From assembly GCA_026391975.1 (NCBI GenBank), contig JAPLDB010000081.1, positions 937 to 48,610 on the forward strand: a stretch of 47,674 nucleotides of DNA, read 5' to 3'. Of the stretch, positions 1 to 47,674 are shown in pieces. A program made the position numbers and the translations under genes. The notes beneath the pieces are model-generated. The model searched no databases, was not told where the DNA came from, and saw only the letters and a program-made list of their open reading frames with translations. Within the stretch, counting starts at the first letter, position 1. The number at the start of each line of letters is the position of its first letter. This DNA comes from Bacteroidota bacterium (GTDB lineage Bacteria > Bacteroidota > Bacteroidia > AKYH767-A > 2013-40CM-41-45).

Positions 1-213
1 GTGGCTGAACCTTTACATCATATCGAAAATATTTACAAATCCCTTTCACTTGCCGGATTTGAAAATGCAAAACCACATTTTGAAGAAGAGCTCAAAGCTT
101 ACAGGGACTACAGTAAAAATAAGTTTACCATGGATGAGGCGCTTGCGGAAAAGATTGCAGTAAGATTTTCTTTTGCCTTTGAGAAACTGGGGTATAGTAG
201 AAATAAAAGGTAG
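1..213 (+). CDS. C-terminal fragment of a protein cut by the window edge, possibly sulfotransferase family
   Basis: Open from base 1 with no upstream context; the tail ...YRDYSKNKFTMDEALAEKIAVRFSFAFEKLGY resembles sulfotransferase C-termini (YKKNxY...RWxFAxxxxGY). Confidence 0.4.
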   Translation: MAEPLHHIENIYKSLSLAGFENAKPHFEEELKAYRDYSKNKFTMDEALAEKIAVRFSFAFEKLGYSRNKR

Positions 214-239
214 TGCGTCAGATTTAATTTTAATGATTC

Positions 240-280
240 CTCTCTCGCTCCCGAAGTTTCGGGACGAGATCGGAATGACA
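240..280. repeat. Palindromic intergenic element (TCTCGcTCCCGAA-GT-TTCGGGACGAGA) followed by TCGGAATGAC
   Basis: Hairpin 243-269 with one bulge; lies between convergent genes. Confidence 0.6.
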
Positions 281-436
281 AATAAGTTGGGTCTAAGGAT
301 GGCGGAAGGAAACATTTTCCTCAATTTCGAAATTTTGTCCTTCCGCCTATATCACATTTGTATGTAATTATGACTGAATTGCCTCGAACTTTTTGGAAGC
401 GGATCTGAAAATCTCCACCTTTAGTGAAATCAGGTT

Positions 437-1873
437 TCATGATCGTTTGATCTTTCCCGTTTTTGTCTTGCGGATTTCATCAACAAAAAATATCCTTTGC
501 GGCACTTTGTACGAAAGCAAGTGTTCGCGGCAATGTGAAATAATTTTTTCAATATCCTTTTCAGAATCCCGCTTCAATACAATTTCAGCTTCTACCAGTT
601 CACCGGTAACGGGATGTTTGCCTCCGTACACCCGGCAATCTTCCACATCAGGATGAAGTTTCAAAATGGCTTCTACTTCTTCAGGAAAAACTTTATTGCC
701 CGAGACATTAATCATGGATTTGCTTCTGCCTTTGATATAAACAAAACCATCCCTATCCATTTCTGCAATGTCGCCGGTAAGAAACCAGGATTCCGCCAGC
801 ACTTCGTCCAGCGCTATCACCGGCCATAAATAACCTGAAAACATGCCGGGACCTTTGATTGCAAATGCACCCTGAAGTCCTAATGACAAAGCTTTTCCAT
901 ACGCATCAAGGATTGCTGCAGTATATCCGGGTAATGCTTTTCCGATGCTTTCACTCCTTTTGTTTTCCCTTTCATTATTAATAAAAGGGAGTCCGATTTC
1001 AATGATGCCATATGCCTGCGAAACAGGAATGTCGTATTTGTCAAAGAATGCCTGACTGACGACAGGTTCAAGCAAGGCAGAAGTAGAAATTGCCTTTTTC
1101 AGTGTTTCAAATTTGCCAGTGCTTTTTTCGGCTGCAAGCAAGCGATAATGCAGAGGAGAGGCATAGAGGTGAGTGGCATGAAACCTGTTCGCATTTAAAA
1201 TAATTGACTCCGCGGTAAAATGATCTGAGATGATCATGCAGACACCGTAACGAATATATAGTAACACAGAAACGACAAAGTGAAATGCCATCGGAAGCAC
1301 CCAAAGCATTACATCATTTTCATTCAGCATTAATCCAGTGTTTGCTGCTGCTGAGCGTTCAAATACTGCACGGTGAGAAATGACCACCCCTTTTGAATCT
1401 CCTGTAGTTCCCGAGCTTGGGCGGATAAATGCAGCACCCGGAAATACAGCATCAATGTTTTGGGATTTTATTTGAGAGAAGATGTACAAATCAAATTCTT
1501 CGCTCAGATCAATCTTCTCAGCACCGCCGGAAAAAGAAAATCTGTTCCCTTTTTCTGCGAGAAGGACATTAATGGAAGCTTCCTGAAATAAATGTTCAAC
1601 TTCACTACCCTGTGTGCCTGAAAGAACGGGCATTGCAATCGCGCCAGCCTTTGCACATGCAAACAATCCAAATACAAAAGAGCATCTGTTGCCGCAAACA
1701 AATCCGATTCCTTTTCCACGGAGATCTACTGCAGATTCCAGCTTATCGCAAAGCAAAAGTGCTGATTCATGCAACTCCGCAAATGAGATGTTTTTACCAT
1801 GTTCAATGATTGCCGGGCGATCATTCCACTTTGCAGCTGCTTCTTCAAGAATAGAAAATACATGTTTACTCAT
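437..1873 (-). CDS. AMP-dependent acyl/aminoacyl-CoA or -ACP ligase (ANL superfamily)
   Basis: P-loop-like RPSSGTTGDSKGVVISH, FLTGDIAEMDRDGFVYIKGRSK, and C-terminal KTKTGKIKR catalytic-lysine motif. Confidence 0.9.
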   Translation of the reverse strand: MSKHVFSILEEAAAKWNDRPAIIEHGKNISFAELHESALLLCDKLESAVDLRGKGIGFVCGNRCSFVFGLFACAKAGAIAMPVLSGTQGSEVEHLFQEASINVLLAEKGNRFSFSGGAEKIDLSEEFDLYIFSQIKSQNIDAVFPGAAFIRPSSGTTGDSKGVVISHRAVFERSAAANTGLMLNENDVMLWVLPMAFHFVVSVLLYIRYGVCMIISDHFTAESIILNANRFHATHLYASPLHYRLLAAEKSTGKFETLKKAISTSALLEPVVSQAFFDKYDIPVSQAYGIIEIGLPFINNERENKRSESIGKALPGYTAAILDAYGKALSLGLQGAFAIKGPGMFSGYLWPVIALDEVLAESWFLTGDIAEMDRDGFVYIKGRSKSMINVSGNKVFPEEVEAILKLHPDVEDCRVYGGKHPVTGELVEAEIVLKRDSEKDIEKIISHCREHLLSYKVPQRIFFVDEIRKTKTGKIKRS

Positions 1874-3116
1874 TTCTTTTCAAGCATTTTTTTTTGATGT
1901 ATTCAATAGCGATATTCCTTTCTTTAGCACTTGCTTTAAAGGATGCAAGTACTCCGGCTGCATACCCTGTTCCAAGACATGTTCCGATTACACGTGCGCT
2001 TGCTATTGCTTTTTCGCCGGCTGAAATAATTTTGCCTGCAAAAAATAAATTTTCTTTTTCACCTGATTCAAGGCACCCGGCTGGTATAGAATAAAAATCA
2101 TTTTCAGGTAAAAAAGTCATTTCAACTCTTTTATTTCCTGTGCGCCAGTATTCTACAGGCCAGGCACCGTTGCAAATGCCATCAACTCTTTTTTTGCATG
2201 ACAATACATCTTCATCTGTGAGCGTATCTTTTCCTCTTGCACGTATTCCTGTTCTCACGCCCACTTCACCGGCGATCCATTCCATTTCTGAATGTTCAAA
2301 ACCCGGAACGGACAATTTAAGAAAATTACAAATTTCGCTTACCAATACCCTGGCTTTTACATCGACGGATGCAAGATCTTCGCCTCCGGTCTTCCATGGC
2401 AACCCCATCTTCATTTGAACAGATTTATTAGAAAGTGAATGGGGAATTATGCCCAGCAGGTTGTAATATTCAGGTACTTTGCTTTCTTCAATCAATAATG
2501 TAATCTTTTTAAGAAGTAAATAGCTTAACTGAAATTCGTCGGCATCAGAAATATTTTTCAGTGAAAAAACAATTGCTGCTGCCTGGTATTCTTCATCGCT
2601 GATGAAATTATGATTCACTGACGTACAAATAATTCCCTCACCCGAACAATCAATAACGCATTCAGGAACAATTTTCATATTTTCATTTCCACGAGAACAA
2701 TAAACAGCAGTTATTCTTTTCGATGAAGATTCTACTCGTTCGACGCAAGTTTCATAAAGGGTTGTTATTCCATTACCGGAAAGAAAAGCTCTTGCAGTTT
2801 TTTCAAAATCGGCCGGATGAGAAGGTAAAAACCAGAGTCCTTCTGAAAACAGTACAGGTGATTTGCCACTGATCTTCATTAATCTCTCTGCAAAAAGTTT
2901 CGGGAAACCATGCAATACATATTGCGGAGATCTTTGAGAACGCAGATACAAGCCGCAAACAGTACCAACTGCAGATGCAGTGGCTCTACCACCCGGAAAA
3001 GAATTTTTTTCGGCAATACAGACGCTCATTCCCAATTCCGAGGCAGCTACAGCAGCGGCAATACCTGCAGGGCCGGCGCCGGCAATGAAAATGTCTGTTT
3101 TGATAATCTGCTCCAC
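1866..3116 (-). CDS. FAD-dependent oxidoreductase (FAD_oxidored/PF12831-like)
   Basis: N-terminal DIFIAGAGPAGIAAAVAASELGMSVCIAEKNSFPGGRATASAVG dinucleotide fold; C-terminal FFAGKIISAGEKAIASARVIGTCLGTGYAAG. Confidence 0.85.
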   Translation of the reverse strand: MEQIIKTDIFIAGAGPAGIAAAVAASELGMSVCIAEKNSFPGGRATASAVGTVCGLYLRSQRSPQYVLHGFPKLFAERLMKISGKSPVLFSEGLWFLPSHPADFEKTARAFLSGNGITTLYETCVERVESSSKRITAVYCSRGNENMKIVPECVIDCSGEGIICTSVNHNFISDEEYQAAAIVFSLKNISDADEFQLSYLLLKKITLLIEESKVPEYYNLLGIIPHSLSNKSVQMKMGLPWKTGGEDLASVDVKARVLVSEICNFLKLSVPGFEHSEMEWIAGEVGVRTGIRARGKDTLTDEDVLSCKKRVDGICNGAWPVEYWRTGNKRVEMTFLPENDFYSIPAGCLESGEKENLFFAGKIISAGEKAIASARVIGTCLGTGYAAGVLASFKASAKERNIAIEYIKKKCLKRNE

Positions 3117-4388
3117 TCAGGTAATTAGGTTTTCGCGGATGGATTGAAGAAACTCTCTCGCCTGATTTTTAGTCATCCGGCTTTCATCAAAACTAAGAAT
3201 GATTTTTAGTTTACCGGCGAATTCATGAAAAACAATATTTAATCCCGGAGGTGTAATCACCGGTGCATAATGCGTTACATCAACAACATGGCAATCGCCG
3301 AACGACTTATTTTCCAGTCGCGAATTGGCCAATAATGAAAAAGCAAATGATCCGGCATGGCCATTGGTTGGAAGGTCAATAAATGCACGATACACCGGTG
3401 CCGGAATAAATCTGAACAGATCAAGCAATGTGCTGAACTTTTCCGGCATCTTTCTCCTTGCCTGCATGATCATCTGCCCGGAAAAAGATCGTGAAATATC
3501 TTTTACATTTTTTATTTCATCTGCCTTTGCATGAAAGTAAATATAAGAATGAAAATTTGAAAGTACCACATTTTTGTATTCAGGCGGCCTTCTTGCGAGC
3601 GGGACTGCGATGAAATATATTCCCTTTTCTCCGGCTAGCAATTCATTATGCCGGTTGAATGAAAACAAAGAGCAGCCCAGATAAAAAGAGAGCGCATTCG
3701 TCCCTATCTCCAGTGAAGCGGCTTGTTTAATTTTTTCTGTTTCAGCTATCGTGAATTCAAGTTTTTCAAATGCCGCTTTGCATTTAGCTGACTTTACAGA
3801 GAGGCGCCTCATATTCCAGGCAGTTCTGGCAGCCACAAAAAAAGTTGCCTCGACCGTTTCCCTGAATTTAACAAAAAATGATTTTGCAGGACCTTTCTCT
3901 TCCGGTCTTTGAATAACTACTTGATCTGCAAAAACAGATCCAAGCAGATTTTCCATTCCCGCATAATCCATTAAGGTATGATTGACAGAGAATACAATGT
4001 GTGTTTTATCCTGATAATAAATAACGTCTATGTGAACAGATGAACCGGTTATCAAATTGCAATCGCGGGTGAGGGCTAGCTGCAGCGCTTCTTCAGAATT
4101 TTCCTGAGCGTGAAAATCAATAAATTTTTCAGTGTCAGGAGAAACGGTTTTTGGTTCAAAATAAAAAAGCGCTGAGTACCAATTTTTCCTCAGGGAAATG
4201 CCAGTCAAAAAACTGATGGCTTCATTCAAAGAAATATTTTTGCGAAAATCAGTTTCTGATACCTGCCCGTTTAGGGTAACCACGGCGCGGATTACATTTC
4301 CTACTCCGGTATTTTTTCTGGCGACAGAATCAAAAAAAAGTTGAAACCGGTCTGCGCCATTCAGGTGGTATTTTGTATTGCCGTTCAC
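3117..4388 (-). CDS. Condensation-domain / acyltransferase-like protein (HHxxxD superfamily variant, NHTLMDYAG)
   Basis: VFSVNHTLMDYAGMENLLG resembles the HHxxxDG motif with the second His and the Asp kept; size 423 aa; between an ACP and an adenylating enzyme. Confidence 0.65.
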   Translation of the reverse strand: MNGNTKYHLNGADRFQLFFDSVARKNTGVGNVIRAVVTLNGQVSETDFRKNISLNEAISFLTGISLRKNWYSALFYFEPKTVSPDTEKFIDFHAQENSEEALQLALTRDCNLITGSSVHIDVIYYQDKTHIVFSVNHTLMDYAGMENLLGSVFADQVVIQRPEEKGPAKSFFVKFRETVEATFFVAARTAWNMRRLSVKSAKCKAAFEKLEFTIAETEKIKQAASLEIGTNALSFYLGCSLFSFNRHNELLAGEKGIYFIAVPLARRPPEYKNVVLSNFHSYIYFHAKADEIKNVKDISRSFSGQMIMQARRKMPEKFSTLLDLFRFIPAPVYRAFIDLPTNGHAGSFAFSLLANSRLENKSFGDCHVVDVTHYAPVITPPGLNIVFHEFAGKLKIILSFDESRMTKNQAREFLQSIRENLIT

Positions 4389-4630
4389 CGGTTGAGATTC
4401 ATAAAACAGGTAACAATTGAATCCAGCGATTTAAGATTTTCCGGTGTATAGGCATGATCAGGAAATGACAATCCCGTTCTGCGCTCCAAAAACAGAACGA
4501 GCTCAATGATGCGAAATGAATCCATGCCCAGGCTCTTTAATTCCTGATTGGGCAGAATTTTTTCCGGGGCTAAGTCAAGTTGCTTTGAGATAAACCCAAC
4601 TGCATCTTCCATAGTATTTTTCTGATCCAT
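4385..4630 (-). CDS. Acyl carrier protein (phosphopantetheine attachment site)
   Basis: 81 aa, ELKSLGMDSFRIIELVLFLERRTG; Ser in the GxDS motif. Confidence 0.9.
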   Translation of the reverse strand: MDQKNTMEDAVGFISKQLDLAPEKILPNQELKSLGMDSFRIIELVLFLERRTGLSFPDHAYTPENLKSLDSIVTCFMNLNR

Positions 4631-4655
4631 CGTCGTTTTGAAAATTATTGCGGCG

Positions 4656-4663
4656 CAAATTTA
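4656..4663 (-). promoter_or_regulatory. Candidate Bacteroidetes -7 box (TAAATTTG) for the ACP operon
   Basis: Matches TAnnTTTG on the minus strand about 26 nt upstream of the ACP start; no clear -33 TTG at consensus spacing. Confidence 0.4.
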
Positions 4664-4705
4664 GCTTAACTGTTGAAACTCCCGGTATAATAGCCCTGAA
4701 TCGTG

Positions 4706-4713
4706 TATGTTTG
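4706..4713 (+). promoter_or_regulatory. Candidate -7 box (TATGTTTG) overlapping the first ATG of the desaturase ORF
   Basis: Matches TAnnTTTG; if used, translation would start at the in-frame ATG at 4722. No -33 TTG at consensus spacing. Confidence 0.3.
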
Positions 4714-6212
4714 CTCCCCAAATGCAGGAGAAAAGGAGCCAAAAGAAAGCCGTCGTCATTGGTGCAGGGGTCGCCGGGTTAGCAGCATCTATTCGTCTTG
4801 CAAAATCAGGTTTCCATGTTCAGCTCGTTGAATCCAATGATCAGGTCGGAGGCAATATCAGGGAAATCAGGTCGGGGCCATTCAGGTTCGACACAGGGCC
4901 ATCTATCCTGACCAAGCCGGAATACATCAGCGAACTTTTTCTACTCTGGAATAAAAACCCCGAAGATTACATCCGATTTTTGCAAGTAGAACCACTCTTC
5001 AGAAATTTTTTTTCAGACGGGACCTTTATCAACTCATTCACCGACCGTAAAAAATTTGAAGCGGAATTAAAACAAAAATCCCATGAGCACTTCAGCCAGG
5101 TGAATAAACTTTTGGATGAATCGGGTGAAATATTCAGACTTACACATGAGGTGTTTCTGGAGCGCTCTCTGCATGTTGCGAAAAATTACCTGAACTGGCC
5201 AACCCTTCGTGGAATTTTTCGCTTCAACAGAATTCGTGCTTTTCAAAGTATGCACAACTACAACAGGAAAAAGTTTAAAGATGAGAGGCTTGTTCAGCTC
5301 TTCAACCGTTATGCAAGTTATAATGGTTCCAATCCCTTTGAGGCTCCGGCTACATTAAATGTAATTACACATTTTGCTGTGAATGGCGGTTCGTTCCTAC
5401 CTGAAGGTGGAATGATCAGCATCACAAAAGCGTTGAAAAAACTGGCTGAGGAAACAGGCGTAGAAATAAAGCTGAATAGTCCTGTAACAAAAATTTGTCA
5501 TGAAAAAGGAAAAGTGACAGGCGTTGAAACCAACGGAAGTTTTATACCGGCAGATGTGGTGTTAAGCAATGCAGACATACATTATACTTATAGAAAATTA
5601 CTGCCGGAAATTCCAATGCCGAAAATTATTGCAGAGCAACCGCGGTCAAGCTCTGTTATAGTTTTTTACTGGGGAATTAATAAGATAATTCCAAATCTTG
5701 AACTCCACAATACGTTCTTTGGAAAAAGTGATATTGCTGAATATGATGCATTGTTTAAAAAAGAGACGATCTGTGACGATCCTACTGTCTATCTCTACAA
5801 CTCTTCATCGCTGAATCCTTCCGATGCTCCCGAAGGAATGTCGAACTGGTTTGTGATGGTATCGGCGCCATTCAACAACGGGCAGGACTGGGAAAAAACA
5901 ACAGCAGAATTAAGAAAGAATGTTTTGAGAAAATTATCTGAAGTACTTCATGAAGACGTATCTGCTTTGATCGTTTCCGAAAAAATAATGACCCCTCCGA
6001 TGATCGAGAAAAACACCAATGCCTGGCTGGGATCCATTTACGGGAATAGCAGCAATAAAATATTTTCAGCTTTCCTCCGGCACGCCAACTTTAGCAGGAA
6101 AATAAAAGGCCTCTATTTCAGTGGAGGAAGCGTACACCCGGGTGCAGGTATTCCTTTGTGCCTGTTGTCTGCAAAAATTACAAGCGAACTTATTTCCAGG
6201 CGTGTAAAATAA
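4707..6212 (+). CDS. Phytoene desaturase / CrtI-CrtD-type FAD-dependent oxidoreductase
   Basis: KKAVVIGAGVAGLAASIRLAKSGFHVQLVE; FLPEGGMISITKAL; C-terminal LYFSGGSVHPGAGIPLCLLSAK. Start may be 4722. Confidence 0.88.
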   Translation: MFAPQMQEKRSQKKAVVIGAGVAGLAASIRLAKSGFHVQLVESNDQVGGNIREIRSGPFRFDTGPSILTKPEYISELFLLWNKNPEDYIRFLQVEPLFRNFFSDGTFINSFTDRKKFEAELKQKSHEHFSQVNKLLDESGEIFRLTHEVFLERSLHVAKNYLNWPTLRGIFRFNRIRAFQSMHNYNRKKFKDERLVQLFNRYASYNGSNPFEAPATLNVITHFAVNGGSFLPEGGMISITKALKKLAEETGVEIKLNSPVTKICHEKGKVTGVETNGSFIPADVVLSNADIHYTYRKLLPEIPMPKIIAEQPRSSSVIVFYWGINKIIPNLELHNTFFGKSDIAEYDALFKKETICDDPTVYLYNSSSLNPSDAPEGMSNWFVMVSAPFNNGQDWEKTTAELRKNVLRKLSEVLHEDVSALIVSEKIMTPPMIEKNTNAWLGSIYGNSSNKIFSAFLRHANFSRKIKGLYFSGGSVHPGAGIPLCLLSAKITSELISRRVK

Positions 6213-6251
6213 GAGCAGGAACTTTTTATTTTTACCCGCAAGAAAAAACCA

Positions 6252-6557
6252 ATGATCATTTACAACGTTACCGTTAACATTGAAGCAGATATCCATGATG
6301 AGTGGCTTGCATGGATGAAAGAATTGCACATACCTGAGGTTATGCGCACAGGAAAATTTACAACGAGCAGGATACTGCGTATCATCGGCGATGAAGATTC
6401 CGGCGGCAAAACTTACAGCATACAGTATTCCTGCAACAACATGAGCGACTTTCTCGAATATGAACATGACCATGCGCAGGCTTTGCGTGCGGAGCATACG
6501 GCAAAATTCAAAGATAAATTTATTGCCTTCCGGACATTACTGGAAGTTGTTGACTGA
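6252..6557 (+). CDS. DUF4286 family protein
   Basis: MIIYNVTVNIEADIHDEWLAWMKELHIPEVMRTGKF...SIQYSCNNMSDFLEYEHDHAQALRAEH, typical of this small family. Confidence 0.8.
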   Translation: MIIYNVTVNIEADIHDEWLAWMKELHIPEVMRTGKFTTSRILRIIGDEDSGGKTYSIQYSCNNMSDFLEYEHDHAQALRAEHTAKFKDKFIAFRTLLEVVD

Positions 6558-6560
6558 AGA

Positions 6561-7406
6561 ATGCTGCGATTACTCGTTTTACTATTAATTCCATCTCTTC
6601 TTTTCGGACAATCCACAGAGAAAAAAGAAAGGCTTGTGCTGGATCAGATGACTGCCGCATGCGCTAATCTCAAGAGTGCCTCATTTATTCTGAATACTAC
6701 TGAACGGGTTAAGAATGGCACTGTTGAAAAAGGAGAGATCCTTGTCAAATTACTTCACGCTCCACTCCGAATGTATCTGCACATGTTTGCTCCCAGAAAA
6801 GGGGTAGAAATTCTTTACCGCAGTGGAGAATGGAACAATCATCTTTATATCTCCCCAAATTCTTTTCCATACATCAACCTGAAACTTAGTCCGAACAGTA
6901 TGCTGGTTCGGGAAAGTTCGCATCATACTGTACTGGACATTGGATTTGACTACCTGATTAAAATGATCGGTCATTACAGATCTGCATTTGGAGAAAAGCT
7001 TTTCGATTATCTCAGCATTGCAGATACTGTTCAGTTTGAACTTCGCAGCTGTGTGAAAATGGAGTTTGATTATCCTGACTTTGCCTATACAACGCAAACA
7101 GCAAAAGAAGGTGAGAGTCTGGTTGATATTGCAGCGAGAAATTTTGTGAATGAATATATGTTGGTGTGCGCCAATAAGGATGTGGAAGATGTTTATGATA
7201 TTAAAGCAGGACAGCAGATACGCGTGCCAAACATGTTCGGCAGAAAGATGATCTTTTACATTGACCTGAATACCATGTTGCCATTGGTTCAGGAGATCCA
7301 TGACGATAAAGGATTTTTTGAAAAGTACGAATACAAAAGCTTCGTATTTAATCCCGTTTTTCAGCCAGCTGAGTTTACTTCAGGGTATGAAGGATATGGA
7401 TTTTGA
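6561..7406 (+). CDS. Secreted DUF1571-like protein with an internal LysM-like segment
   Basis: Signal peptide MLRLLVLLLIPSLLFGQ; GEILVKLLHAPLRMYLHMFAPRKGVEILY; internal TAKEGESLVDIAARNFVNEYMLVCANKDVEDVYDIKAGQQIRVPN. Confidence 0.7.
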   Translation: MLRLLVLLLIPSLLFGQSTEKKERLVLDQMTAACANLKSASFILNTTERVKNGTVEKGEILVKLLHAPLRMYLHMFAPRKGVEILYRSGEWNNHLYISPNSFPYINLKLSPNSMLVRESSHHTVLDIGFDYLIKMIGHYRSAFGEKLFDYLSIADTVQFELRSCVKMEFDYPDFAYTTQTAKEGESLVDIAARNFVNEYMLVCANKDVEDVYDIKAGQQIRVPNMFGRKMIFYIDLNTMLPLVQEIHDDKGFFEKYEYKSFVFNPVFQPAEFTSGYEGYGF

Positions 7407-7590
7407 GTTAATTTCTCGCAAAGGCACAAAGCACGCAAAGGTAAAAGTAAATAGACCCTCTTAAAAGTTTCGTCTTCAATCCGGTTTTTCAGCCTGCAGA
7501 GTTTAATTCAGGGTATGAAGGATATGGGTTTTAAGTTAATTTCTCGCAAAGGCGCAAAGCACGCAAAGGTAAAACCGAATAGACCTACTT
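7335..7590. repeat. 128-bp tandem duplication (7335-7462 and 7463-7590) covering the gene 3' end plus downstream DNA
   Basis: Direct alignment: same length, no indels, 15 differences by hand count. Confidence 0.93.
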
Positions 7591-7707
7591 AGCCGGCTTT
7601 TGACCTCGTGCCTTCGCACGCTGAAGCATTAATCCAGACGCCCGTAACGGCTTCGAATAGGATAGGTTACCCTTAAATATTTTTTCTTTCAAAACCACAG
7701 ATTACCT

Positions 7708-8505
7708 TTGAAACCAATGGCTCAGAACATACACGCAAAAAAACATTTCGGGCAACATTTTCTCAAGGATGAAGGAATTGCAAAACAGATTTCTGATTTA
7801 CTTGAGCCCAATGGAAGGTATAAACAGGTTCTGGAGATCGGTCCGGGCATGGGAATACTCTCACAGTTTCTTTTTCAGCGGAAAGAATTTGAAACCAAAC
7901 TGATTGAAATAGACAAAGAGTCAGTTCAATATCTTCTTCAAAAATTTCCGGACAAGGCCCTTGATATTGCGGAAGGAGATTTTTTACGGATGGACCTGAA
8001 AAAAACCTTTCCTGAACCTTTCGCCATCATCGGGAATTTCCCATACAACATTTCCTCGCAAATCCTTTTTGCAGTGCTGGAGCATAAAGAACTGGTGCCC
8101 GAAGTTGTTGGCATGTTTCAAAAAGAAGTGGGAGAAAGAATTGCTTCCCCACCGGGAAACCGTGATTATGGTATTCCAAGTGTACTCTTGCAGGCGTGGT
8201 ATAATGTTGAACTTTTGTTCACTTTGAATGAAAATGATTTCACGCCACCGCCGAAAGTAAAATCATGCGTGCTGCGCTTTGAACGCAAAGAGAATTTTAT
8301 TTTAGGCTGCAATGAAAAACAATTTTTCAATGTTGTAAAAACAGCATTCAACCAGAGAAGAAAAATGCTGGGGAATGGACTTTTACCACTGCTTGAAAAA
8401 GAAAAAATTAAATCTTTGCCGTATATTACAATGAGGGCAGAGCAATTGGGTTGGGAGCAGTTTGTGGAATTAACAAATGAGATTGAACGGATAAAAACCA
8501 AATGA
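7708..8505 (+). CDS. rsmA: 16S rRNA (adenine(1518)-N(6)/adenine(1519)-N(6))-dimethyltransferase
   Basis: KKHFGQHFLKDEGIAKQI, VLEIGPGMGILSQFL, IGNFPYNISSQI. Confidence 0.97.
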   Translation: MKPMAQNIHAKKHFGQHFLKDEGIAKQISDLLEPNGRYKQVLEIGPGMGILSQFLFQRKEFETKLIEIDKESVQYLLQKFPDKALDIAEGDFLRMDLKKTFPEPFAIIGNFPYNISSQILFAVLEHKELVPEVVGMFQKEVGERIASPPGNRDYGIPSVLLQAWYNVELLFTLNENDFTPPPKVKSCVLRFERKENFILGCNEKQFFNVVKTAFNQRRKMLGNGLLPLLEKEKIKSLPYITMRAEQLGWEQFVELTNEIERIKTK

Positions 8506-8569
8506 TCACGCAAAGACAGCAAAGAATAATAACCTGTATTTGCCTGGCGGGCTTTGCGCCTTTGCGTGA
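8506..8569. repeat. Inverted dispersed repeat TCACGCAAAGACAGCAAAG ... CTTTGCGCCTTTGCGTGA
   Basis: Imperfect palindromic arms immediately after the rsmA stop; same motif at 7415-7442, 7543-7570 and 17059-17085. Confidence 0.75.
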
Positions 8570-8581
8570 AATATCAGCTAC

Positions 8582-9523
8582 ATGAAAATATTATTCATTG
8601 ACACCGCACATTCCATTCTACAATCTTCGCTTGAAAAAGTCGGGCACGCGTGCGTCCCCGGATTCAAACTTTCACGAAAAGAAATATTGGATATGATTCA
8701 TGAGTATGACGGAGTCATTATCCGCAGCAGGATTCAGCTTGACAAAGAATTTCTCGACAAAGCCACACAACTGAAATTCATCGGAAGAGTTGGCGCGGGA
8801 ATGGAAAGCATAGATGTGAAGTATGCTGAAAGCAAAGGCATTGCCTGTATCAATTCTCCGGAGGGAAACAAAGATGCAGTCGGGGAACATGCGATCGGAA
8901 TGTTGCTTTCACTTTTCAATCACCTGAACAAAGCGGATCGTGAAGTCAAAGAAGGAAAATGGATAAGGGAAGCCAATCGCGGCGTAGAACTTTCAGGAAA
9001 AACAGTGGGCATCATTGGTCATGGGATGATGGGCAGTGCCTTTGCAAAAAAATTATCGGGGTTTGACTGCAACGTCATTGCCTATGACAAATACCTTCAT
9101 GATTTCTCTGATCGTTATGTGAAGGATGTATCAATGGAAGTAATTTTTAACGAAACTGATATACTATCCCTCCACGTTCCGCTTTCTCATGAAACGGAAT
9201 TTTTGGTGAATGATGCCTTTATCAATTCATTCCGGAAGAACATTTACATCATTAATACTGCCAGAGGCAAATGCCTGCGGACAGATGACCTGATTAAAAA
9301 TCTGAAAACCGGAAAAGTCTTGGGGGCATGTCTTGATACCATAGAATATGAAGATACATCTTTCGAGGCAGTGAGTGGTTTCAAAGAGCACCTAAAAGAT
9401 CTTCTGGAATATTCAGACAAAATAATGCTCTCGCCGCACATTGCCGGCTGGACTATAGAGAGCAAGGAAAAACTTGCAAAGGTTTTGGGCGAGAAAATAA
9501 TCCACAAATTCTCTGTTGCCTGA
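8582..9523 (+). CDS. D-isomer specific 2-hydroxyacid dehydrogenase (phosphoglycerate dehydrogenase-like)
   Basis: GRVGAGMESIDVKYAESKGIACINSPEGNKDAVGEHAIGMLL; TVGIIGHGMMGSAFAKKL; ILSPHIAGWT-like MLSPHIAGWT. Confidence 0.9.
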   Translation: MKILFIDTAHSILQSSLEKVGHACVPGFKLSRKEILDMIHEYDGVIIRSRIQLDKEFLDKATQLKFIGRVGAGMESIDVKYAESKGIACINSPEGNKDAVGEHAIGMLLSLFNHLNKADREVKEGKWIREANRGVELSGKTVGIIGHGMMGSAFAKKLSGFDCNVIAYDKYLHDFSDRYVKDVSMEVIFNETDILSLHVPLSHETEFLVNDAFINSFRKNIYIINTARGKCLRTDDLIKNLKTGKVLGACLDTIEYEDTSFEAVSGFKEHLKDLLEYSDKIMLSPHIAGWTIESKEKLAKVLGEKIIHKFSVA

Positions 9524-10275
9524 TGAAGTTTTCTGCATACATACTCTTGATTTGTACGGTGGCATTGCAAGCATGCAAAACGAAGGAGCTTAAATATGGC
9601 TTTATCAGAAAGAAGAAAACAGACTCATACAGGCAAATCATTGATTTGAAAGAAGGTTCTCTCCTGGTTATGTTGCATTCGCGTCAAAACCAAATAGACA
9701 CGTTGAAAAATATGGAAAGAAGTGAAGAAGCTGTTAGCATTCAAAAGAAACAGTCAGAAAAAAATAAAGCCATCATCAAAGGATTCCATAAGCACTTTGA
9801 TTTTTGTCCGGTTTATTTTTTTATGAATACGCAAGCCAATGATTTGATTGAAAAAGGTGCTGATTCTGTAACATTCTTAAACGACAGTCTGAAACAGGAC
9901 ACTTCCATCCGCCTCACTTCCAAATATTTTCTGGTTGCCGAGTTCGGAAACATGCAAATGGACACGGCAAAATATTATAACGGTGATCGTCTTTCAACTC
10001 AGGACACCGGCGCCTGGCGAAAACCATATTATTATTCCACCTCTACTTTCGACTATCAGGCATTTATTTTTGAAAGTCCTCAGTTAGTTCAATTGAAAAG
10101 TCCGTTCCCGTATTTTGTTATGATAACTGAAACTGAGAGAAAGATCTTACTGCTGGATTCCATTGTCACAAAAGCAGACAGAAGGCTGAAGTATTTTTAT
10201 CAGAAAGCCAATGAACAGATTTTAATTAAGAGGTTCCGTCCATATTTCAAGGACAAAATCAAAATCTCAAATTAA
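9523..10275 (+). CDS. Hypothetical lipoprotein
   Basis: MKFSAYILLICTVALQACKTK lipobox (LQAC); start overlaps the preceding stop (TGATG). Confidence 0.6.
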   Translation: MKFSAYILLICTVALQACKTKELKYGFIRKKKTDSYRQIIDLKEGSLLVMLHSRQNQIDTLKNMERSEEAVSIQKKQSEKNKAIIKGFHKHFDFCPVYFFMNTQANDLIEKGADSVTFLNDSLKQDTSIRLTSKYFLVAEFGNMQMDTAKYYNGDRLSTQDTGAWRKPYYYSTSTFDYQAFIFESPQLVQLKSPFPYFVMITETERKILLLDSIVTKADRRLKYFYQKANEQILIKRFRPYFKDKIKISN

Positions 10276-10278
10276 TTC

Positions 10279-11547
10279 CTAACCCTCCTTCATCACCACC
10301 TGTGCCGTATGCCGGCTGCGCTGTTCAAGTAAAATGGTTTTGTCTTTCGTAAGCTTGTCAATCGTGGACTGGTAATAATGCCGAACAGTTACAAGTCGCA
10401 GGTTGTCATTGTAGAGCACTTTAAAATCTTTGTGGAGTTCGTCAATGAGACCCGGTATTTTGAATGGATCGTTGTCTGCGCACACAGAAAAACTAATCGC
10501 CGAATTCTGCATCAGGTTTATTTTCACTTTGTGATCGGCAAATGTTTTAAAAATTTTACTGAGTGCGTCTTCGGCAACAAATGAAAAATCTTTTGCGGAG
10601 ATGGAAAGTAGGATCTGGTTTGCTTTAAAAATAAAACATGGAACCAGTGGCTTGGTAGATGTATAATTCCCAATGCTTGTTCCGATCTCCTTCGGTGCAA
10701 GGAAAGAACGAACACGCAACGGAATGTTTTTATTCTCCAGCGGCTTTATGGTTTTGGGATGGATGACCGTTGCGCCATAATAGGTTAATTCAATTGCATC
10801 GAGGTAACTCACTTCCTGCAATTTCACCGCATCAGTATAATATTTTGGATCAGCGCTCAACACTCCGGGAACATCCTTCCAGACCACCATTTCCTCCGCA
10901 TTGAGGCAATAAGAAAGAATGGCCGCAGTATAATCTGATCCTTCCCTTCCGAGTGTTGTTGTAAAATTTTCACTTGTGCCGCCAATGAATCCCTGGGTGA
11001 GGATGATCTTGTCCTTTTTCTGCAACTCAGTAATTTTATTCCGAACAAGGCTTTCTGTAAGCGTCCAGTTTATTTGGCCTTCCCTGTAGGTATTGTCTGT
11101 CTGAATAATATCCCGTGCATCAAGCCACTGATTTGAAAAACCGTTTTCATTCAGATAAGCACTCATGATTTTGGTTGACATTAATTCACCTTGCGAAACA
11201 ATCTGGTCATAGATAAATGCATACCCTTTTGCAATACCATCTTCCATCACCCATTCAATTTCGGTAAATGCATTTTCTACCTGTTGAAATATTTTATGAT
11301 CCGTTCTGAAACCAAGTCCGTCAAGAATTTTGAAATGAAAATCCTTCACTTCAGTAATCGCTTCTTTTACATCCTGCTTTTTGTAATAAAAAGCATTTAC
11401 CACTTTTTCAAGCGCATTGGTAGATTTTCCCATAGCAGAAATCACCACCACCAACGGCTCATTTTTAAATAAAGAAAGGATGGCAGCAACGTTTTTTACT
11501 GATTCTGCGTCTTTAACCGAAGCACCACCGAATTTGAATATCTTCAT
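10279..11547 (-). CDS. lysC: Aspartate kinase (monofunctional)
   Basis: MKIFKFGGASVKDAESVKNVA; TTLGREGSDYTAAIL; GVLSADPK; ACT-like C-terminus; no homoserine dehydrogenase domain. Confidence 0.93.
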   Translation of the reverse strand: MKIFKFGGASVKDAESVKNVAAILSLFKNEPLVVVISAMGKSTNALEKVVNAFYYKKQDVKEAITEVKDFHFKILDGLGFRTDHKIFQQVENAFTEIEWVMEDGIAKGYAFIYDQIVSQGELMSTKIMSAYLNENGFSNQWLDARDIIQTDNTYREGQINWTLTESLVRNKITELQKKDKIILTQGFIGGTSENFTTTLGREGSDYTAAILSYCLNAEEMVVWKDVPGVLSADPKYYTDAVKLQEVSYLDAIELTYYGATVIHPKTIKPLENKNIPLRVRSFLAPKEIGTSIGNYTSTKPLVPCFIFKANQILLSISAKDFSFVAEDALSKIFKTFADHKVKINLMQNSAISFSVCADNDPFKIPGLIDELHKDFKVLYNDNLRLVTVRHYYQSTIDKLTKDKTILLEQRSRHTAQVVMKEG

Positions 11548-11608
11548 TGAAAACAGAATTGAGATGCGAGAATTGAAAAATGATAATTGATAATGTTAAC
11601 TATTCCAC

Positions 11609-11627
11609 TCTCAATACTCATATCTCA
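11609..11627. repeat. Dispersed 19-mer TCTCAATACTCATATCTCA, copy 1 (arm of an imperfect palindrome upstream of lysC)
   Basis: Exact 19-nt match to 46644-46662. Confidence 0.8.
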
Positions 11628-11637
11628 AATCTAACAT

Positions 11638-12090
11638 CTATTTAAGATCAATTTTACAATCCAACCACTCTGCCTCTATCCTTGCATCAAGTCTCTTATA
11701 GAATTCAATCGCCCTTACATTCCAGTCCAGAACCTGCCAGTGCAATTGCTTTGCACCAATTTTCTTCGCTTCCTCAACATAGAGATCAAATAATTTTTTT
11801 CCGATTCCTTTGCTGCGGTATTTTTCTGTGATAACGATATCATCTAAATACAACCCCCTACCTTTCCAAGTAGAGTACTTTACAAAGTAAACGGCAATGC
11901 CGATGATTTTCTCATCAAGTTCAGCAACATGAAATCTGAATACCGGTTTTTCACCAAAGCCATCTTCTTCCATCAGCGCTACGGTATTGGTAACTGCATC
12001 AGGAGCTTTTTCAAATTCTGCCAGCTCATGGATCAATGCAAGAACGCCCGGCAAATCTTTCTTCTCTCCTTTTCGAATGATGATGTTCAT
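11638..12090 (-). CDS. GNAT family N-acetyltransferase
   Basis: GRGLYLDDIVITEKYRSKGIGKKLFDLYVEEAKKIGAKQLHWQVLDWNVRAIEFYKR. Confidence 0.92.
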   Translation of the reverse strand: MNIIIRKGEKKDLPGVLALIHELAEFEKAPDAVTNTVALMEEDGFGEKPVFRFHVAELDEKIIGIAVYFVKYSTWKGRGLYLDDIVITEKYRSKGIGKKLFDLYVEEAKKIGAKQLHWQVLDWNVRAIEFYKRLDARIEAEWLDCKIDLK

Positions 12091-12098
12091 TTTCTTGT

Positions 12099-13337
12099 TT
12101 AGTATAAACTTCTGACGCGTATTGTATGTTTCACCTTCCTGAGCGCATCAAGTACCTTTGGAGAAGTCTTCTTATCAATGTCTATGACAGCATATCCGAT
12201 CTGCGCATTGGTCTTCAGGTATTGACCCAGGATATTCACATTGAGGTCTGAAAATATTTTATTCATTTCTGAAAGTACCCCCGGAAGGTTCTTGTGAATA
12301 TGAAGGATGCGATGGGTGTCATTCTGTACCGGCAGATGCAGATCAGGAATGGTAAGCGAGCCCACTGTTGAACCGGTATTTAAATAGCTCATCATTTTAC
12401 CCGCAACGTCTAAACCGATATTTTCCTGTGCCTCAACAGTACTTCCGCCAATATGCGGGGTTAAAAATACATTCGGTAAATTCTGAAACAGGCTTTTAAA
12501 TGGTTCCTCATTCGATGAGGGTTCAATCCTGAAAACGTCTCCTGCATATCCACCCAGCTTTCCATTCAGCAATGCCTCACGTGCATCCTCTTCAATAACC
12601 AGGTCACCACGCGCGCAATTGATCAAGATGGCGCCTTTTTTCATTTCTGCAAGTGCCTTTGCATCAAACATATTTTTGGTAGAAGGCAATCCGGGAACAT
12701 GAATGGTAACCACATCGCTTTGCTGTAACAAATCCTTCAAACTTTTTGATGCGCGTGCATTGCCAAGGGGAAGTTTCGGCTCGATGTCATGGTAGACTAC
12801 CTGCATGCCCATTGATTCAGCCAAAACACTTACCTGTGAACCAATGTGACCATAGCCAATGATGCCAAGTGTTTTTCCCCTGGCTTCATAGCTTCCACTG
12901 CTACTCTTTTCCCACTTACCTTTATGGAGGTTATTGTTTTTATCAATGGCTTTCCTAAGAAGTAAGATCAATTCTGCAATAACAAGTTCAGCTACAGAAC
13001 GCGTGTTTGAAAACGGAGAATTGAAAACAGCCACGCCCAGCATGGTACTTTCATTCATGTCAATCTGATTGGTACCAATGCAGAATGCCCCTATGGAAAG
13101 GAGTTTGTCGGCCTTTGCAAGTGCTTCAGCAGTAACCTGAGTTTTTGAACGGATACCCAAAACATGCACCCCTTTCAGCTTTTCTCGCAGTTCTTCAGGC
13201 TTCAGGGCATGATTGAGCGACTCAATATTCGCATAACCTTCGCGTTTAAATAATTCAATTGCCGATTTATGGATTCCCTCAAGGAACAGAATACTGATTT
13301 TCTCCCTGGGGTAAGAAGTCTTTGGTCCTGTTGTCAT
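12099..13337 (-). CDS. serA: D-3-phosphoglycerate dehydrogenase with C-terminal ACT domain
   Basis: IGAFCIGTNQIDMNESTMLGVAVFNSPFSNTRSVAELVIAE; TLGIIGYGHIGSQ; INCARGDLV; LPGVLSEMNKIFSDLNVNILGQYLKT. ORF track extends to 13445, but MTTGPKTSYPREK at 13337 is a better start. Confidence 0.95.
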   Translation of the reverse strand: MTTGPKTSYPREKISILFLEGIHKSAIELFKREGYANIESLNHALKPEELREKLKGVHVLGIRSKTQVTAEALAKADKLLSIGAFCIGTNQIDMNESTMLGVAVFNSPFSNTRSVAELVIAELILLLRKAIDKNNNLHKGKWEKSSSGSYEARGKTLGIIGYGHIGSQVSVLAESMGMQVVYHDIEPKLPLGNARASKSLKDLLQQSDVVTIHVPGLPSTKNMFDAKALAEMKKGAILINCARGDLVIEEDAREALLNGKLGGYAGDVFRIEPSSNEEPFKSLFQNLPNVFLTPHIGGSTVEAQENIGLDVAGKMMSYLNTGSTVGSLTIPDLHLPVQNDTHRILHIHKNLPGVLSEMNKIFSDLNVNILGQYLKTNAQIGYAVIDIDKKTSPKVLDALRKVKHTIRVRSLY

Positions 13338-13429
13338 CGGGCGCAAAAGTATAGATTGACTTGGAAAAGTAAGCCTTATACTATTATAAGTTATTAGTAA
13401 AGGCCAAAAATTTGACTCCTTACTTTTCC

Positions 13430-13538
13430 GCCACGAATTCCACAAATTAACACGAACTAATTGCTAAGTTCATAAAAGTATTCTCGCCAAAGATTTCACC
13501 AATCAGGGCTTTTGGTGCTAATTCGTGAAATTCGTGGC
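13430..13538. repeat. Long imperfect inverted repeat (GCCACGAATTCCACAAATTAACACG ... GGTGCTAATTCGTGAAATTCGTGGC)
   Basis: Arms 13430-13454 and 13514-13538 pair with few mismatches; lies between divergent serA and fbp. Confidence 0.85.
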
Positions 13539-13622
13539 AAAATTTAATCCGGGCAATACCACATCAGTGAAAATTCAAAACACTAAATTCCTTTTTCGAT
13601 ATTTGCGGCCTGAATCCACGAA

Positions 13623-14639
13623 ATGAAAAAAGTAACAACACTCGGTCAATTCATCATAGAGAGGCAAAAAGACTTTCCATTCGCGAAAGGAGAATTATCG
13701 CGTTTGCTTCGTGACATAGGCATTGCCGCCAAGATTGTAAACCGTGAAGTGAACAAGGCCGGTCTGGTTGACATTCTCGGTGAACATGGCACTACCAACA
13801 TCCAGGGAGAAGAAGTGAAAAAACTTGATGTGTTCGCCAATGAACAATTCATTGATGCGCTGAGTTCAGGAGGTGAAACATGTGCCGTTGCCTCTGAAGA
13901 AAATGAAGAGATTATTCATATTGAAGGCGAAGTAAGTGCCAATGCAAAATATGTTGTGAGTGTCGATCCACTCGATGGTTCTTCGAATATCGATGTGAAC
14001 GTATCAATCGGAACAATCTTTTCAATTATCAGGAGAAGCAGCGAGCCCGGAATCCCTGTCAATGAAAATGATTACCTGCAAAAAGGTACTTCCATGGTGG
14101 CAGCAGGATATATTATTTACGGTTCTTCCACGATGCTGGTATATACAACAGGACGTGGTGTAAACGGCTTTACGCTTGACCCCAGCATTGGAGAATTCTG
14201 TCTTTCGCACCCCGATATGAAATGCCCTGAAGAAGGAAAAATCTACTCGATCAATGAAGGCAACTATGTGCATTTTCCTGAAGGGGTAAAGCAGTATATT
14301 AAATATTGCCAGGTGGAAGATGAAGCAACGAAACGGCCATATTCTTCCCGATACATCGGATCTCTGGTGGCAGATTTTCACCGCAATTTGCTTAAAGGCG
14401 GGATATTCATTTATCCGAGTACAGCAAAATCACCCAATGGAAAATTGCGCCTGCTGTATGAATGCAATCCCGTTGCATGGATCATTGAACAAGCTGGCGG
14501 CAAAGCCAGTGATGGCTACACCCGTATCATGGAGAAGCAGCCGAAAACATTGCATGAACGGACACCTTTATTTATCGGTTCTGCCAACATGGTAACGATG
14601 GCAGAGGAGTTTATGCAGAAATTCTCTCCTAAAAACTAA
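13623..14639 (+). CDS. fbp: Class I fructose-1,6-bisphosphatase
   Basis: [63 protein letters not shown]. Confidence 0.97.
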
Positions 14640-14773
14640 TTGTGCGAATAACGAATCCTTGCGAATTTTCGAATACTGAATTTTCAATTCCACATTAACC
14701 TTTTAACTTTTCGTTTGTTAAATTTCTGAATCCGGATTTGGATACAATTCGTTTATCAGTCAAAATAAAATCT

Positions 14774-15259
14774 ATGAAATTCATTTTAATATCGATCGCA
14801 GTCATTTCAACCTGCCTGTTTGCCTGCGGACAATCTCCTTCAAAGGATAAAAAAGAGACAACCATGACAAAGTATGAAGTCGTAAAAACTGATGCCGAAT
14901 GGAAGAAACAATTAACGCCTGAACAATACAATGTAACCCGCGAACAGGGCACAGAAAGCGCTTTCAGCGGAGTTTACTGGGATAACCATGAAAAAGGAAC
15001 ATACAAATGTGTGTGTTGCGCCAATCCGCTTTTCCTTTCTGATAATAAATTTGAATCCGGCACCGGATGGCCAAGTTTTTACCAGCCGCTCAATAAAACG
15101 AACGTTGGAGAAACAACCGATTCAAGTTATGGCATGAGCCGCACGGAAGTGCATTGCAACCGTTGCGGAGCGCATTTGGGACATGTCTTTGATGACGGGC
15201 CAAAGCCAACGGGATTAAGGTATTGCATCAACTCGGCATCGCTGACGTTTGAAAAGTAA
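14774..15259 (+). CDS. msrB: Peptide-methionine (R)-S-oxide reductase, lipoprotein form
   Basis: Lipobox [31 protein letters not shown]...[10 protein letters not shown]...[31 protein letters not shown] track start 14738; 14774 (MKFILI) preferred. Confidence 0.95.
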
Positions 15260-15295
15260 CCCGGTGGGTCGCGCAGCACCCGCTGGGTTACTTTT
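15252..15295. repeat. REP-like hairpin, left copy (AAAAGTAACCCGGTGGGTC-gcgca-GCACCCGCTGGGTTACTTTT)
   Basis: 11-bp perfect outer stem 15252-15262/15285-15295, extended core; contains the msrB stop codon. Confidence 0.88.
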
Positions 15296-15442
15296 AGCTA
15301 CATCCTACGAGTTGATTTCCTTTGTGAGTATTTAGAACGGACTAAACACCAGCCGAGCTGAATTTTCTGATTTAATAAACCCTATTCTTCGGATGTATCA
15401 ATAAGTAGATGGGCATAGATTTGTCTTTTAACCATCCTACTT

Positions 15443-16072
15443 ATGTCCGATGTCCAGGTTCCACTCCTCCCTACCCATTACTACCATATTTACAACCATG
15501 CGATTGGAAAAGAAAATCTATTCAACAACGAAAAAGATTATCAATACCTCCTTGATAAAATAAAACCGCACATACTACCCGTATGCCACATTCTATCCTA
15601 TTGTTTGATGCCCAATCATTATCATTTTGTTGTGCAGATTAAATCCCTTCAGGAAGTATCATCTTTTTTGGAAATCAAGCACGGTGCTGATAAATTCAAT
15701 AGAAAAAAATCTGCAGATGAAAATTACATTGTCAATCAGATCAGCCAGCAGTTTTCTAATCTGTTTAATACCTATGCAAAACACTACAATTTTCACAATG
15801 ACAGATGGGGTAGCTTGTTTAAAAGAAACTTCAGAAGAAAAGAAATTACGGATACGGATTATCTAAAAAAAGTGATTTGCTATGTTCACCAGAATCCTGT
15901 TGAGGCAGGTTTTGTACAAGCAATGAAGGACTGGAAATTTTCTTCGTATCTTGCTTTTCAAAGCAGCATGGAAACCTTTATTGCAAGGGATGAAACACTG
16001 GAATTATTTGGCGGGAGAAAGAATTTTGATGCATATCATGCGGTGAGGAGTGAGTTGAAGGATGGGTTTTAA
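15443..16072 (+). CDS. REP-associated tyrosine transposase-like (RAYT, Y1_Tnp/IS200-related) protein
   Basis: LPTHYYHIYNHAIGKENLFNNEKDYQYLL; YCLMPNHYHFVVQI (HUH-like HxH motif); YVHQNPVEAGFV. Confidence 0.9.
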   Translation: MSDVQVPLLPTHYYHIYNHAIGKENLFNNEKDYQYLLDKIKPHILPVCHILSYCLMPNHYHFVVQIKSLQEVSSFLEIKHGADKFNRKKSADENYIVNQISQQFSNLFNTYAKHYNFHNDRWGSLFKRNFRRKEITDTDYLKKVICYVHQNPVEAGFVQAMKDWKFSSYLAFQSSMETFIARDETLELFGGRKNFDAYHAVRSELKDGF

Positions 16073-16204
16073 TTTCCTTATTTGTTATCGCCACTTAGCC
16101 GGTGGTGATCAGGCAACATAAATCAGTCAATCGAAAATGATTATAATAACTTAATTTTAGATAAAGATACTCTTAAAGATGACTCGCACAATTTTCATCG
16201 GGAT

Positions 16205-16255
16205 CCCAGCGGGTGCCCAGATCCCGAAAAGCCGGGATCTGATCGACCCACCGGG
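16205..16255. repeat. REP-like hairpin, right copy, inverted relative to the left (CCCAGCGGGTGC ... GACCCACCGGG) with nested stem CAGATCCCG-aaaagc-CGGGATCTG
   Basis: Arms are the exact reverse complement of the left core arms (15276-15287 and 15260-15270); inner stem 16218-16226/16233-16241. Confidence 0.88.
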
Positions 16256-16259
16256 TTCG

Positions 16260-16925
16260 TTAATCAATCGCCGTATTCAAAAAATCCAACAACGGCTTCA
16301 TCGCTTTGGCAGTAGCAGTCAGGTTTTTAAGAAAATTTTTTGAGAGCATATCTTTGTCACTGAATTCATGCCACACTAAGTAGCTATTCAGTTTCAGCAG
16401 CTCCACATCCTTGTGGTCTTTATCATAACCTTTCGGAGGCCGCACCAGTTTGTATTCATCGCTGTTGTCCAGCCCGCCGAATAGTTTTTTGAAATTTTTA
16501 TCGGAAAGAATTTTATGCAACTGCTTTCCATTGTAATCTATTTCCTGCCTTATCTTTTTCAAATGATCACCTGAAGGCATCCACCTGCCGCCTGCAATCA
16601 TGGTTTTGCCGGGTTCTATGTGCAGATAATACCCTGCTATTTCCATCTTTTTACCTCCGCGATTGATGCCGGCTCCCATGTTCGTTTTATACGGACTCTT
16701 GTCTTTTGAAAAGCGAACATCCCGGTAAATGCGGAAAACACAGTCCTTGGCCTTGAGTCCGGCAAGGGATTTATCAAATGATGAAAATGATTTGATGACG
16801 TCTTCTACAAATGAATCTACATTTGCCTTTGCAGCCAGGTATTTTTCCTTGTTGGCATCAAACCATTCTCTTTCATTGTTCTTTTTAAGATTCTTTAAAA
16901 AATCTAAGGTTGATTTCTGGATCAT
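16260..16925 (-). CDS. DUF2461 domain-containing protein
   Basis: FLKNLKKNNEREWFDANKEKYLAAKANV; FRIYRDVRFSKDKSPYKTNMGAGI; GYYLHIEPG. Confidence 0.92.
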   Translation of the reverse strand: MIQKSTLDFLKNLKKNNEREWFDANKEKYLAAKANVDSFVEDVIKSFSSFDKSLAGLKAKDCVFRIYRDVRFSKDKSPYKTNMGAGINRGGKKMEIAGYYLHIEPGKTMIAGGRWMPSGDHLKKIRQEIDYNGKQLHKILSDKNFKKLFGGLDNSDEYKLVRPPKGYDKDHKDVELLKLNSYLVWHEFSDKDMLSKNFLKNLTATAKAMKPLLDFLNTAID

Positions 16926-17058
16926 AATTCGGAATAAAAAAACAAAAGTAAAGAACGAGGGGCTATCATAAAAATAATATTGATTTCACACAAAATCCAG
17001 CTCTTGTTAGCAATCGGGGGCATGGGACGCAATGCTAAAAAAGATTTAAGAGGCTGTT

Positions 17059-17085
17059 CTTTGCGATCTTTGCGCCGTTGCGTGA
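17059..17085. repeat. Dispersed GCAAAG-type repeat, single arm (CTTTGCGATCTTTGCGCCGTTGCGTGA)
   Basis: Close to the right arm of the 8506-8569 element. Confidence 0.7.
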
Positions 17086-17143
17086 AAAATTGGCTTGGTG
17101 AAATTCACAAGTTATTCTAAGTTCGAAATTCCTAAAATCCCCC

Positions 17144-17151
17144 TACTTTTG
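17144..17151 (+). promoter_or_regulatory. Candidate Bacteroidetes -7 box (TACTTTTG)
   Basis: Matches TAnnTTTG, about 20 nt upstream of the ATG at 17172; -33 not clear. Confidence 0.4.
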
Positions 17152-17171
17152 CAGAACATCAATCGATTTCT

Positions 17172-18650
17172 ATGTTAAAAAAACTCTCTCTCGCAGTACT
17201 GCTTTCCCTTTTTGCTTTTACTAATAATAGTAATGCAAAATCAAATTTCCAGTTAACGGGAACCATCAGGGAAGCCAAAGCCAAAGGAATCAACCTGTGG
17301 ATCTATAAAAATTTCCTTGCATCGAATCCGGATTTGATCGTTGGCGCACTGAACAACGGTAACTACAAATTCAAATCAGCAATTGACCAGCCGGTATTTG
17401 CAGTACTCGAATACAATAATTCCCGGTTAAAATTTTTTCTTGAACCCGGCGATAGCATCAATATGAGTTTTACGGATGATGGACAGCACTCAGGTACAGA
17501 AATCACAGGTCGTGGCTCAGAAAATAATTTTTTTCTCAACAATTTTGAGAGCACATTTCAAAAGGACTTTATTGATAGCCTGTGGACTGCAAGAATGATG
17601 AACGGTTCAGTTGATGCATTCGAAAATGAACTTTTCAAGAGCAGGAAGAGCATGGATGATTATATCGGAGTGAATGTGGTTATACACCCTGTGTCTACGG
17701 CCTTTAAGGATTACCTCCGCAATCTGATCACATTCCGGTATTGGAGTATGCTTCTTGCATATCCGGTTGTGCGTGCAAATTCAGATCCGAAAATACTGAC
17801 AGTTGAACCGCTACCCGATGTGATGCTGCAGAACATTACAGAAGTGACGCTGAATAATCCCGATGCTTTGCTTTGCGATCCTTACAAAGCTTTTCTGAAT
17901 TTTTATGTGATTTACTATACATCAGCCGCAAACGGTTTCAAAAAATTTAACGACTATTCCACTGCTGCTGATCGTAAACTTGCATTTGCCAAGGCGCATT
18001 TACTGGGACAGGTTTTCGATATATGGCTTGCACAATTTTGCATAGATGAAAAAGAACATGTTTCTCCTTTCATGCTGCGTACCATGGTGAACACATTGAA
18101 GACCACTGACAAGTACAATAATTACTATCCGTACATCAGCAGTATCTGTTCAGCGCGAATGCAGATGAAGGATGAAAAGAAAAAACCTGAGCCTACAGTA
18201 GAGAAAGTAAAAGAAAGTAACTCCGATAAGGACGAACTGGGCCTGAAAGACCTCAATGGAAAATCATTTTCATTGAGCGAGCTGAAAGGAAAAGTGGTGT
18301 ACATTGATTTCTGGGCCAGCTGGTGTGGCCCCTGCAGACAGATGATGCCATTTTCAAAACAACTTCACGAAAATCTGACTGAGAAACAAAAAAAGCAAAT
18401 CACATTTCTTTACATCAGCATTGATGCCAATGAAGACGCATGGAAAAAAGCAATTACTGATCTCGGCCTGGAAGGTATGATGCTGATATCTCCGGGGAAC
18501 TGGACTTCAAAAGTTTGCACTTATTTTCAGATCAATAGCATACCACGTTACATGATCATGGATAAAAAAGGGAACATCGTTGACTTCAATGCCAAGCGAC
18601 CGGCGGAACTGTCACTGCTTGATGATCTTACAAAATTGATTGACCAGTAA
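17172..18650 (+). CDS. TlpA-like thiol-disulfide oxidoreductase with N-terminal DUF4369-like region
   Basis: Signal peptide; C-terminal VVYIDFWASWCGPCRQMMPFSKQL (CxxC) and NSIPRYMIMDKKGNIV. Confidence 0.92.
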   Translation: MLKKLSLAVLLSLFAFTNNSNAKSNFQLTGTIREAKAKGINLWIYKNFLASNPDLIVGALNNGNYKFKSAIDQPVFAVLEYNNSRLKFFLEPGDSINMSFTDDGQHSGTEITGRGSENNFFLNNFESTFQKDFIDSLWTARMMNGSVDAFENELFKSRKSMDDYIGVNVVIHPVSTAFKDYLRNLITFRYWSMLLAYPVVRANSDPKILTVEPLPDVMLQNITEVTLNNPDALLCDPYKAFLNFYVIYYTSAANGFKKFNDYSTAADRKLAFAKAHLLGQVFDIWLAQFCIDEKEHVSPFMLRTMVNTLKTTDKYNNYYPYISSICSARMQMKDEKKKPEPTVEKVKESNSDKDELGLKDLNGKSFSLSELKGKVVYIDFWASWCGPCRQMMPFSKQLHENLTEKQKKQITFLYISIDANEDAWKKAITDLGLEGMMLISPGNWTSKVCTYFQINSIPRYMIMDKKGNIVDFNAKRPAELSLLDDLTKLIDQ

Positions 18651-18783
18651 TTATGCTGAAATAAAAAGTATCAGGAGAAAGAGTAGTAACTTAGTTTGAA
18701 AGACCCGTCCCTGCTATCGGAGAGACAGAATCGATTGTTGTAATTGGCGGAAGGCAGAGAATACAAAATATATGTAAAATGCT

Positions 18784-18807
18784 GCGTCCCGATAGCTATC
18801 GGGACGC
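18784..18807. terminator. 24-nt perfect palindrome GCGTCCCGATAGCTATCGGGACGC followed by CATTTTTATT; likely terminator between convergent genes
   Basis: Perfect self-complementarity, T-rich 3' flank, convergent context. Confidence 0.55.
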
Positions 18808-18867
18808 CATTTTTATTCCTTTAAACTTGTCATCCCGACCGCAGGGAGGGATCCCTTAAACTCAAAC

Positions 18868-19638
18868 TTAGACGCTACCGGAAAAATGCTTCGTCAGCCA
18901 CTGATCCAGGATGTCATTGAATTGCTGCGGCTGTTCCATCATGGGTGCATGTCCGCACTTGTCGATCCAGTGTAATTCACATTTCGGTAAAAGACGGTTG
19001 AATTCTTCAGCCACGTCAGGCGGCGTAATGGTATCCTGTTTTCCCCAAATCAGGCACGTCGGAATGTTTATATCCTTGAGGTCTTCACTCATATTATGAC
19101 GAATGGCACTTTTGGCAAGCGAGAGGATGCGGATCAATTTGCCCTTGTCGTTTACGATCGTAAAACATTCATCAACCAGTTCTTCTGTTGCTGATTTGGG
19201 ATTATAAAAAGTCACTTCTACCTTTTGTTTGATGTAGTTTCTGTCTTCGCGCTTCGGAAAACTTCCGCCCATGGCATTTTCGTAAAGACCTGAACTACCG
19301 GTGAGCACCATACCGGTAACCCTTTCCGGATGTTTTCGCACATACACGAGTGTTACATGTCCACCAAGGGAATTTCCGATCAGGACGACATTATCAAACT
19401 TCATGTGGGCTATAAAGTCATTTACAAATTCCGCCAGCGCCTTTACATTGGTATTCAATACTGGCAATGTATAAATGGGCATCAGCGGGATCACCACTCG
19501 GTATTTCATTTTAAAACGCTCGACAACATCCACCCAATTACTGAGTGCGCCGAATAAGCCGTGCAACAATACCAGCACTGGTCCGTTGCCTTCATCAATG
19601 AATTGAAAATCTTTTTCCTTCCGGATTGTGTAACTCAT
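18868..19638 (-). CDS. Alpha/beta hydrolase
   Basis: VLLHGLFGALSNW; VVLIGNSLGGHVTLVYVRKHPERV; IWGKQDTITPP; WIDKCGHAPMMEQP. Confidence 0.93.
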   Translation of the reverse strand: MSYTIRKEKDFQFIDEGNGPVLVLLHGLFGALSNWVDVVERFKMKYRVVIPLMPIYTLPVLNTNVKALAEFVNDFIAHMKFDNVVLIGNSLGGHVTLVYVRKHPERVTGMVLTGSSGLYENAMGGSFPKREDRNYIKQKVEVTFYNPKSATEELVDECFTIVNDKGKLIRILSLAKSAIRHNMSEDLKDINIPTCLIWGKQDTITPPDVAEEFNRLLPKCELHWIDKCGHAPMMEQPQQFNDILDQWLTKHFSGSV

Positions 19639-19917
19639 AAGCGTGGTTTCAAACCTACATGATTTTTTTCAGAAAATTATCAGTCGTGGAAAAAATCTTT
19701 TCAGGTTCCGGAACCCTACTCTTACCCGTCTATCATAATGGATATAGCAATTAAAATCCTACAAACGATAGTCATCAGATAATCCCATCTCCCTGCACAT
19801 TGATCCCATAAAACCTGCGATCCATTCAAAATCCCTTTGCCGCTAGTATGGTGCCCCGTCACAATTCTTCGCCCAAAAAACCCTATCCACGTGCAAAAAA
19901 ATACTTTTCAACAAAAA

Positions 19918-19942
19918 GGGGGAAAAGTGGGAATATGTGTGA
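19918..19942 (+). promoter_or_regulatory. Candidate MraZ operator: GGGGG-N5-TGGGA-N5-TGTGA
   Basis: Three TGGGN-like units at exact 10-bp spacing, 34 nt upstream of the mraZ start. Confidence 0.5.
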
Positions 19943-19975
19943 ATTTTTATTTTACATTAGCGCACCTTAATTTAT

Positions 19976-20449
19976 ATGGCAGGATTCATTGGTGAATTTC
20001 TTAGTACGGTAGATTCCAAAGGAAGATTTCTTCTTCCCGCTGGTCTTAAAAAACAAATCGCTGTGCGCGAGCAGAAGCTATTTGTGATAAACCGTGGTAT
20101 GGAAAAACATCTGATGCTATACACTAGAAAATTCTGGGATGAGGTAAGCGCCAGGGTTGATGATATTGACGAATGGGTAGAAGAGAACCGTGTATTCACC
20201 CATCAGTTTTATAAAGGTGCCACAGAAATTTCATTGGACAGCGCAGACCGGTTGTTGTTGCCGGACCAGCTATTGAGCTATGCAGGAATAGAGAAAGACA
20301 TCGTTTTGTTTGCACATGGGAAAAAAATTGAGCTGTGGAGCGAAAAGGAATACAAGAAACGAATGAATGACAACAGCATCAATTACTCCAAACTTGCCCA
20401 AAAAGTAATGAGCAGGAAAAACAGGGACGACAATGGCCAACTATCATGA
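19976..20449 (+). CDS. mraZ: Transcriptional regulator MraZ
   Basis: FLSTVDSKGRFLLPAGLKKQI; ATEISLDSADRLLLPDQLLSYAGIEKDIVLFAHGKKIELWS. Confidence 0.96.
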   Translation: MAGFIGEFLSTVDSKGRFLLPAGLKKQIAVREQKLFVINRGMEKHLMLYTRKFWDEVSARVDDIDEWVEENRVFTHQFYKGATEISLDSADRLLLPDQLLSYAGIEKDIVLFAHGKKIELWSEKEYKKRMNDNSINYSKLAQKVMSRKNRDDNGQLS

Positions 20450-21347
20450 GCCTGTACTTCTCCGGGAAAGCGTAGATGCACTGGTGACTGATGAGGATGG
20501 AATTTATGTGGATGTAACATTTGGAGGCGGAGGGCATTCAAGGGAAATTTTAAATCGACTGGGCAAGAAAGGAAAACTGATCGCATTTGACCAGGACGAA
20601 GATGCGATTCAAAACACAATAGACGATAAGCGCTTTATGCTGATCAGGAGCAACTTCAGATACATGAAAAATTTTCTCCGCTACCACCACCTCATTCCGG
20701 TAACGGGCATTCTGGCAGACCTGGGCATATCCTCTCACCAGATCGATACGGCTGAACGCGGCTTCAGTACACGCTTTGATGCATCCCTCGACATGCGGAT
20801 GAATAACCGGTCTGAGCTAACGGCAGCACAGATCATCAATGAATATCCGGAGGAAAAACTTCGTGAAATTTTCAGGGAATACAGCGAACTCCGTGAAGCA
20901 AGATCATTGTCTAAGAAAATTGTCAGCTATCGGGCAGAGAAAAAAATAACATCAACCACTGAGTTGATGGAGATCCTGAAAACGGAGACAAACCGCGGAC
21001 ATGAATTTCAGTTTTTTGCTAAAGTTTTTCAGGCATTGCGGATTGAAGTGAACAGGGAACTTGACGCGCTGAAAGAAATGCTCCTTCAATGTGGGGATGT
21101 GATTGCTGAAAAAGGTCGGTTGGTGGTAATTTCTTATCACTCGCTTGAGGATCGTCTGGCAAAAAGTTTTATAGCTGCAGGCAACTTCTCAGGGGAAGTA
21201 GAGCGGGATGCAATCTTTGGAAAGCCGGCGGCAACACCATTTACTGCCCTAAACAAAAAACCGGCGGAAGCTTCAGAAACAGAAATACAGAAAAATACAA
21301 GAGCGAGAAGTGCAAGAATGAGGGTGGCAGTAAAAAATCCTATCTGA
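20433..21347 (+). CDS. rsmH: 16S rRNA (cytosine(1402)-N(4))-methyltransferase
   Basis: YHEPVLLRESVDAL; YVDVTFGGGGHSREIL; LADLGISSHQID; ISYHSLEDRLAK. Confidence 0.97.
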   Translation: MANYHEPVLLRESVDALVTDEDGIYVDVTFGGGGHSREILNRLGKKGKLIAFDQDEDAIQNTIDDKRFMLIRSNFRYMKNFLRYHHLIPVTGILADLGISSHQIDTAERGFSTRFDASLDMRMNNRSELTAAQIINEYPEEKLREIFREYSELREARSLSKKIVSYRAEKKITSTTELMEILKTETNRGHEFQFFAKVFQALRIEVNRELDALKEMLLQCGDVIAEKGRLVVISYHSLEDRLAKSFIAAGNFSGEVERDAIFGKPAATPFTALNKKPAEASETEIQKNTRARSARMRVAVKNPI

Positions 21348-21352
21348 AAACA

Positions 21353-21760
21353 ATGGCAGCAAATTCAATAAGGCAGAAACCCGAAGAGGTAGTTGAGGAA
21401 ACTCCGAAAAAAAAGCGTTCCACCAAATCGGCCAGGAAATTCCTCAAGGTGATGCATGTATTCGGCATCTTCAATCGCAATCAAGTGGTTAAAATGATGC
21501 CTTTCATTCTCTTTCTCAGTGTGCTCATCCTGTTTTATATCGGCAATAGCTATTACGCCGAACGTACGATCAGGGAAATAAACGACGTAAAAAACGAAGT
21601 CAAAGAGAAACACGCTGAATTCATCTCAACAAGTTCTGAATTGTCTTTCAGGACAATACAGTCGGAGGTTGCGAAAGCAATTGCTCCTCTGGATATAAAG
21701 GAGTCAAGAGAGCCTCAGAAAAAAATTACAGTTGCTCCCATTCAAAAGAAGAAAAAATAA
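21353..21760 (+). CDS. ftsL: FtsL-like cell division protein
   Basis: Small basic single-TM protein between rsmH and ftsI; FYIGNSYYAERTIREINDVKNEVKEKHAEFISTSSELSF. Confidence 0.8.
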   Translation: MAANSIRQKPEEVVEETPKKKRSTKSARKFLKVMHVFGIFNRNQVVKMMPFILFLSVLILFYIGNSYYAERTIREINDVKNEVKEKHAEFISTSSELSFRTIQSEVAKAIAPLDIKESREPQKKITVAPIQKKKK

Positions 21761-21828
21761 ATACCAAATGCCGAAATCCGCCAGCATGAGAACATTAGAA
21801 ATTACCAACCAACAACCTTAACAGCACA

Positions 21829-23934
21829 ATGGAAACTAAGAAAGACATCATGTGGCGTATCTATCTGGTATTTGCCGGCTTTCTTCTTTTTGGAATCGCC
21901 ATCTGTGTTCAGATATTCAGGATCCAATTTGTAGAAGGCGATTACTGGCGATCAAAGGCAGATTCTCTCACCACACAGATCAGAAGCATAGAAGCCTCAA
22001 GAGGCAATATCTGCTCAAGCGACGGCAGTCTGCTAGCGACGTCTGTTCCAATATATGATGTCAGAATGGACCTCAATGCGGATGGACTCACCAGTGAAGT
22101 ATTCAATAAGAATATTGACTCATTGTCACTTTGCCTTTCCAACCTCTTTAAGGATAAGTCGAGATCAGAATACAATCACGACTTGCGCCAGGCCAGAAAT
22201 GGTGGTAGCAGGTATTTCCTGATCCAGAAAAATGTGCACTACGCCGATCTGCATAAGCTCAAGCAGTTCCCGTTGTTTCGGCTTGGCAAATACAAAGGCG
22301 GTCTGCTCATAGATCAGCGCAATGTGCGCGAACTTCCGTTCAAAGAACTTGCACAGCGTACGATCGGCACCATGCGCGACATTAAGCCGGTTGGTATTGA
22401 AGCATCTTTTGATGGAAGTCTTCAGGGTGCAAGCGGCTCAAGGCTGATGCAGCGCATTGCAGGTGGTGTCTGGATGCCACTAAATGACAAGGAAGAAGTG
22501 GAGTCGAAGGATGGCAATGACATCATTACCACCATCAATGTCAATATTCAGGATGTCGCTGAAAGCGCACTGGGAGAACACCTGCTCAAAAACAATGCAG
22601 ACCACGGTTGTGTAGTAGTGATGGAAGTGGAAACAGGAAACATTGTTGCCATTGCCAATCTTTCCAGAACACCTGATGGTTCCTATCAGGAGAATTTCAA
22701 TTATGCCATCGCAGAAGCCACAGAACCAGGCTCCACCATGAAACTGGCTTCCCTATTGGTCGGTATCGATGACGGACTGATTGATCTCAATGAAAAAATT
22801 GATGTTGGGAATGGACTGATGTTCTATTGCGGACAGAAAATGGAAGATGCCCATCCTCCGAAAAAAACAAAACTCACAGTGCGGGAAGCATTTATGACTT
22901 CTTCCAATGTTGGTGTTTCAAAAATCATTACACACTACTATGCCAATAAGCAGCAAGCCTTCTTAAGTAAACTGCAGTCATTCGGACTAAATAATAAACT
23001 GGGATTGCAGATCGAGGGAGAAGGTAGGCCACACATAAAAAATGCGAAAGACAAGGACTGGAATCCCTGCGTATCACTTCCATGGACTTCCATCGGCTAT
23101 GAAGTGTTGTTGTCGCCACTGCAGACACTTACCTTTTACAATGCTATTGCAAATAATGGCAGGATGGTGAAGCCAAAATTCGTGAAAGAGATTCGCTATC
23201 ATGGACAGCTTGTGAAAGCATTCCCAACAGAAATTATTAGGGATTCAATTGTCTCGCCATCAACCATTGCAAAAGCGCACGAACTCCTTGAAAGCGTAGT
23301 AGACAGTGGAACTGCAACTGCACTGAAAAATCCGAATTACAGAGTGGCGGGTAAAACAGGAACTGCAGTAATAAATCATCAGAAATTCGGCTACGATAAA
23401 AACAACAAGACTTATCAGGCTTCATTTGCCGGTTACTTCCCTGCTGATCGCCCCAAATATTCCATCATCGCAGTTGTTTATGCACCATCAAGCGGTGTGT
23501 ACTATGGCGGTGCGGTGTCGGCTCCGATCTTCAAAGAGATCGCCGATAAACTTTTTTCAAATGAAATGAGCCTCCACAATGAACTGGCAGCTAGCGATTC
23601 ATTGAACAAAAATATTCCTGAAGCGAAGCCGGGGCAGCAAAACGACCTCAACAAAGTGCTTGCCAGCTTGAAAGTAAATGCGCTCACCAGAAACGCTGAA
23701 GCAACTTGGGTTTCAACAACAGGCAGCGAAGAAGGAGTTGTGATGACAGAAAGAAATACTCACATCGGGGCTGTTCCAAATGTCATTGGCATGGGTATTC
23801 GCGACGCTATTTATTTACTTGAAAACTCAGGCCTGAACGTGAAAGCCAGCGGAAAAGGTGCGGTAAAAAAACAATCGATCGATCCGGGTACAAAAATAAT
23901 AAAGGGGCAAAAAATTGTGATAGAACTGGGATGA
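21829..23934 (+). CDS. ftsI: Penicillin-binding protein (FtsI/PBP3-type transpeptidase) with C-terminal PASTA domain
   Basis: EPGSTMKLAS (SxxK), SSNVG (SxN), KTGT; terminal VPNVIGMGIRDAIYLLENSGLNVKASGKG. Confidence 0.95.
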   Translation: METKKDIMWRIYLVFAGFLLFGIAICVQIFRIQFVEGDYWRSKADSLTTQIRSIEASRGNICSSDGSLLATSVPIYDVRMDLNADGLTSEVFNKNIDSLSLCLSNLFKDKSRSEYNHDLRQARNGGSRYFLIQKNVHYADLHKLKQFPLFRLGKYKGGLLIDQRNVRELPFKELAQRTIGTMRDIKPVGIEASFDGSLQGASGSRLMQRIAGGVWMPLNDKEEVESKDGNDIITTINVNIQDVAESALGEHLLKNNADHGCVVVMEVETGNIVAIANLSRTPDGSYQENFNYAIAEATEPGSTMKLASLLVGIDDGLIDLNEKIDVGNGLMFYCGQKMEDAHPPKKTKLTVREAFMTSSNVGVSKIITHYYANKQQAFLSKLQSFGLNNKLGLQIEGEGRPHIKNAKDKDWNPCVSLPWTSIGYEVLLSPLQTLTFYNAIANNGRMVKPKFVKEIRYHGQLVKAFPTEIIRDSIVSPSTIAKAHELLESVVDSGTATALKNPNYRVAGKTGTAVINHQKFGYDKNNKTYQASFAGYFPADRPKYSIIAVVYAPSSGVYYGGAVSAPIFKEIADKLFSNEMSLHNELAASDSLNKNIPEAKPGQQNDLNKVLASLKVNALTRNAEATWVSTTGSEEGVVMTERNTHIGAVPNVIGMGIRDAIYLLENSGLNVKASGKGAVKKQSIDPGTKIIKGQKIVIELG

Positions 23935-25388
23935 AGCTGCTGAAAGAACTTTTATACAAAGCCGGATTGACAGGGGTACATGGTACCACTGAATTAGGCA
24001 TTACCGAAGTCTGCTTTGACTCACGAAAAGCAAAAGACGGTGTTGTATTCGTTGCTACGCGCGGCACTCAGAGCGACGGACATCGTTTCATCAACGATGT
24101 TATTGAGAAAGGATGTAAAGCAATCGTGTGTGAAGAAATGCCGGTCGAAAGAAAAGAAGGCATTACTTATGTATCAGTAGGAGACAGTGCATTTGCGCTT
24201 AGTATCATGGCCGCTAATTTCTTTGATAATCCTTCCGAGAAATTAAAATTGGTTGGAGTGACGGGAACGAATGGAAAAACAACCACCACCACTTTACTCT
24301 ACCAGCTTTTCAGAAAATCGGGAAACAGCGTTGGCCTGCTTTCAACAGTCAGAAATAAGATCAACGACGAGGAAATTTCCGCAACACATACAACTCCTGA
24401 TTCTGTGCAACTGAATGCGCTGCTTGCAAGAATGGTAGCTGAAGGCTGTACTTATTGTTTCATGGAAGTCAGTTCGCATGCTGTTGCTCAAAAGCGGATT
24501 GCAGGCCTGAAGTTTACCGGCGCTGTTTTCACAAACCTTACACACGATCACCTCGACTACCATAAAACTTTCGGAGAATACCTGAAAGCAAAGAAAGCAT
24601 TCTTCGATGGCCTGAGTGAAGAAGCCTTCGCGCTCACAAACACTGATGATAAAAACGGGAATGTCATGATTCAGAACACCCGTGCGCGAAAATACTCCTA
24701 CAGCCTGAAAAGCATGAGTGACTACAAATGCAGGCTTATTGAAAATCATTTTGAGGGCCTCATACTCAATATTGACGGACATGAGGTGCTCTGTCGCCTG
24801 GTGGGAAGCTTCAACGCGTATAATCTCATGGCAGCATATGCCACAGCAGTATTGCTTGGACAGGACAAAATGCAGGTGCTTACACAACTGAGCAATCTCG
24901 ATTCTGTGGAAGGTCGCTTCGACTACCTCACATCAAAGAAAAAAATCGTAGGCGTTGTTGATTATGCGCATACGCCTGATGCACTTGAAAATGTTTTGAA
25001 AACAATTCACGATGTCTCCGGGCAGGGAAAGATAATCACTGTGGTAGGTTGCGGCGGAGACCGCGATTCAACCAAACGTCCTGTCATGGCTAAGATCGCA
25101 TGTGAAATGAGCGACAAGGTCATCCTTACTTCTGACAATCCGCGTTCGGAAGATCCGGCAGAGATCATCCGCGCCATGGAAAAAGGAATTGCCATCGGTG
25201 AAACACGCAAAGCCCTGTCCATTATTGACCGCAAGGAAGCCATCAAGACAGCTGTAAGCATTGCACAGCCGGGTGACGTTATTCTGATCGCGGGAAAGGG
25301 GCATGAAAAATACCAGGAAATAAAAGGCGTGAGAACGCCATTTGATGATAAAGAAATTTTAGGAGAAATGTTTCAATTATTCGATTAG
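23931..25388 (+). CDS. murE: UDP-N-acetylmuramoyl-L-alanyl-D-glutamate--2,6-diaminopimelate ligase
   Basis: [44 protein letters not shown] (DNPR motif). Confidence 0.97.
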
Positions 25389-25390
25389 AG

Positions 25391-26662
25391 GTGCTGTACT
25401 ATTTTTTTAAATATCTCGATCAGGAGTTCAATGTGCCGGGAACAGGTGTATTTCAATACATCTCCTTCAGGGCAGCATTGGCTATTATTTTTTCGCTGAT
25501 GATCTCAATGATATTCGGAAAGAACATCATCAAATACCTCCGCAAAAAACAGATCGGAGAAACGGTTCGAGACCTTGGACTTGAAGGCCAGATGCAAAAA
25601 CAGGGCACTCCTACAATGGGCGGACTGATCATTCTTGCGGCAATATTAATTCCCACCTTACTTTTTGCGCGCTTGCTGAATGTCTATGTGATCATCATGA
25701 TCGTATCCACCATCTGGCTCGGGCTCATCGGCTACCTGGATGATTACATCAAAGTTTTCAAGAAGGACAAAGGAGGACTGGCTGGCAAATTTAAAGTACT
25801 CGGACAAGTAGGCCTGGGGCTGATTGTAGGCTGCACGATGTATTTTAATCCAAATGTCGTAGTCAGGGAAAAGATGATGTCGAATGAAATTATCGTCGAG
25901 CGCGAAACAAAAAATATAGTGGAAGACTTGCGGAAGAATGAGAACATGCTCTATTCTCCTGAGAATATGAAGTCAACCAAAACCACCATTCCGTTTTACA
26001 AAAACAATGAATTTGACTACGCGAAATTACTTTCATGGACAGGGCCGAATTATAGAAAGTATGCATGGCTGATCTTCATCCCATTTGTGATACTCATCAT
26101 AACTGCTGTTTCAAACGGAGCCAACATTACTGATGGAATTGACGGACTGGCAACAGGCACCTCTGCCATCATTGGAGCTACCCTTGGCATTCTTGCTTAT
26201 GTATCAGGCAATACTGTATTCGCCAATTACCTCAACATCATGTATATTCCCAATACAGGAGAGTTGGTTGTATTCATCGCTGCATTCGTAGGAGCGTGCA
26301 TTGGCTTTATGTGGTACAATGCTTATCCGGCGCAGGTTTTCATGGGCGACACGGGAAGTCTTGCGCTTGGTGGAATCATTGCAACGTTCGCCATCGCAAT
26401 CAGAAAAGAACTACTGATACCCGTGCTTTGCGGAATATTCCTGGTAGAAAATCTTTCCGTCATACTACAGGTTTACTACTTCAAGTACCAGAAGCGGAAA
26501 AGAGGAATTGAATATGCCAGGGCTCACAGGCTCTTCAAAATGTCGCCGCTGCATCACCACTACCAGAAATCCGGATATCACGAATCAAAGATAGTTACGC
26601 GCTTCCTCATCATCGGAATCATGCTTGCTGTTGTCACGTTCGTAACGCTGAAACTGAGATAA
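25391..26662 (+). CDS. mraY: Phospho-N-acetylmuramoyl-pentapeptide-transferase
   Basis: [65 protein letters not shown]. Confidence 0.97.
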
Positions 26663-26663
26663 G

Positions 26664-28001
26664 ATGGAAAAAAGGATTGTCATTCTCGGAGCCGCAGAAA
26701 GCGGAGTGGGCGCTTCAGTACTTGCATTGAAGAAGGGCTTTGATGTATTTGTGAGTGACGGTGGAAAAATTGCAGAGAAATACAAAAACGTTCTTACCAA
26801 ATACAATATCCCTTTCGAAGAAGGAAAGCATTCGCCGGAGAATATCCTGAATGCTACAGAGGTGATCAAAAGCCCCGGAATCCCCGACAAGGCAGCAATG
26901 GTGAAGCGCATTCGGGACAATAAGATCCCGGTGATCTCAGAAATAGAATTCGCCGGACGGTATACCAATGCAAAGATGATTGGCATAACAGGAACAAACG
27001 GCAAAACCACCACCACCCTGCTCACCCATCACATCCTGAAAAATGCAGGACTGAATGCAGGGCTTGCCGGCAACGTCGGAAAAAGCCTGGCCATGCAGGT
27101 GGCGGAAGAAAATTACGATCACTACGTGATAGAGCTAAGTAGCTTTCAGCTTGACGGCATGTATGATTTTAAATGTGACATCGCCGTCCTGACCAATATC
27201 ACTCCCGCTCACCTTGACCGGTATGAATACAAACTGGAAAATTATGCGATGTCAAAATTCAGGATCACGCAAAATCAAACAGCTTCAGATGTATTCATTT
27301 ATAACACTGATGAAGAAATCACCAGTGAATACATGGGAAAAACAAATATCAAAGCTCAACAATATCCTTTCTCAATTAAAAAAAAAATTGAAAAAGGAGC
27401 CTGGCTCGAAAACAACTCAATTCAATTACTAACTAACACTAACCAATTTACTATGCTCATCCAAGACCTCGCCCTACAAGGCAAACACAACATCTACAAC
27501 AGTATGGCGGCAGCACTTTCGGCACGCTCTCTGGAAATCCGTAAAGAAGTAGTACGGGAAAGCTTAACTGATTTCCAGAATATTGAGCATCGCCTTGAAC
27601 ATGTGATGAATGTAAATGGAATTGAATTCGTTAATGATTCCAAAGCAACCAACATCAATTCCACATGGTATGCCCTTGAATGCTTTCACAAGCCTGTCGT
27701 ACTTATCCTCGGTGGTGTAGACAAGGGAAATGATTATGCAATGCTGGAAGACCTGATAAAAGAAAAGGTAAAAGCGATCGTTTGCCTTGGTATCGACACA
27801 AAAAAAATTCACAATGCATTCAAATCCCTCGTTACAGAAATCGTAGATGTAACATCAGCAGTTGATGCCGTAAATGAAAGCTACCGCCTTGCAAAACCGG
27901 GCGATGTTGTGCTACTCTCCCCTGCCTGCGCAAGCTTTGACCTTTTCGAAAACTACGAAGATCGCGGACGCCAATTTAAGGCTGCAGTGAAAGGCCTTTA
28001 A
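26664..28001 (+). CDS. murD: UDP-N-acetylmuramoyl-L-alanine--D-glutamate ligase
   Basis: [70 protein letters not shown]. Confidence 0.97.
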   Translation: MEKRIVILGAAESGVGASVLALKKGFDVFVSDGGKIAEKYKNVLTKYNIPFEEGKHSPENILNATEVIKSPGIPDKAAMVKRIRDNKIPVISEIEFAGRYTNAKMIGITGTNGKTTTTLLTHHILKNAGLNAGLAGNVGKSLAMQVAEENYDHYVIELSSFQLDGMYDFKCDIAVLTNITPAHLDRYEYKLENYAMSKFRITQNQTASDVFIYNTDEEITSEYMGKTNIKAQQYPFSIKKKIEKGAWLENNSIQLLTNTNQFTMLIQDLALQGKHNIYNSMAAALSARSLEIRKEVVRESLTDFQNIEHRLEHVMNVNGIEFVNDSKATNINSTWYALECFHKPVVLILGGVDKGNDYAMLEDLIKEKVKAIVCLGIDTKKIHNAFKSLVTEIVDVTSAVDAVNESYRLAKPGDVVLLSPACASFDLFENYEDRGRQFKAAVKGL

Positions 28002-28027
28002 TCAAATTTTCATTATATCTGAATACC

Positions 28028-29194
28028 ATGCATAATAACTGGCTCGAAAAGTATTTCAAAGGAGACCGCACCATCTGGTTGGTGGTGTTCATCCTCACCT
28101 TGTTCTCGCTGCTGGCTGTATACAGTTCAACAGGAACACTGGCATACAAATACCAGAGCGGCGACACGGAATTCTATCTTTTCCGCCAGGCCCGGTTTCT
28201 TATCATCGGCCTTGCTTTGATGTATCTCGCCCACCGCATACGATACAATGTTTATTCACGGCTGTCTCAGATAGGACTATTTATTGCCATTCCGCTGCTT
28301 TTGCTAACACTTATCATTGGGACGAATCTTAACTCTGCAAGCCGATGGTTGTCACTTCCCGGACTCAATACTTCATTTCAGACATCTGATCTGGCGAAGC
28401 TTGCTTTGATCATGTTTGTGGCCCGTATGCTCTCAAGGAAACAGGAGAATATCAAAGATTTTAAAACTGCATTCCTCCCGATCATGCTGCCTGTGCTCAT
28501 TGTCTGCGGATTGATTCTTCCCGCCAACCTATCCACATCACTCCTGATTTTTTTTACCTCCGTCGTCCTGATGTTTATCGGCCGCATTAATATGAAGTAC
28601 GTTTTTATTATGTGCGGACTGGGAGTGGTATTGCTATCCGGGTATGTGGCGGTGAAGTATAATTCCGAAGACAGGGGACGGGTGGTTACTTGGATTAACC
28701 GTGTCAAGAATTTTTCTAGTGGAGAAGGCAATGATAATTACCAGGCCGACCAGGCCAAAATTGCAATCGCCACAGGCGGACTCGTTGGAAAATTTCCGGG
28801 AAATAGTACGCAAAGAAATTTCCTGCCACATCCTTATTCAGACTTCATTTTTGCAATCATCATCGAAGAGTACGGATTCCTGTTCGGAGGCGTACTGATG
28901 ATCTTCTTATACCTGCTGCTATTCTTCCGTGTCATACGGTTCATCAACCATAGCCCACGTGCTTTCGCAACGTTGCTTGCTGTTGGATGCAGTTTCATGC
29001 TTGTGTTTCAGGCAATGATCAACATGGCCGTTGCAGTCAATTTATTTCCTGTTACAGGTCAACCGCTCCCATTGGTCAGCATGGGCGGAACCTCCACATT
29101 ATTTACAAGCATAGCGCTGGGAATCATCCTTAGTGTAAGTCGTGAAGTAGAAAAAGAAAAGAAAGAAGGTGGCGGTGAGCTTGCAGCAGCGTAA
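28028..29194 (+). CDS. ftsW: FtsW/RodA/SpoVE family protein
   Basis: SASRWLSLPGLNTSFQTSDLAKLALIMFVAR; LPHPYSDFIFAIIIEEYGFLFGG; GQPLPLVSMGGTSTL. Confidence 0.95.
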   Translation: MHNNWLEKYFKGDRTIWLVVFILTLFSLLAVYSSTGTLAYKYQSGDTEFYLFRQARFLIIGLALMYLAHRIRYNVYSRLSQIGLFIAIPLLLLTLIIGTNLNSASRWLSLPGLNTSFQTSDLAKLALIMFVARMLSRKQENIKDFKTAFLPIMLPVLIVCGLILPANLSTSLLIFFTSVVLMFIGRINMKYVFIMCGLGVVLLSGYVAVKYNSEDRGRVVTWINRVKNFSSGEGNDNYQADQAKIAIATGGLVGKFPGNSTQRNFLPHPYSDFIFAIIIEEYGFLFGGVLMIFLYLLLFFRVIRFINHSPRAFATLLAVGCSFMLVFQAMINMAVAVNLFPVTGQPLPLVSMGGTSTLFTSIALGIILSVSREVEKEKKEGGGELAAA

Positions 29195-30281
29195 AATAAA
29201 AGTCATCATCAGCGGTGGTGGAACCGGAGGACATATTTTTCCTGCCATTGCCATTGCCAATGAACTCAAACGCGTCAATGCCGAAAATGAAATCCTGTTT
29301 GTCGGAGCAGAAGGAAGAATGGAAATGGAAAAAGTACCGGCAGCCGGCTATAAAATACAGGGGTTGAAAATTGCGGGCATACAACGCAAACTTGATTTGA
29401 AGAATTTATCGTTACCGGTTAAAGTAATAAGAAGTGTAATGACGTCAAGAAGTATAATAAAAAACTTCAGGCCCGATGCAGCAGTGGGTGTTGGCGGATA
29501 TGCAAGCGGTCCGCTGCTATATGCTGCGTCAGTGATGAAAATACCTTCATTGATCCAGGAACAGAATTCATTCGCAGGAATTACAAATAAAATACTATCC
29601 CGACGCGTAAAGAAAGTGTGCGTGGCTTATGAGGGAATGGAAAAATATTTCGCAGCAGATAAGATCGTAATGACAGGGAATCCGGTAAGGCAGGATGTAA
29701 TTCAAACAGAAGGAAAAAAAGAAGAGGCATTGCAATACTTCAATCTCAGCAACAATAAGAAAACAGTTCTTGTAATTGGCGGAAGCCTGGGTGCGAGGAG
29801 CATCAATGAGGCCATCAGGAATGGGTTGCAAAAATTTTCCGATCAGGACATTCAGTTGATCTGGCAAACAGGGAAGAATGGCAGTAAGGAGTTGCAGGAA
29901 GCAGGCAGCAGTTTTAAGAACTGCCGTTGTGTAGAATTTATCAGCAGGATGGATCTCGCTTACAGTTGTGCCGATGTGGTGATCTCAAGAGCAGGCGCAA
30001 GTTCCGTTTCTGAACTTGAGCTAACCGCAAAACCCTGTGTGCTTGTTCCATCTCCAAATGTGGCGGAAGACCATCAGACAAAGAACGCAATGGCATTGGT
30101 AAATAAAAACGCTGCGATACTGGTGCGGGATGCTGAAACAGGCAGAAAACTGGTCGCTGAAGCAATTGCTTTGATTAGCGACAATGAAAAACAAAAGGTG
30201 CTTTCTCAAAATATTTCAAAACTGGCGATGAGAAATTCAGCGGAAAAAATTGTAGCTGAAATCTATAAAATGATCTCCTAA
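29169..30281 (+). CDS. murG: UDP-N-acetylglucosamine--N-acetylmuramyl-(pentapeptide) pyrophosphoryl-undecaprenol N-acetylglucosamine transferase
   Basis: VIISGGGTGGHIFPAIAIANEL; VGVGGYASGPLLYAA; QEQNSFAGITNK; ISRAGASSVSELE. Confidence 0.97.
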   Translation: MAVSLQQRKIKVIISGGGTGGHIFPAIAIANELKRVNAENEILFVGAEGRMEMEKVPAAGYKIQGLKIAGIQRKLDLKNLSLPVKVIRSVMTSRSIIKNFRPDAAVGVGGYASGPLLYAASVMKIPSLIQEQNSFAGITNKILSRRVKKVCVAYEGMEKYFAADKIVMTGNPVRQDVIQTEGKKEEALQYFNLSNNKKTVLVIGGSLGARSINEAIRNGLQKFSDQDIQLIWQTGKNGSKELQEAGSSFKNCRCVEFISRMDLAYSCADVVISRAGASSVSELELTAKPCVLVPSPNVAEDHQTKNAMALVNKNAAILVRDAETGRKLVAEAIALISDNEKQKVLSQNISKLAMRNSAEKIVAEIYKMIS

Positions 30282-30330
30282 AACATATTGTTGATGATAA
30301 GGCTGCTGCCAACGGGCGGTCCTCGTTAAA

Positions 30331-31731
30331 ATGAATTTCGATAAATTAAAATCAGTTTACTTCATAGGCATTGGAGGCATTGGGATGTCAGCCATTGCAA
30401 GGTATTTTCATGCCCATGGAAAAAAGGTTTCCGGATATGACAAGACCCCTACCCAACTCACAGATGAGTTGATACAGGAAGGAATTGAAGTTCGCTTTGT
30501 TGACGATGCCACAGAAATCCGGAACCGGAATTTAGAAACCGGAAGCTGTTTAGTGGTCTATACACCGGCCGTTCCCAAGGATCACCTGGAACTAAACTAC
30601 TTTCTGCAAAATGGTTTCACGGTGATGAAACGCTCACAGGTACTTGGGCTTATCACAGCAAATCACTTTACTATAGCAGTAGCGGGAACCCACGGAAAAA
30701 CGACTACATCCTCCATGATAGCCCATATCCTGAAATCATCAGGCGTAAACTGTACCGCTTTCCTGGGGGGTATTTCCAAAAACTACAACTCCAATTTAAT
30801 CCTTCCGGAAGATGCGTCAAAAAAATCGGTAGTGGTGGTGGAAGCTGACGAATACGATCGTTCTTTTCTGACGTTGCACCCTGATATTGCTGTTATCACC
30901 AGCATGGATGCAGACCACCTCGATATTTATGGTGACCAAAATTACATGGAGGACTCCTATCGGATGTTTGCGAAGCAAATTAAGAACAATGGCGTCCTTA
31001 TTTCGAGAAGCGGATTACCAGTTGGGAACATAGACGCAGTACAAAAGCAGTATTCCCTCAGTGAAAAGGTTGATTTTTCAGCTTCTGATATTCAGATAAA
31101 AAATCATCAGTATTATTTCAACTGGCATAACCATGTCAGCTCAATAGAAAACCTTGCCACTTTAATGCCGGGAAGGCATAATGTGGAAAATGTTATCGCG
31201 GCTATAGCTGTTGCCAGAGAAATAAAAATTTCGCATGAAAAAATTGCAGAAGCTGTTCACTCATACTCAGGTGTAAGAAGAAGATTTGACTACCAGGTTA
31301 AAACGGATGAGTTGGTTTATATAGACGATTACGCCCATCATCCGGAGGAACTGCGTGCCTGTATTTCATCGGTAAGGGAATTGTATCCGGGAAGAACAAT
31401 TACAGGAATATTTCAGCCTCACCTTTTCACCCGCACAAGGGATTTTGCAGATGGATTTGCAAAAAGTCTTTCACTTCTTGACGAACTCATCCTGCTGGAT
31501 ATTTATCCTGCCCGTGAACTGCCCATTGAAGGCGTTACCTCTGAATTGATATTGAACAAAGTATCCATTCCTAACAAGGCATTGTGCAGAAAAGAGGGTG
31601 TGATGGTGGAATTGAAGGCAAGAAAAGTTGAAGTTTTGCTGACCCTTGGTGCGGGAGACATTGACCAGCTGGTTGAACCAATCAGGAATTATTTAAACAC
31701 AACGACGCAAAAGCCCACAGATAAGAGATGA
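30331..31731 (+). CDS. murC: UDP-N-acetylmuramate--L-alanine ligase
   Basis: VYFIGIGGIGMSAIARYFHAHGKKVSGYD; AVAGTHGKTTTSSMIAHIL; IDDYAHHPEELRA; FQPHLFTRTRDF. Confidence 0.97.
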   Translation: MNFDKLKSVYFIGIGGIGMSAIARYFHAHGKKVSGYDKTPTQLTDELIQEGIEVRFVDDATEIRNRNLETGSCLVVYTPAVPKDHLELNYFLQNGFTVMKRSQVLGLITANHFTIAVAGTHGKTTTSSMIAHILKSSGVNCTAFLGGISKNYNSNLILPEDASKKSVVVVEADEYDRSFLTLHPDIAVITSMDADHLDIYGDQNYMEDSYRMFAKQIKNNGVLISRSGLPVGNIDAVQKQYSLSEKVDFSASDIQIKNHQYYFNWHNHVSSIENLATLMPGRHNVENVIAAIAVAREIKISHEKIAEAVHSYSGVRRRFDYQVKTDELVYIDDYAHHPEELRACISSVRELYPGRTITGIFQPHLFTRTRDFADGFAKSLSLLDELILLDIYPARELPIEGVTSELILNKVSIPNKALCRKEGVMVELKARKVEVLLTLGAGDIDQLVEPIRNYLNTTTQKPTDKR

Positions 31732-32546
31732 AAAAATTTAAAGTCAACATTGACTGGAAGAAAGTTTTTCGCATAGGGCTGCGCGTACTCATCATCGCAG
31801 GATTCCTTGCCAGCGTGGGTTTCACGGAACACCGAAGAAATGAAATGCAATGCAAAAAGATCATCATCAACGTGGATGATTCACTCGGCAACAGTTTTGT
31901 TCAGCAGGGAGATATCGAACAATTGATAGAGGATAAGTTTGGAAAAATAACCGGAAAACCTTTAACTTCTATTAACATATCTCTGTTGGAAAAAATCATT
32001 GATGGTAACCCCTTTGTTTTGAAAGCACAGGTATTTTCAACCGTTGATGGAAATCTGATTGTGGAGGTAAAACAACGTACCCCGGTGGTACGTGTGATCA
32101 ATGCTTTCAATGAAAGTTTTTACATCGATGACTGTGGTGTTTTGATGCCGATGAACGATCAGTTTTCGGCTCATGTACCCGTCGCAAACGGCAACATCTT
32201 TAACAGGGAAACAGAACAACGGATCAGAAGAGTCACTGAAAAAGAGATCAGGGACACAACTTTTTCCCCGACTTTGTTAGAGAAGATTTTTATGGTGAGC
32301 AATTATGTGCACAACCAAGAATTTTGGAATGCACAGATCGAGCAGATATTTATCAATATCGCCGGAGAGATAGAATTGATACCGAGAGTAGGAAATCAAA
32401 CGATCCTGTTCGGGAATGAAAAAGATTTAGACGAAAAATTCAACAAGTTGTATACCCTGTACAAAGAAGGCTTAAGCAAAACAGGCTGGAATCAGTACAA
32501 AACAATTAACGTAACATTCAAAGACCAGGTGGTCTGTTCAAAATAA
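31728..32546 (+). CDS. ftsQ: FtsQ/DivIB-like cell division protein
   Basis: Single N-terminal TM, POTRA-like region, position between murC and ftsA. Confidence 0.87.
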   Translation: MKKFKVNIDWKKVFRIGLRVLIIAGFLASVGFTEHRRNEMQCKKIIINVDDSLGNSFVQQGDIEQLIEDKFGKITGKPLTSINISLLEKIIDGNPFVLKAQVFSTVDGNLIVEVKQRTPVVRVINAFNESFYIDDCGVLMPMNDQFSAHVPVANGNIFNRETEQRIRRVTEKEIRDTTFSPTLLEKIFMVSNYVHNQEFWNAQIEQIFINIAGEIELIPRVGNQTILFGNEKDLDEKFNKLYTLYKEGLSKTGWNQYKTINVTFKDQVVCSK

Positions 32547-32550
32547 AACT

Positions 32551-33858
32551 ATGGTAAATTCAACAACGGGTGGCGGCAGTGATATCATTGTAGGTCTTGA
32601 TATCGGCACAACAAAAATTGCAACCATTGTAGGCCGCAAAAACGAATTCGGAAAAATTGAAATCCTGGGGCTTGGCAAAGCTGAGTCACTCGGTGTTACC
32701 CGTGGAGTGGTTACCAATATCGCCAACACGATTGAAGCCATTACAAAATCAGTCAAGGAAGCATCGGAAAAATCAAATGTTGAAATCGGAACTGTACACG
32801 TAGGCATTGCAGGGCAGCATATCAAGAGCCTTCAAAACAGGGGAATGCGGGTGCGCACAAATACAGATGATGAAATCTCACAGGTAGACATTGACATCAT
32901 CGTTGACGAAATGAAAAGGCTTGCAATGTTGCCCGGCGAAGAGATCATTCACGTGATTCCTCAGGAATACATTGTGGACAATGAACAGGGCATCAAAAAT
33001 CCGATCGGTATGTCAGGCAACCGACTGGAAGCCAATTGTCACATCATCACGGGGCAAATCACTGCTGCAAAGAATATTTACAAATGCGTGAAGAGGGCAG
33101 AACTTGAAACGGCAGGCCTCTTTCTGGAGCCCCTCGCCTCTTCGGCTGCAGTCCTCACAGAAGAAGAAACTGAAGCAGGTGTAGTATTGGTTGATATCGG
33201 AGGCGGCACAACAGACATTGCCATTTTCCAGGACAGAGTGATCCGACACACCGCAGTGATACCATACGGTGGAAATGTGATTACGGAAGACATTCGCTCA
33301 GGATGTTCCATTATCCGCAAGCATGCCGAATTACTGAAAACCAAATTCGGTTCAGCTGTTGCAAGCGAAAACCTGGACAGCGAGATCGTTTCAATCCCGG
33401 GATTACGCGGCCATTCACCAAGAGAGATATCAGTGAAGAATCTTGCCCATATCATTCAGGCACGGATGGAAGAAATCATTGAGCTTGTTTATTATGAAAT
33501 AAAGAATTCCGGACTTGAAAACAAACTGGCTGCCGGAATTGTGGTAACCGGGGGAGGCGCCCAGCTTCGCCATATCGTTCAACTTATTGAATACGTGACT
33601 GGAATGGATGCGCGCGTAGGATACCCGAATGAACATCTTGCCTCTGATACTGATGAATTAAAAAGCCCGATGTATGCCACAGCTGTTGGCCTTGTAATGA
33701 AAGGGTTTGAAGAATCGGAGCGCAAAAAAGCAAGCCAGCCGGTGCTTGTGGAAGTTGATAGTCATACACCGAAACAGCCCACAAATACCCTTGGAACCTT
33801 CTTCGAAAAAATAATGCTTTGGCTGAAAACCGAAGAAGAAGACAAAGAGCTTAAATAA
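32551..33858 (+). CDS. ftsA: Cell division protein FtsA
   Basis: IIVGLDIGTTKIATIVG; VLVDIGGGTTDIAIF; GIVVTGGGAQLRHI. Confidence 0.97.
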   Translation: MVNSTTGGGSDIIVGLDIGTTKIATIVGRKNEFGKIEILGLGKAESLGVTRGVVTNIANTIEAITKSVKEASEKSNVEIGTVHVGIAGQHIKSLQNRGMRVRTNTDDEISQVDIDIIVDEMKRLAMLPGEEIIHVIPQEYIVDNEQGIKNPIGMSGNRLEANCHIITGQITAAKNIYKCVKRAELETAGLFLEPLASSAAVLTEEETEAGVVLVDIGGGTTDIAIFQDRVIRHTAVIPYGGNVITEDIRSGCSIIRKHAELLKTKFGSAVASENLDSEIVSIPGLRGHSPREISVKNLAHIIQARMEEIIELVYYEIKNSGLENKLAAGIVVTGGGAQLRHIVQLIEYVTGMDARVGYPNEHLASDTDELKSPMYATAVGLVMKGFEESERKKASQPVLVEVDSHTPKQPTNTLGTFFEKIMLWLKTEEEDKELK

Positions 33859-33901
33859 TTTTTTGTTACAACTGCAAAACTTAACTTAATACAAACGCAA
33901 T

Positions 33902-35413
33902 ATGGAATTTGATTTATTAAAAGACAAAACCTCGATCATTAAGGTGATCGGTGTTGGTGGAGGTGGCAGTAATGCCGTGAACCACATGTACCGGCAAGGA
34001 ATAAAAGGTGTGGAGTTCTTTGTTTGCAATACAGATGCACAGGCATTGGAAATTAGTCCTGTTCCGTCTAAAATTCAGCTCGGCCTGAGTTTAACTGATG
34101 GACGCGGAGCGGGATCAATGCCTGAAGTAGGGCGTAATGCAGCCATTGAGAATATCGATGAGCTGAAAAGAATACTGGGCGACAATACAAAAATGGTATT
34201 CATTACTGCCGGCATGGGTGGTGGTACAGGTACAGGCGCCGCTCCAATCATTGCACAGGCAGCCAAGGAAATGGGAATTCTCACAGTCGGAATTGTGACT
34301 GTTCCATTTCAGTTTGAAGGAAAAAAACGCAAGGACCAGGCTGACTTGGGAATTGATGAATTGAAAAAGAATGTGGATACCCTGCTTATCATCTGTAACG
34401 ACAAACTACGTGAGATGTACGGTAACCTCAAACTTGGTGAAGCTTTTAATCATGCCGACGATATTTTAACCATTGCCGCCAAAGGCATTGCCGAGATCAT
34501 CACAGTAACAGGCTATATCAATGTTGACTTTGAAGACGTGAAGACGGTAATGACCAATAGCGGACGAGCCATCATGGGCTCTGCAATTGCAGGAGGTGAT
34601 AATCGTGCGCTGAATGCAGTTCAACAGGCGTTGGCATCTCCATTGCTTGATGACAGCAACATCGTAGGTGCCCGCTACATACTGATGAATATTGCTTCCG
34701 GCAGCAGTGAGGTTACAATGGATGAAATCGGAAGTATTACAGATTATATTCAGGACGAAGCAGGACTTACGGCTGATATCATCTGGGGGAATTGCTATGA
34801 TGAAGCTCTCGGAGATAAATTAAGCGTGACGATCATCGCTACCGGTTTTAAAACAAAGAACGAACAGGAACTGGAAGCAGACCGCACCAAGAAAATCGTT
34901 CATGATCTCAATGGAGATTCCCGCAAAGAAGTGAAGACCAATCCTGTTGCAAAAAGTGAATTGAAGGAACAAACGGTGGTTAGTAACGATGAGCCTGTAC
35001 TAGTTACCAGGCAGGCGCAACAAGACCTTACTTTTGAATTTGAAATTGCAGGCAATACGATGAAGGATAACATCAGTACACCAATGGCAGACAAAATTGA
35101 AGAACCTGTGACTAAATCAGAAAAGACAGTTCACGCAACGAGCCAGCCCTCAATTATTGATCCGATGGATGAACAACTCAGAAAGTCTCGTGAGCGGATC
35201 CAGAAATTGAAAGCGCTGAATTACAGGATGGCCAGCAATACCAACATTGCAGATATGGAAAAGGTTCCGGCCTACTTACGCCAGGGAGTAAAGCTTGACA
35301 ATATTCCCCATAGCAGCGAACCGCATATTTCAAGATATACATTGAGCGCAGAAGAAGAGAAGAAACCGGAATTGCGTCAGAATAACTCCTACCTGCACGA
35401 CAATGTTGATTAA
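33902..35413 (+). CDS. ftsZ: Cell division protein FtsZ
   Basis: IKVIGVGGGGSNAVNHM; ITAGMGGGTGTGAAPIIAQAAKE; conserved C-terminal peptide region. Confidence 0.98.
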   Translation: MEFDLLKDKTSIIKVIGVGGGGSNAVNHMYRQGIKGVEFFVCNTDAQALEISPVPSKIQLGLSLTDGRGAGSMPEVGRNAAIENIDELKRILGDNTKMVFITAGMGGGTGTGAAPIIAQAAKEMGILTVGIVTVPFQFEGKKRKDQADLGIDELKKNVDTLLIICNDKLREMYGNLKLGEAFNHADDILTIAAKGIAEIITVTGYINVDFEDVKTVMTNSGRAIMGSAIAGGDNRALNAVQQALASPLLDDSNIVGARYILMNIASGSSEVTMDEIGSITDYIQDEAGLTADIIWGNCYDEALGDKLSVTIIATGFKTKNEQELEADRTKKIVHDLNGDSRKEVKTNPVAKSELKEQTVVSNDEPVLVTRQAQQDLTFEFEIAGNTMKDNISTPMADKIEEPVTKSEKTVHATSQPSIIDPMDEQLRKSRERIQKLKALNYRMASNTNIADMEKVPAYLRQGVKLDNIPHSSEPHISRYTLSAEEEKKPELRQNNSYLHDNVD

Positions 35414-35539
35414 ATAGATATTGGTCAATCGTTATCCGTTATTTGGTAGAACATTTGAAATCAGGTTTACAGAATAACAAGTAACCGGCAACGATTAACT
35501 TACAGATACCGTTTCATGTTGAGTTTGCTTTTCTAACAT

Positions 35540-35570
35540 GGCCCCGCTTGGTAAGCGGGGCCCTTTTTTT
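35540..35570 (+). terminator. Rho-independent terminator after ftsZ
   Basis: GGCCCCGCTT-ggt-AAGCGGGGCC then CTTTTTTT. Confidence 0.92.
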
Positions 35571-35588
35571 GCGGATGTCTTTGCAAAC

Positions 35589-36653
35589 CTATGGATGGTA
35601 AATTGCCCCTCCGCTGGAATCACGTGAAGCCCCCGTCACACTGCGAAGGCAATTTATTTCATTTCTCCAACGCAGCGTTCCCAAAAACGCAAATATCAGC
35701 GCTTCTTTAAACTCAATGATCTGTTTACCTGGCAGTACAATTGCGGACTTGCAATGGGTCTTCATCCTGTCAACGAGAAAAGAATTATAGGCTCCTCCAC
35801 CGGTCACAAGCATGCTTCCGGAAGTCCTATCAATTCGATTGACAACATCTGAAATCTGGATTGCAATATGCTCACAAAAGGTGCGAAGCATATCCTCAGG
35901 GGAAGCTGTGTCCTTCTCAAGTATGGTGAAAAAGTATCTTTCAATATCCTCCCGGCCAAGTGATTTTGGAAACTGCTTTTTGTAAAAGGGAACTGCATTT
36001 AGCTTGTCAAGAAGTTTCAACTGAACTTTTCCCTTCTGCGCAAGTTTGCCGCCCTTGTCGTAGTTCCTTCCCAGCTTCAGCGCCAGGGAATTCATAACAA
36101 TGTTTACAGGGCAGATGTCAAATGCTATCCTGCTGCCGTTTTGGTCAAAGGAAATATTTGCAATACCTCCCAGGTTTAAGCAGCTCGTGTATGAACCGAA
36201 CAAAAACTTATCTCCAATAGGAACCAATGGGGCACCCTGTCCGCCCAGGGCAACATCTGCGGACCTGAAATCACATACTACCGGTAATCCACATGCAGCA
36301 CTGAGGGCTGCCCCGTCACCTATTTGCGTTGTAAATTTCTTTTGTGGCTGGTGAAAAACTGTATGACCGTGAGAGGAAATAAAATCAACTTTTGCTTTTT
36401 TTGATTTTAAAAATTCCCTTACAAGGTTACCAAGAAACCTCCCATAAGCGACATGTTCTCCGGCAAATACAGAAGCACTTGTTTGTCCCATTGAGGCAAG
36501 ATCTCTTCTTTGCTTTGCTGTATAAGTTATTGTTTCAGCCGCTTCAATTTTGAAACTCCAATTGCCTCTGCTTTTTTCAAAAACACAAAGCGCTATATCC
36601 ACTCCATCCAGTGAAGTGCCGGACATTAAACCCACGACGCTGTACCTGTTCAT
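35589..36653 (-). CDS. anmK: Anhydro-N-acetylmuramic acid kinase
   Basis: VVGLMSGTSLDGVDIALC; ISSHGHTVFHQP; DFRSADVALGGQGAPLVPIGD; LVTGGGAYN. Confidence 0.96.
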   Translation of the reverse strand: MNRYSVVGLMSGTSLDGVDIALCVFEKSRGNWSFKIEAAETITYTAKQRRDLASMGQTSASVFAGEHVAYGRFLGNLVREFLKSKKAKVDFISSHGHTVFHQPQKKFTTQIGDGAALSAACGLPVVCDFRSADVALGGQGAPLVPIGDKFLFGSYTSCLNLGGIANISFDQNGSRIAFDICPVNIVMNSLALKLGRNYDKGGKLAQKGKVQLKLLDKLNAVPFYKKQFPKSLGREDIERYFFTILEKDTASPEDMLRTFCEHIAIQISDVVNRIDRTSGSMLVTGGGAYNSFLVDRMKTHCKSAIVLPGKQIIEFKEALIFAFLGTLRWRNEINCLRSVTGASRDSSGGAIYHP

Positions 36654-36720
36654 CCTGCGAATCTCTGATTAATATTTGATTTATAAAATCTCCAAAGATT
36701 TCCCTTACAATTCAAAAACG

Positions 36721-36751
36721 AAAGCGGGCCATGAAATACATGACCCGCTTT
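36721..36751 (-). terminator. Terminator-like hairpin at the end of the gld operon
   Basis: AAAGCGGGCCATG ... CATGACCCGCTTT (13 bp with one wobble), T-rich on the minus strand after the stem; 27 nt beyond the gldN stop. Confidence 0.7.
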
Positions 36752-36777
36752 GCAATTCTTTTTAAGTAACCCGGAGT

Positions 36778-37638
36778 TTAATACTCCCACATATCGTGTT
36801 CAAGGTTGGCTATCTCTGACTTGATTTTTTCTGATTCATACAAAGTCGCAATTCCTGTTTTGTAATCTCCAATATTCCTATCGTAAACGTTCGCTTCCTT
36901 GTAAATATAACTGTTGAACATCCGCTTCTGAAAGATATCGTCTAATGTCCTGCGTTCTGCATCATTCTGCCTGTTAAATGTCTCTGCTTTGGCAAGCAGG
37001 CTACGGCATTCGGGATAATAAAACCAGCACATTGCTATCTTCTGGTTTCCCTCGCGCACATTTCCTGCCTCATCTTTTGCATAAATCAAAGGAGCTATTC
37101 CGATGATGCGCACTTCCAAAACAGAACGTTGCTTGTCGAAATACCATTCTTCTTTTAAACGGTAAGCAACAACATCATCATAGTTAAAGTCCTTTGCAAT
37201 AACAGTATCATACTCATCATATGGAGGATCCGGGCGAGTCAAACGCTGTGTATCAACACGGGCACCGCCGCGTGCTTCCACTTCCTTCATGGTAATCGGA
37301 TTGGTAAATTCATCGTTCATATAATCATATGCAGTAAGTGTTCCTTCTTTGGTGGCACTTAACAACACGTCGATCATATTCCTCCTGTCGCGGGTACTTT
37401 GACTTGAAGGCCATTTCAGCGGAAGGTTTATTTTTTCATTGAGGTCAATGATGCGCCAGATCTTCTTTGACCACATCACATCTGCTTCACGCAGGTATGG
37501 ATATGCCAAAGGAGAACGCGTAGGCGTATTTTCCTTTACATAAACCCCGTCAAGCAACCCCACATTCTGAGTGTTCTGCGCAAATGTAGATATGGCAGAA
37601 AATAAAATAAGAACCAAGAGAACGACTTTACCTTTCAT
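36778..37638 (-). CDS. gldN: Gliding motility / type IX secretion protein GldN (PorN)
   Basis: Signal peptide; DGVYVKENTPTRSPLAYPYLREADVMWSKKIWRIIDLNEKINLPLKWP; position after gldM. Confidence 0.95.
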   Translation of the reverse strand: MKGKVVLLVLILFSAISTFAQNTQNVGLLDGVYVKENTPTRSPLAYPYLREADVMWSKKIWRIIDLNEKINLPLKWPSSQSTRDRRNMIDVLLSATKEGTLTAYDYMNDEFTNPITMKEVEARGGARVDTQRLTRPDPPYDEYDTVIAKDFNYDDVVAYRLKEEWYFDKQRSVLEVRIIGIAPLIYAKDEAGNVREGNQKIAMCWFYYPECRSLLAKAETFNRQNDAERRTLDDIFQKRMFNSYIYKEANVYDRNIGDYKTGIATLYESEKIKSEIANLEHDMWEY

Positions 37639-37655
37639 TGTATATTAAATTAAAT

Positions 37656-39311
37656 TTATTGCAATACAAACGTCATCGGCGATAGTTGTCTTGTTGATTG
37701 GTCTTTGGTATTAACCATTTTTCCTCTTATATACTCGAAAAAAACTTTTGTCCCTGGTTTTGCACGTGCAAGAACCGACTTGCAATTCTCATCTAGTTGG
37801 TTTCCTTTTACAGTAAACTCAGCATACTCAATTCCTTTACCGGCGATAGACATTTTAAATTCTGTGATCTGCCAGAAAAGTTCGAAATAGAAATCTTTCA
37901 TAACCGGGATCATGCTGCTTGCCATCAATAGGTTCTTATTGATTGGTCCGCCTTCTGCTTTGCCTCCCATTGTTGCAACAGGGTTTGGAACACTCTTTAC
38001 ACGGTATTCGAAGGCACCCATTGGCATTTGCTTGCCGCCAACTTCAGCGCTTACGCGAATGGTCGCCTTTCCGCCGGTTGCAGAACTCACATTGGCAATG
38101 TAGTGACCACCGCCCAGTTTTGGATCAGCCGACAATGAAGCACCAGCGCCTTCAATAGAAGGTTTTACTTTATTATTCGGAACCCCGGGAACTGAAATAG
38201 AAACGGGGTTGTCCAGTCCAATAAATAATACATTCATCTTATCAGCAGATACAACAGAATTTGGTTTCTGCGCTGTATACGCTGTGTTGAAGTTGTAGTG
38301 TTTGTAGCTGCCATCAGGGTTTTTAACTCGAATAACGCCACCCCACTTTTGCTCACCTTCAGAACCGGGATGCGAAGTGTATTTCGCAAAACCACCTTCG
38401 GTTGGCAATGGAGTACCTTCGCAACCTTTGCACGCTACTCCGTTTGAATCAGTTGAGGCACCGATAAATACTTCCGGAGCAAGCGTTGAAGAGGTAGCTG
38501 ATAAGAATACATCTGCTTCATAATTAGAACCAATAGTAACAACTGTGCTTACCGGAATTACAGCAGGCTTCAGCAAGTCAAACTTGATAATTTTTGCGTC
38601 TACAGAAGCAATCAGGTTATCTATTATCTGAGATTCAGAGTTGCGGATATCTCCCTGAAATTTTGTCAGCAATGCAACTGATGCAACAACCGGGTTGTGA
38701 TAGAATTTTGACATTTCCCATGTGCGCTTTCCGTCTTCCTTATATTCAGTACTGTTCGCATCTGGATCAGTAGTATTTAAGAGACCATCCAAACGCTTTT
38801 TAAAATCTCCCTGCATTTCTGCCGGAACATCCTTCAGCATATTCTTCTTATACTCCTCCATCTTGTTTTTGAATTCAGTTGCCTTTGCGCCGCGGCCGTC
38901 ATTGGCATCTCCGCACATCATATGGGTTGGTGTATCATAGTCATCCTTCTTCTCCATATCGCGGAGGTCCGGCGTTTTTTCTTCCGGCTTAATGCCGTCG
39001 CTGTGACGAACCATTTCTTCTTTCAGATCCTGAATATATTTTACCATAGCGTCTGAAGCTTTCTTCACATCCATTGCTTTTGCATTCACTTCGCCATATT
39101 TTTTGGCGTCGTTCTGCATGGCCTGTTCAAAAGCTGCATAGGTATTCTTGTTCTTATTGTCAATGTTTGTTTTGGACACTTCCAGACTCTCATTTACAGT
39201 AACGAAAGCGTTAATGATTTCTTTGGAAACGTTCAAAGCAAGTAAGGCTGTCAACACGAGGTACATCATGTTGATCATCTTCTGCCTGGGGGTCAATTTT
39301 CCGCCTGCCAT
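37656..39311 (-). CDS. gldM: Type IX secretion motor protein GldM (PorM)
   Basis: MAGGKLTPRQKMINMMYLVLTALLALNVSKEIINAFVTVNESLEVSK. Confidence 0.97.
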   Translation of the reverse strand: MAGGKLTPRQKMINMMYLVLTALLALNVSKEIINAFVTVNESLEVSKTNIDNKNKNTYAAFEQAMQNDAKKYGEVNAKAMDVKKASDAMVKYIQDLKEEMVRHSDGIKPEEKTPDLRDMEKKDDYDTPTHMMCGDANDGRGAKATEFKNKMEEYKKNMLKDVPAEMQGDFKKRLDGLLNTTDPDANSTEYKEDGKRTWEMSKFYHNPVVASVALLTKFQGDIRNSESQIIDNLIASVDAKIIKFDLLKPAVIPVSTVVTIGSNYEADVFLSATSSTLAPEVFIGASTDSNGVACKGCEGTPLPTEGGFAKYTSHPGSEGEQKWGGVIRVKNPDGSYKHYNFNTAYTAQKPNSVVSADKMNVLFIGLDNPVSISVPGVPNNKVKPSIEGAGASLSADPKLGGGHYIANVSSATGGKATIRVSAEVGGKQMPMGAFEYRVKSVPNPVATMGGKAEGGPINKNLLMASSMIPVMKDFYFELFWQITEFKMSIAGKGIEYAEFTVKGNQLDENCKSVLARAKPGTKVFFEYIRGKMVNTKDQSTRQLSPMTFVLQ

Positions 39312-39368
39312 ATTCTATGGGTGGGTTAGCTTGTTAAGTAACTGGTTGATTAGGGTTGATTGAAGTGT

Positions 39369-40178
39369 TTATCGCACTGTCATTGCAGACAACATGTTTC
39401 CATAAACAGTGTTGAGCTTAGTGAGGTTGGTAGCAAGCATTGCCACCTCTTCACGATACTTCTTGGTATCTTCAAGCGATGAATTCAGATTACCCATCAA
39501 CTCATTTATTCCATCATAGAATTTGCTGGTTTGTTTCAAATGCTCATTGGAATCCTGCAACTGCAATTCATAAACTGCATTCAATGCAGCAAGATTCTTT
39601 CCTGCTGAAACAACCTGGTCTTTGTAAACACGAACATCTTCAGTAGAAGAACTAAACTGATCAGCAACCTGCGCTGCTTTCATATATGAATCCGACAATT
39701 GTCCGACTGACTGAGACGCCTTGCTTACATTCTTTACGTAGTCATTTGTTGCTACAGATGCATCAGATAGATCCGCAAGCTTAGCTGTATTGTCTCCCAA
39801 TGATTTTAAACCTGATCCTAAATTTTTAATAAGGTCGCCTCCAATGTTTGCTTCACCCATCAATTTATCAAGGTATTGCGCAACCGGATCAACAGCTTTT
39901 TTCTTTTCCTTCTTTCTTGAATGCGCATCTTCATCCTGCATGCCTGCAAGTTCAGGATATACCAATGACCAATCTACGTCTTCATGCGGTGGTTCAAAGG
40001 CTGAGAAAAAGAAGATCACTGCTTCAGTAGATAGTCCGATTACCAGCATCAAGCCGGCACCGGGATAGTGCTGGATTTTAAAAAGTGCTCCGACAATTAC
40101 GACAGCAGCGCCCCATCCGTAGAGACGAGCCATGAACGTTTTAAACTTTTTTCCTTGTGTTAATTCGGCAATTCCCAT
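39369..40178 (-). CDS. gldL: Type IX secretion motor protein GldL (PorL)
   Basis: FMARLYGWGAAVVIVGALFKIQHYPGAGLMLVIGLSTEAVIFFFSAFEPPHEDVDWSLVYPEL. Confidence 0.97.
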   Translation of the reverse strand: MGIAELTQGKKFKTFMARLYGWGAAVVIVGALFKIQHYPGAGLMLVIGLSTEAVIFFFSAFEPPHEDVDWSLVYPELAGMQDEDAHSRKKEKKKAVDPVAQYLDKLMGEANIGGDLIKNLGSGLKSLGDNTAKLADLSDASVATNDYVKNVSKASQSVGQLSDSYMKAAQVADQFSSSTEDVRVYKDQVVSAGKNLAALNAVYELQLQDSNEHLKQTSKFYDGINELMGNLNSSLEDTKKYREEVAMLATNLTKLNTVYGNMLSAMTVR

Positions 40179-40302
40179 AATGTAAAGAGATTAAGTTTTG
40201 AGGTTAAACAATAATAGTAAGTTGACTTTTCAATTTTTTGAAAGGCGTAAATGTAATCGTTTCGATTAAACAAAAAAGGGGAAATTTTGGCCTGAGGATA
40301 AC

Positions 40303-41628
40303 TTAGTAATCTGCCTTATCACGGCCAAGAAAGCTCATCACGCTGCGGAAACCAATGTAGCATTTTGCAGTGTCCTGGTACTCATAAGTGCGGGCACTTG
40401 TCTGCAAATAGAATGCAACATCCTTCCAGGAACCTCCGCGCAATACTTTTCTTTTCATCGCTGCCGGATCAGACTCCTTCGCATCATACACATAATCCGT
40501 GCTGATGTCATGACTGAAGCTATAAGCTGATTCGTCAAAAGCATTGCTTGTCCACTCAGATACGTTACCGGCCATGCAATACAATCCATAATCATTAGGC
40601 CAATAAGAAGTAACTTTCACAGTATAAACACCGCCGTCATCCTGGTAACTTCCACGCATTGGCTTAAAGTTTCCTAAGAAACAACCACGGCTATTTCTGA
40701 TGTAAGGACCTCCCCATGGATATGGAGATAAATCCAGACCACCACGTGCTGCATATTCCCACTCTGCTTCTGTTGGCAATCGGAAATCCTGAACAAATGC
40801 ATCTCCGTTTTCTTCCAGGTAGCTATTGAGCAACTGTGTTCTCCAGATACAAAATGCGCGGGCCTGTTTCCAGCTAACTCCTACTACAGGATAATCATCA
40901 TATGCCGGATGCCAAAAATACATCTGGGTCAAAGGCTCATGGTATGAATAAGCATAGTCATGTATCCATGACAAAGTATCAGGATACACATTCAAAATAT
41001 CTTTCTTGATAAATACAGAACGGTCTGTCCTGCCTTGTGCACGATTTGAAAGTCCTCCTGCTGAATTATCTGCAGGGGTAGTATAATCTTTTTCTGCAGC
41101 TGCTTTGAGATCGATCCAGTAGTATTCAAAGTTCAACTTACGGGTATCTATTTCTTTTCTGCGGTAGAAACGCTCTGTTTCCGGAAGGAAAAGTTCAGCA
41201 AGCGTTTCAACATTCTGCTCATCATCCCACTTAATCTTTGCTCTCCAGTTAATGCGCTCTCCATATTCTCCTTCATCGATCAAATGCTCACCACCGATCA
41301 ATCGGTGCGCAAGTGAATCTTTTACCCAATACACAAACTGCCTGTATTCATTATTCGTAATTTCAGTATTGTCCATGTAGAAAGCAGGAATGGTAACTGT
41401 CTTTGCCTGGGAGGTCAATGCATACGGAACGTCCTGGTCACTGGGGCCCATATTGTAAGACCCGGCCGGAATGTAAACCATTCCGTATGGATCTGCCTGA
41501 TACCACTTTTCCCGGCCCTGCACGCCAACCAACTGACCTTTGTTTCCGCCACCGCATCCTGCTAATGCGAGAAGGAAAATGGAGCATAAATATCCCGCGC
41601 TCCTGAATCCTGTTGCCTTGTTCTTCAT
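40303..41628 (-). CDS. gldK: Gliding motility lipoprotein GldK (PorK), formylglycine-generating-enzyme fold
   Basis: Lipobox FLLALAGCGG; IPAGSYNMGPSDQDVPY; RLPTEAEWEYAARGG; LYCMAGNVSEWTSNAF; LRGGSWKD. ORF track start 41727; M at 41628 precedes the signal peptide. Confidence 0.95.
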   Translation of the reverse strand: MKNKATGFRSAGYLCSIFLLALAGCGGGNKGQLVGVQGREKWYQADPYGMVYIPAGSYNMGPSDQDVPYALTSQAKTVTIPAFYMDNTEITNNEYRQFVYWVKDSLAHRLIGGEHLIDEGEYGERINWRAKIKWDDEQNVETLAELFLPETERFYRRKEIDTRKLNFEYYWIDLKAAAEKDYTTPADNSAGGLSNRAQGRTDRSVFIKKDILNVYPDTLSWIHDYAYSYHEPLTQMYFWHPAYDDYPVVGVSWKQARAFCIWRTQLLNSYLEENGDAFVQDFRLPTEAEWEYAARGGLDLSPYPWGGPYIRNSRGCFLGNFKPMRGSYQDDGGVYTVKVTSYWPNDYGLYCMAGNVSEWTSNAFDESAYSFSHDISTDYVYDAKESDPAAMKRKVLRGGSWKDVAFYLQTSARTYEYQDTAKCYIGFRSVMSFLGRDKADY

Positions 41629-41784
41629 TGGACTATTGAGATGTTTAAATTGAGTTTGCAAGTTGATTAACGTATTTATCCCTAAATTATTGTATACACT
41701 TCGGGGTGTAACAACCTCTAACGACATTCTAAACCTTTGGTTTCACCTAATCTAATTCATCAAATCCCCTCATGCTGCCTATTC

Positions 41785-42708
41785 TTACAGGAATCTTACA
41801 TTCCTGTGAAATTGCCTCTTTACCACTTTCGCCACATTCATGCAATATCCCAATACTATTTCATGTGTGCCTGAACTGTATGTTTTTATTCTTGAGGTGG
41901 TAATATCATAAGCATATCCCAGTTTCAAATTGGGAATTAATTCTATCCCAGCCATCACCACAATTGCATCCTGGAAACGATATGCTCCGCCGATCCAGTA
42001 TTTGCTGTTCACAACCAGATTTGCATTGAGATCAAACTGCGTCTCCACAATATCGCTTTTGATCATGACAGCCGGCTTTATGGTAAATACCGAATTGATG
42101 TCATAACTGTATCCTGCCATCAGGAAGTAGTGTCTGTCAAGTTTCGTGGTAACATCACCAACCTTTATGTCATTTGCTGTAAGGTGTGAAGTTGACAATC
42201 CCACATACATTGCATCAGTATTGTAATACAACCCGAGTGACAGGTCATAGCTTCCTCCGCTTTGGGTTCCTGTAGGAATATTCTGGTCGCCGGCATCATT
42301 GTAAATAAGTTTGCCACCATCAATTGATTCCTGATGGTACCCGATTCCTAAACCGATGCCGATCCGGCCATTGCCAAGATCAGTACGGTAAGCATAATTG
42401 GCTTTAATATTCAGGCTGTTTCCGGCGCCTAATTTGTCAAGGGCATGCAGAGACAATCCAACACCTCCGTGAAGCGCATCAACAGGCATGTCTGCTGTCA
42501 GCATTGCAGTCTTGGGTTCTCCACCAAAGCCAGTCCACTGGTTTCGGTAAAGCAGCGTTCCGCAAATGGCATCATTGGCCCCCGCAAAAGCAGGATTGTA
42601 ATAAAGCTTCGTAAACATGTGCTGGCTGAACTGGGGATCCTGTTGTGCAAATCCCGGCAATGCAAATAGCAAGCTCACAAAAAAGGCAACCTTAAAGTGT
42701 TTAATCAT
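41785..42708 (-). CDS. PorP/SprF family type IX secretion membrane protein
   Basis: QQDPQFSQHMFTKLYYNPAFAGANDAICGTLLYRNQWTGFGGEPKT; C-terminal GYAYDITTSRIKTYSSGTHEIVLGY. Confidence 0.95.
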   Translation of the reverse strand: MIKHFKVAFFVSLLFALPGFAQQDPQFSQHMFTKLYYNPAFAGANDAICGTLLYRNQWTGFGGEPKTAMLTADMPVDALHGGVGLSLHALDKLGAGNSLNIKANYAYRTDLGNGRIGIGLGIGYHQESIDGGKLIYNDAGDQNIPTGTQSGGSYDLSLGLYYNTDAMYVGLSTSHLTANDIKVGDVTTKLDRHYFLMAGYSYDINSVFTIKPAVMIKSDIVETQFDLNANLVVNSKYWIGGAYRFQDAIVVMAGIELIPNLKLGYAYDITTSRIKTYSSGTHEIVLGYCMNVAKVVKRQFHRNVRFL

Positions 42709-42840
42709 CGAGTAAATTTCACATAGGCCCGACCAGTACTTCGGGCTTATGAGGCGTAAAGAAATGAAAAAATTAAAATAATAACAAAATTTATTTTGGG
42801 CGGGGATTCAGATTTAACCCAAAAAGGAGGATTCTCACTG

Positions 42841-44010
42841 TCAGCTTAGCTTTTGAAGGGCCTGCCACCACCTGTCAGGCATTTCATCCTTCATGGCTAC
42901 TTCGTAATCCCGGTAAGAACAAGGAACCAAATGATGCCGGTGATACTTCACTTTTGAATTCGGATAAGGAACTTCCATCCACCAGCGCTCGCTTTTTTTA
43001 CTTTTATAAAAAACAATCTCCTGCTCATCCTTTTTGATATTTACATGATACTTCACAAATGCACTTTTGTTCACCAATGGCAAATCTTTTTTTCGCTGGT
43101 AATATCCGTCCAGGAAATACCACAGCATTTGCGCAACAAGGTGAGAGGTCTGGTCGCGGAGATCATAGCTCGGATTCACTTCATAAAGTCCGATGGAAGT
43201 TAGTTTGTCGCTCAGGCCGGCATAACGCATAATGGCACAGGCTTCTTCTCCATAAAATCCATTGGGTGTTGCATTGGCATTCCCGGGCGCATCACTTTGA
43301 CGGATGCTGCTTACGTCGAAACTCAGAATGTCGGCATTCCTGACAATGGGTTCTGTCTCTTCCATGTTTTTTCTCACATCTCCCAGACGGTAGGCGTCGA
43401 AATAGAGCTTGCCCATCAGCTCAATCTGATCAGCGCCTGCAAAATAAGTCTGGTAGCCAATGTTTGAAAAATTGAACAGGAAGTTTGGTTCATGCAGAAT
43501 GATCTTCCCGAGATAAGAATGGCTGCGGAGGTTTTCTTCTGTATTACCGAGGTCAAAATAAGCATCCACCGAAACAATATTCACAGTCTCTTCCAGTTTC
43601 TGGTACGCGACATATTGCGCAAAAGTCAGATCCTGACTTCCCCCCAGAATAATTGGCAAAATTCCTTCCCGCATCAAATCAACCATGATGCTTGAAACAG
43701 CAGCATAGGTATCATTAACGGTTTCTCCCAGCCTAAGATTTCCGAGATCCGTTATTTTATATGGATGCGCTACTGCTTTGAGTTTGTAAAACCGCTCCCG
43801 GATCTTGTCTGGTGCTTCGCCGCAACCTTTGTTTCCAACTGAGTTGCGGTCTTCAGCTACTCCAAAGATGGCAATTTTTGTTTCTGAGAGGTCAGGAAAT
43901 TTTTCTTCTTCAAGAAATTTACTGACTACATTCCCCATTAAATTTTTCTGCTGACTGTAGCGGTCAAAAATTTCTTTGTCGAGGGGCTGAAAATAAACGG
44001 AAAGATCCAC
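42841..44010 (-). CDS. Formimidoylglutamase / arginase (ureohydrolase) family protein
   Basis: ILGGSQDLTFAQYVAYQ, VSVDAYFDLGN, LSFDVSSIRQSDAPGNANATPNGFYGEEACAIMRYAG; residues differ from canonical arginase metal ligands. Confidence 0.85.
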   Translation of the reverse strand: MDLSVYFQPLDKEIFDRYSQQKNLMGNVVSKFLEEEKFPDLSETKIAIFGVAEDRNSVGNKGCGEAPDKIRERFYKLKAVAHPYKITDLGNLRLGETVNDTYAAVSSIMVDLMREGILPIILGGSQDLTFAQYVAYQKLEETVNIVSVDAYFDLGNTEENLRSHSYLGKIILHEPNFLFNFSNIGYQTYFAGADQIELMGKLYFDAYRLGDVRKNMEETEPIVRNADILSFDVSSIRQSDAPGNANATPNGFYGEEACAIMRYAGLSDKLTSIGLYEVNPSYDLRDQTSHLVAQMLWYFLDGYYQRKKDLPLVNKSAFVKYHVNIKKDEQEIVFYKSKKSERWWMEVPYPNSKVKYHRHHLVPCSYRDYEVAMKDEMPDRWWQALQKLS

Positions 44011-44091
44011 AGGCTTTTAGAATAAAGTTGTCACAAATATTTGTGACGATGAAATTACTTCAAGCGTTGGATGGAAACGGGCAGTTGAAAA

Positions 44092-46572
44092 TTATTTTTT
44101 AACAGCCTTCTTTGTTTTAACAGCTTTCTTTTTCACGGCAGTTTTCTTTGCCGATGCAGCTTTCTTCAATGGAGGTTCCTCCTCTGTAACCTTCTTTTTG
44201 CCGGCAGATTTTTTCACCGGTGCTGCCGCCTTTTGCTTGAAACCGCCCTTTTTCCCGCCCCAGGATTTCTTACCGGTATCGGGTGTGTTTGCTGCAATTT
44301 CATTGATCTCTGCAAGGGTTATGGTAGTACCGTCTTTGTCTTTTGGAATGCGAAGATTACGTCCATGGAAATTGATAAATGGTCCCCATCTTCCTTTGAG
44401 CACCTGAACCTCTTTGTCCTCTTCAAATGATTGTATCAGGCGCTCTGCATTGGCCCTCTTTTTATCAATGATCAGTTCCACTGCCCTGTCATAGGTTATT
44501 GTATACGGATCGTCTTCCTTTTTCAGAGAGGCAAACAAACTCCCGAAACGAACATATGGTCCAAATCGTCCGATGGAAACAACAACATCATCCCCTTCAT
44601 ATTGTCCGATGTTACGCGGAAGTTTGAACAGATCAATCGCTTCCTCGAGGGTAATATTTTCTATTCGCTGGTTGTTACGCAACTTGGCATAACGCGCCTT
44701 CGCACCCTCGCCGAGTTTTTCAATTTCATCCGTGGTTCCGATTTGCGCCATTGGTCCAAACCGGCCAACACGCACAAGCAATGTCAATCCGCTTGCCGGA
44801 TCTTTGCCGAGAATACGTTCGCCGGAAACGCGTTCCGAATTTTCCGTTGTATGCTCCACTGTTTTATGAAATGGCACATAAAATTCAGCAAGCATTTTCT
44901 GCCATTTCAAATCGCCGTTGGCGATATCGTCAAATTCTTTTTCAACGAAAGCAGTAAAATTAAAGTCAAGAATTTCCTTAAAGTTTGCCACGAGGAAATC
45001 ATTCACCAGCATGCCGATATCAGTAGGGAATAATTTATTTTTATCAGCTCCTGTTGTCTCCGTTTTCTTTTCTGCTTTGATCTGATTGTCACGCAGTGTG
45101 ATCACATCGTATTCGCGTTCTCTTCCCATGCGCTCTTCCTTAACAACATATCCGCGTTTTTGAACGGTAGATATTGTTGGCGCATATGTTGATGGTCTGC
45201 CGATTCCGAGCTCCTCAAGTTTCTTTACCAGCGAAGCCTCCGTGTATCGTGCCGGCGGATAAGTGAACCGCTGCATGGCTACGGATTCAACAAGAGCCAG
45301 CTTCTCGCCAATAGTTACTTCCGGCATCAGTCCTTCCTGCGTTTCATCACCTTCTTCATCTGTTCCTTCCATATAAAGGCGAAGGAATCCATCAAACTTG
45401 ATCACTTCTCCCGTTCCAATAAAGTTCAAAGCTGATTTATCCGACGCAACCGTGATCACTGTTTTTTCCAGAATCGCTTCACTCATCTGTGATGCCAATG
45501 CGCGCTTGCGGATGAGGTCATATAACCGTTGGTTGCGTGTGTCTTCATCAACTACTTCCGTATTAAAATCAGTCGGACGAATGGCTTCGTGGGCTTCCTG
45601 TGCCGATGCCTGCTTGGTTTTATACTGTCGGGTCTCAGAATATCTTTCCCCGTAATTGCTAAGGACAACCTGGCGTGCATTTGCAAGGGCATCCTGAGAA
45701 AGATTTACAGAGTCCGTTCTCATGTAAGTGATCTTTCCGCTCTCATATAATTTTTGGGCAATCACCATTGTTTGCGCAACGGAATACCCGAGTTTTCTGC
45801 TGGCCTCCTGTTGCAATGTTGATGTCGTGAAAGGCGCAGCCGGTGAGCGTTTTCCGGGCTTTACTTCCAGGTTCCTAACAGAAAAATTTGCACCGATACA
45901 ATCGTTCAGAAATTTTTCCGCCTCTTCTCTCGTTGTAAATTTTTTCGAAAGTTCTGTTTTAAACGTTTTACCGTTAACAGAGAATACCGCCGTTACCCTG
46001 TAATAAGTAGTAATGCCAAAAGATGTTACTTCTCTTTCGCGATCCACGATCAACCGAACAGCGACACTTTGTACGCGTCCTGCCGAAAGTGATGGACGAA
46101 CTTTTTTCCACAGTACCGGGCTCAGTTCAAAACCCACCAAACGATCCAGTACCCTGCGTGCTTGTTGAGCATCAACTAAATTACGGTCGATCTTTCGCGG
46201 GTTATCAATGGCATTTAATATTGCCTTCTTTGTTATTTCATGAAACACAATGCGACGTGTATTCTTTTCATCGAGCTCCAGTGCCTCCAGCAAATGCCAT
46301 GAAATGGCCTCCCCTTCGCGGTCCTCGTCCGTTGCAAGCCACACAATGTCTGCTTTCTTCGATAGTTTCTTCAGGTCATTGATCACATGCTGTTTGTCGG
46401 GACTGATCTCATACACCGGTTCGAAATTCTTTTTGACATTGATACCCATGCCGCTCTTCACCAGGTCACGCACGTGTCCGTAGCTCGACTTCACCGTGAA
46501 ATCTTTTCCGAGGTATCCCTCAATGGTTTTCGCCTTTGCAGGAGACTCAACGATGACTAGGTTTTTTGACAT
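44092..46572 (-). CDS. topA: DNA topoisomerase I (type IA) with Lys/Ala-rich tail
   Basis: NLVIVESPAKAKTIEGYLG; LATDEDREGEAISWHL; SAGRVQSVAVRLIVDRE; ITYMRTDSVNLS; lysine-rich C-terminus. Confidence 0.98.
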   Translation of the reverse strand: MSKNLVIVESPAKAKTIEGYLGKDFTVKSSYGHVRDLVKSGMGINVKKNFEPVYEISPDKQHVINDLKKLSKKADIVWLATDEDREGEAISWHLLEALELDEKNTRRIVFHEITKKAILNAIDNPRKIDRNLVDAQQARRVLDRLVGFELSPVLWKKVRPSLSAGRVQSVAVRLIVDREREVTSFGITTYYRVTAVFSVNGKTFKTELSKKFTTREEAEKFLNDCIGANFSVRNLEVKPGKRSPAAPFTTSTLQQEASRKLGYSVAQTMVIAQKLYESGKITYMRTDSVNLSQDALANARQVVLSNYGERYSETRQYKTKQASAQEAHEAIRPTDFNTEVVDEDTRNQRLYDLIRKRALASQMSEAILEKTVITVASDKSALNFIGTGEVIKFDGFLRLYMEGTDEEGDETQEGLMPEVTIGEKLALVESVAMQRFTYPPARYTEASLVKKLEELGIGRPSTYAPTISTVQKRGYVVKEERMGREREYDVITLRDNQIKAEKKTETTGADKNKLFPTDIGMLVNDFLVANFKEILDFNFTAFVEKEFDDIANGDLKWQKMLAEFYVPFHKTVEHTTENSERVSGERILGKDPASGLTLLVRVGRFGPMAQIGTTDEIEKLGEGAKARYAKLRNNQRIENITLEEAIDLFKLPRNIGQYEGDDVVVSIGRFGPYVRFGSLFASLKKEDDPYTITYDRAVELIIDKKRANAERLIQSFEEDKEVQVLKGRWGPFINFHGRNLRIPKDKDGTTITLAEINEIAANTPDTGKKSWGGKKGGFKQKAAAPVKKSAGKKKVTEEEPPLKKAASAKKTAVKKKAVKTKKAVKK

Positions 46573-46590
46573 GTATTGGAGTTGAGAAAA

Positions 46591-46662
46591 GAGATTTGAG
46601 ATGTAAGATTTGAGATAACAGCCGCATGCTGCCTTGTCTCACATCTCAATACTCATATCTCA
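46591..46662. repeat. Imperfect palindromic element upstream of topA containing dispersed 19-mer copy 2
   Basis: TGAGATGTAAGATTTGAGATAA versus TCTCACATCTCAATACTCATATCTCA; 46644-46662 identical to 11609-11627. Confidence 0.75.
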
Positions 46663-46837
46663 TTTCAGGATTTTTCAGCGCGCAAATAAAAGCATTTTAT
46701 TTTTTTACCTGCAAGAGAAATTTTTTTTCAAATATTTAAGAGTGAAAAAATTCGATTCTTTTAGAATTTTGCCCTGCTGTTCGCTGCAAGTCCGCGCCTC
46801 CGCAAATGCCTGCGCATGCGGGCTTTCCGCTGCCATC

Positions 46838-46889
46838 AGGGCTACTTTAGAATGAATATTTTTTCACTGAATATTTTTTCAGCAGCCCT
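46838..46889. repeat. Hairpin AGGGCT...AGCCCT enclosing a 14-nt direct repeat TGAATATTTTTTCA x2
   Basis: TGAATATTTTTTCA at 46853-46866 and 46868-46881. Confidence 0.6.
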
Positions 46890-46915
46890 ACCAATAGAAT
46901 TCAGGAAACATTCCA

Positions 46916-47174
46916 GTGCAACGAGGCCCCAAAGCCATGTAGTCATTGCGAGATTTCAACCTGTTGCACAGAAAAAAAATGGTGATGACATTGCCAAGAA
47001 AAGCGCAGGCAACTACATAACCCGCCTTCAGCCTTGGTGCCCAGCAGAGCCCGTTTGCGAGATTGGGACTAATGTTCTATGAAAAAAATGTTAGTGGCAT
47101 CCTGATTCAAACGGGATGACCCTGTTTATAAGCTTGCTTAATTTCCAAAGAACATTTGAGTTGCCTTGCGCTTT
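46916..47174 (+). ncRNA. Candidate IS110 bridge RNA region (boundaries approximate)
   Basis: Structured non-coding stretch 5' of the IS110 transposase: GTGCAAC/GTTGCAC stem (46916-46922/46963-46969), CCCGTTTG/CAAACGGG stem with large internal loop (47050-47057/47108-47115), long-range stem AAAGCGCAGGCAACT/AGTTGCCTTGCGCTTT (47000-47014/47159-47174). Confidence 0.5.
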
Positions 47175-47201
47175 GTGTTTAACTATAAAATTATTAAACG
47201 T

Positions 47202-47674
47202 ATGGGTAAAGAAACAAAAAAAGGGAATGTCGTCAATCAAAAGCCAACCGCAAAAGGAAAACAGTTTGAATTAAAATTAGGAGTTATTCATCCTCATTCG
47301 GCTGGAATGGATATTGGCGCCAAAAGCATTTTTGTGTCTTATCAAGGCACAGATGGTGTTCAGGTTTTAAAAGAAGTACAGGCGTTTACTGCGGACTTGC
47401 GAATACTCTCAAGCGAACTGCTACTTGCAGGGGTCACGCACCTGGCAATGGAAGCAACTGGAGTCTACTGGATGTCTGTATTTGAGATCTTGACCGATGC
47501 GGGTATTCATGTATCGGTGGTCAATCCGCGTCACTACAAAAATGTCGAGGCGGAAAAAACAGATGTCAAAGATTGCCAATGGCTGCACCAATTGCATGCA
47601 CACGGGTTGATGCGCAACTCTTTTATTGCACAGGAACTAAGTAGGGAGTTACGTTCCTATATTCATGAACGAAA
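47202..47674 (+). CDS. IS110 family transposase, N-terminal DEDD domain (truncated by window end)
   Basis: Own translation: MGKETKKGNVVNQ...LGVIHPHSAGMDIGAKSIFVSYQG...THLAMEATGVYWMSVFEILTDAGIHVSVVNPRHYKNVEAEKTDVKDCQWLHQLHAHGLMRNSFI; acidic residues in GMDIG, MEATGVYW, KTDVKDCQWL. No stop before window end. Confidence 0.93.
   Translation, partial: MGKETKKGNVVNQKPTAKGKQFELKLGVIHPHSAGMDIGAKSIFVSYQGTDGVQVLKEVQAFTADLRILSSELLLAGVTHLAMEATGVYWMSVFEILTDAGIHVSVVNPRHYKNVEAEKTDVKDCQWLHQLHAHGLMRNSFIAQELSRELRSYIHER

What the first reader, a model, noticed from the sequence alone, without database searches (positions are those of the whole stretch)
46916..47201. Candidate bridge RNA 5' of a previously untracked IS110 transposase
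Seen: upstream of the transposase ATG (47202) there is a dense set of paired segments: GTGCAAC...GTTGCAC (loop 46923-46962); CCCGTTTG-cgagattggg-ACTAA...TTAGT-ggcatcctgatt-CAAACGGG, i.e. a stem, a large two-sided internal loop, then an inner stem; and AAAGCGCA-GGCAACT pairing with AGTTGCCTTGCGCTTT across 47000-47174 with one bulge. Known: IS110-group elements carry a bridge RNA in the non-coding end 5' of the transposase, with internal loops that base-pair target and donor DNA. Inference: 47058-47067 and 47096-47107 are candidate guide strands, with the GTGCAAC hairpin a second loop; which one is target or donor cannot be told without the element's ends.
Basis: partly seen in the sequence, partly recalled or inferred. 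Interest (0 to 1): 0.7.

Follow-up and report, generated by a model that had tools for sequence, protein, structure and literature searches.

The report
IS110 transposon's guide-RNA end
This is the left end of an RNA-guided jumping gene (an IS110-group insertion sequence) that encodes a bridge RNA whose target guide matches the repeat it jumped into; it is a new but ordinary member of a recently discovered and already described kind.

Summary
The ORF at 47202 is an IS110-group DEDD transposase, cut by the contig end (the window end). The element's left end is placed at about 46953, where the genome's dispersed repeat GTAGTCATTGCGAG|GNACGAAGCAATC is broken. A 10-mer at that break (TTGCGAGATT, 46946-46955) recurs in the noncoding end at 47055-47064, inside the motif CCCG-[guide]-TGGG, as a left target guide should. 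The nearest relative (59% protein identity) and more than 15 further IS110 elements show the same guide-to-left-flank match, and the downstream motif at 47120-47133 matches the right end in relatives. The outer stem 47000-47014/47159-47174 is supported by six two-sided compensatory changes out of 11 pairs. Corrections: the GTGCAAC/GTTGCAC hairpin straddles the element's left end, so it is not a bRNA loop; the stem CCCGTTTG/CAAACGGG has about zero probability and is not conserved. The right end and right flank are not in the assembly, so donor guides and right target guide are inferred only. A possible oddity, weakly supported: in this clade the right target guide may lie 5' of the left one, opposite to IS621.

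The parts
46939..46952 (+). Left genomic flank: interrupted copy of a dispersed REP-like repeat (GTAGTCATTGCGAG|...), the left half of the target
   Evidence: Other copies in the genome read GTCATTGCGAGG-N-ACGAAGCAATC or close variants; here the repeat breaks after GCGAG.
46946..46955 (+). TTGCGAGATT: left target plus probable core and first bases of the element
   Evidence: 10-nt exact direct repeat of 47055-47064.
46953..47201 (+). Inferred noncoding left end (LE) of the IS110 element
   Evidence: Repeat interruption, guide match, LE length of about 250 nt comparable with relatives G010 (about 220) and L035 (about 265).
46996..47180 (+). Inferred bridge RNA (ends approximate)
   Evidence: Fold z -2.90; homologous structured region in L035, z -4.06; outer-stem covariation.
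47000..47014 (+). Outer stem, 5' arm (AAAGCGCAGGCAACT)
   Evidence: Pairs with 47159-47174; 6 of 11 aligned pairs changed on both sides in L035, all still paired.
47159..47174 (+). Outer stem, 3' arm (AGTTGCCTTGCGCTTT, one bulged T)
   Evidence: As for the 5' arm.
47025..47033 (+). Variable 9-mer CCTTCAGCC in the motif CCCG-[N9]-TTGG; candidate right target guide (weak)
   Evidence: Variable between conserved flanks in L035; in 11-12 elements complements its own right flank better than others', p about 2e-4 with core, 0.005-0.01 without.
47054..47063 (+). Left target guide (LTG) TTTGCGAGAT in CCCG-[LTG]-TGGG
   Evidence: Equals the left flank here and, at the same aligned place, in L035, G010 and distant relatives; 4 of 40320 pairings reach the observed diagonal.
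47071..47078 (+). 5' arm of donor-loop closing helix AATGTTCT (partner 47149-47156 AGAACATT)
   Evidence: p about 0.6-0.96; analogous helix CUGUUGCU/AGCAAUAG available in L035 at 1.9 kcal/mol above its MFE.
47149..47156 (+). 3' arm of donor-loop closing helix AGAACATT
   Evidence: As for the 5' arm.
47098..47118 (+). Hairpin CATCC...GGATG between the target and donor guides
   Evidence: p 0.94; L035 has a different perfect hairpin GTTCCAC-CAAAA-GTGGAAC at the same place.
47125..47132 (+). Inferred left donor guide (LDG) TTTATAAG in CCCTG-[LDG]-CTTGC
   Evidence: Homologous motif matches the element's own right end in G010, L035, L067-L069, L077, L083-L086 and others; this element's own right end is not in the assembly.
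47202..47674 (+). IS110-group DEDD transposase, first 157 residues; truncated by the contig end
   Evidence: Pfam/NCBIfam; D, E, D, D positions invariant in alignment with relatives; contig ends at window end.

Best explanation
The region is the noncoding left end of an IS110-group insertion sequence (450-residue transposase clade) in a Bacteroidota genome. It encodes a bridge RNA of roughly 180 nt. [quoted passage not shown] a second guide further 3' (TTTATAAG, 47125-47132) is predicted to pair with the element's own right end. The transposase would use both to recombine the circular element into the repeat. Shown here: transposase family, guide/left-flank match in this and many relatives, repeat interruption, structural conservation of the outer stem. 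Inferred: transcription of the RNA, donor guides, right target guide, core dinucleotide (AG most consistent) and the recombination reaction itself.
For: IS110 transposase assignment, catalytic D/E/D/D positions kept. Closest relative L035 shares the whole upstream architecture. LTG equals the left flank: own 10-mer (7 of 2000 shuffles reach it), 7-9 nt matches in 8 elements, 4 of 40320 permutations, and further matches in L082-L086, L088-L092, L094-L096, L098, L100, L101, L103, with at least nine different guide sequences. Flank is a dispersed repeat broken exactly at the guide match. Donor motif matches right ends in relatives; G010 tandem dimer gives a right-end/left-end junction ...CTTAAGAG|TATACAG... 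whose left half matches its donor motif TTTAAGAG. Outer stem: 6 compensatory pairs of 11. Same scheme as published (PMC11208160, PMC11208158, PMC11187229).
Against: Only one close relative (L035) was found in the collections searched, so covariation within the subfamily rests on two sequences. Right end and right flank are missing; the right target expected from the repeat pairs only partly with any bRNA segment. Right donor guide not identified. No Rfam family matches. No promoter recognised by the sigma-70 scan, though Bacteroidota promoters differ and the promoter is expected at the circle junction. No expression data.
Confidence: 0.93

Rival explanations
1. The structured stretch is only a transposase mRNA leader or attenuator and the guide/flank match is a coincidence or a leftover of homologous sequence.
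For: The region lies directly 5' of the transposase ATG and folds better than shuffles.
Against: The guide sits at the aligned position in relatives with different sequences that each match their own flank; the flank is host repeat, not element sequence.
Confidence: 0.03
2. One reading: target loop formed by CCCGTTTG/CAAACGGG with guides 47058-47067 and 47096-47107, and the GTGCAAC hairpin as second loop.
For: The complementary segments exist.
Against: p about 0.00-0.03 in the ensemble, not conserved in L035, GTGCAAC hairpin straddles the repeat interruption at 46952/46953.
Confidence: 0.04
3. The left end lies elsewhere (for example 46917 or about 46985) and the repeat at 46939-46952 is part of the element.
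For: The boundary is inferred, with no empty site or second copy in this genome.
Against: The repeat half occurs without the element at other places in the genome, and in the G010 tandem copy the guide match sits exactly at the left boundary.
Confidence: 0.05

Closest known systems
IS621 bridge RNA (IS110 group; PMC11208160, PMC11208158)
   Same: Noncoding RNA in the left end 5' of a DEDD transposase, about 180 nt, target guide of about 9 nt matching the left target, preceded by CCG and followed by UGG (IS621 bRNA letters recalled from memory), separate donor guide matching the right end, REP-type target.
   Different: Longer transposase clade (about 450 residues); an outer stem closes both loops; second guide of the target loop not at the IS621 position as far as could be tested; core probably not CT.
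ISEc21 seekRNA (IS110 type; PMC11187229)
   Same: Upstream noncoding region carries RNA with matches to both target strands; needed for transposition there.
   Different: ISEc21 belongs to the 345-385 residue cluster; its top-strand match lies 3' of the bottom-strand match.
IS110 elements of the 395-455 residue cluster on plasmids (loci L082-L105 here)
   Same: CCCG-[LTG]-TGG and CCCGTT-[LDG] motifs, outer stem, guide/flank matches.
   Different: Only about 34-47% protein identity to L035 or G010; most are inserted in IS3-family transposase genes, not in a REP-like repeat.
L035, uncultured Bacteroidetes MAG AlinenLipids_bin-4460
   Same: 59% identical transposase (N-terminal part) and the same bRNA architecture with conserved linkers.
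   Different: Guide is TTTCGTAG, matching its own left flank CTTCGTAG.

Membership tests
IS110-group insertion sequence | DEDD (RuvC-like) transposase with PF01548 and PF02371 | tested here: met
   PF01548 over cut-off in the window; PF02371 could only be seen in L035 because the window ORF is cut by the contig end.
IS110-group insertion sequence | Long noncoding left end with the RNA 5' of the transposase (IS1111: 3') | tested here: met
   About 250 nt between inferred end 46953 and ATG 47202; relatives G010 and L035 alike.
IS110-group insertion sequence | Short right end without long sub-terminal inverted repeats | not testable with these tools
   Right end not in the assembly; short in relatives.
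Bridge RNA | Left target guide matches the left flank | tested here: met
   TTGCGAGATT 47055-47064 = 46946-46955; permutation test 4 of 40320.
Bridge RNA | Right target guide complementary to the right flank | tested here: inconclusive
   Candidate 47025-47033; window's right flank unknown, the repeat consensus pairs only 4 in a row and 6 in all.
Bridge RNA | Left donor guide matches own right end | not testable with these tools
   Homologous motif does so in relatives; own right end missing.
Bridge RNA | Right donor guide complementary to own left end | tested here: inconclusive
   By eye, no convincing complement of the LE start ATTTCAACC in 46996-47180 (sequence); the same was not found in L035 and G010, whose membership is otherwise clear, so the expected IS621 pattern may not apply in this clade, or the core is misplaced.
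Bridge RNA | Conserved secondary structure with covariation | tested here: met
   Outer stem 6 of 11 pairs compensatory between window and L035; only two close sequences, alignment of the stem made by hand.
Bridge RNA | RNA is transcribed and bound by the transposase | not testable with these tools
   No expression data.

The most novel reading that the evidence does not exclude
In this clade of IS110 elements (about 450-residue transposases) the right target guide lies 5' of the left target guide, in a separate CCG-[N9]-TTGG module, so the two target guides are in the opposite order to IS621 and ISEc21 and in the order reported for IS1111 seekRNAs, although the RNA sits in the left end.
Probability: 0.3. 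Interest if true: 0.6.

Novelty: new member of a known kind. Interest (0 to 1): 0.32.

Why it matters
It adds a Bacteroidota member that targets a REP-like repeat and shows natural reprogramming of the guide (three related elements with three different guides, each matching its own flank), useful comparative material for bridge RNA work. If the swapped order of target guides holds, design rules taken from IS621 would not carry over to this large clade.

Tried and rejected
Rfam scan: no bridge RNA family, only weak chance hits and the unrelated Flavo-1 RNA. Second IS110 in the genome (C51): unrelated, did not help. Right half of the element in other contigs of the genome: absent. Viral contigs: no close relative, seven distant ones. 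Class, order and phylum samples of genomes: only 34-41% relatives. IS621-style placement of the right target guide 3' of the LTG: no own-flank signal, p about 0.26. Complement of the left-end start as right donor guide: not found by eye. An alignment of distant relatives for a covariance model was made but the model was not built, because the guide/flank test was more direct. Cores CT, GT, GA and AT were considered; AG alone fits the G010 left flank, junction and right flank together and the break of the repeat in the window, but is not proven, and the right flanks of L035 do not show it.

Full report
OBSERVATION. The region 46900-47201 folds better than dinucleotide shuffles (z -2.58, 0 of 100); the signal sits in 46996-47180 (z -2.90, 1 of 200), not in 46900-46995 (z -0.79).

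CONTEXT. The window is G000:C198:937-48610 and the contig ends at the window end, so the transposase is cut after 157 residues. It is IS110 family: PF01548 56.6 bits, NCBIfam NF033542 'IS110 family RNA-guided transposase' E 8.9e-24, below that model's full-length cut-off because only a third of the protein is present. The four acidic catalytic positions are invariant in the alignment with relatives. Neither a second copy nor the missing C-terminal half is in the assembly.

RELATIVES. One close relative was found, L035 (59% identity), in a genome with further partial copies giving two left and two right flanks. [quoted passage not shown]. More distant IS110 elements came from viral contigs, Bacteroidota genomes and plasmids.

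LEFT END AND TARGET GUIDE. The genome of the window holds a dispersed repeat GTAGTCATTGCGAGG-N-ACGAAGCAATC with variants. In the window this repeat stops after GCGAG (46952). Exactly there a 10-mer, TTGCGAGATT (46946-46955), repeats at 47055-47064, within CCCG-TTTGCGAGAT-TGGG. In L035 the same place reads CCCG-TTTCGTAGTT-TGGG and its left flank is CTTCGTAG; in G010 it reads CCCG-ACATCAAGTT-TGG and the left flank is CATCAAG. A matrix of eight guides against eight flanks puts the high values on the diagonal: 4 of 40320 permutations reach the observed sum, the ties being among A-rich guides (the G353 guide was picked after seeing its match). The same relation is seen in plasmid elements with other guides (ACACAAGCG, TTAGGAGCA, ATCTCAGCC, TGTAGAGCG, TTAAAAAAC). 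This is the left target guide of a bridge RNA as published (PMC11208160). The boundary at 46952/46953 means that the GTGCAAC/GTTGCAC hairpin (46916-46969) is half host, half element.

DONOR GUIDE. A second motif, CCCG-TT-[..], recurs 3' in the clade and matches each element's own right end: TTTAAGAG/CTTAAGAG in G010, TTAGGAAG/TTAGGAAG in many plasmid elements, TTGAAAGA, TTGAGAGA and so on; in L035 TTTGTAAG versus the right end CATTGTAA (end position itself inferred). In the window it reads CCCTG-TTTATAAG (47120-47132), which predicts a right end finishing near TTATAAG. This prediction cannot be tested in this assembly.

STRUCTURE. Between the window and L035 six of eleven aligned outer-stem pairs differ on both sides and all remain paired. 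The hairpin between the two guides is CATCC/GGATG here and GTTCCAC/GTGGAAC in L035. The donor-loop helix AATGTTCT/AGAACATT corresponds to CUGUUGCU/AGCAAUAG in L035, available at 1.9 kcal/mol above its minimum. The comparison rests on two sequences.

RIGHT TARGET GUIDE. In IS621 and ISEc21 it lies 3' of the left guide (PMC11208158, PMC11187229). Here no own-flank signal is seen 3' (p about 0.26), whereas the region 5' of the left guide, and within it the variable 9-mer in CCG-[N9]-TTGG, complements the element's own right flank better than others' (p about 0.0005; about 2e-4 with and 0.005-0.01 without the core bases). Examples: G010 TTTTTC against GAAAAA, L077 AGTGCTT against AAGCACT, L084 TGGCTT against AAGCCA. 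Against it: the window's module CCTTCAGCC pairs only partly with the repeat's right half; the window's right target was assumed from the repeat; the module was noticed before it was tested; a count of all matches outside the core gives no signal (p about 0.3); and elements with the same right flank can differ in this module (L084 and L096 against L092). It is therefore a lead, not a result.

VERDICT. A genuine IS110-group left end with a bridge RNA, truncated by the contig end, that inserted into a REP-like repeat. New member of a known kind.

Noticed in passing
window 46766-46847, minus strand: Flavo-1 RNA (RF01705), 44 bits against a gathering score of 42, E 6.7e-08, between the IS element and a long minus-strand ORF at 44092-46572 that reads like DNA topoisomerase I (named from its sequence, not searched).
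   Followed up: partly
L049 (G000:C196) about 513-690: A sequence that looks by eye like another Flavo-1 copy lies in the same relation to a 21-nt stretch identical to window 46929-46949, so that stretch is shared host sequence.
   Followed up: partly
G000, loci L055-L065: Dispersed REP-like repeat GTAGTCATTGCGAGG-N-ACGAAGCAATC with variants, about nine copies apart from the interrupted one.
   Followed up: partly
L045 (G010:C17) 35-2941: Head-to-tail dimer of an IS110 element, period 1563, which exposes its right-end/left-end junction.
   Followed up: yes
L004 (G000:C51) 377-1408: A second, unrelated IS110-family transposase (343 residues), followed by several near-copies of a sequence containing ACGTTTCCTGTCGGGTCTCTCC.
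   Followed up: no
L084-L101 (plasmids), L077, L081: Many relatives are inserted at the same kind of site (..TAAAAAAC|..), apparently in IS3-family transposase genes, each with guide TAAAAAAC.
   Followed up: partly
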